From positions 248,001 through 312,000 of the forward strand of contig JAFAZH010000052.1 in assembly GCA_019239895.1 (NCBI GenBank): a stretch of 64,000 nt of DNA. The letters are read 5' to 3'. The translations under genes and the position numbers were made by a program. The notes beneath the pieces were generated by a model. That model had not been told where the DNA came from. It did not search any database and worked only from the letters and a program-made list of their open reading frames with translations. Below, in pieces: positions 1-64,000 of this stretch (position 1 is its first letter; each line of letters begins with the position of its first letter). Source of the stretch: Abditibacteriaceae bacterium. GTDB taxonomy: Bacteria; Armatimonadota; Abditibacteriia; Abditibacteriales; Abditibacteriaceae.

Positions 1-1
1 G

Positions 2-292
2 GGAGCGCCCGACGGTGAAAGTCTCAATGATTTATGGGCCAGATGGCAACCGACGTGGCAGAGAATCGTCCACGAACATCAGGGCCAAACGGTGGCTATT
101 GTCAGTCATAATTCGGCGTTGCGCGTGCTACTATGCCATCTGCTGGATGCGCCCTTTAGCAGCTATCGTCGTATCAATATGAGTAACTGTGGCCTAACGC
201 GGGTTGAGATTAAAGCTGAAGCTGCGGCTGGGACACAGCCACCTATCATGGTTCATTATATTAATGAAACAGGTCATCTCAAGGATATTTAG
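2..292 (+). CDS. Histidine phosphatase family protein, C-terminal part (5' end outside window)
   Basis: Frame 2 is open from the first bases to a TAG at 290-292, giving about 96 residues of a gene that starts before the window. A PDGES segment near the visible start and a later VSHNSALR segment match the histidine phosphatase (phosphoglycerate mutase-like) superfamily. The His of SHN is the second catalytic histidine; the first (RHG motif) would lie outside. Members remove phosphate from small metabolites such as phosphosugars or cobalamin precursors, and the substrate cannot be read from this part. The next gene begins 58 bases downstream with its own ribosome-binding site. Family assignment is fairly secure, specificity unknown. 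Confidence 0.8.
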   Translation, partial: GAPDGESLNDLWARWQPTWQRIVHEHQGQTVAIVSHNSALRVLLCHLLDAPFSSYRRINMSNCGLTRVEIKAEAAAGTQPPIMVHYINETGHLKDI

Positions 293-350
293 GTGGAGTG
301 CGAATTCGTACTCCGCTTGCCTAACGGAAGGATATTGAAGAGGAATTACT

Positions 351-2195
351 ATGGCTTTGAAAGACAATAAACGAACCGCCTCAGCAGCGGATGCCAAATC
401 CAAAGCGATGCGGCTTAAAGGCAGCGGCAGAGGGCCGGATGCGGTTTACACTGGCACGCCGCTTTCGATGACAGGCATCCGCAGCGGGCTACTGTATAGC
501 AATCTGATGAAGATTGTCCTGCTCGTGCTGATTGCCATTTTTGCGATTGGCTTCGGCTTGCAGAGTATTGGCACGGGCTTTGGCGGTGCTGGCAGCAATG
601 GCGCTGCGGGTGGGGCCACGGGTGGCCCCGACCCAGTGGCGCGGGTGGCTGGGCAGGACATTTCACGGCAGAGCTTGCAGAGCAACTTCCTCCGGCAACT
701 GGGTTTTATGGAGCAATTTGGCCAACCCACTGGGGTAGCAGAATTGCTAAGCACCAAGCAACGCGCCCTGCAAACCCTCACCGACCAGGCGGCTCAATAT
801 AAAGCGGCGCAGGATGCAGGCATTACCGTTTCGGATGCGGATATTGACCAGAAGATCACGTCGGAGATTAACGATGCGATTAAGCAGGATCAAGGGGCCA
901 ATGAAGCCGGTTTCCGTCGCCAGATCGAATCCACCTATGGCTCGCTCGCGGCGTATCAAGAGAATATGCGCAAGAACGTAGACCGTGAAGCGGTGCGCAA
1001 GCAGTTGATGATCGAAAAGTTAGAAAAGCAGATTAAAGATCAGAATAAAGTTAGCGAAGCCGATTATAAGCAAAGCGTGACCAAGCTCGACCTGCTGCAA
1101 ATTGTGATTCAACCCAAGCTGCCTGCGCCGGGGGAAAAAGACCAGAAAGCCGCGCAAGAGAAAAATGCGGCGGACGCCAAAGCGCGTGCCGACAAGGTCA
1201 TGGCGGAGCTAAAGGCGAATAGCACTCCCGGCAACTTTGCCCCGATTGCCAAAAAGGAAAGCGATGACATTGCCACCAAAGCCAAGGGTGGCGACGTGGG
1301 TTGGAAACTGCCCACAGAACTGTATTACTCGCCCACCATCAAGGACGCCATCGCCAAGAGCAACACCAGTCTCATTGGCCCGCTGCAAGATGATATGAGC
1401 AAGTATTACTACATCTTCTACATCAAAGGCCGTAAGTTGGAATTGCCGAAAGATTACTCGAAGCCCAAAAAGAAGGAAGAGTACATCAAGAACTTCAAAA
1501 CCCAGAAGGACAATGAAGTCTGGACGAAATATCAGGACGACTTAAAGAAAAAGAACGAAGTCGAAGTGGATGATCCAGCTCTGAGCGCCTATCAACTCCA
1601 AAGTGAGAAGATTTTTACGGCTCCAGCGGATCAGCAGAACCAACTGCGTCAGCAGGCAATTGATAAATATCAGGAAGCCCTCAACTATGCCGGGCCGCTG
1701 GAAAAATCAGCGATTCAGTATCAACTTGCCCAACTCTATCGCCAGATGAACCAACCCGACAAGGTTGTAGCGATGTTGCAGGAAGCGGCCAAGGAGAACA
1801 CCCGCGATACGACCGTCAGCCTCGAACTGGCGCGTGCTTTACGCGAACAGAAGAAGGACAAAGAAGCCCTGGCGCAACTGCAACAACTGGATAAGCAACT
1901 CGATACTTCACCGGCGGCTCCGGCCTCGCCTTTCTCAATGGGTGGCGGCAATCCCAACGATGCGGTGCGGATGCAGGTGGCTTCCGAATATGAAGCGATG
2001 GGCAAAAAAGACCTTGCTACCGCTGAGCGCAAAAAGATCAAACCACCCGCCGCACCCCCCGGCGGTGGCATGGGCGGTCTCGGCGGCTTAGGTGGTGGCA
2101 ACCTGACCATCCCCGCTGGCGGCGGTGGCAAAACCATCACCATTCCTGCGCCAGTAAGCAATAGCAATGGCGGCTCTAAACCGACCAAGCCATAA
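351..2195 (+). CDS. Membrane-anchored SurA/PpiC-type peptidyl-prolyl isomerase with TPR region
   Basis: This 614-residue protein has a basic cytoplasmic start, one membrane helix at about residues 51-70, and a long extracytoplasmic part. Residues ~95-240 resemble the SurA N-terminal chaperone domain. Residues ~250-360 resemble a parvulin (PpiC) domain, including GGDVGW and a terminal IGPL strand. Residues ~430-510 look like tetratricopeptide helices, and the tail is Gly/Pro rich (GGLGGLGGGN). Members assist folding of exported proteins; the PpiD/SurA-like layout suggests action at the outer face of the membrane. The start is supported by GAAGAGGAA upstream of ATG 351. A strong terminator follows at 2225-2256, so it is probably the last gene of its transcript. 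Isomerase activity is inferred from family only. Confidence 0.85.
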   Translation: MALKDNKRTASAADAKSKAMRLKGSGRGPDAVYTGTPLSMTGIRSGLLYSNLMKIVLLVLIAIFAIGFGLQSIGTGFGGAGSNGAAGGATGGPDPVARVAGQDISRQSLQSNFLRQLGFMEQFGQPTGVAELLSTKQRALQTLTDQAAQYKAAQDAGITVSDADIDQKITSEINDAIKQDQGANEAGFRRQIESTYGSLAAYQENMRKNVDREAVRKQLMIEKLEKQIKDQNKVSEADYKQSVTKLDLLQIVIQPKLPAPGEKDQKAAQEKNAADAKARADKVMAELKANSTPGNFAPIAKKESDDIATKAKGGDVGWKLPTELYYSPTIKDAIAKSNTSLIGPLQDDMSKYYYIFYIKGRKLELPKDYSKPKKKEEYIKNFKTQKDNEVWTKYQDDLKKKNEVEVDDPALSAYQLQSEKIFTAPADQQNQLRQQAIDKYQEALNYAGPLEKSAIQYQLAQLYRQMNQPDKVVAMLQEAAKENTRDTTVSLELARALREQKKDKEALAQLQQLDKQLDTSPAAPASPFSMGGGNPNDAVRMQVASEYEAMGKKDLATAERKKIKPPAAPPGGGMGGLGGLGGGNLTIPAGGGGKTITIPAPVSNSNGGSKPTKP

Positions 2196-2224
2196 GCAGA
2201 ACTAACATTTAGGACAATATCGCA

Positions 2225-2256
2225 GCACAGGGAACATCCTATTCCCTGTGCTTTTT
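2225..2256 (+). terminator. Rho-independent terminator after the PpiC-type gene
   Basis: A perfect 10-bp stem (GCACAGGGAA at 2225-2234 with TTCCCTGTGC at 2242-2251) has a 7-base loop and is followed directly by TTTTT. It lies 30 bases after the stop codon of the upstream gene. Confidence 0.9.
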
Positions 2257-2280
2257 GTCCTCACCTGCATTCCTTTATTT

Positions 2281-2399
2281 CAACACAAAGAACACAAAGG
2301 AGGCACAAAGGACACAAAGCTTAAGCAGGGGCAACAAACTCAAGTCTCACCTTTGACTGTCTTGGTGTCCTTCGTGTAATCTTTGTGTCCTTTGTGTTG
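2281..2399. repeat. Intergenic inverted repeat built from CACAAAGGA-type words
   Basis: The left arm (2281-2320) consists of about four imperfect copies of an ACACAAAGG-like word. The right arm (2365-2399) is its approximate reverse complement, with copies of CTTTGTGTCC. The arms are separated by about 45 bases. Together with the terminator this element explains most of the 339-base gap 2196-2534; no gene is seen there. Confidence 0.8.
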
Positions 2400-2534
2400 A
2401 GCCGGTCAATATCTATGAGTAAGGGCTGAGGTGAAGGCCGGAACATTCACCCTGCTCATGCCGTCAAAGGGCATAGTTGCCAGTTCGGGAATTCGACAAA
2501 ATCATCAGCCGCTCAGAAAGGAAAGTACAACGCT

Positions 2535-5500
2535 ATGAAAAACATAGTTAAGCTGTGCTTGGTTTGTGTCGTTGCAGGGATATGGGGATTGCTGCCAGCG
2601 CACGCGCAGCAGGATGTTGTACAGCAGGCGGATGCGGCCTGGAATGAAAAGAGTTATGCCCGCGCCCTGGAGCTTTACCGTAAGGCACTGGCGAATAATG
2701 GCGTAGGTGCGCGGCGTGAAGATGTCGAATATCGTGTAGCGGTATCGCTTGGTAAAACTGAACAATGGGATGCCGCTATCACGGCAGGCGAGGCCCTCTT
2801 GCCAAAAACCGAATGGAAAGCGCGTGTCCTCTACTGGTTAGGGCGGCTCTACACGGTCGTGCCGCATCAGGGCTATAAGGTTGGCGTCAGGACTTATCGC
2901 GGCAATGACTATCCCAGAGTCAACACAGCGGAGAAGCCGCAGCAAGTATGGTTGGGCGAAGAGGATGCCCAAAAGACACTCGATTATTTTGAGCAGGCCA
3001 AAATCGCCGCCCAACAGGAAGACGAGAAAGCCAAGCGCAATCGTTATCTGGTGGCAATTTACCCATTGCCCTGGAATGAGGAGATCGCTCTCAACTTCGA
3101 CCTCGCCGCTTATTTGCCAACTCGTGAATATGCTAAATACATTAAATCGCTGGACGAAAAGAAGCCCCTTGATGAAACGGTTGATGTCAGCCAGCCCTAT
3201 AACTTAGCTTGGTCGTTACCAAAGAAAGTCCTCTACCTCTACAACGAAATTCCCAAACTTGATCAAGCTCCAGAGAAACACCAAACGGCACTTTCTCTTT
3301 TGGCCAAAGGCTTGTTCATTCGCGCCTACCGGCAGCAGTTGGATGCGTGGGCCAATCAGTGGGATGAGAAGCAGCAGGAAAACGTCATGCGGCCCTACCC
3401 GTTCAATCGGTTGGAAGCAATTCCCGTCTGGCAATCCATCGTCAACAACTTTCCCCAAGACCCCATTGCCGACCGCACGCAGATTCTCATTGCCCAAACG
3501 TATGAAGGTGAAGGCGATTTAGTCAAGGCTTTGGCAGCCTATCGCATGGTGCTTGATAAATTCCCCCGCTCGAAATGGGTCAGCGATGCCCATGCCCATA
3601 TCCAACAGATAACACGCCACGAGATTTCTCTCGATAGCATGGGCGCGCAGCCACCGGGCCAAACGGCCAAGCTATCTATCTGGACTCGCAATGTCAAGCG
3701 CGTCAACTTTTCGGCATATCGTGTGAACCTCGAAAACGTGCTGACTCAACCCGCTACGCTGAATAATCATGATGTTCAATTTACACAATTCACTGGCAAC
3801 TTTGGCTCGATTGCGGATGCGCGCAAGTGGTTCGGGCCACAGGTAGCAACGTGGAACTTTGATACCAAAGACAAAGGCGATTATCAGAATACCTCAGAAA
3901 CCATTGATATCCCCATTAAAGAGCGCGGAGCCTATGTGGTCGTGGCGCAGTCGGATGGTCTGCGCGTGGCGCGAGTATTAGTTATTAGCGACTTAGCGAT
4001 TCTCAAAAAAGTTGACCGCGATGAGACCCTAACCTACATTGCGGATGCCCGCACTGGTAAGCCCGTTATGAATGCGCGGGTCATCATTAAAGAAACCTAC
4101 AACGAAGATAGCACAACAAAGACGGATGTGGCGCGTGGCACCAGCGATGAGCAAGGGTTCTTTACCAAGAAGCTGGTGCGTGGTCGTGACCGCTATACCA
4201 ACGGGGTTGAAGTCTTCGCCTGGACAGGTAACCGCTATGCCATGACCAGCACCAACAATGGCGGTTATTATGGCTATGGCGATAACCGCGACGAGTTCAA
4301 AGTCTATTCCTATACGGATCGCCCCGTCTATCGGCCCGGCCAGAAGGTTTACTTCCGGCAGATTCTTTCCACTCGCGTCAAAGGTGGCGACCAGCAGCCT
4401 GCCAAGGGGGTACCGGTTAAAGTTACGGTGAATAATCCCAAGGGTGAAATCATCTTCGAGAAGACCATCACCAGCTCCGAATTTGGCACGGTAAATGATG
4501 AATTTGTGTTGCCTGCGGATACACCTTTAGGTGAGTATTCTGTTAACGCCGAAGTCCCCAAGACCGAAGCGAATGTGGCGGCCAGTGGTGGCAATCGTTT
4601 TCGAGTGGAAGAGTATAAGCGGCCAGAATTCGTGGTCAATGTAGCCGTGCCGCCCAAACCCGTGCGACCAGGCGAGACGGTGGCGGCGCGCATCAATGCC
4701 AAGTATTATTTTGGCTCGCCCGTGCCGAACGCCACCGTCAAATACACAGTGCGCCGTAGCTCCTGGTGGGCCAGCTATCGCTTCCCGACGCCGTTTGATT
4801 GGCTGTACACTTACTGGGGCGTGGGGGATTATGATACCGGGCGGCGCAACATTGGCGGCGAAGGCAGCGGCACCATTGTCAAAGAGGGCACGGTTAAAAC
4901 CGATGCGCAAGGCAATGCCGAAGTTACGTTCCAGGCTAACAAAGACCCGCAAACCGATGACCCCAACAACTGGTGGCGTTACTACTATAATCCTCTCTAT
5001 ACCGTGGAAGCTGAAGTCACTGACGCCAGCCGTCGCACCATTGATGGACAGGGTGCAATCAAAGTGGCGGGTCAACAATACTTTGCGTTCCTCGATGCTA
5101 AACGCGGCTATTATTTAGCTGGCGACCGCGTACAGATTGAAGTCGCTACCCGCGATGCCAACGAGCAACCTTTCCGGGCCGCGGGTAAGATGGTGGTCTA
5201 CAAATTAGAACCGGGTGATAAAGAGCATCAGGTCTTTAGTGAGCCAATCGAAACCGACGCGCAAGGCCGCGCCTTCTGGACGTGGCAAGCCGATGCCGCT
5301 GGTAGTTACCGCATCGCTTACGAATCCACTGATGAGTGGGGTCAAAAAGTTCTGGCCTCCACCAATCTCTGGGTGGGTGGCCCCGGACTGAACACCACCC
5401 AGTTCCGCTTACAGGGCGTCACCATTGTCTTGGATAAACGCTACTACGAAGAAGGCGATACGCTTAAAGCCCTCCTCATTGCCGATCAGCCGGATACAAC

Positions 5501-8500
5501 AGTGCTGTTTACTCAGGAAGCGGGCAATGAAATTCTACGGCGCGACCTGATTACCATTACGGGCAAGAGCAAGGAGATTACCTTACCAGTGCGCCATGAG
5601 CACACACCAAACTTTGCTCTGGCGGCGGCCCTGGTGAAGAACTTCGAGGTTTACCAGACTCAGCAGGAAGTCTTTGTGCCACCGACCAAAGCCCTGATTA
5701 ACGTCAACGTGCAAAGCAGCAAGCCCGAATACAAGCCGGGGGAGAAAGGCGTCTTCACCCTCAAAGCTACCGACTGGCAGGGCAAACCTGCTCGCGCCGA
5801 ACTCAGCATGGCTCTTTTAGATGCGAGTCTCTTCTACATTCAAAAAGATTACGCACCGGACATTCGCACTTTCTATTATGGCGAGCGACGTGCTATCAGC
5901 GTGAACCTCGATTCCTATCGCTCTGGTCAGCAGCAGCCCGCTTCCGAAGATGATGTGAAGTATAAAGAGTATGAAATGCATTCCTGGGAAATGCCCGATG
6001 ATATGGGAATGCTCAACCTCAATCCCGGCGGTTGGGGCTATTATCCGCGCCGCTATCGAGGCGTGAATAAATCAGCCGCACTTGGTCTTGAAATGGAGGA
6101 CGCTGCCGCGCCGATGGCTGCACCTGCTCCTTCTGGGCCTGCGGGCGTTGTGGCTGCTCTGTCCACCGCAGGAGGAAGGGCAGACAACCGTCTTGTGACC
6201 AGAGCCAAAGATAGTCGAGATGAAAATGGCCAGCCACAAGGTCAATTAGCCGAAGCCAAAGTACGCTCGAACTTCTCGGAGACCGCATTCTGGTCGCCTG
6301 CGGTGGTGACAGAAGGCGGCACCGCCAAGGTCGAAGTCACCTTCCCCGATTCGCTCACCCAATGGCACGCTACAGCACGTGGCTTGACCGAAACGGCGCA
6401 GGTTGGCTCAGGCGAAGATGATGTCGAGACCAAGAAAAACCTGTTGGTGCGCTTGCAGTCACCGCGTTTCTTTGTGGAGCGTGACCAGGTCGTGCTAACG
6501 GCCAATGTGCATAACTATCTCAAAACCAACAAGCGTGTCAAAGTTGCTCTGCAAACAGATAGCAGTTTGAAACTTGCTCCGGCCTCTGCCACCAAGCAAA
6601 TCGGCACCACCGGCGTCACGATGAATAGCACTTCCGGCTTTGTCGAAATCAAAGCAGGCGAGGAAGCGCGGGTTAACTGGCTGGTGGATGTCGCCAAAGA
6701 AGGCAAGGCCAATGTGCAAATGACGGCGCAGACCGATGAAGAATCGGATGCGGTAAAAATGAACTTCCCCGTCCTCGTGCATGGCGTGCAACGTTTCGCC
6801 GCCCAGAGCGGCGTGATTCGCCAGGGCAACGGGCCGACGCGCCAGACCATCACCATCAACATGCCCAAGGAGCGGCGTTTCGGAGCCAGTACGCTCAATG
6901 TGCAATTGAACCCCAGCCTCGCCGCCACCATGCTGGACGCCTTGCCCTACCTGGCCGATTATCCTTACGGCTGTGTGGAGCAGACTATGTCGCGCTTCCT
7001 GCCCTCGGTCGTTACAGCAAAGGTGCTCAGTGATAGCGGCGTCAATTTGCAAACGTTGCGCGCACGGGCACAGGCGTATACTGCCGAAGCCAAGGCGCAA
7101 CCGCTGGGCGACCGCGTTAAAAACACTGGCTACACCTACCCCACCGGAATGCCCAATGCCCGCAATCTGCAAGAGATGGCCTCCACGCTCTGGTATTGGG
7201 ATCGCGGCAATAACCCCATTTACGACCAGAAAGAGATAGATCGCATGGTGCATGAAGGGCTGGAACGCCTCTATGACATGCAAAAGCCGGATGGCGGCTG
7301 GGGTTGGTGGACAGGCTCCGCTTATAGCGATCCTTATATGTCGGCCTATGTGGTATATGGCTTAGCCACCGCACGGGCTGCCGAAGTCAAAGTGCGTAAC
7401 GATGTGTTATCACGCGGCTTTGATTACCTGCAAAAGCAGATGAAGGAGCAGGACAATCTGCACCTGCTAACCTCCATAGCTTACTCGTTATCGTTGCGCG
7501 GCAAGATGCCCAACGATGTGGCGCAGATTGTTACGGGTCGTTTGTTTAATCAGCGCGAGCGTTTGACAGCTTACTCGAAATCGCTGCTGGCAATGGCGTT
7601 GTGGAATCAGGGCAACCGTGACCAGGCGAATGTTCTGGTGCGCAACCTGGAAAACACCGTCAGGGTAGATGAAGCCAACGGCACGGCCCGCTGGAACTTA
7701 GGCAATCAGTGGTGGTATTGGTGGAACAACGGTGTCGAAACCAACGCCATTGCCCTGCGCGCCTTCCTGCAAATTGACCCCAAGAATCGCCTGGTGCCGA
7801 TGATGATGAAGTGGCTCACGATTCAGGCGCGCGGCAATCACTGGCGCAGCACGAAAGAGACGGCAATGGCGGTGTATGCCCTGGCGGATTATGTGCGAGT
7901 GAACAAAGAGTTGGATGTAGATTATACACTTACAGTTCGTCTGGGAGATAAGGTGCAGCGCACCTATCATGTCACAAGTGAGAACGCCCTCTACTTCGAT
8001 AACCGCTTCATCGTGGGCGACCTCTTTTTGCAAGATGGAGCCAATCAGTTAACCATTGAGAAGCAGGGGCGTGGTAACGTCTACTGGAGCGCAGCGTCGG
8101 AGTATTTCTCCCTTGAAGAACCAATCCAGGCATCGGGCAACGAGATCGGCATCAAGCGCCGCTACTTCAAGCTGACGCGCAATCCTGATGTCAAAGCGGA
8201 ACAGGGCGACAACACTGCGGTTAAACCCACCAATATTGGAGCCAGAAAAATGATCGTGCCCCGGCCTCATCCCGGTTCATCCGAGCCGCCGCCACCAGAG
8301 TTTATCCGCACCGAACTCAAAGACGGCACAGCCTTACAGAGTGGTGATTTGGTCGAAGTCGAGCTAACCTTGGATGCCGCTAACGACTATGAATATCTGG
8401 TCTTCGAGGATATGAAAGCCGCTGGCCTGGAACCCGTAGATGTGCGTTCTGGCTATGGCTGGGGCGATGGCCTGTGCAGCAACGTGGAACTGCGCGACAC

Positions 8501-8672
8501 CAAAGTCGCCTTCTTCGTAGACCACCTGCCGCAAGGCACCCGCGTCCTGCGCTATCGAATGCACGTCGAAATTCCGGGCCGCTTCCATGCCCTGCCTACC
8601 AACGGCTATGCCATGTATGCCCCCGAAGTGCGCGCCATCAGTGCCGAGCAACGCATCGGAGTGCATGACTAA
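2535..8672 (+). CDS. Large bacterial alpha-2-macroglobulin with thioester motif
   Basis: This 2045-residue exported protein begins with a signal peptide (cleavage probably after AHA, residue 24). A helical TPR-like region follows to about residue 370, then macroglobulin/MG2-type beta domains. A poorly conserved Gly/Pro/Ala-rich stretch at ~1136-1222 lies where a bait-like segment would be. The thioester motif YGCVEQ has Cys1480 and Gln1483, followed by an alpha-toroid region with PDGGWGWW. Bacterial homologues are thought to trap proteases covalently in the periplasm or at the surface. The N-terminal TPR extension and the length exceed the ~1500-1650 residues of the E. coli YfhM type. The start is supported by AAAGGAAAG at 2517-2525. 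No pbpC neighbour is present, unlike the common yfhM-pbpC pairing. Confidence 0.95.
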   Translation: MKNIVKLCLVCVVAGIWGLLPAHAQQDVVQQADAAWNEKSYARALELYRKALANNGVGARREDVEYRVAVSLGKTEQWDAAITAGEALLPKTEWKARVLYWLGRLYTVVPHQGYKVGVRTYRGNDYPRVNTAEKPQQVWLGEEDAQKTLDYFEQAKIAAQQEDEKAKRNRYLVAIYPLPWNEEIALNFDLAAYLPTREYAKYIKSLDEKKPLDETVDVSQPYNLAWSLPKKVLYLYNEIPKLDQAPEKHQTALSLLAKGLFIRAYRQQLDAWANQWDEKQQENVMRPYPFNRLEAIPVWQSIVNNFPQDPIADRTQILIAQTYEGEGDLVKALAAYRMVLDKFPRSKWVSDAHAHIQQITRHEISLDSMGAQPPGQTAKLSIWTRNVKRVNFSAYRVNLENVLTQPATLNNHDVQFTQFTGNFGSIADARKWFGPQVATWNFDTKDKGDYQNTSETIDIPIKERGAYVVVAQSDGLRVARVLVISDLAILKKVDRDETLTYIADARTGKPVMNARVIIKETYNEDSTTKTDVARGTSDEQGFFTKKLVRGRDRYTNGVEVFAWTGNRYAMTSTNNGGYYGYGDNRDEFKVYSYTDRPVYRPGQKVYFRQILSTRVKGGDQQPAKGVPVKVTVNNPKGEIIFEKTITSSEFGTVNDEFVLPADTPLGEYSVNAEVPKTEANVAASGGNRFRVEEYKRPEFVVNVAVPPKPVRPGETVAARINAKYYFGSPVPNATVKYTVRRSSWWASYRFPTPFDWLYTYWGVGDYDTGRRNIGGEGSGTIVKEGTVKTDAQGNAEVTFQANKDPQTDDPNNWWRYYYNPLYTVEAEVTDASRRTIDGQGAIKVAGQQYFAFLDAKRGYYLAGDRVQIEVATRDANEQPFRAAGKMVVYKLEPGDKEHQVFSEPIETDAQGRAFWTWQADAAGSYRIAYESTDEWGQKVLASTNLWVGGPGLNTTQFRLQGVTIVLDKRYYEEGDTLKALLIADQPDTTVLFTQEAGNEILRRDLITITGKSKEITLPVRHEHTPNFALAAALVKNFEVYQTQQEVFVPPTKALINVNVQSSKPEYKPGEKGVFTLKATDWQGKPARAELSMALLDASLFYIQKDYAPDIRTFYYGERRAISVNLDSYRSGQQQPASEDDVKYKEYEMHSWEMPDDMGMLNLNPGGWGYYPRRYRGVNKSAALGLEMEDAAAPMAAPAPSGPAGVVAALSTAGGRADNRLVTRAKDSRDENGQPQGQLAEAKVRSNFSETAFWSPAVVTEGGTAKVEVTFPDSLTQWHATARGLTETAQVGSGEDDVETKKNLLVRLQSPRFFVERDQVVLTANVHNYLKTNKRVKVALQTDSSLKLAPASATKQIGTTGVTMNSTSGFVEIKAGEEARVNWLVDVAKEGKANVQMTAQTDEESDAVKMNFPVLVHGVQRFAAQSGVIRQGNGPTRQTITINMPKERRFGASTLNVQLNPSLAATMLDALPYLADYPYGCVEQTMSRFLPSVVTAKVLSDSGVNLQTLRARAQAYTAEAKAQPLGDRVKNTGYTYPTGMPNARNLQEMASTLWYWDRGNNPIYDQKEIDRMVHEGLERLYDMQKPDGGWGWWTGSAYSDPYMSAYVVYGLATARAAEVKVRNDVLSRGFDYLQKQMKEQDNLHLLTSIAYSLSLRGKMPNDVAQIVTGRLFNQRERLTAYSKSLLAMALWNQGNRDQANVLVRNLENTVRVDEANGTARWNLGNQWWYWWNNGVETNAIALRAFLQIDPKNRLVPMMMKWLTIQARGNHWRSTKETAMAVYALADYVRVNKELDVDYTLTVRLGDKVQRTYHVTSENALYFDNRFIVGDLFLQDGANQLTIEKQGRGNVYWSAASEYFSLEEPIQASGNEIGIKRRYFKLTRNPDVKAEQGDNTAVKPTNIGARKMIVPRPHPGSSEPPPPEFIRTELKDGTALQSGDLVEVELTLDAANDYEYLVFEDMKAAGLEPVDVRSGYGWGDGLCSNVELRDTKVAFFVDHLPQGTRVLRYRMHVEIPGRFHALPTNGYAMYAPEVRAISAEQRIGVHD

Positions 8673-8900
8673 TTTTAGCCACGGAAACACACGGAAGGAC
8701 ACGGAAATTAAGATATAGGTGACCAGGAGCGGGGTTGTCGCGTGCGGGATGATACGGTGTAGGGGCGCTGCTTGCTGCGCCCTGCCTGTGGCGATGGGAA
8801 CCGGGGCGCGGCAAGCAGCGCCCCTACGTGGTTTCCCCTTCTCCCACTCTCCCCTTCCCATCTTCGTTCCGTGTCTTTCTGTGTGTTTCTGTGGCTAAAA
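8673..8900. repeat. Nested double inverted repeat between convergent genes
   Basis: The outer arms (8673-8706 and 8867-8900) are made of CACGGAAR words and their complement, beginning immediately after the stop codon of the macroglobulin gene. A second, unrelated inverted repeat (8759-8782 with 8803-8827, core GGGGCGC and GCAAGCAGC) is nested inside. The element lies between two convergent genes and could end transcription from both sides. Confidence 0.8.
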
Positions 8901-8907
8901 TAAAATC

Positions 8908-9810
8908 TTACCCGCTCGTTTCGCTGCGCAGTTCGCGCAGCACGTAAGGCAGGAGTTCCAGGAAATCACTCGCCATCATGCCATCGTCGCCTTTATCTTG
9001 GGCGGCGGCTTCACCAGCGAGGGCATGAAGATGGACGCCCCACACAGCGGCAGTGGTGGCTTCAATGCCCTGCGCCAGCAGGCCACCGATAACCCCTGCT
9101 AAAACATCGCCGCTGCCTGCCGTGCCCATACCGCGCGTTCCTGCGGTGTTTCGATAAAGCCCACCATCAGGCGCGGCGATCAAAGTCTCGCGGCCTTTTA
9201 ACACCAACGTGGCATTACGCGTACGCGCAAATTCAAGGGCGGTGTTTTCTCGGTCAGTTTCTATTTCGTCTACCTCGCGGCCAATCAGAGTGCTCATTTC
9301 GCCAGGGTGCGGCGTAAAGATTCGCGCCGCTTGGTTAGTGCCATAATCCACGGGAGTGTCGAGCGAAGGGGCCGCTAAAGTTGTGAGCGCCTGTGCATCA
9401 ATGACCGCTGGCAATGGAATCTTAGGGACAATTTGCTGGATGAGTTCGTTCACTTCATCATGATTATCCAGACCGGGGCCAATGACAGCGGCATCACAGG
9501 GTTTGTATTGTCTTTCCAGGAGTTCCAGGGCAGAGCGTGCCATTGTGCCGTCCTCGGTTTCGGGCATCGGCAGCACCATCAACTCTGGCACCACCACGCC
9601 GATGTAAGAGGCCACTCCCTTGGGGGCTGCGACGCGCACCGTGCCGCATCCCACGCGCAACGCCGCCCGCGCCGCCAGAATCGCCGCGCCGGGTAATCGA
9701 GCCGAGCCAGCGATAATCAAGAGCTTGCCATAATCGTCTTTACTGGCATCGGCTGCCCAATCCGGCAGCGGCATGGTTTTCAATAGTTCAGGCGTGATGG
9801 TCTGCGGCAT
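8908..9810 (-). CDS. nnrD: ADP-dependent (S)-NAD(P)H-hydrate dehydratase
   Basis: This 300-residue protein belongs to the YjeF C-terminal/ribokinase-like family that repairs hydrated NAD(P)H in the cytoplasm using a nucleoside diphosphate or triphosphate. Visible signatures are YGKLLIIAGS near residue 27, AVIGPGL, TPHPGE and the strongly conserved GTAGSGDVL glycine-rich motif near the C-terminus. The epimerase (YjeF N-terminal, NnrE) domain often fused to it is absent, so epimerisation would need a separate gene elsewhere. It converges on the macroglobulin gene, and its upstream region holds a dispersed repeat shared with the divergent oxidoreductase. The start is ATG with a modest upstream purine stretch. 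Confidence 0.93.
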   Translation of the reverse strand: MPQTITPELLKTMPLPDWAADASKDDYGKLLIIAGSARLPGAAILAARAALRVGCGTVRVAAPKGVASYIGVVVPELMVLPMPETEDGTMARSALELLERQYKPCDAAVIGPGLDNHDEVNELIQQIVPKIPLPAVIDAQALTTLAAPSLDTPVDYGTNQAARIFTPHPGEMSTLIGREVDEIETDRENTALEFARTRNATLVLKGRETLIAAPDGGLYRNTAGTRGMGTAGSGDVLAGVIGGLLAQGIEATTAAVWGVHLHALAGEAAAQDKGDDGMMASDFLELLPYVLRELRSETSG

Positions 9811-9824
9811 ATTGTTCCTTATGT

Positions 9825-9942
9825 AAAATGGGACGCCAAACTGCGTTACGCTATGCTGCGCAGCGCAAGCTGACGCTATTGAGAAAATAGCGTCAGCTTG
9901 CGCACGAAGTTAGCGTCACCCCGTGTTGCGTCCCATTTAAAA
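9825..9942. repeat. Dispersed palindromic element, copy 1 (AAAATGGGACGC ends)
   Basis: The outer ends read AAAATGGGACGC and its complement. The centre is a perfect 18-bp stem (9863-9880 with 9886-9903) around a 5-base loop. A second copy lies at 49396-49504 and shares the ends and the GAAAATAGCGTCAGCTTGCG core. It fills the divergent intergenic region between nnrD and the oxidoreductase gene, so it may overlap promoters. Confidence 0.88.
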
Positions 9943-10026
9943 TATGCAGAGTGTATGCCGGGAAGAAGCGGTTTTTGGTACAGTAGGAAAGGAGCAAACG
10001 CAATAACTCAATTCAGGAGCCAATCC

Positions 10027-11016
10027 ATGCTGACGACAGCCTTTCTGGGCGTGGCGCATATCCACACGCCCGATTTTATTAATCGCCTCAACAAGCGCGA
10101 AGACGTGCAGGTCAAAGCCGTTTACGACCATGAGGCCGAGCGCGGCCAAAAACGAGCCGAAGCGAGCCACGCCACTTTTACACCCGATATTGATTCCATT
10201 CTCAATGACCCGGAAATTACCTCCGTCGTCATCTGTAGCGAAACCAACCGGCACGGTGATCTCGTGGAGCGTGTAGCGGCGGCGGGCAAGCACATGTTTG
10301 TGGAAAAGCCCCTCGCTGTCACAGGCAGCGAAGCGCAGCGCATGGCCGATGCCATCACGCGGGCCGGGGTAACCTTCCAGACCGGCTTCGCCTCGCGCAG
10401 CACGCCACAAATGCAGTTCATCAAGCGTGAGGTGGCGGCGGGTCATCTGGGCACCATCACTCGGATGCGCCACTGCAATGGTCATTCCGGCTCACTGGGC
10501 GGCTGGTTCGATACCGAATGGCGCTGGATTGCCGATGCCGAGCAAGCGGGCGGCGGCGGTTTTGCCGACTTAGGTGCCCACTCCCTCGATATTATTCTGT
10601 GGGTGCTGCGCGGCGTATGCGGCGAAGTGAAGCGGGTCGCAGGCAGCGTTGGCCACGCCACCAATCGCTATGGCGATATTGACGAATACGGCGCGGGCCT
10701 GATTACTTTCGATTCCGGCGCGATTGCCGAAGTGGAAGCCTCCTGGGTTGATCCCAAGCTGCATAGCCCGGTCGAAGTCTTCGGCACCCAGGGCCAGATT
10801 CAAGTCATTGGCGGCAAAGTCTTCTATTACAGTGAGCACGTCGAGGGAGCCGATGGCGGCGAATGGACAGATTTACCCGCCCAGCAGTCCCACGCCTTTG
10901 AACTGTTCTTCGATAAGCTGGGCGGCAAGCCCATCGGTGTGGATTTAGTCACCGTCGAACAAGCCGCCGAAGAAAGCCGTGTCATGCACGAGATGTACCT
11001 GGCCGCCGGAGCCTGA
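10027..11016 (+). CDS. Gfo/Idh/MocA family oxidoreductase
   Basis: The 329-residue protein is a NAD(P)-dependent dehydrogenase of the Gfo/Idh/MocA family, which acts on sugars, inositols and related polyols. The N-terminal Rossmann part begins LGVAHIH instead of the usual GxGxxG. The conserved EKP motif (VEKPLAV) and the GGGGFADLGAHSLD segment, with its probable catalytic His, are present. The start at ATG 10027 is preferred over an upstream in-frame codon because AGGAG (10015-10019) sits 7 bases before it and the protein then begins at the first beta strand. No sugar operon surrounds it, so the substrate is unknown. A perfect 34-bp palindrome follows the stop codon. Confidence 0.9.
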   Translation: MLTTAFLGVAHIHTPDFINRLNKREDVQVKAVYDHEAERGQKRAEASHATFTPDIDSILNDPEITSVVICSETNRHGDLVERVAAAGKHMFVEKPLAVTGSEAQRMADAITRAGVTFQTGFASRSTPQMQFIKREVAAGHLGTITRMRHCNGHSGSLGGWFDTEWRWIADAEQAGGGGFADLGAHSLDIILWVLRGVCGEVKRVAGSVGHATNRYGDIDEYGAGLITFDSGAIAEVEASWVDPKLHSPVEVFGTQGQIQVIGGKVFYYSEHVEGADGGEWTDLPAQQSHAFELFFDKLGGKPIGVDLVTVEQAAEESRVMHEMYLAAGA

Positions 11017-11021
11017 GCACC

Positions 11022-11111
11022 CTAACGAACCCAGAGCGTGAGCGACGGGCTTCCGTAAGAGTCTCCTCTTCCTACAGCGGAAGCCCGTCGCTCACGCTCT
11101 GGGTTCGTTAG
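11022..11111. repeat. Perfect 34-bp inverted repeat (CTAACGAACCC family)
   Basis: The arms 11022-11055 and 11078-11111 are exact reverse complements with a 22-base loop, starting 5 bases after a stop codon. The first 22 bases of the arm recur, with one difference, at 22294-22315. The structure would act as a very stable mRNA 3' hairpin, though no T-run follows. Confidence 0.92.
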
Positions 11112-11246
11112 TCTTACCGTTCTTCTAATCATAATTATGCAGCCATTGTCCTCCTATAAACAACCGTATGTTACCTTGATTTGAACTAGTCTCCCATTTG
11201 CCACTATCGGTACGGAATGGCTTACTGTTCGGTAAATGCGAACTGT

Positions 11247-12041
11247 CTATGCAGCATCATAGTGTAGGCGACTCTGTACCATTGCTTCTAATTTATTGAT
11301 AACTGTTTCTTCTTTTTCTCTCAGACTCAAAAAAGTTTTGGACAAGGGTCTATTATCACCTACGGTCTTATAAGTTCTAATCTCAATTAATGCATGAAAT
11401 AAGAACTTATCGATTTCTTTAAATTCGTTGAACAAGGCGGTGCCGAGAAAGATTCGATTATGCATGATGTAATTATTAAACTCATTAACTTTCTCGGTGG
11501 TTTCGTTCAGGCGTGACCAATATCGCTTCTCTATATAGCATTCAGTTTTCTTGCTGGCAGTTCGGATTTCATCTTTATCTGGTGGACTTAGATTCGGAGA
11601 CTGTTCCAAAAAATACTCAAGTTGATCTGCTGGCATTTTATCAAGATCAGGGTATTCCTGAATTAAAGAAGTAAATGCCATCATTTGTCCCCAAGCATCT
11701 AAAAACTTTGTCCAAGCTATAGGCAATACCTCAAATTCCTTATCGTGTATTTTCGACGCCCGACTAAACAGCTTGTTTATGTCAAACCTTGCTGATTCAA
11801 GTTCGCGGGCATAATGGTGCTTGAACTCCTCTATTTCTTTTTGCTGTTGTCCTCTGAATTGTTCTAACTCTTTTTGGTATTGTGCCTTGACTGCCTCCAA
11901 ATTCTTTTGGTGTTCACTGTTAGCATTTTGCTCTATGCGCTTTGACCAAACTCCGCCAAGCCATGCCATCAATCCCCCAATGGCCCCAACAGCGACAGCA
12001 GTCCCCCCTAATGTCCCTATGATAATGCCGGTTATATCCAT
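11247..12041 (-). CDS. Membrane-anchored coiled-coil protein of unknown function
   Basis: I do not recognise a family. The 264-residue protein has one N-terminal hydrophobic helix (about residues 5-29, rich in Gly/Ala). A charged coiled coil follows at about residues 34-90 with many Gln/Glu/Lys, then a mostly helical domain of about 170 residues. The start is well supported by AGGAGT (12047-12052) before the ATG. Base composition is clearly more AT-rich than the neighbours, which suggests recent acquisition. It stands alone between the oxidoreductase repeat and another coiled-coil gene. Confidence 0.75.
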   Translation of the reverse strand: MDITGIIIGTLGGTAVAVGAIGGLMAWLGGVWSKRIEQNANSEHQKNLEAVKAQYQKELEQFRGQQQKEIEEFKHHYARELESARFDINKLFSRASKIHDKEFEVLPIAWTKFLDAWGQMMAFTSLIQEYPDLDKMPADQLEYFLEQSPNLSPPDKDEIRTASKKTECYIEKRYWSRLNETTEKVNEFNNYIMHNRIFLGTALFNEFKEIDKFLFHALIEIRTYKTVGDNRPLSKTFLSLREKEETVINKLEAMVQSRLHYDAA

Positions 12042-12158
12042 CTTCTACTCCTATTAATTAGTAGTAAATGATGTCTCTACCTCTCAGCGTGGCGCTGTCA
12101 AAAGGCTTGTTCTAAAGTTGCTTGTGATAACTCTCTCAATTCCCTGTAAGTTACTTGC

Positions 12159-12713
12159 CTAAGGCACCATTGGGTCATAGGAGCCACTTCCAGTGGTGGG
12201 GGCGTTTGGATCGTCGCCGAGTTTGGTGGTTGATCTATCTACCACGTTCGGCGGGGTGTAGGTGGGCGGCGGGGGGGGAGTGCCAGCGCCGGGGCCGGGA
12301 TAGCTGTAGGGGGCGGTGGTGCCGGGGCCGGGGGGGGGGATATTGGTGTCGGGCGTGGGCGAAGCGACGGTGACAATCACCTGTTGGCCGTTGGGGTCGG
12401 TTGTACCCTGCTCGGCGCGCAGTTTGGCTTCTTCCAGTTGGCGCTGGGTTTCTTCCATCTGGCGTTGCAGGGTGTTTAGCTCGGCGCAAATCGCGGTGAC
12501 ATCGGTCGGTACCTGGCCACCGACCACGAGGTTGCCAGTCTGATACCAGTTGAAGGTGCGGTTGCCCAGTTCGTGCAGGCGTTTGGCGCGTTCAAGCTGG
12601 ATTTTCTTCATCACGACTTGCAAGCGCGCCTGCTCGCTGAGGTTCTGACTCTTCTCGACCACGTTTTCGGTCACGTCGTTCAGCGTCTGCCGCATATTGT
12701 CTAAAAGGCTCAT
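12159..12713 (-). CDS. Small coiled-coil protein with proline-rich tail
   Basis: This 184-residue protein starts with an amphipathic segment (MSLLDNMRQTLNDVTENVV), then a helical coiled coil to about residue 115. A low-complexity tail rich in Pro, Gly, Thr and Tyr follows (PPPPPTYTPP). The N-terminal part resembles small bacterial coiled-coil proteins in which the helix precedes a zinc ribbon, but no cysteine ribbon is seen here. There is no signal peptide, so it is probably cytoplasmic. The function is unknown. GGAGCCT-type purines lie upstream of the ATG. Confidence 0.7.
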   Translation of the reverse strand: MSLLDNMRQTLNDVTENVVEKSQNLSEQARLQVVMKKIQLERAKRLHELGNRTFNWYQTGNLVVGGQVPTDVTAICAELNTLQRQMEETQRQLEEAKLRAEQGTTDPNGQQVIVTVASPTPDTNIPPPGPGTTAPYSYPGPGAGTPPPPPTYTPPNVVDRSTTKLGDDPNAPTTGSGSYDPMVP

Positions 12714-12876
12714 AGTCTTAGGCTCCTCGATGCTCTTTAGTTTATCTGGTATGACTTATCGGGCTGGATGCGGTGCAAGTCGCCCGCCATTACGCTATGC
12801 TTTGAAACGGCACATAAAATGACACCCGGGGACGCGCCGCGTTTCCTATCTCTATTATCACGCATTTAGGATGTGA

Positions 12877-13791
12877 ATGAGTCCACAACTTCTCCCTTAT
12901 TTAGCCGACCCCAACGACGGTCTGCCCTTAGAGTTACATTCGTTTGAAGGCAATGCCAGAGACACCCGTGAAGGCGTGCTGCTGAACCCCCACACGGGAC
13001 GCTGGTATCCCATCCGCGACGGTATCCCCACGCTCTTTATTGATGCCCTGCGCGAAGGCGATGCGCCTTTTGTGGCCCGCTACCGCGAGGCTATGACGCC
13101 GCTGGGCTGTAACATCGAGGCCGCTCCTGCCGATTCATCCCCCACCCAGGCAGCCGACGAACTGGCGCGCATCGAGAGCGAGCGCCGAGCACGCGACGAG
13201 CAAGCGGAGCAGTATGATCGCATGATTTCCCTCAAAGTCTACGAATACATCGAGACCCCAACCTATCGCAAGGCTCTGGGCGAGGATTTCACCACCCCTC
13301 TTTTAGAAGCGGGGTGCGGCACAGGACGCTTCACCGGACTCTTCGCCGAACTCTCCAAGGAACTGGTGGCCGTAGATATGTCGCGCGACTCGATTCTGCG
13401 CAACCGCGTGCGTCATGCGGGCAAGACCGCCGCGCCGGTGCATTATGTCCATGCCGACCTGACCCACCTGCCCCTCAAGAGCGATAGCTTCGGGCGCACG
13501 GCGCACTGCGGCGTCTACGAGCATATTCCCTCCCGCGAGTTGCGCCAGCAGTTTTTAGCCCATGCCTGCCGCACCCTCCATTCCAACGGCACCCTGCTGC
13601 TCTCGGCCTATCGCTATGGCGGCATTACTCGGTTCTTTGGCAAAGAAGGCGAGCACGACGGCGGCATTCCCTTCACCCGCTTTACCGAGGAAGAACTGCG
13701 CGATGAAGTCGAGACCGATTTCGAGATCGAATACTTTCGCCCCAATCTGGGCATCTATATGTCCATGCTGCTGGCTCGGCCTAAGGCTTGA
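12877..13791 (+). CDS. Class I SAM-dependent methyltransferase with Trm112-like N-terminus
   Basis: The 304-residue protein has an N-terminal ~60-residue segment (LADPNDGLPLEL ... PIRDGIPTLF) resembling the Trm112/UPF0434 small domain, but without its cysteines. The methyltransferase domain follows. Motif I is LLEAGCGTGRF (about residue 147), an acidic VAVDMS strand follows, and a YVHADLTHLP motif comes next. The C-terminal beta sheet is at LLLSAYRYGG. The substrate cannot be assigned; proteins of this layout methylate small molecules or lipids. GGATGTGA just before ATG 12877 serves as the ribosome-binding site. A palindromic element follows 24 bases after the stop. Confidence 0.87.
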   Translation: MSPQLLPYLADPNDGLPLELHSFEGNARDTREGVLLNPHTGRWYPIRDGIPTLFIDALREGDAPFVARYREAMTPLGCNIEAAPADSSPTQAADELARIESERRARDEQAEQYDRMISLKVYEYIETPTYRKALGEDFTTPLLEAGCGTGRFTGLFAELSKELVAVDMSRDSILRNRVRHAGKTAAPVHYVHADLTHLPLKSDSFGRTAHCGVYEHIPSRELRQQFLAHACRTLHSNGTLLLSAYRYGGITRFFGKEGEHDGGIPFTRFTEEELRDEVETDFEIEYFRPNLGIYMSMLLARPKA

Positions 13792-13814
13792 AATGGCGTT
13801 TACGTGGGAGACCC

Positions 13815-13920
13815 GCCCAGTGGTTGAAACCACGGGCTGCAAAACGAAGTCCACCTTCGTGGACTGCCTGAGTCGCCGCAGGGCAACTTGGTCTTGCAGC
13901 CTGTGACTTGAGTCACGGGG
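13815..13920. repeat. Palindromic element with three internal hairpins
   Basis: The left part contains CCAGTGGTTGAAACCACGGG and GAAGTCCACCTTCGTGGACT hairpins. The right part, ending near 13920, contains CTGTGACTTGAGTCACGGG and is an approximate reverse complement of the left part around the shared GGCTGCAAAAC / GTCTTGCAGCC segment. No coding potential is seen. From memory, similar GGTTGAAACCACGGGCT words occur in intergenic regions of several environmental phyla. Confidence 0.75.
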
Positions 13921-13997
13921 AACTCGGTTCACAATCGCAGCAACAGGGAACTGGTTGAATTCCTACCCGTCTAGTAGAGTTAATAGGGTGAGCATTC

Positions 13998-14756
13998 ATG
14001 GATGAGATAAAATTAGCGGAATTACAACGTATTAGCGACAGTTTTGAGACGGCAACGCCACAGGAGATTTTAAGATGGGCTATCGAGACCTACCGCGATA
14101 AGCTGACGATGGCCACAGCTTTCGGGGCTGAAGGCTGCTGTCTCATCGCCATGATCGCTGACATTCGAGACGAAACTGGCATTACGCCCGATATTTTCAA
14201 TCTTGATACTGGCTACCAGTTTCCGCAAACCCTGGCACTGCGCGAGAAGATGCAGCAGAAATATGGTATTCCCATCCGCTTTGTGCAGGCCAAGGAAACC
14301 GTGCAGGAGATGGAAGCGCGTTTCGGTGGCCCCATCTATAAAACCGATTCCGATCAGTGCTGCCGCATCCGCAAAGTGGTGCCGTTAAAGGACGCGGTGC
14401 AAGGCTTCGACGCCTGGATTACCGCCATTCGCCGCGACCAGACACCCGAACGCGCCACCGCCCCCATTGTCGGCCCGGAACCAAAGTTTAACCTCGTCAA
14501 AATCAATCCCTTAGCCAATTGGAGCAAGCAGCAGGTGTGGGATTACATTAAGGCCAATGGCGTGCCCACCAACCCTCTACATGAACAGGGTTTCCCCTCC
14601 ATCGGTTGCTGGCCTTGCACCCGCCCGGTAGCCGCCGGTGAAGATGACCGCGCTGGTCGCTGGGCAGGCACCGCCAAACGGGAATGCGGTCTGCACCTGA
14701 GCGACGATGGCACCTTGACCCGCAGTAATAAAACTTTGGTGGGGAGTGCGGGTTAG
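13998..14756 (+). CDS. cysH: Assimilatory APS/PAPS reductase, [4Fe-4S] type
   Basis: The 252-residue protein reduces adenylyl-sulfate (or phosphoadenylyl-sulfate) to sulfite in cysteine biosynthesis, using thioredoxin. The PP-loop-like N-terminal region is at residues ~38-55. Two cysteine pairs are present, Cys121-Cys122 (CCRIRK) and Cys204/Cys207 (GCWPC). They bind the [4Fe-4S] cluster and point to the APS-preferring class rather than the E. coli PAPS class. The C-terminal ECGLH motif carries the catalytic Cys230. No cysD, cysN or sulfite reductase genes are nearby. The ribosome-binding site is weak (AGGGTGAG). A repeat and then a terminator-like hairpin separate it from ftsY. Confidence 0.94.
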   Translation: MDEIKLAELQRISDSFETATPQEILRWAIETYRDKLTMATAFGAEGCCLIAMIADIRDETGITPDIFNLDTGYQFPQTLALREKMQQKYGIPIRFVQAKETVQEMEARFGGPIYKTDSDQCCRIRKVVPLKDAVQGFDAWITAIRRDQTPERATAPIVGPEPKFNLVKINPLANWSKQQVWDYIKANGVPTNPLHEQGFPSIGCWPCTRPVAAGEDDRAGRWAGTAKRECGLHLSDDGTLTRSNKTLVGSAG

Positions 14757-14766
14757 GTCGGTGGTG

Positions 14767-14915
14767 CCGGGCATTGAAATACCTGGCAGGGAGGCCGTTG
14801 GCCAAGCGTCCTGCCGGACGCCACAAGATTAGGATGTCAAACAACAGAGTAAGAGTTAGAGCCGTCCGTGAGGACGGTCGGCTTTAGCCTCCCTGCCGGG
14901 TATTTCAATGACCGG
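14767..14915. repeat. Inverted repeat with internal hairpins (CCGGGTATTTCAATG family)
   Basis: The 29-base arms 14767-14795 and 14887-14915 match as reverse complements with about two mismatches. Between them lie two small hairpins (GCGTCC/GGACGC and CCGTCC/GGACGG). The arm and one inner hairpin recur in modified form at 47662-47751. It begins 11 bases after the cysH stop. Nothing coding is seen in the 298-base gap. Confidence 0.85.
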
Positions 14916-14990
14916 CTCTCCAGCCAACAGTTTGACACCCCACAACGGTGTTTATAAACTGTTCAGTAATAATACAGTTGTCCAAAAGAT

Positions 14991-15016
14991 GACGGGGCCA
15001 AATGGCTCCGTCTTTT
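14991..15016 (+). terminator. Terminator-like hairpin upstream of ftsY
   Basis: GACGGGGCC (14991-14999), a 4-base loop and GGCTCCGTC (15004-15012) form a 9-bp stem with one G-T pair, followed by TTTT. It ends about 40 bases before the ftsY start, so it probably ends the cysH transcript or acts in the ftsY leader. Confidence 0.7.
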
Positions 15017-15054
15017 CTGTGTCTGTCCAAAATTGATATTAACGCGGCACGCTT

Positions 15055-16272
15055 ATGTTTAAATTATTCCGACGCGACAAGCGCGAAGAGCCAGCCCACC
15101 CCGAAGTTCAACCAGAGGTGCAAGAAACAGAGGAGGTTGGGCAACCCTCTACGCCCGGAGCGGCAGTGGATGAGCCGGAGCCAGTCCTAAGTGACACAGC
15201 GATTGCACCTGCGCCAGCCCTTTTGGACGAGCCAGAGGAGGCGCAAGAACCAGAAGACGAGACCCTTTCCGCCCTCGATGAAACGGCTGGCGACGAAGCG
15301 GAAGAAGTAGCGGACGAAATCGCCGCCGAAGAAGACGAAGCTCAACCGCAGGAGAAGAAAAGGCGTTTTGGCTTCTTCCGCCGCGACAACCGCGAAGCAC
15401 CTGCCCGTGAAAGCCTGCTCAAGCGTGTCAGCTCGGTTTTTGCCGGGCGCAAAATTGATGAAGAGGTGCTCGAAGAGTTGGAAGAGCAACTCATCATGAG
15501 CGATGTCTCCATAGACACGGCCCAGCACCTCATTGGAGAACTGCGCGCTGCCGCCAAGCGCGGCGAAGTGCCCAACGACGAAGCAGCACAAGGCGTCCTT
15601 AAACGGGAAATAGCCGCCTTGCTGGGCCGCGAGGCTTCCCCCTTGCGGTTTGCCGAAAACGGCCCCACGATCTGGCTCTTTGTGGGCGTCAACGGCGTTG
15701 GCAAAACCACCACCATTGGCAAACTCGCCCGTCGCCTCGCAGGTGAAGGCCACAAGCCCTTATTAGTGGCCGGTGATACCTTCCGCGCCGCCGCCATCGA
15801 GCAATTACAGGAATGGGGACGCCGTTCCGATGTTCCCGTCGTGGCGCAGCAATCGGGCGCTGACCCGGCTGCTGTGGTTTATGATGGCCTCGCCGCCGCC
15901 AAAAGCCGGGGCCGCGATATTGTGCTCGTAGATACCGCCGGACGCCTACATACCAAATCGAACTTAATGAACGAGTTGTCCAAGATCAGTCGGGTCATTG
16001 AGCGGGAGGCGGGCACCCCACCTTTAGAAACCCTCCTGGTGCTGGATTCCACTACTGGACAAAATGGCTTGGTGCAAGCGCAAGCCTTCACCCAGTCTGC
16101 TCCGCTCACTGGTCTGGTGCTAACCAAATGGGATGGCACGGCCAAAGGTGGCGTTATCTTAACTGTGGCACGCGAGACCGGCGTGCCCGTCAAGCTGATT
16201 GGAGTCGGAGAAAAACCGGAAGACCTGTTGGACTTTGACCCGCAAGCCTTTGCGGACGAGATGTTTAGCTAA
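15055..16272 (+). CDS. ftsY: Signal recognition particle receptor FtsY
   Basis: FtsY is the membrane-associated GTPase that receives SRP-bound ribosomes for co-translational insertion. The 405-residue protein has a ~110-residue acidic A region (Glu/Asp rich), then the helical N domain and the G domain. The P-loop GVNGVGKTTT is near residue 210, followed by GDTFRAAAIEQL, DTAGR and the guanine-specificity motif. That last motif reads TKWDGTAKGG where most homologues have TKLD; the essential Lys and Asp are kept. There is no clear Shine-Dalgarno before ATG 15055, but MFKLFRR is a plausible membrane-binding start. ffh follows after 54 bases, placing receptor and SRP GTPase in one cluster. Confidence 0.97.
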   Translation: MFKLFRRDKREEPAHPEVQPEVQETEEVGQPSTPGAAVDEPEPVLSDTAIAPAPALLDEPEEAQEPEDETLSALDETAGDEAEEVADEIAAEEDEAQPQEKKRRFGFFRRDNREAPARESLLKRVSSVFAGRKIDEEVLEELEEQLIMSDVSIDTAQHLIGELRAAAKRGEVPNDEAAQGVLKREIAALLGREASPLRFAENGPTIWLFVGVNGVGKTTTIGKLARRLAGEGHKPLLVAGDTFRAAAIEQLQEWGRRSDVPVVAQQSGADPAAVVYDGLAAAKSRGRDIVLVDTAGRLHTKSNLMNELSKISRVIEREAGTPPLETLLVLDSTTGQNGLVQAQAFTQSAPLTGLVLTKWDGTAKGGVILTVARETGVPVKLIGVGEKPEDLLDFDPQAFADEMFS

Positions 16273-16326
16273 TGGAAAAGTTAAGCTGCGACTGCGCCAT
16301 TGTGGTAAAATTATAACGCTTAAAAT

Positions 16327-17676
16327 ATGTTATCGAGTCTCAGTCAAAAACTAAATAAAACTTTCCAGAAGTTGCGCGGCAAAGGTCGCATTACGGAAGC
16401 GGATGTGGATGCGGCCTTGCGTGAGGTGCGGTTGGCTTTATTGGAAGCCGATGTGAACTTCCGCATCGTGAAAGACTTTATTGCCCGCGTGCGCGAGAAG
16501 GCTATTGGCTCCTCGGTGCTGGAAAGCCTGTCGCCCGATCAGCAAGTGGTGGCGATTGTGCGCGATGAATTGACGGAACTCTTAGGCGGCCACGCGCAGC
16601 GGATTCAATATTCTTCTCAGCCGCCGACGGTGATTATGCTGGCGGGTTTGCAAGGCACGGGCAAAACCACGACTTGCGCTAAACTGGCCGGACATCTCAA
16701 GCGAGAGGGGAAAAAGCCACTCTTGGTCGCGTGTGACATCTATCGCCCTGGCGCAATTTTGCAGTTGCAGACAGTGGGGCAGCAGGTGGGCGTGCCGGTT
16801 TTTGAAATGGGGCAGTCTCCCCCACCCCAGATCGCTAAAGCCAGCCTGAAATATGCTGATCAACATGGGCTGGATGTGGTGATTCTCGACACCGCGGGCC
16901 GCCTCCATATTGATGAAGCGATGATGGCCGAAGTACGTGCCGTGCAAGAGGTGGCAAAGCCCCAGGAAGTATTGCTGGCCCTGGATGCCATGACAGGGCA
17001 GGATGCTGTGAATGCAGCCCAGGCATTCCATGATACTATCCCGCTTACTGGTGTAGTGCTGACCAAGTTGGATGGCGATGCGCGTGGTGGCGCGATTTTA
17101 TCGGTGCGTGCTGTGACAGGTGTGCCGGTAAAGTTCGTCGGTGTGGGCGAAAAACTGGATGCCCTGGAAGCGTTTCATCCCGACCGCATGGCGGGGCGCA
17201 TTCTGGGCATGGGCGATGTGTTGACTCTCATCGAAAAAGCCGAGAAGCAGTTCGATGAGAAACAAGCTGCCGCGATGGAAGAGAAACTTCTGCAAGGCAA
17301 CTTTGACCTGGAAGATTTCCTGTCGCAGATGCAGGAAGTCAAAAAGATGGGGCCGCTGGAAAATATTCTGGGCATGATTCCTGGAGCCAGTCGCGTGATG
17401 GCAAATAACCCGAGCGTCGCAGTGGATGAAAAGCAGATGGCACGGGTGGAAGCGATTATTCGCTCCATGACGCCCCAGGAACGACGCGATCCGGAAATCA
17501 TTAATGGCAGTCGCAAGCGGCGTATTGCCGCCGGATCAGGCACCAGCACGCAGGAGATTAATCGGTTGCTGGGTCAATTCCGCGACATGAAAAAGATGCT
17601 GCGTCAAATGCAAGCAATGGCCTCCGGCAAAACTAAAATGCCGCGTGGCTTTAACCCAATGCAGTTTATGAGGTAA
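16327..17676 (+). CDS. ffh: Signal recognition particle protein Ffh (SRP54)
   Basis: Ffh is the SRP GTPase that binds signal sequences and 4.5S RNA. The 449-residue length is usual. The N domain starts LSSLSQKLNKTFQKLRGKG. The G domain has the P-loop GLQGTGKTTT (about residue 105), DTAGRLHIDE and TKLDGDARGG. The M domain from about residue 325 has FLSQMQEVKKMGP, SMTPQER and a methionine-rich end (MKKMLRQMQAMASG). No gene for 4.5S RNA was recognised in the window. ATG 16327 has no purine-rich site, but the start is fixed by family alignment. An inverted repeat starts 9 bases after the stop and runs to the rpsP start. Confidence 0.98.
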   Translation: MLSSLSQKLNKTFQKLRGKGRITEADVDAALREVRLALLEADVNFRIVKDFIARVREKAIGSSVLESLSPDQQVVAIVRDELTELLGGHAQRIQYSSQPPTVIMLAGLQGTGKTTTCAKLAGHLKREGKKPLLVACDIYRPGAILQLQTVGQQVGVPVFEMGQSPPPQIAKASLKYADQHGLDVVILDTAGRLHIDEAMMAEVRAVQEVAKPQEVLLALDAMTGQDAVNAAQAFHDTIPLTGVVLTKLDGDARGGAILSVRAVTGVPVKFVGVGEKLDALEAFHPDRMAGRILGMGDVLTLIEKAEKQFDEKQAAAMEEKLLQGNFDLEDFLSQMQEVKKMGPLENILGMIPGASRVMANNPSVAVDEKQMARVEAIIRSMTPQERRDPEIINGSRKRRIAAGSGTSTQEINRLLGQFRDMKKMLRQMQAMASGKTKMPRGFNPMQFMR

Positions 17677-17684
17677 AATAGTCA

Positions 17685-17759
17685 TTTGTTATTGGTTATT
17701 CGTCCTTTGTGGATAGAACAATCAGTGGCAAGGACAAAGGACAAGGGACAAAGAACAAA
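17685..17759. repeat. Inverted repeat of GGACAAAGG words abutting the rpsP start
   Basis: The 26-base arms 17685-17710 and 17734-17759 are approximate reverse complements. The right arm is a run of ACAAAGG-like words and ends at the base before the rpsP ATG, so its purine-rich AAAGGACAAGGG must serve as the rpsP ribosome-binding region. Confidence 0.82.
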
Positions 17760-18020
17760 ATGGTTCGTATACGTTTGCGCCGTACTGGTGCCAAGAACAA
17801 CCCGACGTATCGTTTAGTAGTTGCCGATCAGAATAGCCCCCGCGATGGCGCTTTTATTGAGACCATCGGCTACTACCTGCCGACACGTCAACCCGCCGTC
17901 GTGGAAATTGACGAAGAGAAAGCACGCAAGTGGCTGTCGCAGGGCGCGCAGCCCAGTGAGACCGCCGCTTCTCTGCTGAAACAGAAGGGCTTGCTGACCA
18001 AAGAGGGCCGCCTGAAATGA
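17760..18020 (+). CDS. rpsP: 30S ribosomal protein S16
   Basis: S16 stabilises the 30S subunit during assembly. The 86-residue product begins [20 protein letters not shown], the near-invariant S16 start, so ATG 17760 is chosen over an in-frame upstream ATG at 17709 inside the repeat. [12 protein letters not shown] and the [16 protein letters not shown] helix are also typical. The stop codon overlaps the khpA start (ATGA), implying translational coupling. The leader consists of a repeat arm, an unusual arrangement for a ribosomal protein gene. Confidence 0.97.
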
Positions 18021-18430
18021 GCGACGAATTAACTCCCCAGGGCGGAGCTAACGGCGATCACGGTGATGAGGCGGATGACATCATGTCCGCCGCGATGGAT
18101 GACACCCGCTATGATGAGCCAACCGAAGAGGACGAGCGCCTTATCGAGTTAGTCGGCTATCTGGTGCAGGGCATTGTCGCGCATCCCGACGACGTGGAAG
18201 TGGATCAATTCTTTGATGATGTTGGCTCCATCTACGGCGTGCGCGTGCATCCCGAAGATGTAGGGCGCGTAATCGGCAAAGAAGGCCGTATCGCCAATTC
18301 ACTGCGCCATGTCGTCAAGGCCGCTGCCACCAAGAGCGGGGCGCGTGTCTCGGTCGAAATCATCACCGATGACGCGCCGCTGGATGTCGCCGATAGCGAT
18401 GCAGAAGACACGCCAGAGACAGGTGCGTGA
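18017..18430 (+). CDS. khpA: KH domain RNA-binding protein KhpA, extended form
   Basis: KhpA is a small RNA-binding protein that usually partners KhpB; its gene commonly sits between rpsP and rimM, as here. The KH domain covers about residues 40-120 with the IGKEGR loop (GxxG type). The N-terminal ~38 acidic residues and a short acidic tail make it 137 residues, compared with about 75-80 in Firmicutes. An insertion ([10 protein letters not shown]) lies within the beta strand before the helix. The start overlaps the rpsP stop by 4 bases. Confidence 0.92.
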
Positions 18431-18568
18431 GACCTAACCCCCGTCCCCTTTCCCGACACAGGAAGGGGGAGTCAAAGGACGACTTTGTAGTTTGGCTATG
18501 AGTTATAGAGTTTGCCTGTGTTCCCCTCGCCGCCTATTAACCTGGGAGCGAGAGGGCGGGGAGAGGTT

Positions 18569-19078
18569 GTGAGTCTCGACGATCTGACGACGTGGAATGT
18601 GCTCGTGGGACAAATTAGCGGGCGCTGGAACCACGCCGATCTGAAAGTTAAGCCCTACTCCACCACACCGGGTCGTTTCGCTGCCGGAGCTCGGTTATGT
18701 GCCGTGACTCCGGCTGAGCGGCGTCTGCTGACGGTGCAGCGTTCGCGCCAGACCGGGCACTCCTGGATTCTGGAATGCGGCTTAGCTACAACGGAGGAAG
18801 CCGAGGCGCTACGCGGTGCCGAACTCTTCATCCACCCTTCCATGCGCCCGCCCCTACCCGAAGGTGAGTTCTATCTCGATCAACTTATTGGTCTGCGCGT
18901 GCAAACCGAAGAGGGCGAGGACTTAGGAGAAATCGAAGAAGTCTTAGAGACACCTGCCAATTTGGTCTATGTCACCCCGTTGGCAATGATCCCCGGCCAT
19001 GCCGACTTTGTGGTGCAGACCGACTTTGACAACCAAGTTATGACCGTGCGCGACGTGCCGGGGCTGAGGATTGAATAG
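18569..19078 (+). CDS. rimM: 16S rRNA processing protein RimM
   Basis: RimM binds S19 and assists 30S head maturation. The 169-residue form starts at GTG 18569, preceded by GGGGAGAGG. Family-like sequence begins immediately (TTWNVLVGQISGRW). An upstream TTG would add 19 residues that look non-coding. The N-terminal beta-barrel covers about residues 8-90. The PRC-barrel follows with EFYLDQLIGLRV and EGEDLGEIEEV. The ribosome-binding site lies in the right arm of an imperfect CCCCTCGCC/GGCGGGGAG hairpin. An inverted repeat starts at the stop codon. Confidence 0.93.
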   Translation: MSLDDLTTWNVLVGQISGRWNHADLKVKPYSTTPGRFAAGARLCAVTPAERRLLTVQRSRQTGHSWILECGLATTEEAEALRGAELFIHPSMRPPLPEGEFYLDQLIGLRVQTEEGEDLGEIEEVLETPANLVYVTPLAMIPGHADFVVQTDFDNQVMTVRDVPGLRIE

Positions 19079-19188
19079 GGGTTAGGGGTTGGGGTTTCGG
19101 GTATGTTAGCAATTGGCTAATCTGCAATTCGATAGTCTTTCAATTTCGTCATGCTCTACTAAACCCGAAACCCTGAACCCTAAACCCC
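19077..19188. repeat. Inverted repeat of GGGTTTAGGG-like words between rimM and trmD
   Basis: The 26-base arms 19077-19102 and 19163-19188 are reverse complements with a few mismatches, each made of GGGGTTAGG / CCCTAAACCCC words. The left arm overlaps the rimM stop and the right arm ends 4 bases before the trmD ATG, leaving no ordinary ribosome-binding site. Confidence 0.85.
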
Positions 19189-19192
19189 ACTC

Positions 19193-19996
19193 ATGCGCTT
19201 CGACATCTTCACGCTATTTCCAAGCTACTTTGAAGGGCCGTTCCATAGCAGTATTCTCAAGCGTGCTCAGAGCAATGGGGCGATAGAAATCGCTGTGCAT
19301 GACATTCGGGCGTGGACGACGGATCGCCACCATGTCTGCGACGATGCGCCTTATGGCGGCGGGGCTGGCATGGTGATGAAGGCTGAACCGGTAGCCAAAG
19401 CCATAGAAGATGTGTTAAATTTAAAAGTTGGGCCTGGTGAAGCAGCCTGTCCGGTGATTTTGATGTCGCCGCAAGGCCGCCGGTTTTCGCAGGCGGTAGC
19501 GCAGGAGTTAAGCCAGTTGCCGCGGGTGGCGCTTTTATGTGGCCATTACGAGGGCTTGGATGAAAGGGCCGTCGAGTTGTTTGTGACGGATGAAATCAGC
19601 ATCGGCGATTACGTTCTAACCGGCGGTGAGCCAGCGGCAGCGGTGATTGTGGATGCCGTAGCCCGCTTGGTGCCAGGAGTTTTGGGCAATGAAGAGTCGG
19701 CGGTAGGGGATTCGTTTGCCGATGGGTTATTAGAAGCGCCACACTACACCCGCCCGGTGGAGTGGCGCGGCTTGCGCGTGCCGGACGTGCTACTCAGCGG
19801 GCATCACGGCGAAGTGGCGAAATGGCGCTGGAAAGAGGGGCTGCAGCGCACTCTGCAACGGCGTCCTGACTTGGTGGAAGCGGCACTAAAGCAGCGCCAG
19901 TGGACAGTGACGGAGTTAAGAATTTTAGAGGAATTAAAAAGCGAGCTACACTTAACCGTGCAGCCAGAATTTAATACAGCATCGAACGAAGATTAA
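19193..19996 (+). CDS. trmD: tRNA (guanine-37-N1)-methyltransferase
   Basis: TrmD methylates G37 next to the anticodon, preventing +1 frameshifts. The 267-residue protein is of the SPOUT class. It has [10 protein letters not shown] at the start, the substrate loop [14 protein letters not shown], and the trefoil-knot SAM site [13 protein letters not shown] with [13 protein letters not shown]. The length is typical, with a slightly longer C-terminal helix. ATG 19193 has no Shine-Dalgarno because a repeat arm ends 4 bases before it, so initiation may depend on coupling with rimM or on the hairpin. rplS follows after 27 bases with a strong site. Confidence 0.97.
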
Positions 19997-20023
19997 ATTA
20001 AGCGATAAAGAGGAGTTAGAACT

Positions 20024-20374
20024 ATGAATCAGAACTTAATTCGCGCCGTGGAAGAGCGGCATTATAAAAGCGATATTCCCCAGTTTGGGCCGGGCGACAC
20101 CCTGCGCGTGCAGGTCAAAGTTGTCGAAGGCAACCGCGAACGGGTGCAGGCTTTTGAAGGCACCTGCATTGGTCGCAGTAATTCCGGCCTAAGTGAAACC
20201 TTCACCGTGCGCCGCGTGTCTCAGGGAGTAGGTATTGAGCGCACCTTCCCGCTGCATTCGCCGCGCATTGATCGCATTGAATTGCGGCGCAAAGGGAAAG
20301 TGCGTCGCGCCAAACTCTATTACCTGCGCGGTCGTATTGGCAGCAAATCCATTCGCATCAAAGAAAAAGCGTAG
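20024..20374 (+). CDS. rplS: 50S ribosomal protein L19
   Basis: L19 sits at the 30S-50S interface. The 116-residue product shows the family sequence: [48 protein letters not shown] and [22 protein letters not shown] lies before ATG 20024. The trmD-rplS order is conserved in most bacteria. A repeat begins immediately after the stop and reaches the next gene. Confidence 0.98.
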
Positions 20375-20375
20375 C

Positions 20376-20461
20376 CGTCCTTTGTCATTGGTCTTTTGTC
20401 CTCTGTAACCGCATACCTTCGGCGCAAGGGACAAAGGACAAGAGACTAAGGACCAATGACA
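20376..20461. repeat. Inverted repeat of GGACAAAGGAC words between rplS and lepB
   Basis: The left part contains TGTCATTGGTC (20383-20393), pairing with GACCAATGACA (20451-20461). Further in, the arms carry CTTTTGTCC and GGACAAGAG words. The right arm overlaps the first possible lepB start codon (20456) and supplies AAGGA as the ribosome-binding site. The words match those of the 17685-17759 element. Confidence 0.82.
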
Positions 20462-20464
20462 TTT

Positions 20465-21346
20465 ATGCCCCATTTCGATTCCTGGCCGTGGAAACTCGCA
20501 ATTGTCCTCGCTCTGGTGGGGATGCGCGAGTTTGTGCGCTTGTTGAGTCCCAAGGAAGCATCCACTCCCAGTGCTCAATCTGCCGGAGAGACTAGCCGCT
20601 GGCTTATCGAGACCCTCGATTCAGCGGCTATTGCCATTGGTCTGGTCCTTTTCATTATCCAGCCTTTCTTGCTTCAGGCGTTTTATATTCCGTCGGGATC
20701 AATGGAAAACACCCTTCAGATCAAGGATCGTCTCTTAGTTTCTAAGCTGGTTTATCGCTTGCGCCCTCCCCACTTTCAGGATGTCGTGGTCTTCCGTGCC
20801 CCACCCGAAGCCTTACGCTCATCCGGCAGTGAAGATAGTAACCCCGGAGAGGAAACGGATTATATCAAGCGCTGCATCGGCACCCCTGGCGATGTCGTCT
20901 ATGCGGAAAACCGCAAGTATTATCATAATGGTCAACTCCTGGATGAGCCTTATGTCCATTGGAGTCAGCTCAATGGCAATGTTAGCTACTCCTACGACAT
21001 GAAAATTGTCGAAGGCGTTGTCTATTCACGAGAGTATGAAGCGCCAGGAGTGCCAGGTGTCTGGCGGGCGCAAGGCATTCCCATTCCAGAGGCCGACCAG
21101 GAGCGGATCAACCGGGCCAAGCCCGGCCCGGTGCCAGAAGGTAAATTCTTGATGCTGGGCGATCACCGCAATAACTCTAATGATAGCCATGAATGGGGTT
21201 TCGTGCCCCGCGCTAATGTGGTTGGCAAAGCCGTCTGCGTCTTCTGGCCCCCAACACGTTTAGGTCTCTTAGACCGCATGAGTTTCCATCCCCGCGCTGC
21301 TGATTCACCTTCGCTGCCCGCAACGGAACCGATAACTCAACCCTGA
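20465..21346 (+). CDS. lepB: Signal peptidase I, first copy
   Basis: Leader peptidase removes signal peptides from exported proteins at the outer face of the membrane. Counting from ATG 20465 (293 residues), two hydrophobic segments precede the catalytic site PSGSM with Ser79. DYIKRC carries the general base Lys135, and GDHRNNSNDS is the conserved C-terminal box. An alternative ATG at 20456 adds three residues; 20465 is preferred because the neighbouring paralogue then aligns from its first residue. The next lepB gene starts 13 bases after the stop. The order rplS-lepB-rnhB is common. Confidence 0.95.
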   Translation: MPHFDSWPWKLAIVLALVGMREFVRLLSPKEASTPSAQSAGETSRWLIETLDSAAIAIGLVLFIIQPFLLQAFYIPSGSMENTLQIKDRLLVSKLVYRLRPPHFQDVVVFRAPPEALRSSGSEDSNPGEETDYIKRCIGTPGDVVYAENRKYYHNGQLLDEPYVHWSQLNGNVSYSYDMKIVEGVVYSREYEAPGVPGVWRAQGIPIPEADQERINRAKPGPVPEGKFLMLGDHRNNSNDSHEWGFVPRANVVGKAVCVFWPPTRLGLLDRMSFHPRAADSPSLPATEPITQP

Positions 21347-21358
21347 GGATATTTCACT

Positions 21359-22258
21359 ATGCCGTTTCACACCGATACTTTAGTTGGAAAACTCACCATC
21401 ATTCTGGTGCTATTAGGCGCTCGTGAGTTAGTGCGCTTGTTCAGTCCCAAGCCTGTTGCCGATGTCACACCCAATCTGCGCGGCGGAGCGGCAGAGGCCA
21501 TCAATAAGGGCGATGACACCTCAAAATGGCTAATTGAAACTCTAGATTCGGCAGCCATTGCCATTGGTCTGGTGCTCTTTGTGATTCAGCCTTTCCTGTT
21601 GCAAGCGTTTTACATTCCTTCTGGGTCAATGGAAGACACCCTGCAATGGCGTCCTGTCGGAGACCGCCTGCTCGTTTCCAAGCTGGTTTATCGCCTGCGC
21701 GATCCGCGTTTTCAAGAAATCGTAGTCTTCAAAGCCCCACCGGAAGCCATCCGTGAATCGTCCTCTTCTGCGGTGGAATCCAATCCGGCAGAAGAGACAG
21801 ATTTTATCAAGCGTTGCATCGGCACCCCCGGTGATGTCGTCTATGCCGAGAACGGTAAGTATTATCATAATGGTCAACTCATTCAGGAACCCTATGCCAA
21901 GTGGAGTCCCGGAGGATCGAACTTTTATGATATGAAAATCGTAGACAAAGAGATTTATTCCCGTGAATACAACTCAATGGGTATGGCTGGCCCCTGGAAT
22001 CACTATGGCCAGGCAATACCCGAAGAGGATCAACAGCGTATCACGGAAGCTCGTCCGGGCAAAGTGCCGCCTGGCATGTTCTTGATGTTAGGCGATCATC
22101 GTAGCAACTCACTCGACAGCCATTTCTGGGGATTTGTGCCGCGTGCCAATGTATTGGGCAAGGCCATCGCCATCTTCTGGCCCCCAACTCGTCTGGGCCT
22201 ACTGGAACACCTGAGTTTTCAGAAACATACACCACAGACGCAGATTGAGGCACAATAG
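21359..22258 (+). CDS. lepB: Signal peptidase I, second copy
   Basis: The 299-residue paralogue of the preceding gene shares the N-terminal layout (KLTIILVLLGARELVRLFSP), PSGSMEDTL with the nucleophilic Ser, DFIKRCIGTPGD with the Lys, and GDHRSNSLDS. It is similar to the first copy along its full length, so the pair arose by tandem duplication. Both copies keep all catalytic residues and are probably active; divergence in the central region may give different substrate preference. GAGGATATTTCACT lies before ATG. Confidence 0.95.
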   Translation: MPFHTDTLVGKLTIILVLLGARELVRLFSPKPVADVTPNLRGGAAEAINKGDDTSKWLIETLDSAAIAIGLVLFVIQPFLLQAFYIPSGSMEDTLQWRPVGDRLLVSKLVYRLRDPRFQEIVVFKAPPEAIRESSSSAVESNPAEETDFIKRCIGTPGDVVYAENGKYYHNGQLIQEPYAKWSPGGSNFYDMKIVDKEIYSREYNSMGMAGPWNHYGQAIPEEDQQRITEARPGKVPPGMFLMLGDHRSNSLDSHFWGFVPRANVLGKAIAIFWPPTRLGLLEHLSFQKHTPQTQIEAQ

Positions 22259-22293
22259 AAATATAGGCAAAGCGAAGAGCAAGCAACTAAAGC

Positions 22294-22325
22294 CTAACGA
22301 ACCCGGAGCGTGAGCACCGGGTTAG
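22294..22325. repeat. Short hairpin copy of the CTAACGAACCC family
   Basis: The first 22 bases match the arm of the 11022-11111 element with one difference. Here the segment folds on itself (CTAAC..ACCCGG with CCGGGTTAG), giving a 32-base hairpin between lepB and rnhB. Confidence 0.75.
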
Positions 22326-22347
22326 ACTCAGTTGCGTTCAATACATC

Positions 22348-23073
22348 ATGGCTCGCCAGCAAAAAGCGTCCCCTACTCGGCCAACTTTCCAGCGAGAGCA
22401 GGAACTAACGGCTATAGGCTATTCTCGTATCGCGGGCGTTGATGAAGCGGGGCGGGGGCCATTGGCAGGGCCAGTCGTGGCAGCAGCGGTCATCCTGCCA
22501 TTCGATTTTGATTCGCCGCATTTTCAACACCTTAACGACTCTAAGCAACTGACACCTGACGTTCGCGCCTACTTACATGCCGATTTAACCCAATCTATCG
22601 CTTTCGGTGTAGGTATTGTAGATGCGCCCACTATTGATACTATCAACATTCGCCAGGCTTCCTGGCGAGCCATGCAACTTGCGGTGGCCCAACTCCAAGA
22701 GTCCCTTCAACAGAGAAGGATTGCTGGGGAGCCATCGCAGCACATTGATTATGTTTTAATAGATGGTTTACCTTATGGAGCGGGGCCGTGGCCTTATGAG
22801 GCGATAGTTAAAGGAGATGCCCGTTCGCTCTCCATTGCGGCGGCTTCGGTTATTGCCAAAGTCACCCGCGACCGCATGATGGAAGAGTTCGATCAAGAAT
22901 TTCCCCAGTATGGCTTTGCACGGCACAAAGGGTATCCATGCCCACAACACCTGGCAGCCTTAAAACAGCATGGCCCTTGTCTATTGCATCGTCGCAGCTA
23001 TGCTCCTGTGCGCGAGGTTTGCGAGATTAAAGCAGCTTCACCACCAGTATCACAATGCCGCAGCATGGTTTGA
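22348..23073 (+). CDS. rnhB: Ribonuclease HII
   Basis: RNase HII removes ribonucleotides and RNA primers from DNA-RNA hybrids. The 241-residue protein has GVDEAGRGPLAGPVVAAAV with the catalytic Asp-Glu pair, LNDSKQL, IDG, the SIAAASVIAKVTRD motif and YGFARHKGYPC. A short basic N-terminal extension (RQQKASPTRPT) precedes the domain. It is the last gene of the ribosomal operon and converges on the YfhO gene 7 bases away, without a visible terminator between them. Confidence 0.97.
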   Translation: MARQQKASPTRPTFQREQELTAIGYSRIAGVDEAGRGPLAGPVVAAAVILPFDFDSPHFQHLNDSKQLTPDVRAYLHADLTQSIAFGVGIVDAPTIDTINIRQASWRAMQLAVAQLQESLQQRRIAGEPSQHIDYVLIDGLPYGAGPWPYEAIVKGDARSLSIAAASVIAKVTRDRMMEEFDQEFPQYGFARHKGYPCPQHLAALKQHGPCLLHRRSYAPVREVCEIKAASPPVSQCRSMV

Positions 23074-23080
23074 ATCGGCA

Positions 23081-25528
23081 TTAAGAGAGTGCAGACTTAT
23101 TGGCTTTTAAGCGACCCCAATTCGCAACTGCAAAAGCGACGGTAAACCCCAAACATAATAAAGAAATAAACAAGCCTAAGCGGACGCTGGGTGGCTCGAA
23201 CCACATCTCCACCTGATGCTGACCCGCAGGCACAGCGACTCCACGTCCAACCCAGTTAGCCACTTGAAGTGGCTTATCTTGTCCATCCACTTGTGCGTGC
23301 CAGCCGGGAAAGGGTGAGTCCATCAACACTAAATAGCCATCTCCCGGCGACTGAACATTCATCACCACATGCTCTGGCTCATCTGCCAAAAGCTGTGCGG
23401 GCGTGAAGGGCATGACACCTGTTGCGGTGGGTGCAGTCGGAGTTGGTAGTGCCTCCGCGTTGCGCTCTAATAACACTGTTTGGTGCGGATCAAAACCTGT
23501 CCCCGAAATTTTCTGCACCGCTTCGATTCCATCCACCCAATTAGCCTGGCCAACCATAAAAGCGCGGGGCAGGGCTTGTGGATCACGGTAGATTAATGGT
23601 TGCTCACCCGATTCTAATTGAAGCTGCGGTTGGGCTAACTCACGTAACGCCAGGTAGTGGCGCACGTTAAGCAACCTGAGCCAGCGCAACTTCACGGGCC
23701 AGTCGGTATTGGCCTCATAAATCGGTTGCGCATGACGGCGTAGAGGCATCAACGCGCCCCAGGCACCCGTAAGTCCACGCATTTGAAACTCTGCGGCGAG
23801 ACACGAAGGCATGAGACCGCGCAGTAAAGGGGCATTACGCGTGCGAAATTCTAAGGGCGAAAGTTGGAACTGCGCCCCCGGTATTTGCCACTCTTCCAGG
23901 GGCAGCGTATCCTGCGGCGACCAGAAACGCTCGGCAACCGGAGCCGCTTTTAAGCGAGTCACGGTGCTGGGTTGCGCTTCTAAAGTCTCAACGGGCACCG
24001 TATGCTGCATTTCCATGTCTTGCGAAACCGCGAAGAGATCAACTGTCAGCAATATCAACATGGCGGCTGGCAACCAGCGAATTGAAGTCGCAAAGCGTTG
24101 GGGAAAAACATAAGGGATGAAGCACGCAACGGATAAAGCTAATAAAATAATCTGGCCCCACGGGCCATAAGGGGTTTGTGGCGTCTGGAAAGCTGAGGCA
24201 CCAAAAGGACTTACGAGAATTACTATTCCCAGGCCCACGAGAATAATAGAGGTGCCCAGGCCAACACGCGCCGCCAGCCTAGCCTGCTGCTTTTCTCCTA
24301 ATAGTGACTGCATTCCGAATCCAGCCAGCATTGCGGCGGCAAAGGTGGTGATAATTAACCAGTGGGCCGGGGTGCGAAACGAGGCGAAGCCAGGCACCCA
24401 ACCATACAGCAGATGGTATAACGGCGTGTTATCACCAAGAGCTAAAATGAAAGTTGCACCTGCCACTAGGAGCCAGAACCAGACAACGTGGCGGGGGTGC
24501 GTTGCAATAATGGCCGCTACAATTAGCCCTAAAGAAAGCACTCCTAAATAGCCCATCTCCACACTGGGAATGTAGCCGTCCAAAGGCATGGAGCTAAAGA
24601 GTCCCCAGAACTTAGGGAATAATAACGTCATGAAGTAATGGCGAGCAGGCATCGGCGTACCAACAATGAAGGCATAGGTCGCATGAAGACCACGCGCCGA
24701 AAGACTTGCCAATTCAAATTGTGGCAGCAGTTGAACCGCATCCAACAACCCCATCAAGCCAATGGCCATAATAAAGATCAGCCAGCCCGCCGGAACTTTG
24801 GCTAACTTACGGCCATTTTGTTGACTATCGAGAGACCCGGAATTGGCAAGAGCAGCAGCGTCATGGGCAGAATTATGGTGACGCCGTCCCCACACTCGGT
24901 ACAAGTGATAAGCGGGAAGTAACAGCAAGGTGTAATAGGTGTATTGAGGTGCTCCGGTGCAAAGCTGTTGTGCCATCAACGCACCGGGCCATAGCAATGC
25001 GGCCCCACCCTTTAAGCGCGCATAGTCATAAGCTAATAAAATCCAGGGGATCCACGCTGCCGCTTCAATGTAGGGAGCATTAATCAACCGACTCTGCACA
25101 CAGCCGCCAAGAGCAAAGACCAGAGCTGCTATTAGAGCCGCCGGACGCATCAGGTTGAGGCTGCGCCGTGTGAAGAGATAAGTCCCGCTCCCCATCCCTA
25201 AAACATGGAAGGCCATCAGCCACCCGACCGCACGCGGGACACCAGTTAAGAGCGCCAACAAATTAGGCAAATACCAGGACTGATACTGCGGCTCGGCCAT
25301 TGCCGGAATACCGCCAAACAGGTAAGGGTTCCAGAGAGGTAAATCTCCATGTATCAATCGCTCCACAATATAACGGTGAAACGGTACAAAGACGAAAGCG
25401 GTATCACCACTGTAGGGCGCAAAGTCTAAGATAAAATAGGGCCAGAAGAAAAGCAGCATAACGCCAGCCAGAGCTAAAAATGGCCAACGCTGTCGAAACT
25501 GCTGTAGAAGGCTACTCGACGATGACAT
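23081..25528 (-). CDS. YfhO-family multi-pass membrane protein (815 aa)
   Basis: This large polytopic protein has about a dozen hydrophobic segments in the first 520 residues and a soluble C-terminal domain of about 250 residues with one helix at the end. The start segment, with an aromatic-rich membrane helix and FAPYSGDTAFVF followed by GDLPLWNPYLFGG, is characteristic of YfhO/GT-C-like proteins. The C-terminal FPGWHAQVDG and VAVPAGQHQVEMWF strands are typical of the family. Members are thought to add sugars to envelope polymers (lipoteichoic acid glycosylation in Gram-positives). The acceptor here is unknown. It is the last gene of a minus-strand operon, 3 bases after the second YfhO gene. 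Confidence 0.88.
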   Translation of the reverse strand: MSSSSSLLQQFRQRWPFLALAGVMLLFFWPYFILDFAPYSGDTAFVFVPFHRYIVERLIHGDLPLWNPYLFGGIPAMAEPQYQSWYLPNLLALLTGVPRAVGWLMAFHVLGMGSGTYLFTRRSLNLMRPAALIAALVFALGGCVQSRLINAPYIEAAAWIPWILLAYDYARLKGGAALLWPGALMAQQLCTGAPQYTYYTLLLLPAYHLYRVWGRRHHNSAHDAAALANSGSLDSQQNGRKLAKVPAGWLIFIMAIGLMGLLDAVQLLPQFELASLSARGLHATYAFIVGTPMPARHYFMTLLFPKFWGLFSSMPLDGYIPSVEMGYLGVLSLGLIVAAIIATHPRHVVWFWLLVAGATFILALGDNTPLYHLLYGWVPGFASFRTPAHWLIITTFAAAMLAGFGMQSLLGEKQQARLAARVGLGTSIILVGLGIVILVSPFGASAFQTPQTPYGPWGQIILLALSVACFIPYVFPQRFATSIRWLPAAMLILLTVDLFAVSQDMEMQHTVPVETLEAQPSTVTRLKAAPVAERFWSPQDTLPLEEWQIPGAQFQLSPLEFRTRNAPLLRGLMPSCLAAEFQMRGLTGAWGALMPLRRHAQPIYEANTDWPVKLRWLRLLNVRHYLALRELAQPQLQLESGEQPLIYRDPQALPRAFMVGQANWVDGIEAVQKISGTGFDPHQTVLLERNAEALPTPTAPTATGVMPFTPAQLLADEPEHVVMNVQSPGDGYLVLMDSPFPGWHAQVDGQDKPLQVANWVGRGVAVPAGQHQVEMWFEPPSVRLGLFISLLCLGFTVAFAVANWGRLKANKSALS

Positions 25529-25531
25529 AAA

Positions 25532-28057
25532 TCAGACCTTTGCTGATAGGCGCTTTGATTCCGTTGAGGTCTCAGGGAGGGGTTCTCTGGCGATGTCCAT
25601 TGACGGGCCGCGCTTTTTGCTGCGCCACCCGGTGCCCAATAATGCCATCAAGGTTATAGTAGTGGTCAGCACACTGATAAGCACTGATAGCCCCCACCAA
25701 CGCGGCGCATAGCGACACACTACGCTATGCTGTCCGGGCGGCAGGGCAACACCGCGCAGGGCATAATCCGCAGCGATAATCGGAGTTTCCACACCATCCA
25801 CCCACGCTCGCCAGTCAGGATAAAAAGCATCCCCAATCACTAACAGTGCCGGATGATTACTCTGTGCCACGACTCTGATTTCTGTATCCGAATAGCGCGT
25901 TAGCTTTGCGCTGCCAGTGAAATCAGGCGGTGGCTGCGAGGGTAAATCTACAGTCGGGTGCGCTTCCACCAGAGCTATGCGTCGGGCCTGAAAGTCGGGG
26001 TCGAGAAGGGTGTTCAAGACATTGTTAGGGGGTTGCTCTTGAACTGCGCCCACGAGAAAGGCACGCGGTAATACGGCGCGGTTTTCGTAGATACGGACAC
26101 TCTCGTTATAAACCAGATGCCAGTTAGGATTCACTTGCTCACTTGTGGTAATGATATAACGCACATTGAGCAGGTTAAGTAGCTGCGCCCGCGTGGCATC
26201 AGAAAGACTATGCAAAATTAGTTGCTGTTTGCTGGCCTCATCCGTCGCACTAAAGAATTGATCACCAGGGTTGAGGTTCAGCGACTTTTGCAAGTTAAAT
26301 TGGCGAAGCAAGTCAAGGCCGGGGCGCACATCTACTTGGTTGAGATTCGCAAAGATGTTAAAGTTCGGCTGCAACAGGCCCTTTTCGATAAAGTCTGTGG
26401 ACGCGTTGCGCAGTTGAGGTGACTGTTGCGCCACAGCCGGATCAACCTGAACAGCCCAAATGCGCGAGAACTCATCATGGTGTTTGATAAAAGATACAGT
26501 GGGCGGTTGGTAAGTAAAATAACTTGCCGTAATAGTCTGTAACATAGTCAGGTTCATATGGAACAGGTCGGCCAGCAGCAAGCAACCCAATCCCAACGCG
26601 CCAATAGTGGGATTTAATCGCCGCTTCAGCAGAGTATTAATTAAGGCACTCCCTACCAAAACATTTAAGAGGAGAAACGCACTATCCCAGCCTGCCAATG
26701 AATTAAATATAGCATCCGCCAGAGTGCGGACAGGATGAAAAAAAGCATCTAGTGGTTGCCGTCTCAAGAGTGCCAGAAAAAAGTGTTGCCCGCCGCAAAA
26801 AGCGAAATTAGCCATCACCGTGCTAATGCTAATCAAGAGAGCCACAATGGATAATCCCCTTGCAGCGTTTTGTTGACGACGCGTTTCATAGTTCTGGTCG
26901 TGGTTCTGGAGAAGCAGGGCATGGCCATGTCCCATCAGCATGGACATGCCAAAAACCGCGAGGATGATATAACGCGCCGGAGCGCGAAAGGCATTGAGTA
27001 AAGGAATATAGGGCAGCACCGAATAGACGGGATTAGAATCGGTAATCGCCAGCAGCAAGGCCACGACCACGACACCTGTCCAAAAACGCAAATCGCGGTC
27101 GCGTGGCTTAAGCAGAAAGCCTGTAATCGCCAGCAGCCACGGCAAGACAGTGACATAGCCATTGGTTTCGCCATAAAGCGAACGTCCCATATAATTCTGC
27201 GCGTCACCGAAGAGATGCGGTAGAAACCAGAAGAAAAAGTTTTCCACGGGCAGGCCAAACCCGGAAACAAACATTTCTGATGGCAAAGCCCGCCTTAAAG
27301 TCCACGGCACCATTGTATAAGTCGCTACTAATTGAAAGCAACTTATACCAATCCCAACACCCGATAATATTACCAACGCGTTTAGCCCTCGCCGCCACGA
27401 CTGGCGCAGTGAAGTTTCCTGACAGCGAAACAGCGTATAGGCTACGGCCAACAGGAGCGAATAGAAAGTGAACTGTTGATGGCCACCTAACAATTGTAAG
27501 GCGAGAATAAGCCCTGCCCCCAGCACATAAGGCACCAGGCGTCCCGTCGTTATTCCCATGTCTAAGAGAGCTAATAACCAGGGCATCCACACTACTGCCG
27601 CAATGACCGTAGGGTGATGATAATGCACGGTCATAAAACCGGAGAAGGCGAAGGTGCAAGCCGCTAAGATGGCGCTACTGGATGGTAAAGCACGCCGCAA
27701 GCAGAAGACATAAGTGCCGGAAGCCGCGACCCCAAGGTGAATCACCATTAAGACGCTGCAAGCCCACCAGGATGGCATGAGCTTGAGCAGCACCCACATC
27801 GGTGGATAGGAATCAAGCGATTGTCCTTCGGCAAACTGGGGATAACCCAGCCCCATCTGGGGATTCCACAGTAAGAGATGCCCCTGCTGCCATCTTTCCT
27901 GCACGCTAAAGGTATAAGGGTGGAAGAGGGGTATCCAGTCGAAGCCCCACAGCGCACCCTGACCAAACAAGACGCAAGCATACAGCAAGGCCGCCAGCAA
28001 CGCAAAAAACAGGATAATTATGAAATGTGGTCTATTGCGCCGCCAGAGTTCAGCCAT
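25532..28057 (-). CDS. YfhO-family multi-pass membrane protein (841 aa)
   Basis: It is a divergent relative of the adjacent gene with the same plan. An N-terminal helix is followed by LWGFDWIPLFHPYTF and GHLLLWNPQMGLG. About twelve membrane segments come next, then a large extracytoplasmic domain ending FYPDWRAWVDG and VALPPGQHSVVCRY, with a final helix and a charged tail. YfhO proteins have a GT-C fold and are linked to glycosylation of surface polymers. Two unequal copies in tandem suggest different acceptors or sequential steps. The gap to the next gene is 3 bases, so the two are co-translated. Confidence 0.88.
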   Translation of the reverse strand: MAELWRRNRPHFIIILFFALLAALLYACVLFGQGALWGFDWIPLFHPYTFSVQERWQQGHLLLWNPQMGLGYPQFAEGQSLDSYPPMWVLLKLMPSWWACSVLMVIHLGVAASGTYVFCLRRALPSSSAILAACTFAFSGFMTVHYHHPTVIAAVVWMPWLLALLDMGITTGRLVPYVLGAGLILALQLLGGHQQFTFYSLLLAVAYTLFRCQETSLRQSWRRGLNALVILSGVGIGISCFQLVATYTMVPWTLRRALPSEMFVSGFGLPVENFFFWFLPHLFGDAQNYMGRSLYGETNGYVTVLPWLLAITGFLLKPRDRDLRFWTGVVVVALLLAITDSNPVYSVLPYIPLLNAFRAPARYIILAVFGMSMLMGHGHALLLQNHDQNYETRRQQNAARGLSIVALLISISTVMANFAFCGGQHFFLALLRRQPLDAFFHPVRTLADAIFNSLAGWDSAFLLLNVLVGSALINTLLKRRLNPTIGALGLGCLLLADLFHMNLTMLQTITASYFTYQPPTVSFIKHHDEFSRIWAVQVDPAVAQQSPQLRNASTDFIEKGLLQPNFNIFANLNQVDVRPGLDLLRQFNLQKSLNLNPGDQFFSATDEASKQQLILHSLSDATRAQLLNLLNVRYIITTSEQVNPNWHLVYNESVRIYENRAVLPRAFLVGAVQEQPPNNVLNTLLDPDFQARRIALVEAHPTVDLPSQPPPDFTGSAKLTRYSDTEIRVVAQSNHPALLVIGDAFYPDWRAWVDGVETPIIAADYALRGVALPPGQHSVVCRYAPRWWGLSVLISVLTTTITLMALLGTGWRSKKRGPSMDIAREPLPETSTESKRLSAKV

Positions 28058-28095
28058 TTAATAGTCCACCCGAAGAGCTACTGCTATCACTGTAT

Positions 28096-29631
28096 CTAAT
28101 AACCCCAAACTCGCACAAAATATTGGAAGACAACAACTTGAAGAAATTGGCAGCCCCCCAGAGCTAACACCCTGCGTTGAGCCTGGACATGCGTGGTGCG
28201 CAAGAGTTGCTGCGCCTCGGCTGCCGCAGGGATTAGGACACAGGGTGTCATGAACAGCCACATGCGCGCGACCTCACCGCGTGTTTTGCCCGATAAGTCA
28301 AGCAGCAGGAGCACCACCAGAAACGACCATAATAATGGCTTAGCCCCCAGATGACTGTTAGCAACATTATCGCCCTGCTTTCCAGAGCGTAACGTGTGCC
28401 ATAAGTGGGAGCAAAACAAAAGCGTTACTGGCACACCGCAGAAACTGAAGAAGTCTCCCAGATTCCCTGGCAGCGACCATAAGTAAGAACGATTATTATA
28501 GTAAAGCTGATTACGCAAAATATCAGAAGTTCTATAGACGGCCAGCACGTTAAAATGAAAGACCACCCATAAGAGGAGTAAAGATAATGGGACAGCCACA
28601 ATCAAGATAAGAGGTGGTATGATCTTCTGCCGTAAGTCAAGCGGGACTGTAGAGCGTGATCCACAGAATAACCAGAGCACAATGCAGAGCGGAACCAGTG
28701 TCGCCAAGCCCAAATTCATAAATATGGCTCCGGCTAACCAGACTCCGACAATGCCCATCCAGACCCAGGCGCGTTGAGGCGAACGCGCAGCAATGACGAC
28801 CAGGCACAGTGCCACTCCAGTGATTAATGGATACATTTGGTCTACAGAGGGCGTGAAGCAATGAAAGCCTGGCAGCAGGGCAAAACCCACAGCAGCATAG
28901 GCCCCCACGGTAGAATCACATAACCACTTGCCTAAGAAGTAAATGGGGACAACAGCAAGACTGCCGATAACGATAAAGATAAAAGCGATCAGTAACGCAA
29001 GACTCACATCTTTAGCACTCACTGGCACCTGCCACCACTGGGCCGCGTTGTGCGCTATAAATTCGGAGTTAACGCCAGGTGACAAAGCGAAAAGCGTATC
29101 AGCCACATCTTGCGTTCCTGGCAAAGCACCTAATGTTTTATGTAAGGCACCACTTAACACGATAGGGCCTGCCGACTGAGTTTGTGCATGGGAGACAAAG
29201 CCACCCATCTTCTGCTCGTAGTGATCCAACAGGCCAACAAGATTAGGGTGGGTTATGGCCGTTGAAAAGTAACTATTAGAGGCGGGGTTGATAATTAAGC
29301 TCGCTAACTGCATCCAGCCACTGGGGTGCATCAGAGCGACTCCGCAAGAGAGGGCCGAAGTTGCGGCCCAGAGACTTAGCAGAGCACGCCACTCACTCTG
29401 GGAAGTAGGTGTTGCGGTGAGTAAACCGGGCAACAGTTTCCAGACGACAAGCACCAGTGCCGCAAAAGGGACAAGAGGAAAGATGACACGCAGGGGTGCG
29501 CCCAGGGGAATGTAGCGCCAAGTCCACACCTGCGGTAGCCCAAACGGAACGGCATGGCAGGCCACAAGCAGAAGCACCAAGCAAGTTAGGCCCACCGTTA
29601 GTTGAACAAACAATACAGGCCGCTTCATCAA
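28096..29631 (-). CDS. Polytopic membrane protein, probable GT-C-like
   Basis: The 511-residue protein has about ten to twelve hydrophobic helices and no long soluble domain. A loop at about residues 125-165 contains HPNLVGLLDHYEQKMGG, in a position resembling the HPP-type loop of family 39 glycosyltransferases, but the resemblance is weak. The family is not recognised with certainty. Its place between a GT2 transferase and two YfhO genes suggests a lipid-linked sugar transferase or a flippase-like role. This is inference from context. Confidence 0.7.
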   Translation of the reverse strand: MMKRPVLFVQLTVGLTCLVLLLVACHAVPFGLPQVWTWRYIPLGAPLRVIFPLVPFAALVLVVWKLLPGLLTATPTSQSEWRALLSLWAATSALSCGVALMHPSGWMQLASLIINPASNSYFSTAITHPNLVGLLDHYEQKMGGFVSHAQTQSAGPIVLSGALHKTLGALPGTQDVADTLFALSPGVNSEFIAHNAAQWWQVPVSAKDVSLALLIAFIFIVIGSLAVVPIYFLGKWLCDSTVGAYAAVGFALLPGFHCFTPSVDQMYPLITGVALCLVVIAARSPQRAWVWMGIVGVWLAGAIFMNLGLATLVPLCIVLWLFCGSRSTVPLDLRQKIIPPLILIVAVPLSLLLLWVVFHFNVLAVYRTSDILRNQLYYNNRSYLWSLPGNLGDFFSFCGVPVTLLFCSHLWHTLRSGKQGDNVANSHLGAKPLLWSFLVVLLLLDLSGKTRGEVARMWLFMTPCVLIPAAAEAQQLLRTTHVQAQRRVLALGGCQFLQVVVFQYFVRVWGY

Positions 29632-29707
29632 GAGGTTAACCCAGTCATCAATCGTTTACCTGGACAACACCACGGTACCGAATCTTACACTGCAATAACG
29701 AGACGTT

Positions 29708-30475
29708 TTACCGCAACTTTTTACGATTTTTGTTATATCGTATTTTAGGCCGAGCCAAACCAAATAAATGTCGCAGCACGACCGTGCCAAAGCGAAACCA
29801 GACTTTACCCAAATCAAGCTTGGCCGTACCACCCTGACGGGCATATTCGTGGGTCGGCACATTGCTGACGCGAAAGCCACCGGCCAGGAACTTCATGACC
29901 ATTTCCTGCTCAATGGTAAAGTCATTCTCCTGTAAGCCAATGGCACGACCCAAATCGGTATTCAGCGCGCGAAAGCCATTTTGAATGTCGGTGAGGTGCC
30001 CCCCAAAGCGCAGATTGACCAGCGTAGTCAAGAACTTTGAGCCAGAGCGACGCAACCACTTATTCATATCGCCGTGTAGCTCATCGCTGCCTCCAGTCCA
30101 CCGGCTGCCAACCAGTAAGTCGAGGCGGTCTTCAAAAACGGGCTGCACTAAAGCGGGAATATCTGCGGGGTCATGGGAGCCATCGGCATCCATAAAGAGC
30201 GTGATTGGCACTGGAACAAGGCGCAAGGCGTGACGGATTGCGAGGCCCTTACCGCGCTCACTTAACACTTCAACCCGTGCCCCAGCCGCATGAGCGGCTT
30301 CTATGGTGCCATCGGTGGAGCCGCCATCCACGACGAAGACTTCACCACAGAAGGGAAGCACCTTCTCAATAAGTGAAGGCAAGGTAGCGATCTCATTGAG
30401 CGTCGGGATAACAATCCATACATCCTCACGGCGATATGGCAGTTGAGTGTTCAAAACAGTTTTAACTGTTCCCAA
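29708..30475 (-). CDS. Glycosyltransferase family 2 (polyprenyl-phosphate glycosyltransferase type)
   Basis: The 255-residue protein has a GT-A fold with VIPTLNE near residue 22, VDGGSTDGT, the DxD-like metal motif MDADGSHD, GSRWTGGSDE and QNGFRALN. These match dolichyl/undecaprenyl-phosphate mannose or glucose synthases. It likely makes a polyprenyl-phosphate sugar donor on the inner membrane face for the neighbouring GT-C/YfhO proteins. There are no membrane helices, and the tail is basic (KIRYNKNRKKLR). The start is uncertain: TTG 30475 overlaps the upstream gene by 14 bases and lacks a clear ribosome-binding site. Confidence 0.9.
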   Translation of the reverse strand: MGTVKTVLNTQLPYRREDVWIVIPTLNEIATLPSLIEKVLPFCGEVFVVDGGSTDGTIEAAHAAGARVEVLSERGKGLAIRHALRLVPVPITLFMDADGSHDPADIPALVQPVFEDRLDLLVGSRWTGGSDELHGDMNKWLRRSGSKFLTTLVNLRFGGHLTDIQNGFRALNTDLGRAIGLQENDFTIEQEMVMKFLAGGFRVSNVPTHEYARQGGTAKLDLGKVWFRFGTVVLRHLFGLARPKIRYNKNRKKLR

Positions 30476-31892
30476 AGGTTGGATTCAGGTAATGTAGTAA
30501 CCAGTAAATGGTTACACAGTTTAGCCCAATCAGGCCAACACACCACACCGCAAGGACACTTGGCAAGCGATTTAAACCCATTAAGCCGCTCCAACCCCAC
30601 GCTAACAGCAGGCTCAGACCACACAAAGAGGGCAATAAGTAGCGCCCACCCTCGGCCCAGCCCCAATGCACAAAAAGCGCCATCGCCAGGCAAGCCAACC
30701 AGTTAAAGGCAAAGGCCGCGAATGAACTCCACAGGCTAGTGGGAATCACCTGCTGTGTGTTATAACCTGCATCTGCTATTTCCACTGCATCCTGCTGCGC
30801 CTGCTGACGGCGCACCTTGAGCAATATCAGGCCGACAATTGCCAACACGCAATATGCCGCCAGCGCAACATAAACAGGAGTGCGTAAGCCTTCGGGTATC
30901 CAATCTTTTTGCGACCACATGGTGTAAAAGATGCTCCAATTAGCCGAGGCGAAAAGCGGCGGAAAGTTGGGGTGCAGCAACACCACGAGAAGCCCCATGC
31001 TGGTGCTGGGAAGCCATTTCAAGTCAGTCGTGGAATAGCCGGCCTCAATGGGTGTCATCTTGTGATACATCAGCAAGTTACGGCCATACCACGGCCCCGC
31101 GATGACCACCACGCACAGCACCACAATCGCAAAACGCAGCCAGGGGCGCGGCGAAGTTATAGCCTTGCGCCATCCATCCTGCACCAGCAGATAAACAACC
31201 AAAGCGGCCCCATCGCAGATTAGAGAGGTTGCCTTGCATAAGGCACCCAGACCGAAGCAGATACCCAGGATAAGTGCAGATTTTAGGCTATGGTCACGGG
31301 GATATTTAACAGCCAGCAACCATAAGAACAAGGTAACAGCGAAGAAGGTGGCACTATCGTTGTTGATGGTGCCTGCCGTCATGCCGAAGATAGGTAATAA
31401 TGCGACTTGGGCCACACCTAACCGAGCAAAAGTCGTGCTCCGTTGTCCGACAACCTGCGCCATTTGATAAATCAAAGGTAAAGTGGCGAGACACAACAAC
31501 AGACTCACCAGGCGCGTCAAGTGCCAGGCAGTGTTCTCACCTAAGCCACGCGTCAGGGCATAAACTGGCAGCAAGATCAGATAGTACAGCGGAGGATGAA
31601 GCGTATGTGCGCCAGCATGTTCACGCATCCGGCTTGGGTTACTGGGATCAGGCTCCAAAAAGGGGAATTGGTGCTCATTGAGCAGCAATTGCACATAGGC
31701 CATGTGGCGCGGCTCATCTGCTCCTTTGCCTAAGAGGATGACGCCATTATAGATTAGTCCTAACAGTGCGGCGATCAGCACCAATCCTAATAAAACGCGG
31801 TCACGCTGCCAGATAGCAGATAGGATGGAGGTTTGAGGTGGCGTTGAGGCTGCTTCGTCTACGGCGATAGTCGGCGAGGAGAGTCTATCCAT
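30462..31892 (-). CDS. GT39/ArnT-like membrane glycosyltransferase
   Basis: The 476-residue protein has a first helix at about residues 32-52 and then an acidic loop ADEPRHMAYVQLLL, whose Asp-Glu is the usual catalytic position of GT-C enzymes. HPPLYYLILLPVYALTRG follows, then about ten further helices. This layout fits family 39/DUF2142-like transferases, which use polyprenyl-phosphate sugars outside the membrane. The gene lies 17 bases after mutS2 and overlaps the GT2 donor-synthase gene, supporting a shared pathway. The acceptor is unknown. Confidence 0.82.
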   Translation of the reverse strand: MDRLSSPTIAVDEAASTPPQTSILSAIWQRDRVLLGLVLIAALLGLIYNGVILLGKGADEPRHMAYVQLLLNEHQFPFLEPDPSNPSRMREHAGAHTLHPPLYYLILLPVYALTRGLGENTAWHLTRLVSLLLCLATLPLIYQMAQVVGQRSTTFARLGVAQVALLPIFGMTAGTINNDSATFFAVTLFLWLLAVKYPRDHSLKSALILGICFGLGALCKATSLICDGAALVVYLLVQDGWRKAITSPRPWLRFAIVVLCVVVIAGPWYGRNLLMYHKMTPIEAGYSTTDLKWLPSTSMGLLVVLLHPNFPPLFASANWSIFYTMWSQKDWIPEGLRTPVYVALAAYCVLAIVGLILLKVRRQQAQQDAVEIADAGYNTQQVIPTSLWSSFAAFAFNWLACLAMALFVHWGWAEGGRYLLPSLCGLSLLLAWGWSGLMGLNRLPSVLAVWCVGLIGLNCVTIYWLLHYLNPTFGNS

Positions 31893-31909
31893 AGCTTAGA
31901 GCGGCCTGG

Positions 31910-34420
31910 TTAACTGAGATGCACGACCGTCGCGCCTTCGCCGCCCTCATTGGAGGCCGCTAAGTGGAACTCGCGCACGCCCCGTTGTCCGCGCAGCCAG
32001 CGATGCACCGCTGTGCGCAATGCCCCCGTGCCGCGCCCATGTACAATCCGCACCTCATCGGCATCCGAGAGCAGGGCATCATCAATATACTTTTCTAACT
32101 CCGGCAAGGCTTCGTCCACCCGCTTACCAATAAGATTGATTTCTTCGGGCACGGTCACAGCTTTACGAATGCGAATCGCCGACGCACCAATGTCAGCCCC
32201 TTTCGGGCGCGGCAAAGCTTCAATTTGATGCGCGGGGACTTCCAGCTTAATTGCCCCCACCCGCACAGAAACTCGACCACTATCATCGGGCAAAGCAAGC
32301 AGCACCCCTTCTTTGTTGAGATTAATCACCCGCACTAAATCACCCACCGCCGGGGCCTTGACAGGCGGAGACGAGCGGCGTGGTTGCTCCGATGCGGCCT
32401 CATGCTGCGCGGCTTCATGGCGCGATGTAGGCTCAGTGGCCGCCGCAGGACGAGGACGATTTTGAGCGGACTTACGCTCGGATTCGACCCGCTCTCGTAA
32501 AGTGCGCAGGCGGCTCCTCGCCTCTTCGGTTTGCTTGGATTCTTTTGCGGCACTGCGCAGTTCACGCAGCACCGCATCGGCTTCCTCCTGCGTCTGGCGC
32601 ACCAGGGCTTCGGCTTCACGGCGAGCCGCCGCCCTTTCTTCTTCCATTTGAATTTGCAAGCGGGCCAACTTCGCCTCATAATCGCGGCGCAAATGCTCCA
32701 CTTCCTCTCGCTCGCGTTGGGCACTGGCCGTCTGCTGTTCCAGTTCACGCTGCGTTTCTTCCAGGCGTTGGGTCGCGGCATCCGCTTCGGCACGATCACG
32801 CCCTAAATAACGCCGTGCCCGCTGCACTAATTCCGGCGGCATCTTGAGCCGGGCCGCAATATCCAGGGCATTACTGGCTCCGGGCACCCCGATGCGCAGG
32901 TGATAAGTCGGTTGCAGCGTCTTGGAATCAAACTCCACTGAAGCATTATCAAAGCGAGCCGAGCCGAGGGCGAACTGCTTTAGCTCGCCATAGTGTGTGG
33001 TCGCCACGACCCGCACGCCGCGCCGCTGCAACGAACGCAAGACAGCTTTAGCCAGCGATGCGCCTTCGTCCGGGTCCGTGCCCGCGCCGACTTCATCTAA
33101 GAGCACCAGGTCGCCAGCTTTGGCTTTGTTGAGAATACCGACGATTTGCTTAATGTGCGAAGAAAATGTCGAAAGTGATTGCTCAATGGATTGCTCGTCG
33201 CCAATATCGGCATAGACGGCACCAGGCAACGCCAGCCAACTCCCCGGCGCGACGGGTAAATGCAAGCCACACGCTGCCATGCAGATCAAGAGGCCCAACG
33301 TCTTAAGGACAACGGTTTTGCCCCCGGTGTTCGGCCCGGTTATCATCATGACATCGAAGCTTTCATCAGGCAGTTGCAGGCTCGGCAGGGGTTCCCCCGT
33401 CTGGCATTGATACGCTTCGGGGCTAAGTTTGCCATCACCGAAATCGCCTAAGAAAATATCATTGGGCACACAATCCTCAATGAGGGGATGGCGGGCTTGC
33501 AGCAGCACATAGGCGGAGCGTTTGGCCGGGTCTTCTAGGCACGGTTCCAGGGCCTTCATTTTTTGCGATAGCTGACCCTTGGCAAAGGCAAAATCAAGGT
33601 TCTCACAACCACCGAGACTGCCCATCAAGTCATCGTGCGCGCCCCCGACCCGGTGCGTTAAATCGGTTAGAATCGCCAGGATTGCCTCTTGCTCTTCCAA
33701 CAGCAACTCGCGCAGGCGATTGTTCATTTCAACCACCGCTTGCGGCTCCACAAAATAAGCTCCGCCAGAACCGCTCCGATCATGCACAATACCCGGCACA
33801 CGGGAGCGACATTCGGCTTTGACGGGCAGGCAATAGCGACCATCGCGCACCGTCACAAAGGCATCTTGCAGCAGCGGCTGCACGTTCGGGTCAGAAAGCA
33901 TCTGGCGCAGGCGTGTTTGCACATCGCCTTGCATCCGCCGCATGTTGCGTCGTGCCCGTAAAAGCGCGAGGGAAGCATCATCCTTAATTTCCCCACTGCT
34001 CTCGTCTATGGCATCCAGAATCGCCTTCTCTAAATCGGGGCGAGGTGTGATATTTTGAGCGTAATTATGAAGAATGGCAAAGTCGGTGCGCGGGATACTG
34101 AGGATGGTTTCTCGTAAGCGGCGCGAACCGGAGGCAAAGAGCGCCACCGCGAGCAACTGGCGCGGCTCCAGGATGGAACCAATGGCAGCCTTGCGCAGGG
34201 TATCGCTAATATCGCTGATGCCACCGAAGGGGGGCGTTTTACCCAGTTCCAGAAAGCGGCGGGCCTGGCTGGTTTCGGCCTGACGCTGGCGCACCTCGAC
34301 CAATTCAGTCACCGGACGCAGTGTACGCACCCGATTTTGGCCGAGCGCAGTCGCAGCGGTGTCTTCGAGCCGCTTGAGGACTTTATCGAGTTCTAAAAGT
34401 CGTAATGTGCGTGGTTCCAC
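31910..34420 (-). CDS. mutS2: Endonuclease MutS2
   Basis: MutS2 is a MutS-like ATPase with nuclease activity that acts on branched DNA and, in some bacteria, on collided ribosomes. The protein (836 residues from GTG 34420) has a clamp/lever region and the ATPase core with Walker A TGPNTGGKT and LVLLDEVGAGTDPDEG. A long Glu/Arg coiled coil follows, then the KOW-like segment VGDLVRVINLNKEGVLL and a C-terminal Smr domain with VHGRGTGALR. An upstream TTG at 34453 adds 11 residues that do not look like the family start, so GTG 34420 (VEPRTLRLLELDKVL) is preferred. It is first in the minus-strand operon that continues into glycosylation genes. Confidence 0.95.
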   Translation of the reverse strand: MEPRTLRLLELDKVLKRLEDTAATALGQNRVRTLRPVTELVEVRQRQAETSQARRFLELGKTPPFGGISDISDTLRKAAIGSILEPRQLLAVALFASGSRRLRETILSIPRTDFAILHNYAQNITPRPDLEKAILDAIDESSGEIKDDASLALLRARRNMRRMQGDVQTRLRQMLSDPNVQPLLQDAFVTVRDGRYCLPVKAECRSRVPGIVHDRSGSGGAYFVEPQAVVEMNNRLRELLLEEQEAILAILTDLTHRVGGAHDDLMGSLGGCENLDFAFAKGQLSQKMKALEPCLEDPAKRSAYVLLQARHPLIEDCVPNDIFLGDFGDGKLSPEAYQCQTGEPLPSLQLPDESFDVMMITGPNTGGKTVVLKTLGLLICMAACGLHLPVAPGSWLALPGAVYADIGDEQSIEQSLSTFSSHIKQIVGILNKAKAGDLVLLDEVGAGTDPDEGASLAKAVLRSLQRRGVRVVATTHYGELKQFALGSARFDNASVEFDSKTLQPTYHLRIGVPGASNALDIAARLKMPPELVQRARRYLGRDRAEADAATQRLEETQRELEQQTASAQREREEVEHLRRDYEAKLARLQIQMEEERAAARREAEALVRQTQEEADAVLRELRSAAKESKQTEEARSRLRTLRERVESERKSAQNRPRPAAATEPTSRHEAAQHEAASEQPRRSSPPVKAPAVGDLVRVINLNKEGVLLALPDDSGRVSVRVGAIKLEVPAHQIEALPRPKGADIGASAIRIRKAVTVPEEINLIGKRVDEALPELEKYIDDALLSDADEVRIVHGRGTGALRTAVHRWLRGQRGVREFHLAASNEGGEGATVVHLS

Positions 34421-34483
34421 GGAAAGATTATAGCCCTGTCGTGCCGTTAGCAAAAATGGTTCCCGCTAACTGGCCGGATATGT

Positions 34484-34491
34484 GCTATAAT
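34484..34491 (+). promoter_or_regulatory. Extended -10 promoter element
   Basis: GCTATAAT preceded by TG (TGCTATAAT, TATAAT at 34486-34491) matches an extended -10 box. No good -35 is seen. It lies about 110 bases before the DHH gene and divergent from mutS2. Confidence 0.5.
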
Positions 34492-34600
34492 TACTGCCAC
34501 AGAGAGCGGCGTAATCCAGCCTTATTCCTGACGTTGGGGAGTTTACACGTTCCGGCTGTTACCAAAATTCTTGAGTTAAAAGAGCAAAGAGGTTGCGACG

Positions 34601-35518
34601 ATGAGGCTTTTAACGAGGTCTGACTTCGATGGTTTGGCCTGTGCCGTGCTTTTAAAAGATGTTGGTCTGATTGACCGCTACAAGTTCGTCCATCCTAAAG
34701 ACATTCAGGATGGCAAGGTGGAGGTCAACGACAGCGATGTCTTAGCCAATATTCCCTACGTGGAAGGCTGCGGCCTGTGGTTCGACCACCACCTGAGTGA
34801 GCAGAAGCGGCTCGAAAAGCTGCCCGAATTCGAGGGTAGTTTTAAAGAGTGTCCCAGTTGCGCCCGCGTGATCTGGGATTATTACGGCGGCCATGACACC
34901 TTCCGGGAAGCCCTCGACCCCATGATGGAAGCGGTAGACAAAGCCGACAGTGGCAACCTAAGCGTCCTCGACATCGAAAACCCGCAAGGCTGGATTTTGC
35001 TCTCCTTCGTGATGGACCCGCGCACTGGTTTAGGCCGTTACCGCGACTATCGCATCAGCAACTATCAATTGATGGAAGACCTGGTGGAATATTGCCGCCA
35101 TCGCACCATCGAAGAGATTCTAACTTTGCCCGACGTGGACGAGCGTCTCAAGCGTTACTATGAGCAGACGGACTTATTCCGGGCAATGGTGCGCGAGCAC
35201 GCCACCCAGCATGGCAACGTGGTTGTGCTGGACTTGCGCGACCAGGAAGAAATCTTTTCCGGCAACCGCTTTGTGATTTACACCATGTTCCCGGAGACCA
35301 ATATCAGTATCCAAACGATGTGGGGCTTCCAGAAGCAAAACATCGTGATGAGTTGCGGCCATAGCATCACCAACCGCACCAGCAAAACCGATGTCGGTGC
35401 CCTGATGCTGGAATACGGCGGTGGCGGCCACCGCGCTGTCGGCACCTGCCAGGTTCCCGTCGAAAAAGCCGATGAAGTCTTGCAAACCCTCATCGCCCGC
35501 ATGAACGCAGATGGGTAG
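34601..35518 (+). CDS. DHH/DHHA1 family phosphoesterase
   Basis: The 305-residue protein is a DHH-superfamily metal-dependent phosphoesterase. RSDFDGLACAVLLK at the N-terminus and the signature FDHHLSE are followed by a helical linker. The DHHA1 domain ends in GGGGHRAVGTC, the glycine-rich substrate loop. Relatives hydrolyse oligoribonucleotides, cyclic dinucleotides, bisphosphate nucleotides or polyphosphate; the exact substrate cannot be chosen here. AGAGG lies before ATG 34601. A repeat starts directly after the stop codon, followed by tRNA-Val on the same strand. Confidence 0.88.
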   Translation: MRLLTRSDFDGLACAVLLKDVGLIDRYKFVHPKDIQDGKVEVNDSDVLANIPYVEGCGLWFDHHLSEQKRLEKLPEFEGSFKECPSCARVIWDYYGGHDTFREALDPMMEAVDKADSGNLSVLDIENPQGWILLSFVMDPRTGLGRYRDYRISNYQLMEDLVEYCRHRTIEEILTLPDVDERLKRYYEQTDLFRAMVREHATQHGNVVVLDLRDQEEIFSGNRFVIYTMFPETNISIQTMWGFQKQNIVMSCGHSITNRTSKTDVGALMLEYGGGGHRAVGTCQVPVEKADEVLQTLIARMNADG

Positions 35519-35647
35519 TCGGTGGTCAGTTGTCGGTAGTCGGTTTCCCGTACGCGACACACCTCAGTTGAATACTATTGAATACAGTGGTATAATTAAT
35601 TTGATTTTTCTCAACCGACCACCGTCTACAGACAACCGACTACCGAT
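35519..35647. repeat. Inverted repeat of GTCGGT words flanking the tRNA promoter
   Basis: The left arm (35519-35546) reads as repeated GGTNGTCGGT words. The right arm (35613-35647) is its approximate reverse complement. The tRNA-Val promoter lies in the loop and the right arm ends 3 bases before the tRNA. A third related arm is at 37518-37552. Confidence 0.82.
35568..35596 (+). promoter_or_regulatory. Sigma-70-type promoter for tRNA-Val
   Basis: TTGAAT (35568-35573), a 17-base spacer and TATAAT (35591-35596) form a near-consensus promoter. Transcription would start near 35603, about 48 bases before the tRNA, so the right repeat arm would be in the precursor leader. Confidence 0.8.
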
Positions 35648-35650
35648 AAA

Positions 35651-35722
35651 GGGCGATTAGCTCAGTGGGAGAGCGCTTCGTTCACACCGAAGAGGTCGCT
35701 GGTTCAATCCCAGCATCGCCCA
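35651..35722 (+). tRNA. tRNA-Val (anticodon CAC)
   Basis: The full cloverleaf can be drawn. The acceptor pairs GGGCGAT with ATCGCCC, a 4-bp D stem is present, and the anticodon stem is CTTCG/CGAAG with loop TTCACAC. The T arm is GCTGG-TTCAATC-CCAGC, and A is the discriminator base. The anticodon CAC (35683-35685) reads GUG valine codons. CCA is not encoded. Confidence 0.97.
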
Positions 35723-35927
35723 GTACATTCTAGCCCCCAAATAACTCTCTCGGTAAAAGTGGCCTAAAAGAACACCACTAACACACCTCCTAACCATACT
35801 TTCAGTAATGCTGGGGGCAGCAACATAATAAATGTTGGGCTGTCATTTTGGCTGCACTTGCTATATAATCTCACACTACATTCTATTTGAATGGAATAGG
35901 ATTGAAGTAGTAGGCAGAGTGGAATAT

Positions 35928-36266
35928 ATGACATTGACCATCGAGTTACCAATCGAATTAGAAGAGCAATTGCAGACTCAGGCCGAACAGTTAGGCATGG
36001 AACCTACTGATATAGCTCTGGATGCCTTAACTGTTTATCTCGCCACTTCAACCAAGCTCTTACAAAGAGCGGGCCGTATTAATCGTCTGGATCAGAGCGA
36101 GCCATTAACTCTTGTGGTTCCTACTGGGGAAGGGAAAACCCTTGCGGCCTTAGATGCTATTTCCGCTTACCAGACACGCACCGGTTTGGCTCCATTGGAT
36201 GACACCAGCCGCTCTGCGGAGTCTGATATCTATGGATACTCTGAACGTGAGGACGTGCAATTGTGA
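35928..36266 (+). CDS. Putative antitoxin of a PIN toxin pair
   Basis: This 112-residue protein has no secure family name. The N-terminus (LTIELPIELEEQLQTQAEQLG) looks like a strand followed by helices, as in ribbon-helix-helix antitoxins. The rest is polar and probably wraps the partner. Its stop overlaps the start of a PIN-domain gene (GTGA), the usual antitoxin-then-toxin arrangement. ATG 35928 is preferred over an upstream ATG at 35832, because residues before it are unlike an antitoxin and a TATAAT box lies at 35864-35869. Confidence 0.75.
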   Translation: MTLTIELPIELEEQLQTQAEQLGMEPTDIALDALTVYLATSTKLLQRAGRINRLDQSEPLTLVVPTGEGKTLAALDAISAYQTRTGLAPLDDTSRSAESDIYGYSEREDVQL

Positions 36267-36784
36267 CCGCAGCTACGGCCAATCCCTTAGCAGGTGCTTC
36301 CGCTAAGCCTGTGCTGTATCTGGTGGATACCAATATTCTCTTACGTGATGTGGATGCCTCGCATTCACATCACGCTACCACTCGCCAAGCTCTCCGGTTT
36401 TTAGCCACTACTGGCGCACCGCTATGCTTAATACCTCAGAATTTAATTGAGTTTTGGGTGGCCGCGACTCGACCCACAGCAGTTAATGGATTAGGGTTAT
36501 CTCCGGCCCAGGCCCAGGCTTCAATAGCACAATTTGAAGCCTCTTTTCACCTGTTACCTGACACCTCGGTCATTTTTGCTGAATGGAAGCGCATTGTAAC
36601 AGCTTATACAGTGAGTGGCAAAACGGCGCATGACGCCCGCCTCATAGCTGCCATGAAAGTGCATGGTTTGACTCACCTGCTTACCTTTAATGGGAATGAC
36701 TTCCATCGTTACAGCATAGGGGAAAGCATCACGGTGGTTGACCCGCATAGTGTCGCCCTATCTCATGTGTCGCCAGGACAGTGA
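36263..36784 (+). CDS. PIN domain ribonuclease toxin (VapC-like)
   Basis: The 173-residue protein has the PIN fold acidic set: Asp22 in LVDTNILL, Glu63 in NLIEFW, Asp124 in TAHDARLIA and Asp146 in FNGNDFHRY. PIN toxins cut RNA, often tRNA or rRNA. The start is GTG 36263, overlapping the antitoxin stop by 4 bases. A RelE/ParE remnant and a small conserved gene follow within 400 bases, so this is a small toxin-antitoxin island beside a tRNA gene. Confidence 0.9.
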   Translation: MTAATANPLAGASAKPVLYLVDTNILLRDVDASHSHHATTRQALRFLATTGAPLCLIPQNLIEFWVAATRPTAVNGLGLSPAQAQASIAQFEASFHLLPDTSVIFAEWKRIVTAYTVSGKTAHDARLIAAMKVHGLTHLLTFNGNDFHRYSIGESITVVDPHSVALSHVSPGQ

Positions 36785-36916
36785 TAAACCTTGTAAATCT
36801 TAGCAGCACCGTCTGTGTTAGGATTGCTTACATGAGGTGCAACTCTTGAAGTAAACTTATGCCCATACGGAGCCGTAAGCTGTGGCACATGCATAAGCTA
36901 CCACTTCTTTTCATAA

Positions 36917-37027
36917 ATGGGGGACAGCGTGCGTGTTGGCGATTATCGCATTATCTACAGCATTGAGGATGACGTGTTACGCGTGCTGATTATAGACATT
37001 GGCCACCGCCGTGACATTTACCGCTAA
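36917..37027 (+). pseudogene. Remnant of a RelE/ParE-type toxin (C-terminal end)
   Basis: A 36-codon open stretch ending TAA encodes VRVGDYRIIYSIEDDVL then a hydrophobic strand and GHRRDIYR. This is the characteristic C-terminal beta sheet and basic end of RelE/ParE ribonuclease or gyrase toxins. The N-terminal ~50 residues of the family are missing, and no antitoxin is seen upstream. It is probably a decayed toxin gene. The rest of 36785-37105 shows nothing recognisable. Confidence 0.75.
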
Positions 37028-37105
37028 TAACGACCTTAATAGAATATTCAAATATAAATTGTGAGCGTTAAGCATCACCTTTTACATTCTATACCCATAT
37101 CCCGG

Positions 37106-37360
37106 CTAAATTCCGCTGCGCCGTAAAACACGCAGACTTGACCGCCCATCAGTAATGCCTGCACCTGGTGCGTTCGCATCGAAGAAAGGACTTTGCGTAT
37201 CGGGTTCGGGATCAAGCGAACCTCCTAGTTCGAGGTAGATGGCCCACAACTTTTCGCTTTGCGCCCAGCGCTCAGCCGGGGTGAGGCGGTACCATTCGGC
37301 CCACTCTGGCGAGCAAATGTCTTCCGGTTGAATGAGGGGTTTAGCGGGCGTTTCAGCCAT
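37106..37360 (-). CDS. Small hypothetical protein (84 aa)
   Basis: The residues WYRLTPAERWAQSEKLWAIY and LGGSLDPEPDTQSPFFD resemble small conserved proteins that often sit next to nucleotidyltransferase or toxin genes, but I cannot name the family with certainty. There is no signal peptide or membrane segment, and the protein is rich in Trp and Glu. The genome neighbours (PIN pair, RelE remnant) suggest a mobile toxin-antitoxin context. Upstream, a 16-bp tandem duplication lies at 37369-37400. Confidence 0.6.
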   Translation of the reverse strand: MAETPAKPLIQPEDICSPEWAEWYRLTPAERWAQSEKLWAIYLELGGSLDPEPDTQSPFFDANAPGAGITDGRSSLRVLRRSGI

Positions 37361-37368
37361 AAACTAAG

Positions 37369-37400
37369 AGTGTAGCGCAAGGCTAGTGTAGCGCAAGACT
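37369..37400. repeat. Tandem duplication of a 16-bp unit
   Basis: AGTGTAGCGCAAGGCT (37369-37384) is followed directly by AGTGTAGCGCAAGACT (37385-37400), with one mismatch. Confidence 0.8.
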
Positions 37401-37517
37401 CCAATAAGGTAGCAGCAGGCTTACCAACTGTTGCCGCCACCACCACTACCTGAAGAGGAAGTGCCACATCACTGCTGGGGAACTGCTACTGCGGGAATTG
37501 TTATCAGAACTGCTCCA

Positions 37518-37552
37518 AAACCGACTACCGACTACAGACAACCGACCACCGA
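37518..37552. repeat. Single arm of the GTCGGT-word family
   Basis: ACCGACTACCGACTACAGAC-like sequence on the plus strand matches the right arm of the 35519-35647 element. No partner arm is found nearby. Confidence 0.7.
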
Positions 37553-37573
37553 GTTCACACCAAATCAGGATTC

Positions 37574-38011
37574 TCAACGATGCTGGCGGCGGAAGTAAGC
37601 ACCAAACTCTTCGATCAAATTCGCTAATGCCACTGAATCAAGCGGTTTAGCCATAAAGTGGGTAATACCAAAATCGAAGCTCTGCCATAAATCAGCAGGT
37701 TCCTGGGAAGTGGTCAGCACGACAACCGGGATGTCACGCAGGGTGGCGTCGCTCTTGATTTCTCGTAGGGCTTCATGCCCGTTCTTGCGAGGCATGTGCA
37801 GGTCTAAAAGGATAAGGCCAGGATGGGGTGAGTTCTGAGGATCGCTGTATGTGCCTTGATGCCGCAGATAATCCAACAACTGCTGCCCATCTTCTACAAA
37901 ACGCAAATCCAGGTCAAGCGGATTGTCTGCTAAGGCTTCTTGCGTTAAGCGGCGGTCCCCCTCGTTATCCTCTGCCACCAGGAGTACAAACCGGCGAGTG
38001 GGTTCTCTCAC
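37574..38011 (-). CDS. Response regulator, receiver domain only (Rcp1-like)
   Basis: This 145-residue CheY-like protein has Glu14-Asp15 and the phosphoacceptor Asp70 in LLDLHMP, then Thr100/Thr101 and Lys122 in MAKP. The loop before Asp70 is long (HQGTYSDPQNSPHP), typical of Rcp1-type regulators paired with phytochrome-like kinases. No output domain is present. GTG 38011 is chosen because AAGGAGG lies at 38020-38026; an upstream ATG at 38071 would add 20 residues without such a site. The kinase gene ends 128 bases upstream on the same strand. Confidence 0.93.
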   Translation of the reverse strand: MREPTRRFVLLVAEDNEGDRRLTQEALADNPLDLDLRFVEDGQQLLDYLRHQGTYSDPQNSPHPGLILLDLHMPRKNGHEALREIKSDATLRDIPVVVLTTSQEPADLWQSFDFGITHFMAKPLDSVALANLIEEFGAYFRRQHR

Positions 38012-38139
38012 TGTGTTATCCTCCTTACCTGACCTGAAGCGTAAGCTATTAAACTTAGCTATGCAGCACAATTTATATAAACTGTGCTATCTATTATTTT
38101 ACTCTATCGCAGGCTATTTTCTTCTCACGGTCAATTCTT

Positions 38140-40212
38140 TTACGAGCTTGAGGCTTCTGGAGTTAGTGCATTGCTATTCTGTTTGGCAGGCAGGGTGATA
38201 AGAAAAGTGGTGCCTGCGCCGGGTTCACTCTGCGCTGTAATGCTACCGTTATGCCGTTCTACGATGCGGCGACAGATGGCTAAGCCCATCCCGGTGCCTT
38301 CATATTCGCTGCGACCGTGCAAGCGTTGAAAGGGCAAGAAAATTTTCTCCACATATTTGGGATCAAAGCCAATGCCATTGTCTTGCACGGTGATGCGGTA
38401 TAGGTCACTATCCGCCAACACCTGAGATTGAACGCGGACGATGGGCGGCACGCCGGAGCGTTGAAATTTGAGGGCGTTGTTTATCAGGTTCAGCAGCAGT
38501 TGATGCATCTGCGCCGGATCAGCTTCGATGGTGGGTAAAGGATCAACTTCTACCGTAGCACCAGTTTGCTCGATGCGCAATTCTAAATCCAGCAGCACAC
38601 CTTGCACCACCTCAGCTAATGAGACCTCTTTAAAGGGACGGCTCTGCGTCGTGACACGCGATAATGCCAGCAAGTCCTGAGTCAGTAGATTCATGCGGGC
38701 TGCGGCATTTTGCATTCTCTGCAAATAGTCGTGCGCGGTCTCGTCTAAGAGGTGGCTGCGTGTACTGAGCAGCCGATCTCCGAAAGTTTGAATCTTGCGC
38801 AGGGGTTCTTGTAGATCATGGGAAGCAACATAGGCGAATTCCTGGAGTTCTTGATTGCTGCGCTCTAATTTTCCGGCATACTCCTGGAGTTGTGCCCTGG
38901 ACTGCTTGCGAGCGGTGATGTCTAACATCGAGCCAACCATCCGCACAGGCTGCCTATTCTCATCATAGAGCACGTAACCACGATCAAAAATATCGGCGTA
39001 GGTGCCATCGGCGCGACGGAAGCGGTATTCATCTGTCCACATCTCTTGCCCACTCTCAATGATCGTGTGAATCCCCTGCGTTACCCGCTCCAATTCTTCA
39101 GGATGGATACGGCTCGTCCACGATTCTGAGCCGGGCTGAATCTGCTCCGGGCAATAGCCAAAGAGGGCCTGAAAGCCTTCGCTCCACCATATTGTATCGG
39201 CGCGTAAGTCCCAATCCCAGATGGCTTCATTAGTGGCGCGGGCTACCAGGTAGAAGCGTTCATCGCTCTCGCGCAACGCCTGTTCCACTTGCTTACGCTC
39301 CGTGATGTCGCGGGAATTGATGACAACCGCTCCCACCGCCGGATTATGCAACTGGTTATTAGCGACACTTTCCATCCAACGCCACCCCCCGTTCTTGTGG
39401 CGAAACCGATACTGGATGGTGGCCGTGGCAGCAGCTTCCACAACTTTATCGGCAAATAGTGTCACCACGGCTGGCCTATCATCGGGGTGCAGCAAGGCAA
39501 AGACATTCTGGCCGATTAATTCATCCGGGCGATAGCCCAATACACGCTCCAGGGAAGGGCTTTGATACAACGCGTTGCCCTGGGCATCTAACAGTGAAAT
39601 CAGATCGAGAGCATTCTCCGTTACAGCGCGGAAATATTCTTCGCGGCGACGCAACTGGGTCTCTATCGCTTTGCGCACGGTAATATCCTGCAAAACGCCA
39701 AGGCTTGCCACGCGCTGTCCGGTAGCGTCCGTCAGCAGGATGGAATCATCGGATACCCAGCGTTCTTCGCCACTGCGGGTGCGGATGCGATAATCGGCGC
39801 TCCAATAAGGCAACTGTCCAGCTCTCGATAGGGTTAATGCTTCGCCCAACGATAGACCCGCCGCTGGCCCGCGCATGATCGTTTCCTGCACCAGACTCAC
39901 CCACACCTCGGCAGTGAGTTCAGTTGTGTCATAGCCCGTCATGCTATGAATGCTTGCTCCGAACACTGTTAATTGCTTGAGCCTAAAATCGCGCTGATAT
40001 AAAGCGGCCTGCATTAGCTCAAGCACTTTGAGATAAAGCTTATCTTGCTTGAGCGCCTCATGCGTTGTCTCTTGCGCCGCTTGCCAACCGGACTGATGGG
40101 CCTGTTCCAAAGCCTCCGCCCACGGCAGACGCGCCTGGCACTGACTACAAAGGGTTTGGTTATAGGGGTTTGGGGCACCGCAAGCGGGGCACTGCCCGAA
40201 GGATGATGACAT
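38140..40212 (-). CDS. PAS-domain sensor histidine kinase with N-terminal zinc ribbon
   Basis: The 690-residue protein has no membrane segment, so it is probably a soluble sensor. It begins with a zinc-ribbon-like motif (Cys8, Cys11, Cys22, Cys25). One partial and two or three clear PAS/PAC units follow to about residue 430 (for example ITERKQVEQALRESDERF, DITARKQ). The kinase core has the H box ASHDLQEPLRK with His465, the N box NLINNALKF, DNGIGFD and GTGMGLAI. ASHDLQEPLR is the form found in phytochrome-like kinases that phosphorylate Rcp-type regulators, and such a regulator is encoded just downstream. Confidence 0.94.
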   Translation of the reverse strand: MSSSFGQCPACGAPNPYNQTLCSQCQARLPWAEALEQAHQSGWQAAQETTHEALKQDKLYLKVLELMQAALYQRDFRLKQLTVFGASIHSMTGYDTTELTAEVWVSLVQETIMRGPAAGLSLGEALTLSRAGQLPYWSADYRIRTRSGEERWVSDDSILLTDATGQRVASLGVLQDITVRKAIETQLRRREEYFRAVTENALDLISLLDAQGNALYQSPSLERVLGYRPDELIGQNVFALLHPDDRPAVVTLFADKVVEAAATATIQYRFRHKNGGWRWMESVANNQLHNPAVGAVVINSRDITERKQVEQALRESDERFYLVARATNEAIWDWDLRADTIWWSEGFQALFGYCPEQIQPGSESWTSRIHPEELERVTQGIHTIIESGQEMWTDEYRFRRADGTYADIFDRGYVLYDENRQPVRMVGSMLDITARKQSRAQLQEYAGKLERSNQELQEFAYVASHDLQEPLRKIQTFGDRLLSTRSHLLDETAHDYLQRMQNAAARMNLLTQDLLALSRVTTQSRPFKEVSLAEVVQGVLLDLELRIEQTGATVEVDPLPTIEADPAQMHQLLLNLINNALKFQRSGVPPIVRVQSQVLADSDLYRITVQDNGIGFDPKYVEKIFLPFQRLHGRSEYEGTGMGLAICRRIVERHNGSITAQSEPGAGTTFLITLPAKQNSNALTPEASSS

Positions 40213-40246
40213 AATGGTTTACTGACAGGCTATCCACTTTCTCTTG

Positions 40247-41812
40247 TCAAAATAAATAGCCCTCGGCTAATTTGCGATAAGCAGCAACCTGTTCCATTTC
40301 CCAATGAGCATCGTGCCCCAGTTCACGCGCCAGCAGATGCGCGACTTTTGGTGCCGCCTCGATACTCGCCCGCGCATTGAGCAGCAAGATTCGTGTACGG
40401 CGAGATAGCACATCTTCCACTGTGCGCGCCATTTCATGCCGCGCGTGCCAGACCACTTCGGCAGATTGGTAAGGCAACATGGGCGATAAGCGTTCTTGCA
40501 GCGACGGATTCTCGCTGAGTAGTTGACGGATAGCCGCCGCATCCGCCCCATAAACTTGCAGGTGCGGTTCAGGAATGGCGGCACTTGTCCAGCCATGAAT
40601 CGGAAGTTGTGGCGTGGTGCAAGGCCGATTTTCCACATCAGCAATAATTTCGGCTTGATCTATCACATCTTGCGCCATTTTGCGGTAAGTCGTCCATTTG
40701 CCCCCTGTGACGGTAATCAGCCCCGACTCAGAAACAAGAATAGTGTGATCCCGCGACAGCGCGGCGGTATTGGTGCCATCGCCCTGTTTGACAAGGGGAC
40801 GCAATCCGGCAAACACACTGAGCACATCCGCTGGTGTAGGGTCTTTGGACAAGTATTGCGCGGCATGAGCCATGATGAACTGCTTTTCCTCCTCCAGGGC
40901 GCGGGGTTCCAAAGTGTGATAGGGCACGGGAGTATCGGTAGTACCGACGACGACATGCTCATGCCACGGGACGGCAAAAAGCACCCGGCCATCGGCTGTT
41001 TTAGGAATGAGGATCGCCGCAGCCCCCGGCAAGAACTCCTTCGACAACACGATGTGAATGCCCTGGCTGGCCGTGACCAGGGAGGGCGAAGCAGGCTCAT
41101 CCTGCTGGCGTATCTCATCTACGAAAACACCCGTGGCATTGATGATGCACTTAGCGCGAATAGTTAGGGGCCGCCCGCTCTCAACATCTTCGGCTTCCAG
41201 GCCACAGAGAATACCTTTTTCTTTGATAAGCCCCACGGCGCGGACATAGTTCACCACCACCGCACCCAGGTCGGCAGCAGTGCGGGCCAGGCTGATGGCT
41301 AAACGAGCATCATCAAACTGCCCATCGTGGTAGATAACACCCCCAACTAAATTATCTTGCTCGACCGTGGGAATCAGTTCCAGCGTCTCAGTTTTGCTTA
41401 AAACCCGCGATGGACTTAGCCCCAGCTTGCCCGCCATGCGGTCATAGACTTTCATCCCAATCCCATAAAAAGGGCCTTCCCACCAACTATAGTTGGGAAT
41501 GACAAAGGCCATGTTATGCACGAGATGAGGCGCATTGGCATATAGCAAACCACGCTCCTTCAAAGCTTCCAGCACCAATGAGATATTGCCCTAGCGCAGG
41601 TAGCGCACCCCGCCATGCACCAGTTTCGTGCTGCGGCTGGAAGTGCCCTTGGAGAAATCTGCTTGCTCGATTAACGCAACCCGATGGCCCCGCGCCGCCG
41701 CATCAACGGCGGCTCCCAAACCCGTCGCGCCACCCCCAATAATGGCGAAGTCAAAAACCTCGTTACCACTGGTTAGTTGTGCGATTGTCTCGTCACGGTT
41801 AAAACTCATCAT
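40247..41812 (-). pseudogene. glpD: Glycerol-3-phosphate dehydrogenase GlpD interrupted by one amber codon
   Basis: The minus-strand frame encodes a full-length FAD-dependent GlpD of about 520 residues. The FAD motif [16 protein letters not shown] is near residue 24, followed by [19 protein letters not shown], and the core continues to HEMARTVEDVLSRRTR near the C-terminus. A TAG at 41591-41593 falls between VRYLR and GNISLVLEALKERG. Homologues usually have Gln there, so a single C-to-T change explains it. Everything else is intact and in frame. It is either a very recent pseudogene, a sequence error, or two polypeptides. GlpD oxidises glycerol 3-phosphate at the membrane. No other glycerol genes are nearby. 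Confidence 0.88.
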
Positions 41813-41944
41813 AAATCCAGCATACCTAATAAATTGAATCTGCCACTATCCATCTCCCCTAAATTGCAGCAGGTACCACAACGCCCCTCGTTTATTAGGC
41901 CAACTATTATAATGGCAAACTTATTGCTGATAGACGCTGTCTGT

Positions 41945-43768
41945 ATGATTACTCGCACTTCTCAACAAAGACTGTATCTGCTTGGCCGTTCAGTGATTAC
42001 GCCTGTAGTGTTAGCTATCGGGCTACTTACCCTGGTGGCGTGTGGCTCGCAGGCCGCAACTGCGCCGCGCTCAATTTACGAAGATGCCCTGTCCACAGGC
42101 TGGGCAGACTGGTCCTGGGATTCCACCATTAATCTGGCAGCCAATAGTCCTGTCAAATCTGGCACCCATTCCATCAGTGTTACCTATAAAGCTGGATGGG
42201 GCGGACTCTATCTGCATCATACCAGTGTGCCGCTCGATGGCTACACCCATTTGCAGTTCTGGATTCATGGGGGTGGCAGCGGCGGACAAAACTTGTATGT
42301 CTATGCCGAGGATTTATCAGGTCGCAAGCCAGTGCAAGTCCCTCTGTCGCGTTATCTCCCTGGTGGCGTGGCGGCTAATGCGTGGAAAGCGGTTTCCATT
42401 CCCCTGGCCGATTTAGATTTGTCGGATCAACCTCTCACGGGATTGGTCTGGCAAAACGGCACCGCCAGTAGCCAGGGCACTTTCTATGTTGATTCTATTC
42501 GCTTGATTAACGATGGCGTCACCCCCACGCCAACACCTCAGCCCACCGCTACGCCACAACCGACACCGGCTGGTGCCCCGGAGGGAGTCATTCCGGCTGC
42601 GCTGGGTTCCAACATGATGTTAGGTTTGTCCAGCTTACCCGATGATTATAATTGGCTGGTGCAAAGCCACATTCCCTGGAGTGCGCGTTATACCTATCTC
42701 ACTGGTGGCGTCAACACGCCGAATAACTGGACTTACTGGAACTCGCCCACTGGCCAGTATGCCACTTACTACTTAAACAACAGCGGCCAGGCGCATTGCC
42801 TCCCGGTTTTCACTTACTATCAAATCCTGGCGTCCAATCCGCGTCCCTATGATGAAACGCTGCCCGCTTATGTGGCTAAGTTCAACGATGCGAACTGCAT
42901 GAAAGCTTACTACAACGACTTTAAATTGCTCATGCAGAAGTGCGCCGCTTTCGGCAAGCCTGTGTTAGTGCATGTCGAACCGGATACGTGGGGCTACATG
43001 ATGATGACCAAATCATCCCCTGCCCTCTACACCGTGAAAGTCGCCAGTTCGGGGCACGCGGATGCTACGGAATTACCCAACAACGCGGTAGGTTTTGCTC
43101 AAATGTTGGTGCGACTGCGCGACCGCTATGCGCCTAAAGTCTTGCTGGCATTGCACGCTTCAACGTGGGCGGAGGGAACCGACATCACCCTCAATACCGA
43201 TCCATCCTATAATGTGAAAGCTAACGCTGAGCGCACCGGAGCCTGGCTTAGTGCCTTAGGCGCAGGCTGGAATCTGGTCTTTGTGGATGTCGCGGATCGG
43301 GATGCCGCTTATAAGCAGATTGTGCGGGGGCAGAACACTTGGTGGGACGAACGTGATCTGCGTCTGCCCAACTTCGCTCGCGTAGCCAGTTGGATTGGTT
43401 ATCTTAACCGTAAAGTCCAACGCCGCATTATTGTATGGCAGATTCCCCTGGGTAACACCAAAATGCTTTCCTGTGATAACACTCCGGGACACTATCAAGA
43501 CAACCGCGTGCAGTACTTCTTAGATGCCGCCTATGGGCAGCGCCATCTCGCAGCCTGGGCACAGGCCGGTGTCATCGGGCTGCTATTTGGTCGCGGTGAT
43601 ACGAACACCACAACCAACACCGACGCTGAGCGTGACAGCATCACCAACCCAGCAGCCATCAACGGCAACACGCGCCGCGCCACCGTTGCCGACGACGATG
43701 GCGGCTACTTCCGCGAACGGGCCGCCGCCTACTTACAGACCCCATTTCATCTGCCCGGCGCACCATAG
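41945..43768 (+). CDS. Lipoprotein with carbohydrate-binding-like domain and TIM-barrel-like region
   Basis: The 607-residue protein starts with a lipoprotein signal (LLTLVACGS). A beta-rich domain at about residues 40-195 resembles carbohydrate-binding/galactose-binding-like modules (GWGGLYLHH, FWIHGGGSGG, FYVDSIRL). A Pro/Thr linker (TPTPTPQPTATPQP) joins it to a ~390-residue domain containing HVEPDTWGYM and a late IIVWQIPLG strand, as expected for a glycosidase-like barrel. No glycoside hydrolase family is recognised. ATG 41945 is chosen because a TATAAT box at 41908-41913 overlaps an upstream ATG at 41912. It is probably anchored at the outer face of the membrane. Confidence 0.8.
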   Translation: MITRTSQQRLYLLGRSVITPVVLAIGLLTLVACGSQAATAPRSIYEDALSTGWADWSWDSTINLAANSPVKSGTHSISVTYKAGWGGLYLHHTSVPLDGYTHLQFWIHGGGSGGQNLYVYAEDLSGRKPVQVPLSRYLPGGVAANAWKAVSIPLADLDLSDQPLTGLVWQNGTASSQGTFYVDSIRLINDGVTPTPTPQPTATPQPTPAGAPEGVIPAALGSNMMLGLSSLPDDYNWLVQSHIPWSARYTYLTGGVNTPNNWTYWNSPTGQYATYYLNNSGQAHCLPVFTYYQILASNPRPYDETLPAYVAKFNDANCMKAYYNDFKLLMQKCAAFGKPVLVHVEPDTWGYMMMTKSSPALYTVKVASSGHADATELPNNAVGFAQMLVRLRDRYAPKVLLALHASTWAEGTDITLNTDPSYNVKANAERTGAWLSALGAGWNLVFVDVADRDAAYKQIVRGQNTWWDERDLRLPNFARVASWIGYLNRKVQRRIIVWQIPLGNTKMLSCDNTPGHYQDNRVQYFLDAAYGQRHLAAWAQAGVIGLLFGRGDTNTTTNTDAERDSITNPAAINGNTRRATVADDDGGYFRERAAAYLQTPFHLPGAP

Positions 43769-43790
43769 TAGTTCTGTAATGGTGAAAAAA

Positions 43791-43822
43791 GAAGAGCGGC
43801 CCCATAAAGCGAGCCGCTCTTC
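43791..43822 (-). terminator. Hairpin with T-run on the minus strand
   Basis: GAAGAGCGGC (43791-43800) and GCCGCTCTTC (43813-43822) form a perfect 10-bp stem with a 12-base loop. Six A bases precede it, giving a T-run on the minus strand. Without a T-run on the plus strand, it may still help end the lipoprotein transcript. Confidence 0.6.
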
Positions 43823-43947
43823 TGGTGCCTGTAGTTAAAGGCCAGTTCAGAGAATATCAAAAGTAGGGAGCATAATGTTAAGGAGTGCGTTAAACTAATC
43901 AAACCCTAATTACAACTATTAACACTTTAATAGCTCTAAGTTATTGT

Positions 43948-46900
43948 ATGAAAATACCATTCTCTGTTATGTCACGTCTATTTTTATCAGATAGTCTGGT
44001 GCGTTATCTCTGGGTTGGAGCCGCTTTATTACTGCCTTTTACTCTTGTCGCCTTTGCAGAAGGCGAATCAGCATCTCCCCGGTGGGTGCCACTGCAAGCC
44101 ACATCAGATGCCGCCACCGTCACGCCCGTGGCGCAGGGGGCCAGTTCCGGTGCCGCCAAGAAGGTGCAATATGAGCGGGACGTGCGCCCCATTTTAGCCA
44201 ATAACTGCTTTGGTTGCCACGGGCCGGAAAAGCACCGAGGTGGTTTGCGCCTTGATGATCGTAAAGCGGCCCTCGATAAGGGCGCGATTGTGCCGGGCAA
44301 TGTTGATAAAAGCGAACTCATTAAGCGCGTCGTTACTAAAGACGTAGACGAAATGATGCCGCCACCCCAGTCGCACAAGACCCTGACCGCCGAGCAAATT
44401 AACATCTTAAAGCAATGGGTTAGTGAAGGGGCACCGTATGGTGCGGCCCCTGCCAAAACCACTCCCAAAGCGGCTCCCAAAAAGCCTGTCAACTCCAAGT
44501 CCGCGTCCGTCAAGCCAAAAAACCCTAAGCCAGCAGCGGCAGGCCATAAGACTGCACTCACTGCACCGACCTCTGCTCCACTGGTCACCCTGACTACCAT
44601 CAGTTCTCAGTCTATAGGCTCGCAGCCCGCAGAAAAGATGGGGTTCAACCGGGATATTCGACCGATTTTATCGGATAATTGCTTTCTCTGCCACGGCCCC
44701 GATAAGAACCGGCGTAAGGCAGGTTTGCGCCTCGATCAGCGCGATGTCGCTGTCGAGAAGGGTGCAATTGTACCGGGTAAACCAGACCAGAGCGAACTTA
44801 TCAAGCGCATTTTTGCCAAAGATGCTGATGTCAGAATGCCGCCCGCCGATGCTCACAAGACTCTCACCGACGAGCAAAAAGAGAAGCTCAAACGTTGGAT
44901 TGCCGAAGGCGCGGAGTATCAGCCGCACTGGGCCTTTATTGCGCCGCGCAAAGCGCCGCTACCGCAGATTTCTAATCCAAAGTGGGCAAAGAATCCCATT
45001 GATTACTTTATCGCGGCGGAACTGGCCAAGCATGGGCTTAAGCCATCCGCACAAGCCGATAAGTCACTATTATTAAGGCGGGTTAGCTTTGATCTGACTG
45101 GTCTGCCACCGACGCCAGCGGAAGTGGATGCTTTTCTGGCCGACAAGTCACCCAACGCCTATGAGAAAGTTGTAGACAGGCTCTTGAATTCGCCGCATTA
45201 TGGCGAGCACATGGCCGTCTACTGGTTGGATGCCGCTCGTTATGCCGATACTCACGGATTGCACTTTGACAACGAACGCGCCATCTGGCCTTACCGTGAC
45301 TGGGTGGTGCAGGCATTTAATGATAACCTGCCGTATGACAAATTCACCATTGATCAGTTAGCCGGTGATTTGTTGCCGCATCCGACTCGCGACCAGTTAG
45401 TGGCTACCGGGTTTGGTCGCTGCTCTCCGACCACCAACGAGGGTGGCTCGATTGATGCTGAATCGCTCTTCCGCTACGCCGTAGACCGCACTGAAACGAC
45501 CTCCGCCGTCTTTATGGGCCTGACCGCTGGCTGCGCGGTTTGCCACGACCACAAATTCGATCCGATTTCGCAGAAAGAGTTCTATCAACTCTATGCGTTC
45601 TATAATTCCGCCGCCGACCCTGCGATGGACGGCAACATTATGCGGACGCCCCCGGTGCTGCGGCTGCCGACAGCCGAGCAAGACAAACAGCTTGCGCAAT
45701 ATGACAAAGACATTAGTGGCGTTCAGCAGAAGATTAAAGAGGCCGTCGCTAAAATAGCCTATACCGACCCGGCCACCCAAAATCCGCTGCCCGCTACGAC
45801 CAAAGTTGAGACCATCTGGGTCGAAGACAACTTTCCGGTTAATGCTGCCGCGCATTTTGATGGGCAGCCAACGAATTTCATCACTGAAGATCAGGGGCCA
45901 GTTAAGAGTGGTAAGCGGGCGATCAAGAAGAGTGGCGAGGGCACCATCCAGGACTTTTTCGATGGCCTGAAAGAACCTTTCAAGGTGCCAGCCCAGGGCA
46001 CCATCTTCGCCTATGTCTATCTTGACCCGCAGAATCCGCCTAAGTCCATTATGCTCCAGTTCAATACCGGGCAGTGGAGTCATCGCGTCAACTGGGGTGA
46101 CCCGGACGCTATCCCCTTTGGTGACAAAGGCACAACCTCCAAGCTTCAGGGTGGCGACCTGCCCAAAACGGGTGAGTGGGTGCGTCTGGAAGTCAAGGTC
46201 GCCGACTTACAACTCAAACCTGGCACCATGTTCAGCGGCATCGCTTTTACGCAAAGCGGGGGCACCGTTTACTGGGATCATGTCGGTGTGAGTTATGACT
46301 CTAACCCCGCCACTGACCCTGAGTTATCGCAACATGCCTGGGAACTGAAATACAATGGCAAGGACCCTGGTAAAGATGTGCCGCAAGAGATTCGGGACAT
46401 CTTCCAGAAGGTCAAGCCAGAAGAGCGCAAGCCAGAGCAGAATCAGAAACTGCACGAGTATTATCTTTCCACTGTTTACTCCGGCACGCGAGACATCGTA
46501 AATTCGATGCAGGGCGAAGTCGCTGCCATTGAAGACAAAAAGAAGAAGCTCGAAGCCGAAGTGCCAGCATCGCTGGTTATGGCCGATTTGCCTCAACCGC
46601 GCGAAGCGCATCTGATGATTCGCGGCCAGTATGATAAACCGGGTGACGTGGTGCAACCAGGGACGCCCGCCATTCTGCCACCGCTGAAGGCGCAGGGACG
46701 TGCGACACGACTGGATTTCGCCAAGTGGTTGGTTTCCCCGGAACACCCCCTTACAGCTCGTGTTTATGTGAACCGGTTGTGGTCGCAATGCTTTGGCATA
46801 GGTCTGGTCAAAACCGCAGGCGACTTTGGCGCGCAGGGCGAACCTCCCACGCATCCCGAATTGCTCGACTGGCTGGCGGTGGAGTTCCGCGACAACGGTT

Positions 46901-47655
46901 GGGATATTAAGCATATGGTGAAACTCATTGTTACCAGTGCCACCTATCGTCAGGACTCACATGTCACGCCACAACTGCGCGAACTCGACCCCGATAACCG
47001 TTTGCTATCCCGTGGCCCGCGCTTCCGCCTGGATGCCGAAGAGATTCGGGATAACTCACTCTTTGTCAGCGGCTTGATAGACCTGAAGTTGGGCGGGCAT
47101 GGAGTTAAGCCTTATCAACCCATTAATATCTGGGAGCCATTGGCTTATCCCGGTTCGGATACTGACCATTATGTGCAAGATCATGGTAGTGCCCTCTATC
47201 GGCGCAGCCTGTACACCTTCTGGAAGCGCACGGCCCCACCGCCATCGGTGAGCGTTTTTGATGCACCTGCACGCGAAGCGTTTTGTCTACGCCGCGAACG
47301 CAGCAATACGCCATTGCAAGCTTTGGTCTTAATGAACGACGTACAGCACTTTGAAGCGGCGCGTGCCCTGGCGCAACGCATCTTAAGTTCCGGCGGCACA
47401 AAAGAGGACGAGCGCATCACTTACGGCTTCCGCATTGCCACAGCCCGTTATCCGACAGCGCGGGAAATGAGTATCTTAAAGGATGCCCTGGCCAAACAGT
47501 TGGCTCATTTTAAGACGAAACCGGAGGCGGCTAAACAAGTCATTACCAATGGCGAATCAGCACCTGACACTAAACTCGACCCGGTGGAACTGGCGGCGTA
47601 TACAATGGTTTCCAGTGTGCTGTTGAACCTGGACGAGACCGTGACGAAGAATTAG
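43948..47655 (+). CDS. PSCyt1-DUF1549-DUF1553 protein with duplicated cytochrome domain
   Basis: This 1235-residue exported protein has a hydrophobic signal region in the first ~40 residues. Two planctomycete-type cytochrome (PSCyt1) domains follow. The first has CFGCH (Cys87, Cys90, His91) and the second CFLCH (Cys245, Cys248, His249), joined by a Lys/Pro/Ala linker. DUF1549 spans about 348-560 (LTGLPPTPAEVDAFL, YWLDAARYADTHG). A lectin-like beta domain lies at about 620-785, and DUF1553 at about 890-1180. Such proteins are paired with DUF1501 proteins, as here. Their function is not established, though extracytoplasmic electron transfer linked to polymer degradation has been suggested. The second cytochrome copy is unusual. 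Confidence 0.93.
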   Translation: MKIPFSVMSRLFLSDSLVRYLWVGAALLLPFTLVAFAEGESASPRWVPLQATSDAATVTPVAQGASSGAAKKVQYERDVRPILANNCFGCHGPEKHRGGLRLDDRKAALDKGAIVPGNVDKSELIKRVVTKDVDEMMPPPQSHKTLTAEQINILKQWVSEGAPYGAAPAKTTPKAAPKKPVNSKSASVKPKNPKPAAAGHKTALTAPTSAPLVTLTTISSQSIGSQPAEKMGFNRDIRPILSDNCFLCHGPDKNRRKAGLRLDQRDVAVEKGAIVPGKPDQSELIKRIFAKDADVRMPPADAHKTLTDEQKEKLKRWIAEGAEYQPHWAFIAPRKAPLPQISNPKWAKNPIDYFIAAELAKHGLKPSAQADKSLLLRRVSFDLTGLPPTPAEVDAFLADKSPNAYEKVVDRLLNSPHYGEHMAVYWLDAARYADTHGLHFDNERAIWPYRDWVVQAFNDNLPYDKFTIDQLAGDLLPHPTRDQLVATGFGRCSPTTNEGGSIDAESLFRYAVDRTETTSAVFMGLTAGCAVCHDHKFDPISQKEFYQLYAFYNSAADPAMDGNIMRTPPVLRLPTAEQDKQLAQYDKDISGVQQKIKEAVAKIAYTDPATQNPLPATTKVETIWVEDNFPVNAAAHFDGQPTNFITEDQGPVKSGKRAIKKSGEGTIQDFFDGLKEPFKVPAQGTIFAYVYLDPQNPPKSIMLQFNTGQWSHRVNWGDPDAIPFGDKGTTSKLQGGDLPKTGEWVRLEVKVADLQLKPGTMFSGIAFTQSGGTVYWDHVGVSYDSNPATDPELSQHAWELKYNGKDPGKDVPQEIRDIFQKVKPEERKPEQNQKLHEYYLSTVYSGTRDIVNSMQGEVAAIEDKKKKLEAEVPASLVMADLPQPREAHLMIRGQYDKPGDVVQPGTPAILPPLKAQGRATRLDFAKWLVSPEHPLTARVYVNRLWSQCFGIGLVKTAGDFGAQGEPPTHPELLDWLAVEFRDNGWDIKHMVKLIVTSATYRQDSHVTPQLRELDPDNRLLSRGPRFRLDAEEIRDNSLFVSGLIDLKLGGHGVKPYQPINIWEPLAYPGSDTDHYVQDHGSALYRRSLYTFWKRTAPPPSVSVFDAPAREAFCLRRERSNTPLQALVLMNDVQHFEAARALAQRILSSGGTKEDERITYGFRIATARYPTAREMSILKDALAKQLAHFKTKPEAAKQVITNGESAPDTKLDPVELAAYTMVSSVLLNLDETVTKN

Positions 47656-47661
47656 TTAGGG

Positions 47662-47751
47662 CCGGGTATTGTATTTCAATAGCCGGTAGAAAGGCGGACA
47701 AACCGCCAAGCGTCCGTAGGACGCCCTGTAGGGGCATGATTTATCGTGCCC
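47662..47751. repeat. String of four small hairpins (relative of the 14767-14915 element)
   Basis: Consecutive hairpins are CCGGGTATTG/CAATAGCCGG, GGCGG/CCGCC, GCGTCC/GGACGC and GGGCA/TGCCC. The first and third correspond to parts of the 14767-14915 repeat (shared GCCAAGCGTCC). It begins 6 bases after the stop codon of the cytochrome gene and precedes the DUF1501 gene. Confidence 0.75.
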
Positions 47752-47785
47752 TTCGTTCGTGAGGACAAATAGAGGATCATTTTTC

Positions 47786-49384
47786 ATGGCAGATCAATAC
47801 GAAGGGTTCATTGAGCAGGAGATGGCGCACGAAGTCGAATTGCGTGATGCAACAGGCTGTGAAGGATTGTTGGGTCATGGCCCGGCTCGTGAATTTGGCA
47901 TTCTCCAATCGCGCCGCCAGTTCATCGCCAATACGGGTCTGAGCCTGGGGGCTATCGCCCTGAACCTGCTGGGGGGCCGCTATGGGTTAGGTAATGGCGT
48001 GGCCCACGCTGCCGCCGCGAAAACTGCTGAAGCGGCTAAAAACTACGGCTCCTCTGTCTATCCTTCATTACCAGGGCTGCCGCACTTTGCACCCAAGGCC
48101 AAGCGCATTATTTATCTTCAAATGAACGGTGCACCCTCGCAGCTTGATCTCTTCGACCATAAACCCGATTTGAAGGCGCAGTATAACAAGGACTTACCGG
48201 ATTCCATTCGCATGGGCCAGCGCATCACGACCATGACCAGTGGACAAGCGCGTTTTCCCGTGGCGCCATCCATGTTCAAGTTCCAGCAATATGGCAAGAC
48301 AGGGACATGGGTCAGTGAATTGTTGCCGCACACCAGCGGCATTGTAGACGACATCACCCTCATTAAGAGTGCTTTTACCGAGTCCATCAACCATGACCCG
48401 GCCACCACGTTTTTGATGACTGGTAATGAGTTGCCCGGACGAGCCAGCCTTGGCTCGTGGCTCACCTACGGTTTAGGTAGTGTCAGTGATAACCTCCCAG
48501 CGTTTGTGGTGCTGACGCCCAAGTGGTCGGCCAAGGGCAGCATTCAGGCCCTCTTTAGCCGTTTGTGGGGTAGTGGCTATCTTCCTTCTAAATATGCGGG
48601 GGTGGCATTGCGCAGCGTCGGTGATCCGGTGCTGTATATCAAAGACCCACCAGGTGTAGACCGCGATGCGCGTCGTGCCATGCTGGAAGATTTGAACAAG
48701 CTGAACGAAGAAACTTACAATCGCTTTGGCGACCCGGAAACGCAAACTCGCATCGCCCAGTACGAAATGGCGTTTCGGATGCAAACGAGTGTGCCCGACC
48801 TGGCCGATTTTTCCAGCGAGTCGAAAGAAACCCTGGAAATGTATGGCCCAGAAGTACATCAACCCGGCACCTTCACCGCCAGCACCCTTTTAGCGCGTCG
48901 CCTGATTGAGCGGGGCGTGCGCGTGGTGCAAATCTTCCATCGTGGTTGGGATCAGCACAATAACTTGCCATCCGAAATCAGTGCTCAGTGCAAGGATGTA
49001 GACCAGGCTTGCGCCGCTTTGATTAAAGACCTCAAGCAGCGTGGCTTACTGGAAGATACCCTCGTCGTCTGGGGCGGCGAATTCGGACGCACCGTATACA
49101 GCCAAGGTACTCTCACCGAAACAAATTACGGTCGTGACCATCATCCGCGCTGTTTCTCCATGTGGATGGCTGGTGGCGGTGTTAAGCCCGGCCTTGTCTA
49201 TGGCGAGACTGACGACTTCAGTTACAACATCGTCAAAGACCCGGTGCATCTGCGTGACCTCAATGCCACCATTTTGCATTGTATGGGCATTGATCACGAG
49301 CGACTCACCTTCCGCTTCCAGGGTCTTGACCAGAAGCTCACTGGCACCATTCAAGCTAATGTGGTGAAGGATATTCTCGTTTGA
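47786..49384 (+). CDS. DUF1501 (sulfatase-like) Tat-exported protein
   Basis: The 532-residue protein has a twin-arginine signal [19 protein letters not shown] starting near residue 43, after an unusually long N-terminal stretch. The DUF1501 body, related to the alkaline phosphatase/sulfatase fold, contains [18 protein letters not shown] near the start. [14 protein letters not shown] and MAGGGVKPG follow near the end. DUF1501 genes follow DUF1549/DUF1553 genes in Planctomycetes, Verrucomicrobia and relatives, and the pair is assumed to work together outside the cytoplasm. AGAGGA lies before ATG 47786; an upstream in-frame codon at 47759 is less likely. Confidence 0.93.
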
Positions 49385-49395
49385 TGAGAGTCCAG

Positions 49396-49504
49396 ATAAA
49401 ATGGGACGCTAACTGCGCTCACTCATTTCATGCGCTATTTAAACGCCATTTAGAAAATAGCGTCAGCTTGCGTGGCGTAGCATAACGCAGTTTTGCGTCC
49501 TATT
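49396..49504. repeat. Dispersed palindromic element, copy 2 (AAAATGGGACGC ends)
   Basis: It shares the ends ATAAAATGGGACGC and the core GAAAATAGCGTCAGCTTGCG with the copy at 9825-9942; the centre differs. It begins 12 bases after the DUF1501 stop and lies between two convergent genes. Confidence 0.87.
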
Positions 49505-49511
49505 AATTGCA

Positions 49512-50051
49512 TCATCCCTCTTCCGCCCGCATTCGATACATCGGATAAAATGAACCACCTTCTGGCGTAATGCTGCTAATCCCGTGAATATGCGTGCTGT
49601 TCCGTGGGGGAGGCGGGGGGCTGCTCTTGAGGAAGCGGGCCGCGACGAGGCCCAGGAGAAAGGCTCCGCCGACAAAAAGAGTTGGATTACGACGGGCGAA
49701 ATTTTCGACCTCGTGAATGAGTTGGCTGGTGTCTGTATCCCGTAAATAGTTGGAGAACTGCTCTAACTGTTTGGCCGCTGTCTCGCCATACAGCGCCGCA
49801 TATCGAGTTACCACGCCACTATCATTATCACGCAATTGCTGCCCCGTTTGTCTTAGTGTCTCGGCCACCGTCCCGAAACTGTTAGCGACTTGTTGCTTCT
49901 GCTGTTCCACCTGTGAAGTCGCCTGCTGTTGCACTTGACTTACGAGCGCCCCCGTTTTCTGCTGCGCCTGTTCTAAGGTGGGCTGCACGGTCTGCTGCAC
50001 CTGAGACACAATGCCACTGGCTGTCCCACTCCCATTATTTCCTTCTGGCAT
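49512..50051 (-). CDS. Coiled-coil membrane-associated protein (YqjD/DUF883-like layout)
   Basis: The 179-residue protein has a Gln/Val/Thr-rich amphipathic helical region (about residues 10-115). A single membrane helix in the context ARRNPTLFVGGAFLLGLVAA follows, then a short Pro-rich tail. This plan resembles proteins of the YqjD/ElaB type and LEA-like stress proteins, though sequence identity cannot be judged here. ATG 50051 is chosen because AAAGGAG lies just upstream; a longer frame back to 50162 runs into repeat sequence. The function is unknown; membrane association under stress is a guess. Confidence 0.78.
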   Translation of the reverse strand: MPEGNNGSGTASGIVSQVQQTVQPTLEQAQQKTGALVSQVQQQATSQVEQQKQQVANSFGTVAETLRQTGQQLRDNDSGVVTRYAALYGETAAKQLEQFSNYLRDTDTSQLIHEVENFARRNPTLFVGGAFLLGLVAARFLKSSPPPPPRNSTHIHGISSITPEGGSFYPMYRMRAEEG

Positions 50052-50111
50052 ACTCCGACTCCTTTGTAGCTTAATGCTCCCCACATAATCTTGAGCAAAT
50101 GGATTGCCTGA

Positions 50112-50361
50112 TTTAGCAGGAAGACAGGGGAAGAGGAGAGCAGGAAGGGAAACCAAAACCAATAAACTGTTAAGAACATCTCACAAAATAAAAGAACCTA
50201 ACAATGGTAAGTCCATCATGTTTCGCTGCGCTCAACATGACAGTGGCTCCTACGCCGCAGCTTAGCCGATTTTGTTCAAATCTCTTGGAAGTACGTAACC
50301 GATGATTGTGGTTCACTCTTGTTTCCCTCCTGCTTTCCTCTTCCCCTACCTTCCTGCTAAA
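50112..50361. repeat. Long inverted repeat (TTTAGCAGGAAG family)
   Basis: The ~41-base arms 50112-50153 and 50321-50361 are approximate reverse complements, with ends TTTAGCAGGAA and TTCCTGCTAAA, and enclose about 167 bases without coding potential. The TTAGCAGGAA ends recur at 61226-61359. It occupies most of the 402-base gap 50052-50453. Its size and ends would fit a miniature mobile element. Confidence 0.8.
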
Positions 50362-50453
50362 AATAAAAGCCTGATGCTGTGCATCGTTGGCCTTGGGATT
50401 GCTGTAAGCTTGGGGCCGATAATGTCATCCAAAAGAAAGAGCAAACTTTTATT

Positions 50454-51701
50454 GTGGACGAAAATTTGGTCGGTAGACGACAGTGGCACCAACGGTGGGC
50501 GCGGAGATGGGGCGATGTTGAAAGTGTTAAGCGGCAGTATTTCCTGGCTTATGCCGTGATGGGCAGCTTGTGGCCATTCCTACCCGTTCTGCTCAAACAG
50601 CAAGGCCTGACCGCCGCACAAATCGGTTATGCTACAGGAGCGTCTAATGTCGCTATTTTATTTACGCCAGTATTAATCACCCTTTTAGCTGATAGCCATC
50701 AGGATGCACGCCGTCTGCTTGCCGGTATCTTTGGCCTGAGCGGGCTGGCGTTAGTCGCTCTCTATTTTGTGACTGGCTTCTGGCCCAGCGTCATCTTCTT
50801 GTGCCTGTACAGCCTGGCTTACGTGGCCATGTCGCCCATTCAAGACGGTCTGAACTTTGCGGTGCAACGCCAGCGCGAAGCCGGGGGAGAAAGTGTCATA
50901 CCTTATCACCAGATTCGCGTCTGGGGCACCATCGGATTCATCTTCCCCAGCCTCCTGCTATTTGGCACCTTACATCAGGGGGCCGCTATCAATAGTGTTC
51001 TCTTCATGGCAGCGGCTTTTTCTGTCCTGGGATTAATCAACTCCCTGCGCTTGCCAGAGTTAGAGCCTATCACCACTCCGGCTGTAACAGACGGTTCTAA
51101 TCGCTTGCCAACCGCCGAGGCGGGACGCGCTCTGCTGCGCCCGACTGTGTTCATCTTTTGCGTCGGGATGCTGCTGGCACTCCTAGCCTCTTCCGCTTAC
51201 TATGCGTTCTTTCCGCTTTATCTCACACAAGTGTTAGGCGTGCAACAACAATGGCTTGGCCCGATTTACAACGTCGGCGTCGTTTGCGAGATTGGCTATA
51301 TGTTGAGCTTTGGTTGGCTGCTGCGTCGGCTGGGGCTGAAAAGATTTATGGTGCTGGGCACGCTGGGTATCAGCTTGCGCATGGCCGTTCTCGCGTTTTG
51401 CCCAATCGTCGCGGTGGTGGTAGCGACTCAGGCAGTGCATGGCCTGGTCGTTGTCAGCACGTCTGTAGCACCTGCACTTTATCTGAACCGCCACGCCAGC
51501 GACCACTATCGCAGTTCGATTCAAGGGCTTTACACCATGCTCATCGTCGGCACATCGCGTATCGCTGGCAGTTTTCTCTCCGGCCATCTCGCCCAAGTCA
51601 GCCTGCCCCACCTCTTCGCCTGGGCCACCGTTGCCAGCCTGATGGCAACATGTATTTTCGCCTTTGGCTTCCACGATGATTCTGGCTTTGACACAGAATA
51701 G
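50454..51701 (+). CDS. MFS transporter (nucleoside/phenylpropionate permease-like)
   Basis: The protein has about twelve membrane helices and a start typical of MFS_1-like permeases (YFLAYAVMGSLWPFLPVLLKQQGLTAAQIG), with VWGTIGFIFPS in the central region. This subgroup includes LacY-like and 3-phenylpropionate permeases, but the substrate is not predictable. The start is uncertain. GTG 50454 gives 415 residues, and the frame is open further upstream to 50379, but residues there look non-coding and lie near a repeat. It converges on the PQQ dehydrogenase with a perfect palindrome between. Confidence 0.88.
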   Translation: MDENLVGRRQWHQRWARRWGDVESVKRQYFLAYAVMGSLWPFLPVLLKQQGLTAAQIGYATGASNVAILFTPVLITLLADSHQDARRLLAGIFGLSGLALVALYFVTGFWPSVIFLCLYSLAYVAMSPIQDGLNFAVQRQREAGGESVIPYHQIRVWGTIGFIFPSLLLFGTLHQGAAINSVLFMAAAFSVLGLINSLRLPELEPITTPAVTDGSNRLPTAEAGRALLRPTVFIFCVGMLLALLASSAYYAFFPLYLTQVLGVQQQWLGPIYNVGVVCEIGYMLSFGWLLRRLGLKRFMVLGTLGISLRMAVLAFCPIVAVVVATQAVHGLVVVSTSVAPALYLNRHASDHYRSSIQGLYTMLIVGTSRIAGSFLSGHLAQVSLPHLFAWATVASLMATCIFAFGFHDDSGFDTE

Positions 51702-51722
51702 AGCTTTCTCATAAAGATAAAT

Positions 51723-51800
51723 AACCGCAGAGACGCAGAGGGCACAGAGGAAAACGTAGAATATCTTTTTCTTCTCTGTGCCCTCTGCGTCTCTGCGGTT
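51723..51800. repeat. Perfect 27-bp inverted repeat of GACGCAGAGG words
   Basis: The arms 51723-51749 and 51774-51800 are exact reverse complements (AACCGCAGAGACGCAGAGGG...), with a 24-base loop containing a T-run. It lies between convergent genes, 21 bases after the MFS stop, and could end both transcripts. Confidence 0.9.
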
Positions 51801-51834
51801 CAATAAATTGGTAGTGGAGTGTGAGGGCTACTAC

Positions 51835-53784
51835 CTACTGCGGCAACGCAAAAGCAACGTAGGAATCGCCCGGTTTGGTGCGTAGCTTGCCACCACCGCC
51901 AGCGGCGATGACCACAAATTGACGACCATTCACGGAGTAGGTGCAGGGGGTGGCATAGCCGCCTGCATCCAGTTTGTATTGCCACAGCAGCTTGCCCGTT
52001 CCTTTGTCGAAGGCATGGAACATCTCATCTTTAGTGCCACCAATGAAGATCAAACCACCCTGCGTCACAATCGTGCCACCGAAGTTCTCGGTGCCGGTTT
52101 GGGGCACGCCCCTGGCTTTGAGTTCGGGAAACTCGCCTAACACAATTTGCCAGGCGAATTCTCCGGTATTGAGGTTAATCGCTGTCAGATTGCCCCACGG
52201 TGGCTTGATAGCCGGGTAGCCCTGGGCATCGTTGAAGTACGTGTAGCCATCGAAGGCATAATCAGGCTTATCTTTGTCCACACTGTGCAACAGGGAAAGG
52301 TAAGGTGTATTGTTGGAGTTGACGTAGAGCCAACCGGTGGTCGGGTCAAAGGACCCGCCGCTCCAGGTGGCCCCACCATGAAAGCCCGGAGCGATGACGC
52401 TGCCTTGCACACTTGGCGGTGTAAAGGGGCTACCATAATGGTGCGTTTTCAAGGCATTAGCGATAAAGGTATGGGCTTCAGGAGAGATATTGGTAATATC
52501 GCCGTCGGTAAATCCCTGACGCGAGAAGGGCGGTGGCTTTAATGGCACAATCTGGGTTAACGAGGCGACTTCCCCCGGAATGTCCGAGGCTGGGGCTATC
52601 TGCTCCTGCACGCCAAAAAGCGGTTTGCCAGTTAGCCGATCTAAAAGGAAACAGTAGCCTGTCTTAGTGAGCTGCGCCACGGCATCCACTATTTGCCCAT
52701 CATGCCGCACCGAAACGACAACGGGTGGGCAGGGGTTGTCGTGATCCCATAAATCGTGGCGCACGGTCTGGAAATGCCAGAGGCGCTTACCGGTGCGCGC
52801 ATCGAGGGCCAGGGTGCAGTTGGCAAAAAGATCATCGCCCTTGCGGTCGGCCCCATAGAAGTCGCTGGTGGCCGAGCCGGTGCCCGCGAACACAATGCCG
52901 TGCTGCGTGTCCACTGTGAAACCCGCCCAGGCGTTGGCGCCACCACGCTCTTTCCAGGAGTCGCCTTGCCAACCTTCGTGGCCGAACTCATTGGGCCAGG
53001 GGACGGTATGAAAGCGCCAGGCTTGCTGTCCGGTGTGGATGTCGAAAGCGCGAATATCACCGGGAGCCGATGGTTGCGACTCACTAACCGAATAGCCGAC
53101 GATAATGAGATTCTCAAAAATAGCCGGTGCCGAAGTGGGGCCATAGCCCAGACCAGAGATGTCTCGCTCCAATCCTGCACTCATGTCAACTTCGCCGTCT
53201 TTACCAAAGGCTGGGTCGGGCTTGCCAGTATAGGCATCTAAGGAAATTAAACGTCCATCGGCCAGGCCAACCACAACACGTCGTTGGCCTTTGAACAGAC
53301 CATCCGACCAATAAGCGACACCGCGATTAACTCCGCCGCTGGTCACGGGCCGGGCAAAGCCATTGGGCGATCTGCCAACGTGGGGATCAAAGCTCCAAAG
53401 CTCATGGCCTGTCGCGGCATCAAGTGCTACAACTTTCGTCTTAACCGTCGTCAGATAAAGCACTCCGTCCACCACCACCGGCGTGCATTCAATCGTAGTA
53501 TTAGCCTGGGCGTTGGCGTCCTTGGTGTGATAGACCCAGGCCACTTTGAGATTCTTCACGTTATTCCGGTTAATTTGCCGGAGTTCTGAAAAGCGCATTC
53601 CGCCTTTATCGTTGCCGACGTTAGGCCAATCCACCGAGTCGCGCGGACGCACCACAGGCCAACTAACTGGCTCTGCCGGGGCCGCATGAGCCACGATAGA
53701 ATATTTTCCCGTGGCAACCATCGCACTGAAAGCAAAAATAAACCACCGCACGGTGAGCCACGCGGGGCAGTGTCCGAGCTTCAA
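51835..53784 (-). CDS. PQQ-dependent dehydrogenase (quinoprotein)
   Basis: The ~649-residue exported protein starts at TTG 53784, preceded by AAAAGGAGTC, and has a signal peptide ending near VAHAAP. The eight-bladed propeller shows repeated PQQ-type strands (VVALDAATGHELWSF, ALDARTGKRLWHFQ, AFDKGTGKLLWQY). DLWDHDNPCPPV and the late GGTIVTQGGLIFIGGT also match membrane-type glucose dehydrogenases. No CxxCH heme motif is present. It would oxidise an alcohol or aldose in the periplasm and pass electrons to quinone. No PQQ biosynthesis genes are in the window. Confidence 0.93.
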   Translation of the reverse strand: MKLGHCPAWLTVRWFIFAFSAMVATGKYSIVAHAAPAEPVSWPVVRPRDSVDWPNVGNDKGGMRFSELRQINRNNVKNLKVAWVYHTKDANAQANTTIECTPVVVDGVLYLTTVKTKVVALDAATGHELWSFDPHVGRSPNGFARPVTSGGVNRGVAYWSDGLFKGQRRVVVGLADGRLISLDAYTGKPDPAFGKDGEVDMSAGLERDISGLGYGPTSAPAIFENLIIVGYSVSESQPSAPGDIRAFDIHTGQQAWRFHTVPWPNEFGHEGWQGDSWKERGGANAWAGFTVDTQHGIVFAGTGSATSDFYGADRKGDDLFANCTLALDARTGKRLWHFQTVRHDLWDHDNPCPPVVVSVRHDGQIVDAVAQLTKTGYCFLLDRLTGKPLFGVQEQIAPASDIPGEVASLTQIVPLKPPPFSRQGFTDGDITNISPEAHTFIANALKTHHYGSPFTPPSVQGSVIAPGFHGGATWSGGSFDPTTGWLYVNSNNTPYLSLLHSVDKDKPDYAFDGYTYFNDAQGYPAIKPPWGNLTAINLNTGEFAWQIVLGEFPELKARGVPQTGTENFGGTIVTQGGLIFIGGTKDEMFHAFDKGTGKLLWQYKLDAGGYATPCTYSVNGRQFVVIAAGGGGKLRTKPGDSYVAFALPQ

Positions 53785-53920
53785 GATTTGACTCCTTTTC
53801 CTGTTGAGGTTAGCACGGTAAATTATACCAATACTCCTCGATTGCACTCTCGATATATAACGGATAATTTGCAGGAAGCATTAGCCCCTGACGCTACGCG
53901 CACGCTAATTGCTAATAATG

Positions 53921-53960
53921 GGCACAGATGCTAACTATTGGGCACAGATGCTAACTATTG
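53921..53960. repeat. Exact tandem duplication of a 20-bp unit
   Basis: GGCACAGATGCTAACTATTG occurs twice in a row (53921-53940 and 53941-53960), just upstream of the aldo/keto reductase gene. The 223-base region 53785-54007 holds no gene. Confidence 0.92.
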
Positions 53961-54007
53961 GGCCATAATGTAGCTTGCGGGAGAAGAAAATCAAAGAGAG
54001 CAATATC

Positions 54008-54988
54008 ATGTCAAATTCACGTCGTCGTTTTATAGGACAAGTGACCGCTTTAACCGGTGGATTAATAGCAGCGCCCCTGTTAAAGCGTCAACCGGTGTGG
54101 GGCGATGCAGCCGATAACACCATCCTACCCCGGCGCGTGCTGGGGCGCACGGGGGAGAAAGTCTCGCTCATTGGCTTTGGCATGGCTCCTTTGGGCAGCG
54201 ACAACACCTCGGCGGCGGATACGGAGCGCATTGTCAACACGGCTCTTGACCTGGGTATCAATTACGTGGATGTATCGCCCGATTATGGCAATGCGGAAAG
54301 CAAGCTCAAAGGCGTGTTCAAGAACCGGCGCGACGGTATCTTTCTCGTCACCAAAGTCAATCCAAACCGCCAGGATCGTGAAGGTGTGCAGCGTCAATTG
54401 GAAGAAAGCCTCCAACGCATGGGAGTGGATCATGTGAATGCCGTGCATATCCATAACCTGGGCGACTTTGATATGGAGCGCATCTTAGGGCCAGATGGCG
54501 CCTTAGCGGGATTGAAAGAAGCCAAGCGGCGCGGCCTCACCCGCTTTATCGGCACCAGCGGTCACATGCGACCACCACGCTTTGTTAAGCTGATTCAAAC
54601 GGGTGATATTGACCTGACGATGAACGCTCTCAATTTCGCAGATCGTCACCATTACGACTTTGAAGGCATCGTCTTGCCCGTAGCCCAGGCACACGGCACA
54701 GCCAGTGTCGCCATGAAGGTCTTGGGCGGGGCCGTCAATTGGCGCTATGATGGCAAGACGCCCGGCACTCTCGTGGAGCACTACGAGCAATCGGTGAGGT
54801 ATTCCCTGGGCCTGCCCAACGTCGCCTGCGCCGTGATGGGCTTTTCCAGCGAAGACGAAGTGCGCCAGGCCGTCGCTACCGCCAAAGCTTATAAACCATT
54901 GACTCCCGAAGAGCGAACAGCCCTGTTAGCCACCGGACAACGCTTGGCCGATGCGCGGGGGCTGTATTACGGGCCAGTGGATGGTTAA
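54008..54988 (+). CDS. Tat-exported aldo/keto reductase
   Basis: The 326-residue protein begins with a twin-arginine signal (SRRRFIGQVTAL). The aldo/keto reductase barrel follows, with the tetrad Asp88, Tyr93 (DVSPDYGNAE), Lys116 (VTK) and a His in VHIHN. GTSGHM and the C-terminal NVACAVMGFSSEDEV are typical of the group. The enzyme reduces carbonyls or oxidises alcohols with NAD(P)H. A Tat signal implies a folded, cofactor-loaded export, so the oxidised substrate may be extracytoplasmic. It is divergent from the PQQ dehydrogenase, which may act on related sugars. Confidence 0.92.
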   Translation: MSNSRRRFIGQVTALTGGLIAAPLLKRQPVWGDAADNTILPRRVLGRTGEKVSLIGFGMAPLGSDNTSAADTERIVNTALDLGINYVDVSPDYGNAESKLKGVFKNRRDGIFLVTKVNPNRQDREGVQRQLEESLQRMGVDHVNAVHIHNLGDFDMERILGPDGALAGLKEAKRRGLTRFIGTSGHMRPPRFVKLIQTGDIDLTMNALNFADRHHYDFEGIVLPVAQAHGTASVAMKVLGGAVNWRYDGKTPGTLVEHYEQSVRYSLGLPNVACAVMGFSSEDEVRQAVATAKAYKPLTPEERTALLATGQRLADARGLYYGPVDG

Positions 54989-55011
54989 AGTGCGAAGTTG
55001 TTCCTCTGCTC

Positions 55012-55818
55012 TTAGGGAGCATAGGGAGTGGGTGTGGGGGCCAGAGGTGGGTCAGGCGGATTATCACGCCCATCAAGACGCCAGAGACCGCGTTTGGTTA
55101 AGGCTTCCAGGCGCAGCCATTTGACGTGCCCGTCCGCAAACAGCGCATTAACGCCTCCCCGATGGCGGTTGGCTAATCCAGCTTTTAATAACTCATCTAC
55201 GTTTGGAATGGGGTTTTGCCCCACAGCGATGAAGTTATTGCCCATCATCGCAGCGTATGCAAACCCTGGCCCCAACTTCGGGTCTGGCCCGGTTATATTA
55301 CCTTTGCCATCTATAACTTGAATGGTGCTTTCCGGGTAGACTACCTGCGATCTGCGAACGCGGTGGGGTGGAAAAACCATCGTATTCAACATGTAACTGC
55401 CGTCATAAGTAATTTTACCCAGTGGATTATCCTCAGAAATGGGCGCCGCGTCTGAGGGTGGACAACCGGGCTGATACTCTCCATCGGGATGCGAGGGACA
55501 TTCAAAGATGTGCGAGGTTTGAGCATACGGGTAAACGCGATCCACCCACGAACAGTTCTGGTCTCCGTTGGGCAAATCACTGCTCACGATAAACCCTGCA
55601 TTATCATCGGTATACTGCCGCATCGCCAGCCCAATTTGCATCAAGTTACCCGCGCACCCTACCCGATGTCCGGCTTCGCGGACACTGGCCAGTATCGGCA
55701 AAAGCAGAGCCGCCAGTGAGACTATAAGTGTTAGAACACCCAGAATCTCAACTAGGGTGAAGCCCGCCGGTTGCCGATGCTCAGGGGCAGCATAACTCCT
55801 TGATGTGGGTGTCATCAT
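55012..55818 (-). CDS. Prepilin-like protein with H-X9-DG type tail (DUF1559-like)
   Basis: The 268-residue protein has a type IV pilin leader with the cleavage motif GFTLVEILGV and a single hydrophobic helix (about residues 19-45). A Cys-containing soluble domain follows, with RHRGGVNALFADGHVKWL near the end, the motif that names this large group in Planctomycetes and Armatimonadota. It is processed by a prepilin peptidase and exported. The role, whether pseudopilin or surface protein, is unknown. Its ATG overlaps the stop of the upstream gene (ATGA), so it is the last gene of a minus-strand set of exported proteins. Confidence 0.9.
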   Translation of the reverse strand: MMTPTSRSYAAPEHRQPAGFTLVEILGVLTLIVSLAALLLPILASVREAGHRVGCAGNLMQIGLAMRQYTDDNAGFIVSSDLPNGDQNCSWVDRVYPYAQTSHIFECPSHPDGEYQPGCPPSDAAPISEDNPLGKITYDGSYMLNTMVFPPHRVRRSQVVYPESTIQVIDGKGNITGPDPKLGPGFAYAAMMGNNFIAVGQNPIPNVDELLKAGLANRHRGGVNALFADGHVKWLRLEALTKRGLWRLDGRDNPPDPPLAPTPTPYAP

Positions 55819-56777
55819 GACTTACCCCCTGGCGGTGTGGCCGGGCCAGGCTGGGTCGTTGTTGTTTGGCGAGTGGGAAGTGGCGCGTGCAGCTTTAAGG
55901 GAAGTTCTGTGATAAGGCTGCCATTTGGCGCAAGAATGCGCAACGTCGGAATCAGGGGCGTCTTATGAGCTATCGCATAGGCCCTGGTAACTGGATCAAC
56001 GCCAAATTGCAGTGTCCACGCCTGCTGCAAAGCTTCCTTAGCTGCATTGTGGGTTTCCACTACCGGTTCAGCCAGTTCAGCCTCAACATGATGACGGATT
56101 TTCTGTTGCAGTTCCGCCGACAGCTTTGCCAGGGGCACCCCTTGCGGGTTTCGGAGTTGCTGAACATCTATCTCGTTGATAATCTCATCCGCTAATTCAT
56201 CGCTTTGCTGTCTTTGCTGAGTGAGGTAGCCGGGAGTATGTTCAGGTAAGGTAAACCAGTAGGGATCACCGATCTGTAGCATTTTCATCTGCTCCGGGTT
56301 CAGTCCACCATCCAGCAGGGTATACACCTTTTCTCCTGTCTTCATCCATTGAATGCCATACATACGACTCAGCGCACCCATCAACTGAGACAGGGGCATA
56401 GCTTTGATCCGGGCGGTGAGGCGCACACGGGTGGCCGGAGAGTTCACAGCAGTTTGGAGGGTAATACCGCTTTGCTGTTGCAGCTTAGGCAGAACCTCGC
56501 TGAGCAGAAGCCGCTTCGCCTCGAACGATACCTTCACAGCTAAGGTCGCATCCTGTTCTAAAGCGGTGGCGCTTAAAGGCTTATCCACAGGAGAATCAGC
56601 GGCCTGCTCGGAAACTCCAGGGGGTGCCGCGCCCTGTGCTGTATTGTTTGGCGGCGCTCCGCTGCCCGGTGGCTCAAGAGCCGGTTGTTGATCGGCGGCG
56701 CACCAGGCACTAAAAGCATGAGCCGTTAAGGTGCAGAGCATAACTGAACGAAGAAAGTTGGAATTCTTGAGTTTCAT
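55815..56777 (-). CDS. Exported protein with secretin-N (STN)-like domain, 320 aa
   Basis: A signal peptide is followed by a Pro/Ala/Gln-rich region to about residue 75. A domain at about residues 78-155 (VSFEAKRLLLSEVLPKLQQQ, RIKAMPLSQLMGALSRMYGI) resembles the STN domain of secretins and TonB receptors. The remainder is helical and of unknown fold, with a Thr/Pro tail. STN domains bind partner proteins in the envelope. The stop overlaps the pilin-like gene, so the two products are probably made together. Confidence 0.75.
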   Translation of the reverse strand: MKLKNSNFLRSVMLCTLTAHAFSAWCAADQQPALEPPGSGAPPNNTAQGAAPPGVSEQAADSPVDKPLSATALEQDATLAVKVSFEAKRLLLSEVLPKLQQQSGITLQTAVNSPATRVRLTARIKAMPLSQLMGALSRMYGIQWMKTGEKVYTLLDGGLNPEQMKMLQIGDPYWFTLPEHTPGYLTQQRQQSDELADEIINEIDVQQLRNPQGVPLAKLSAELQQKIRHHVEAELAEPVVETHNAAKEALQQAWTLQFGVDPVTRAYAIAHKTPLIPTLRILAPNGSLITELPLKLHAPLPTRQTTTTQPGPATPPGGKS

Positions 56778-56854
56778 GGGGCACCTAAATTATTCACAAA
56801 AGAGAAAATTAAGCTGTGGCAACGACAGAAGCAACACGATGGCAGGCCAGCCCA

Positions 56855-57667
56855 TTAACGCCTGTTAATCGAAATGTAGCGTGGTTGCCCGGCGCTGTTA
56901 CTCTGCACGGTGATCATTTGCGTGTAATGTCGTTTACCATCGCTGGCCGGGGCATCCTGTATCTTTAGCAAAGCTTCTGCCCAGGGCTTATCGGTAAACC
57001 AGAACTCTGATGCTGATGTCGGCTCCAGCATGGCCTGTAGCGCCAATGTGGTCAGATTGTGGCGAATGTTTTCTGGTAAGTCAGCAAACTTAACGTCAAT
57101 GGGAAGATTAGCCATACCCCCATTCCAGCCATGCGTTTGCTGAAAATAAGCCGCCAGTAGGGTGCTGGTCTCGGCTTGGAGTTGACGGGCTTGCGGTTCA
57201 TCCCGCACCAGATTAGGCATTGACGCATCTTCACCAGCCACTATTTTACGAGCCTGTGTCGCCTTGGATGGAATATCCGGCCTGTTCCAAAAAAGGAAAG
57301 TTTTGGTGTCATAACGTAAATGCGTCATTTTTTGTTGCTGCGCTAAATCTAAAATCAAGCCAAGTAGTCGGGGTTCTTTCACCTGGTCTGCGACAGTGCC
57401 GTCTTCCTGGGTAAAAAGAGCTACCGAGGTTTCGGGAAACGGCTTGAGCGGCCCAGTGTCGGGCACTGTTGTAACATCCGCCAAAATGTTGATGTCGGCA
57501 TTGCGGCCTAACTCGACAAGGTAATCATCCATCTGTGTGGCTTGAGGCACTGCAATCTTCTCTCTGAGTAGGTCATCAACTAAAGGCAGCGGCGCAGCCA
57601 TAATGAGTTGCAGTGGCAGCAGGAGAAGAACAGTACTAACGGCAAGTGTATTCGTGAAGAACTTCAT
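56855..57667 (-). CDS. Exported protein with secretin-N (STN)-like domain, 270 aa
   Basis: A signal peptide (LLLLPLQLIMAAP) precedes DYLVELGRNADINILADV and RLLGLILDLAQQQKMTHLRY followed by FLFWNRPD. This again looks like an STN-type beta-alpha unit. The C-terminal part ends in strands (MITVQSNSAGQPRYISI). It is a likely distant paralogue of the downstream gene in layout. GGAG precedes ATG 57667. Two such proteins next to a prepilin-like gene suggest an envelope assembly, but no secretin is encoded here. Confidence 0.72.
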   Translation of the reverse strand: MKFFTNTLAVSTVLLLLPLQLIMAAPLPLVDDLLREKIAVPQATQMDDYLVELGRNADINILADVTTVPDTGPLKPFPETSVALFTQEDGTVADQVKEPRLLGLILDLAQQQKMTHLRYDTKTFLFWNRPDIPSKATQARKIVAGEDASMPNLVRDEPQARQLQAETSTLLAAYFQQTHGWNGGMANLPIDVKFADLPENIRHNLTTLALQAMLEPTSASEFWFTDKPWAEALLKIQDAPASDGKRHYTQMITVQSNSAGQPRYISINRR

Positions 57668-57796
57668 TCTTTAACTCCAATCGTCAATTAAGGCTACAGC
57701 TATAATGGCAAGTCAAGCGTCCCTAATTAGCCGGAGACGCTTGACCCATTCTTTTTGACCCGACATCTGTTGGTGACTATGAGATTTTCAGAGTGC

Positions 57797-58471
57797 TTAA
57801 AAAGATAAATAATTAGCTTGCACGTTGGCTTGAGATGTAGTGGCAGATGCGGAGTCACCCAGAGCGTTAGCGTACGCCGTGGCGTGGGTGCTGGCAGCAA
57901 CGTACACACTAACCGTCATAGTACTGCCAGCCGGAGAAACTGAAACAGTTCCGGTATTACTGCCAGTAACAGCGGCGCTGGATGGATACTTGGTGCCGTT
58001 GACAACTGTATCAGATAAATCTTTGACGAAGAAATCGTGGGCGGCCACTACGACATGGCATTGTAAATCCACATTGGCGCTCGAGGTATTGCTGTTACTG
58101 GATATTGTTCCAGAGAGAGCATCCACGGAGTAGTTGGCGTAGGCATTAATTGCTGTGGGAAAGTCAAAAACCCCGGTAGCCTGCCAGGACCAACTTCTAA
58201 AGGACGGATTGGCTGAGGTACTGTCTCCCTGATTGTCATGCTTGCTTCCATCATTATCAGATGCGGTTATGGAAGAAATGGGGGCAGTGTAGTGATTGGG
58301 GAAAGCGGCTCCGCTGTCAGTTGGGTTTGTCCAGTAGGCGTTAGCCGTCTTGCATCCTACCACGCAGCAAATAGAACATACTATTAGCTGTGAAACCTTT
58401 GCATAATTCTCCTTTTGACTTCTAATCGGGTTATATGGCTTGGTGTCGGGTCTGCTGTGATTATAACCCAT
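57797..58471 (-). CDS. Exported Ser/Thr/Ala-rich protein of unknown function
   Basis: I do not recognise a family. The body is Ser, Thr, Ala and Asn rich (SSNSNTSSANVDLQ), as in secreted or surface proteins. A hydrophobic signal-like stretch, LIVCSICCVVGCKTANA, lies about 30 residues after the first ATG. The start is doubtful. A TATAAT at 58460-58465 overlaps the first ATG. AAAAGGAGA (58408-58416) leads to ATG 58404 in another frame, which stops after six codons; one extra A at 58398-58400 would join it to this frame. A start-proximal frameshift is therefore possible. It heads the exported-protein set. Confidence 0.65.
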   Translation of the reverse strand: MGYNHSRPDTKPYNPIRSQKENYAKVSQLIVCSICCVVGCKTANAYWTNPTDSGAAFPNHYTAPISSITASDNDGSKHDNQGDSTSANPSFRSWSWQATGVFDFPTAINAYANYSVDALSGTISSNSNTSSANVDLQCHVVVAAHDFFVKDLSDTVVNGTKYPSSAAVTGSNTGTVSVSPAGSTMTVSVYVAASTHATAYANALGDSASATTSQANVQANYLSF

Positions 58472-59040
58472 ATTAGCTTAATTTTACTATTAAATGTTTT
58501 TTATGAAACGGGCACACATTAACACGTTACAGGTTATTAGTTATTATATACGGACTCTATTATGGGCCGGTGGATGGGTAAGGCAAAGCTGGTTCGCCGT
58601 CATTGAAATTTGGTAGTGACTCAATCTGGTAGATGAGAGTTTAGGGGGTGAGAATTCAAGGCTTGCAATAGGTGGCAGGTCGCTCCTGAGCGTGTGGGAA
58701 ACGCGGAATAACGCGGAAATTTATCTCGCTGCCTCACCTCCCGCCAAATGTTGCTGTTACGAGGAATATACACAGTATATACTGCTTTGTGGGGTTCAAG
58801 CCTTACCAGTTGAAAAGATGTCGAAAACACGCCCACAACCTGAATACTTATTTTGCATAAAGCTGAAGTCTTAGATGCCGGGGTAAAGTTTTAGCAGATG
58901 CCAATAAGGGCACCCACGAGGGGTGCCCTACGGTCTATTAAACCGTCGAGTGATTTCAGTTATCCAAGCACCTGAGTGCGAAATTCATGTGATTTGAGAG
59001 GTAGAGTCTCAGCAATGTACGCTTTACACTCTCCGGCAAC
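58472..59040. other. 569-base intergenic region without a recognised gene
   Basis: The region separates a minus-strand gene from a plus-strand gene, so it should contain both promoters. Only the hairpin at 58907-58929 is evident; no RNA gene or conserved ORF is recognised. Confidence 0.6.
58907..58929. repeat. Short perfect hairpin
   Basis: AGGGCACCC (58907-58915), a 5-base loop and GGGTGCCCT (58921-58929). No T-run follows. It resembles widespread GGGCACCC intergenic palindromes. Confidence 0.65.
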
Positions 59041-59496
59041 ATGGCTTTAACTTTTTCGCGTCAGCGTTTTCGCTATCTTCCCGCACTGCTCTTGGCGTTC
59101 TTTGCAGGTTTAGTCACTCACTGTTACGCACGGCATCTGCCCCATTGGGTCGCGCAATATGTACCCGATACTCTCTGGGCGCTCTGGGTCTATCTGGCGC
59201 TGGTCTTTATCGCTTCCCGGTTGGTCACTTGGCAGGCGTTATGCTATGCCCTCGCCTTTTCCTATTGCATGGAAGTGACTCAGCTTTATCATACCGCCTG
59301 GATTGATAGCGTGCGCGCTACAACCATCGGCGCTCTCATTTTAGGTTCTACTTTTCAATGGGGTGACTTACTCTGTTATACTGTCGGCATCCTCAGCGGC
59401 GCGTTGATTGATGTTTCACTTCAACAGCCACAACTTGAAACCGCGTCAATACAATGGGACAACTTTGAATCCACTGAGCCTAATGCAATGGTTTGA
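59041..59496 (+). CDS. DUF2809 family membrane protein
   Basis: The 151-residue protein has four or five hydrophobic helices and the DUF2809 pattern: a basic N-terminus with FRYLPALLL, VPDTLWALWVYLAL, the YCMEVTQLYH helix with a conserved Glu, and FQWGDLLCYTVGI. The function is unknown. The gene overlaps the next, kinase-like gene by 14 bases, implying co-translation and possibly joint action. Confidence 0.85.
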   Translation: MALTFSRQRFRYLPALLLAFFAGLVTHCYARHLPHWVAQYVPDTLWALWVYLALVFIASRLVTWQALCYALAFSYCMEVTQLYHTAWIDSVRATTIGALILGSTFQWGDLLCYTVGILSGALIDVSLQQPQLETASIQWDNFESTEPNAMV

Positions 59497-60220
59497 GCTG
59501 CACGGACTGGAAAACGCACAGCCGATTACAAAGGACAGTGCAGAGACATCCGCCTGGTTCGCCACGCTCTCAGGGCGGGACTTCTTCCTTAAATTTTACC
59601 CACACGAATTAGCAGAACCACGCGCCGCCACCGAGATTGCCATCGCCGGGGCAAATTTGCACCCCGCCATAGTTCCCCTGCATCAAATTGTTCAATGCCG
59701 CGAGGGGACTCTACTCCTTTATGATCGCGTGCGGGGAGAGAACCTGGGGCCAATGGAAAATCGGAGACGCTTTCAAGCCCTCCCACTGGCGGAACGTCTC
59801 ATGGCAGTCGCCACTATCTTAGCTGCGCTCACCGCTATATGCGACGCGGAGTTTATGATTGTGGACTGGTATGAAGGGAACATGATCTACGACTTCTCTC
59901 AACGGCGAATCTGGCTTTTCGATTGGGATTTGTGCCGCAAGGGAAATAGTTTCACCCTGGAGATGGATAGCAATTATGGCTCGTCCCGGCTGATGGCTCC
60001 GGAGGAGTTCATACGGGGCAGTCGGCTGGATCAGCGGACGCTTGTCTTTAACCTCGGTCGTTACGCGCTGCTAACCTTGCCTGAACTTGCTGAGACGCTG
60101 GCTCCCATACTGGCCCGTGCTACATATCCAGCCCCTGCTGGTCGGTATCAGTCCCTAAGGGAGTTCACTCAAGCGTTTGTCAACGCAGCACCGCAGGCGG
60201 GTGGGGTTAATAATAGGTAA
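59483..60220 (+). CDS. Protein-kinase-like/phosphotransferase-like protein
   Basis: The 245-residue protein (from ATG 59483) shows the kinase-fold pattern. Lys37 is in FFLKFYP and Glu51 in the next helix. Asp128 and Asn133 form VDWYEGNMIYD, analogous to the HRD...N catalytic loop. FDWD (Asp147/Asp149) stands for DFG. The short length and divergent motifs fit small atypical Ser/Thr kinases or aminoglycoside-phosphotransferase relatives. The substrate is unknown. It overlaps the DUF2809 gene by 14 bases. Confidence 0.78.
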   Translation: MQWFELHGLENAQPITKDSAETSAWFATLSGRDFFLKFYPHELAEPRAATEIAIAGANLHPAIVPLHQIVQCREGTLLLYDRVRGENLGPMENRRRFQALPLAERLMAVATILAALTAICDAEFMIVDWYEGNMIYDFSQRRIWLFDWDLCRKGNSFTLEMDSNYGSSRLMAPEEFIRGSRLDQRTLVFNLGRYALLTLPELAETLAPILARATYPAPAGRYQSLREFTQAFVNAAPQAGGVNNR

Positions 60221-60252
60221 ACTAGAGAGGTTGAGATACGGATTGTGAAACT

Positions 60253-60336
60253 TTGTGGGACAGGCACTCCTGCCTGTCTGCTTGAGGATTAATCAGACCA
60301 GGAGGCTCAGCCAGACAAGAGTGTCTGGCCCACAAG
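60253..60336. repeat. Inverted repeat with TTGTGGGACAGGCACTCC-type arms
   Basis: The left arm starts TTGTGGGACAGGCACTCC, with its own small hairpin, and the right arm ends GAGTGTCTGGCCCACAA. The arms pair with several mismatches. It begins 33 bases after the kinase-like gene. Confidence 0.75.
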
Positions 60337-60400
60337 GGCAGCCTCTTATGCAAATCCTTTCTTAACTTCTTAGCAGTGAATCTACGAGGAGGTTACGGCG

Positions 60401-60648
60401 ATGCGAAACACACCATCACAAGACTTTGAGGAGTTCTCCTGCTTTTGAGCGCACCAGCAAGCGGCGCAAAGGCTTCCCCTCAGAGACGCATGTCAAGCGC
60501 GGCCACCGCGTGGTACATGGCGATAAAGAGCTGACCGAAAAATTGGGACGTAATGACCTGTGTCCCTGCCAGTCAGGACGGCGGTTTCAAGAACTGCTGT
60601 ATGCGTCAGGGTTTGTATGATGGGGCCTTACGCGCCCATTATTTTTAG
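60401..60648 (+). pseudogene. Small SEC-C motif protein gene with two +1 frameshifts
   Basis: AGGAGG at 60387-60392 precedes ATG 60401. Translation reads [14 protein letters not shown] then TGA; one extra T in the TTTT run near 60436 joins it to [11 protein letters not shown]. That frame continues to the zinc-binding start [17 protein letters not shown] second extra base near 60590 restores [10 protein letters not shown] and a stop at 60646-60648. Joined, it gives about 81 residues with a complete SEC-C motif (CPC...CC), usual in SecA C-termini and small proteins. Two insertions in 150 bases mean a real pseudogene or sequence errors. Confidence 0.75.
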
Positions 60649-60683
60649 AGACTGAAAAGCCCCTAAATTGGCACATAAAAACC

Positions 60684-60722
60684 AAGAGTCGCTCCCACTA
60701 AAATGCTGTGGGAGCGACTCTT
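60684..60722. terminator. Bidirectional terminator hairpin
   Basis: A perfect 15-bp stem (AAGAGTCGCTCCCAC with GTGGGAGCGACTCTT) and 9-base loop has AAAA before and TTTT after. It can end both the SEC-C transcript and the convergent minus-strand gene. Confidence 0.88.
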
Positions 60723-60763
60723 GATTTTACTGCGATGCAGCCGTTTATGTCTCACGGACAGAA

Positions 60764-61069
60764 TTAACGGGTGCGATAGCGGCTATAGCGATGGGTGCGG
60801 CTCCAATAAGAAGCACTGCGCCGCCTGTCATCGTTCTTCTTCGACTTACGATAGCGAGAATAAGCGTAGGCCGTGCCCAAACCTCCGGCAATAGCCAGAC
60901 TCCGCTTGTGTTTCAGTAAGCCATAGGCGGTGACAGCCCCTAAGCCAATAGCCAGGTTCCGCTTGCCCTTGGTGCTGGCCTGAGCAGTCGTCGCCAGACC
61001 GCCGAAGCTAGTCGCAACCATTACGCCCAGAGTGCCGAGGGCTACCCAACGATTTCCATGTTTTACCAT
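60764..61069 (-). CDS. Small exported Gly/Tyr/Arg-rich protein
   Basis: The 101-residue protein has a signal peptide (cleavage near AQAS). Two similar Gly/Ala segments follow (NLAIGLGAVTAYGLL and SLAIAGGLGTAYAYSRY), then a very basic Arg/Ser/Tyr tail. The repeated unit may form a glycine-zipper-like hairpin in a membrane. No named family is recognised. GAGGAGG lies before ATG 61069. It ends at a strong bidirectional terminator. Confidence 0.75.
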   Translation of the reverse strand: MVKHGNRWVALGTLGVMVATSFGGLATTAQASTKGKRNLAIGLGAVTAYGLLKHKRSLAIAGGLGTAYAYSRYRKSKKNDDRRRSASYWSRTHRYSRYRTR

Positions 61070-61459
61070 GTCACTTCCTCCTCTTTGCTGTAATGTAACC
61101 TAAGACGTAGGCCACATTCCCCTGTTCAAAAAGACTTTTGATGTTTTCTTGACATCGCAAATGAGGTAGAGCAAATATCTTGCCTTATTTAGAGATTAAA
61201 GTGTTTTTAGATGAATTTAATTTTCTTAGCAGGAAAGCAAGAGGGACAGGAAGCCAGGAATTTAATGAGAGAGTCTGCTGTAATTCCGTGCCTTTATCGT
61301 CTTGCCTTGCGCTCCCACCCTCTTTTTCCTGGTCTCTTCATTCCCTGCTTTCCTGCTAAAATCCTGCTACATCCCCTACATGGAATATGATTTGCCCGAC
61401 CTGTAAATGGATACAGCAATACCGTATTCGAGCGATAAAGAAGTCACAAAGGAGTAAAG
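61070..61459. other. 390-base divergent intergenic region
   Basis: It holds the leaders of two divergent genes and the inverted repeat at 61226-61359. No further gene or RNA is recognised. Confidence 0.6.
61226..61359. repeat. Inverted repeat of the TTAGCAGGAA family, second copy
   Basis: TTAGCAGGAAAGCA (61226-61239) and TGCTTTCCTGCTAA (61346-61359) are exact reverse complements. Further in, the arms pair loosely (AAGAGGGACAGG against CCCTCTTTTTCCTGG). The ends match those of the 50112-50361 element. Confidence 0.8.
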
Positions 61460-62038
61460 ATGGCACAGAACTTAACAGGTAAGAAAGTCGCTATTTTAGT
61501 GGCTGATGGATTTGAACAGGTTGAATTAACCGGGCCAAAGCAGGCTCTTGACGAGGCTGGCGCGCAGACCGAGATCGTGTCTCCCGCCGAGGGCAAAGTC
61601 AAAGGCTGGCAGCATACCGAATGGGGCGATGAGTTCCCCGTGGATGTGCCGCTGACCAGTGCGGATAGCAATAGTTATGATGCCCTGCTGTTGCCGGGTG
61701 GCGTCATGAACCCCGACAAGCTACGCGCCAATCCGCAAGCCGTGCAGTTTGTGAAGTCGTTCTTTGACGCAGGCAAGCCCGTCGCCGCCATTTGCCACGG
61801 CCCCTGGACGTTAGTCGAAGCTGGTGTGGTGCAGGGCCGCAAGATGACCTCCTATGAATCTATCCAGACCGACCTCAAGAATGCCGGGGCCAACTGGGTG
61901 AATCAAGAAGTCGTCACCGATAACGGCCTCGTCACCAGCCGCAAACCCGACGACATTCCAGCCTTTAATCGCAAAATGGTAGAAGAGTTCGCCGAAGGCC
62001 GCCACGACCAGCGCAAGTCCGCCCAAAAAGCGGCTTAA
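61460..62038 (+). CDS. DJ-1/PfpI family protein
   Basis: The 192-residue protein belongs to the type 1 glutamine-amidotransferase-like DJ-1/PfpI family. Glu19 is in ADGFEQVEL, the nucleophile Cys112 is followed by His113 in AAICHGPW, and the late VTSRKPDDIPAFN is typical of the YhbO/PfpI subgroup. Members act in general stress, as deglycase/glyoxalase-like enzymes or peptidases; which applies is uncertain. AAAGGAG precedes ATG 61460. A terminator follows at 62072. Confidence 0.93.
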   Translation: MAQNLTGKKVAILVADGFEQVELTGPKQALDEAGAQTEIVSPAEGKVKGWQHTEWGDEFPVDVPLTSADSNSYDALLLPGGVMNPDKLRANPQAVQFVKSFFDAGKPVAAICHGPWTLVEAGVVQGRKMTSYESIQTDLKNAGANWVNQEVVTDNGLVTSRKPDDIPAFNRKMVEEFAEGRHDQRKSAQKAA

Positions 62039-62071
62039 ATCAAGCTGGACGATATTGACGGCAAGCACTGA

Positions 62072-62105
62072 GGCTCAAGAGGGTTGCAACTCTCTTGAGC
62101 CTTTT
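62072..62105 (+). terminator. Rho-independent terminator after the PfpI gene
   Basis: GGCTCAAGAG (62072-62081) pairs perfectly with CTCTTGAGCC (62092-62101) around a 10-base loop, followed by TTTT. Confidence 0.9.
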
Positions 62106-62129
62106 GCGTTTCAGGCTGCACGCTATAAT
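62102..62129 (+). promoter_or_regulatory. Possible hicBA promoter
   Basis: TATAAT at 62124-62129 lies 28 bases before the hicB start, with a weak -35 (TTTTGC, 62102-62107) 16 bases upstream, overlapping the preceding terminator T-run. Confidence 0.5.
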
Positions 62130-62156
62130 TAAAGAAGAGGGTTGGAAGGTGCAATT

Positions 62157-62477
62157 ATGGGAACAAAGATAGAAATATCAAAATATAAAAAAGGCTCAAA
62201 AAGAAGTTCTTTCACTCTTCTTGGGGGGCAAGATATTACCGTGCTCTCGCCACGCATTGGCGGAGGGCGCATGGTGATACTTCACGCCGAAGAGGACGGC
62301 GGCTACTCTGTCTCTTGCCCTGCCTTACCCGGTTGCCATAGCCAGGGTGACACTTTCGAGGAAGCCTTAGAAAACATTAATGAAGCCGCAGAGCTTTATT
62401 TAGAAGTGGTGGCCGAGCAAGCATCACAGTCGCCCAAGCCGCGCAAAATCCGCACTCATGCGACGACAGCAGCCTAA
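62157..62477 (+). CDS. hicB: HicB-type antitoxin
   Basis: The 106-residue protein has the HicB partial RNase-H-like fold: ILHAEEDGGYSVSCPALPGC then HSQGDTFEEALENINEA. It neutralises HicA by covering its active site. The C-terminus (PKPRKIRTHA) lacks an obvious DNA-binding domain, so autoregulation may be weak. GGAAGG before ATG 62157 decides the start over the upstream TTG. It overlaps hicA by 20 bases, with the antitoxin first. Confidence 0.9.
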   Translation: MGTKIEISKYKKGSKRSSFTLLGGQDITVLSPRIGGGRMVILHAEEDGGYSVSCPALPGCHSQGDTFEEALENINEAAELYLEVVAEQASQSPKPRKIRTHATTAA

Positions 62478-62697
62478 TAATCGTTTGCCCACTATATCCG
62501 GCAAACAATGTATTGATGCTCTAATTAAAGCAGGGTATAGTATCGCTCGTCAAAAGGGCAGCCATGTGATAATGAGCAAGGAGAAAGCGGTGCCCCTGAG
62601 CGTGCCGTTACATACCACTCTCAAGCCCGGCACCCTCAAAGGCATTATTCGAGATGCTGGCTTATCAGTAGCAGAATTTAACGCCCTGCTTTCTTGA
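62458..62697 (+). CDS. hicA: HicA-type mRNA interferase toxin
   Basis: The 79-residue protein has a dsRNA-binding-like fold, with SGKQCIDALIKAGYSI and the catalytic-His segment RQKGSHVIM (His36), then VPLHTTLKPGTLKGIIRDAG. HicA toxins cleave mRNA independently of translation. The gene overlaps hicB by 20 bases, and the TIR gene begins 93 bases downstream with its own strong ribosome-binding site. Confidence 0.93.
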   Translation: MRRQQPNNRLPTISGKQCIDALIKAGYSIARQKGSHVIMSKEKAVPLSVPLHTTLKPGTLKGIIRDAGLSVAEFNALLS

Positions 62698-62790
62698 GTT
62701 ATTGAAACTCTCGGCATATAAGCGTAACCCTTCAAGCGGTGGAGAGAGACACGTTAGGGTAAGCAGAGCAGATTATAGGGGGAGCTATTA

Positions 62791-63636
62791 ATGAAAGTTT
62801 TTCTGAGCTGGTCAGGGGCTAGAAGTAAAGCCGTTGCTGAACTTCTACGCGATTGGCTTCCAGATGTAATTCAATCTGTAGAGCCGTGGCTATCAGCTAA
62901 TGACATTGAAAAAGGCAGTCGGTGGAGTCGTGAAATTGCTCAGCAATTAGAAGCATCAAAGGTAGGAATATTCTGCATGACTCATGAGAATTTAAACGCT
63001 CGTTGGCTATTATTTGAGGCCGGAGCAATCTCCAAGGCTAAAGACGCTAGAGCTTGCACATTCCTTCTAGATATACGTCCTGCTGATATAGAGCCACCAT
63101 TAAGCGAGTTTCAACATACTACTTGTACTAAGGAGGATGTATTCCACTTGTTAAGCACCATCAACAAGGCTATTGAAAGAGATGGGCAAGATGGTGAACG
63201 ATCACTGCCAGACGCCCGACTAAATAGTGTGTTCGATAGAGCATGGCCGGAATTAGAGTCTAAGCTGAAAGTCATAGCCGAGAATGTCACAAATGAAGCC
63301 AGTGCGCCTATCCGTACAGATCGGGCCATTCTAGAAGAAGTATTAGATGGAGTGCGTAACCTACTGCTGCAAAACACCCTATCTGGTTTTAATACGCGAG
63401 TGCGGAATTCTGTTACCAACCAAAGAAAAGTGTTCCGCGTTATTGGGGAAGAATCCATAGACCCTCCTTTTCACCGCTTCATCGTTGAATGCCCATATTG
63501 TGGATACCGAGACATACCGGATTGGAATCCGAGTCAGGCTACAGAAATGGAATGTGGTGATTGCCATCGTAAATTCTCTATTACTCCAATAGGCGATGTC
63601 CTTATGATTCCTGGAGAGGAGCAGAAACTATCGTAA
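62791..63636 (+). CDS. TIR domain protein with C-terminal zinc ribbon
   Basis: The 281-residue protein begins with a TIR-type fold. VFLSWSGARSKAVAELL is strand A with helix A, then PWLSANDIEKGSRW and WLLFEAGAIS, where Glu76 is at the position of the NADase catalytic glutamate. A helical middle region (about 140-215) precedes a zinc ribbon with Cys234, Cys237, Cys255 and Cys258. TIR proteins in bacteria commonly consume NAD or make signals in phage defence. GGGGGAG before ATG 62791 supports the start. Composition is more AT-rich than the core genes. Location next to hicBA suggests a defence island; the activity is inferred. Confidence 0.85.
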   Translation: MKVFLSWSGARSKAVAELLRDWLPDVIQSVEPWLSANDIEKGSRWSREIAQQLEASKVGIFCMTHENLNARWLLFEAGAISKAKDARACTFLLDIRPADIEPPLSEFQHTTCTKEDVFHLLSTINKAIERDGQDGERSLPDARLNSVFDRAWPELESKLKVIAENVTNEASAPIRTDRAILEEVLDGVRNLLLQNTLSGFNTRVRNSVTNQRKVFRVIGEESIDPPFHRFIVECPYCGYRDIPDWNPSQATEMECGDCHRKFSITPIGDVLMIPGEEQKLS

Positions 63637-63712
63637 TTTATTAACAACACTCTACGTGGGTGCAAAACCACTGTGAGTTAGTAACTTTAAATCTCACACC
63701 TTTCTATCAGAG

Positions 63713-64000
63713 TTAATCCGCATCTTCTGCCTTTTCGCCGAGGTCAACAATATCGCCGCTTTTGAAGAGAATGGTTTGCATGATGGTGCGCCATTCGGGT
63801 TTGCGGCGCAGGAGGAATTCTAAGTCCATGCCAAAGTGCTTGAACTCTTCGTGCTGGGCGTTCTTCATGATGGCTTTGGCTTCTTCGTCCTGCTCCACCG
63901 ACATGCGCTGTTCATACCAGTCAATCGCTTGCGCTTCTTCAATCAGCGAGAGCATCATGCGGGCGAAAGTGCGGGTCTCGGCGGATAATTCCTGGGGCGG
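63713..64000 (-). CDS. Encapsulated-ferritin-like protein (5' end outside window)
   Basis: The frame runs past the right edge; 95 residues are visible. LSAETRTFARMM, then SLIEEAQAIDWYEQR and AQHEEFKHFGMDLEFLLRR, match encapsulin-cargo ferritin-like proteins (EncFtn). Such proteins form a diiron site between subunits from Glu, Trp-adjacent Glu, and a Glu-x2-His set, all visible here. The C-terminal tail (KSGDIVDLGEKAEDAD) may hold a shell-targeting sequence, though it does not match the usual one closely. The role is iron oxidation inside an encapsulin shell. The shell gene is not in this window. Confidence 0.82.
   Translation of the reverse strand, partial: PPQELSAETRTFARMMLSLIEEAQAIDWYEQRMSVEQDEEAKAIMKNAQHEEFKHFGMDLEFLLRRKPEWRTIMQTILFKSGDIVDLGEKAEDAD

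Follow-up and report, generated by a model that had tools for sequence, protein, structure and literature searches.

Results

A minus-strand set of four genes for exported proteins

The window (the whole stretch of DNA analysed, 64,000 nucleotides) carries a minus-strand set of four genes for exported proteins, and all four ORFs were found where a preliminary description of the sequence had placed them. The features of the set, in window coordinates, are as follows.

57797..58471, minus strand: gene 1, a Ser/Thr/Ala-rich exported protein (224 aa ORF, from the ORF list)
57715..57749, minus strand: strong stem-loop (GTCAAGCGTC...GACGCTTGAC) between genes 1 and 2, from folding of the strand
56855..57667, minus strand: gene 2, the exported N-half of a tandem-STN protein (270 aa), with an N-terminal STN-type module and a "DLP" helical tail
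55815..56777, minus strand: gene 3, the exported C-half of the tandem-STN protein (320 aa), with an STN module at about residues 76-155, then a helical region, then C-terminal strands
55012..55818, minus strand: gene 4, a prepilin (268 aa) with a GFTLVE cleavage motif, DUF1559 and H-X9-DG

Genes 3 and 4 share the bases ATGA, in agreement with the 4-base overlap described earlier. On the gene 4 side the neighbour is a convergent plus-strand aldo/keto reductase gene ending at 54988, and on the gene 1 side a divergent plus-strand DUF2809 gene starting at 59041. With plus-strand genes on either side, the four genes form an isolated unit. Promoter and terminator scans yielded no better than chance. 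In searches of Pfam and NCBIfam, genes 1 to 3 had no match above a curated cutoff, and none of the four genes matched the Secretin barrel (PF00263). No part of a type IV pilus or type II secretion operon (ATPase, platform, peptidase, secretin) was found in the set or adjoining it, as the preliminary description had also noted of the secretin, ATPase and peptidase.

Gene 4 belongs to a distinct pilin clade

The product of gene 4 matches the H-X9-DG domain at 32.8 bits (cutoff 19) and DUF1559 at 36.4 bits (cutoff 23.3), both over the curated cutoffs, so that the earlier call of a prepilin stands. Its N-terminus carries GFTLVEIL behind a 19-residue leader and conforms to the prepilin cleavage/methylation motif; matches to the N_methyl (E 0.0035) and GspG (E 0.0014) models fell below the curated cutoffs. 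The pilins compared with gene 4 included the top profile matches from 121 genomes. Four relatives, each linked to an STN gene, scored 122-151 bits against it, and every other pilin compared scored 87 bits or less. These five STN-linked pilins, from the window and the four related loci, formed one clade with 100/98 support in the pilin tree, which was rebuilt leaving out one long-branch row and two other rows. Within this subfamily the F, T, L and E of the motif are invariant, and there are extra conserved cysteines, which in gene 4 are C89, C107 and C119.

The same genome holds 56 DUF1559 matches and, outside the window, seven Secretin (PF00263) and two Peptidase_A24 matches. The lack of a secretin and a peptidase in the set therefore means little, and offers no argument for a new machine, because the genome encodes several such proteins elsewhere, and machinery elsewhere in the genome could act in trans.

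Genes 2 and 3 encode the halves of one protein

When gene 3 was searched against the genome that contains the window, a second copy turned up on contig C59, in an ORF that also contains a homologue of gene 2. The tandem-STN protein is a single polypeptide of about 560-585 aa at four other loci: C59 of the same genome, C43 of genome G001 (G001:C43), and C211 and C25 of genome G002 (G002:C211, G002:C25); in the last three the fused protein is 568-584 aa long. At a further locus, G002:C31, the halves are split as in the window (263 + 300 aa). Thus, homologues of gene 2 form the N-terminal half of the fused proteins (L025, which is the C59 locus, L026, L027 and L029) and also occur separately at L028:177-968, and homologues of gene 3 make up the other, C-terminal half and also occur at L028:986-1888, L028 being the G002:C31 locus. 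Because relatives encode both parts fused, gene 2 represents the N-half and gene 3 the C-half of a single protein. The preliminary description had seen here two different STN-like proteins; the STN likeness was borne out by profile comparisons, more weakly for gene 2 than for gene 3, but the two are not different families. In the window and at G002:C31, each half has its own hydrophobic, signal-peptide-like N-terminal leader, and the halves are therefore probably exported separately at these two loci. A tree of the six tandem-STN proteins left their branching unresolved.

The order of the STN and pilin genes is conserved within one family

A tandem-STN gene followed directly by a prepilin gene on the same strand was found at five loci in three genomes: the window, G001:C43, G002:C211, G002:C25 and G002:C31. 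At one extreme the two genes overlap by 4 bases, and at the other they are 54 bp apart. At C59, the sixth tandem-STN locus, the pilin belongs to a different subfamily and is located upstream. The neighbours at this locus (L025:3207-17001, G000:C59) comprise a GxGYxYP putative glycoside hydrolase, a DUF6785/DUF6784 membrane protein and the pilin of the other subfamily. A scan of named genomes recovered one locus only, SDZD01000061.1, with gene coordinates identical to those of G002:C31.

Across 291 genomes of the phylum, a profile of the C-module family picked up STN-like domains in 92; most of the ORFs concerned are 550-800 codons long, and a genome often has several of them. Neighbourhoods elsewhere in the phylum were scored in regions of about 3-14 kb, and in these no pilin adjoined any of 47 STN-family genes (43 loci); the nearest pilins lay 1.3 and 2.6 kb away. 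Since none of the 47 adjoins a pilin, the STN-pilin pair is a trait of the window's family, as represented by three genomes, and not of the phylum. The preliminary description had suggested an undescribed surface structure of the phylum, to be checked by conservation of gene order. The order from tandem-STN gene to pilin is indeed conserved at the five loci, a counterpart of gene 1 precedes the pair once clearly and once marginally, and profile tests bear out the assignment to STN, but the phylum-wide scope did not hold. Elsewhere, pairs of neighbouring STN-family genes that point the same way occur at L128:5492-9964, L149:3860-8174 and L151:2766-7149, which suggests local duplication of an unnamed exported family.

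Gene 1 and the stem-loop that follows it

The mature part of gene 1, which begins at about residue 46 after ...TANA, consists of 28% Ser+Thr, in keeping with the Ser/Thr-rich exported protein described earlier. A clear counterpart lies upstream of the STN gene at G001:C43 (L027:9649-10248; local z 6.4, a score reached by none of 2000 shuffles); it is likewise a small exported Ser/Thr-rich protein, and this locus also carries the pilin nearest to gene 4 in the tree. A marginal counterpart lies upstream of the STN gene at G002:C25 (L029:10292-10984; global comparison, 15 of 2000 shuffles). None was found at G002:C211 or at C59, where the window's own genome has its other tandem-STN gene; at G002:C31 the upstream region is cut by the contig end. 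In the segment 58398-58471, the start of the gene 1 ORF (58471) has no clear Shine-Dalgarno site, and a well-spaced AAGGAG/ATG at 58404 on the minus strand is shifted by one base from the reading frame of the ORF and of the signal peptide after it. This out-of-frame start may reflect a one-base assembly indel or a real frameshift.

When the 141-nt stretch around the stem-loop between genes 1 and 2 was folded whole, its z was only -1.5. A strong hairpin occupies the equivalent position at L029:10240-10300, between the marginal gene 1 counterpart and the tandem-STN gene (z -2.4). The stem-loops at both loci lack a clear T run, so a role as terminator or processing site is only a guess; the two might give gene 1 a differing level of expression.

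Relationship of the modules to STN domains

STN domains are docking domains whose usual place is in secretins, the outer-membrane channels of secretion systems. No window protein reaches the Pfam cutoff of the curated STN model. Below threshold, the C-module family matched FecR_C in three of six members (best E 0.0015) and STN, in the same place, in two of six; gene 3 itself scored 14.4 bits against FecR_C (cutoff 24.4). Real secretins were among the hits of the C-module profile. The link to secretin N0 domains was provided by one such intermediate, a PilQ-like secretin at L147:5580-7334 that is encoded in a PilM-N-O-P-Q-like cluster and matches Pfam Secretin at E 9.4e-39 and STN at E 1.5e-5. 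The C-module family profile matches the STN/N0 region of this secretin at E 9.5e-11, and the relationship of the gene 3 C-module to STN/N0 domains is supported by this comparison of sequences. Predicted secondary structure for residues 81-155 of gene 3 (beta-alpha-beta-beta-alpha-beta-beta) would be compatible with an STN fold. For gene 2, which has no Pfam match, an hhalign comparison of the N-module with a phylum STN profile of 54 sequences gave a probability of 86.6% and P 4.5e-6, against P 0.029 or higher for 150 column-permuted controls; the STN identity of this module is the weaker of the two.

AlphaFold2 models of the STN halves, built from two-sequence alignments, had mean pLDDT values of 44.1 and 37.1 and were too poor to be taken as evidence. 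With the gene 3 model, Foldseek returned no match in the PDB at E <= 0.001; VIA-align, in the rows shown, gave generic alpha/beta matches with no secretin among them. An hmmsearch of PDB sequences with the C-module profile gave nothing convincing.

Related domains were also seen in other settings. Stand-alone STN/GspD-N0 genes with a Gly/Tyr/Ser-rich tail sit just before the secretin gene at L147:4800-5537 and L145:6146-6913, both in PilM-N-O-P-Q-like clusters, and represent another N0 domain detached from its secretin. In two genomes of another family, a long STN-family protein lies beside an ECF sigma factor gene (L143:3580-6818, L152:4650-7825); the zf-HC2 domain at the N-terminus of the L143 protein makes it an STN analogue of FecR-type regulation.

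Discussion

The reading that we prefer, while holding it at somewhat less than even confidence, is that the set is a small accessory operon serving a type IV filament machine, either a pilus or a type II secretion-like system, that is encoded elsewhere in the genome. Gene 4 would be a dedicated DUF1559/H-X9-DG minor (pseudo)pilin that one of the genome's A24 peptidases cuts before it joins the filament. Genes 2 and 3 would each supply half of a periplasmic tandem-STN protein, free of any secretin barrel, and gene 1 an exported Ser/Thr-rich cargo or surface subunit. Secretin N0 domains are docking sites, and for this reason a docking role is proposed for genes 2 and 3: their N0-type modules may serve as an adaptor through which the gene 4 pilin, or a protein carried by it, docks at the periplasmic mouth of a secretin. 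We infer co-transcription of the genes, physical interaction of their products, the docking role and the place of gene 1 as cargo. The five-locus order with its dedicated pilin clade, the kinship with the N0 domain of the L147 PilQ-like secretin and the secretins and A24 peptidases encoded elsewhere in the genome probably favour such an accessory unit, as read from sequence in three genomes of the family. The dozens of DUF1559 pilins beside few machines in the genome also suit cargo-specific pilins. Counting against it, the gene 1 counterpart was not found at G002:C211 or C59, and C59 has its pilin upstream and from a different subfamily.

The main rival is that genes 2 and 3 belong to a FecR/FecA-like signalling system in which the STN modules relay an envelope signal, from the pilin or from gene 1, to a sigma factor. 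Below threshold, the C-module matches FecR_C better than any other Pfam model, and in the other family the L143 STN-family protein with its zf-HC2 anti-sigma zinc finger adjoins an ECF sigma gene, as does the similar L152 protein, which has no zinc-finger match. No sigma or anti-sigma gene was recognised in or beside the window set, however, nor beside the linked loci that were read, save one zf-HC2 protein 5 kb from the L028 pilin, and genes 2 and 3 have an N-terminal leader only and no cytoplasmic domain. We therefore regard signalling as improbable. It is unlikely, too, that the set builds an independent surface filament of its own, with gene 4 as the major pilin and genes 1 to 3 as accessory surface subunits. 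A dedicated pilin clade with an exported Ser/Thr-rich partner would fit this arrangement, and the stem-loop between genes 1 and 2 could set differing expression levels, but dozens of the genome's paralogues also have the DUF1559/H-X9-DG domain, which is not typical of a major pilin, and nearby assembly genes are absent.

The pairing may also have arisen by chance in one ancestor and been kept by descent, genes 2 and 3 being general periplasmic tandem-STN proteins that are functionally unconnected to the pilin. STN-family proteins are found widely in the phylum with no pilin beside them, and the pilin beside the C59 copy comes from another subfamily, as this would allow. The pair has nevertheless been kept in all three genomes, one of which has it at three loci, at a low protein identity of about 30-40%, and its genes overlap or nearly touch; we consider this origin just as unlikely as an independent filament. 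A mere chance run of unrelated exported genes is very improbable indeed. The genome has many exported proteins and DUF1559 pilins, but five loci share the gene order and the pilin clade. This conserved order refutes a chance run for genes 2 to 4, and for gene 1 chance placement is partly possible.

A more speculative extension of the accessory operon, which we put forward as doubtful, is that the stand-alone tandem-STN protein is a detachable secretin N0 adaptor through which one shared machine serves many specific pilins or cargos. If true, this would explain how dozens of DUF1559 pilins are run on few machines. In their phyla, few unexplained protein families are larger than the DUF1559/H-X9-DG pilins, and a conserved partner with secretin-type modules is a testable hint as to how at least one DUF1559 subfamily connects to envelope machinery. 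The occurrence of fused and split versions of the tandem-STN protein further predicts interacting proteins.

Large families of DUF1559 pilins or pseudopilins are documented in Planctomycetes and Armatimonadetes (PMC10632474, PMC2754498, PMC4072686), with 68 DUF1559 pilins in Planctopirus limnophila (PMC10632474) and 79 PulG-type pseudopilins in Fimbriimonas (PMC4072686). Our literature search returned these expansions and no account of an STN-pilin pair.

Gene 4 resembles the DUF1559 (PF07596)/H-X9-DG (TIGR04294) prepilins of these phyla in its prepilin N-terminus, in both domains and in belonging to a large paralogous family, but is set apart by its separate clade, its extra conserved cysteines and its tie to a tandem-STN gene. 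With the N0/STN domains of secretins such as PilQ and GspD, genes 2 and 3 share profile matches, that of the C-module to a PilQ-like STN and a weaker one of the N-module to the phylum STN profile; they differ in lacking the secretin barrel and in being exported proteins of two modules that are sometimes encoded by two genes. The sub-threshold FecR_C match across the STN module recalls the FecR C-terminal and FecA signalling domains, whereas the membrane anchor and cytoplasmic anti-sigma part are missing from genes 2 and 3 and a sigma gene is absent nearby. The set is also like the minor-pilin operons of type IV pilus and type II secretion systems, in that several exported proteins are encoded together with a pilin; in contrast to these operons, it carries no assembly genes, and its STN modules are detached from the secretin.
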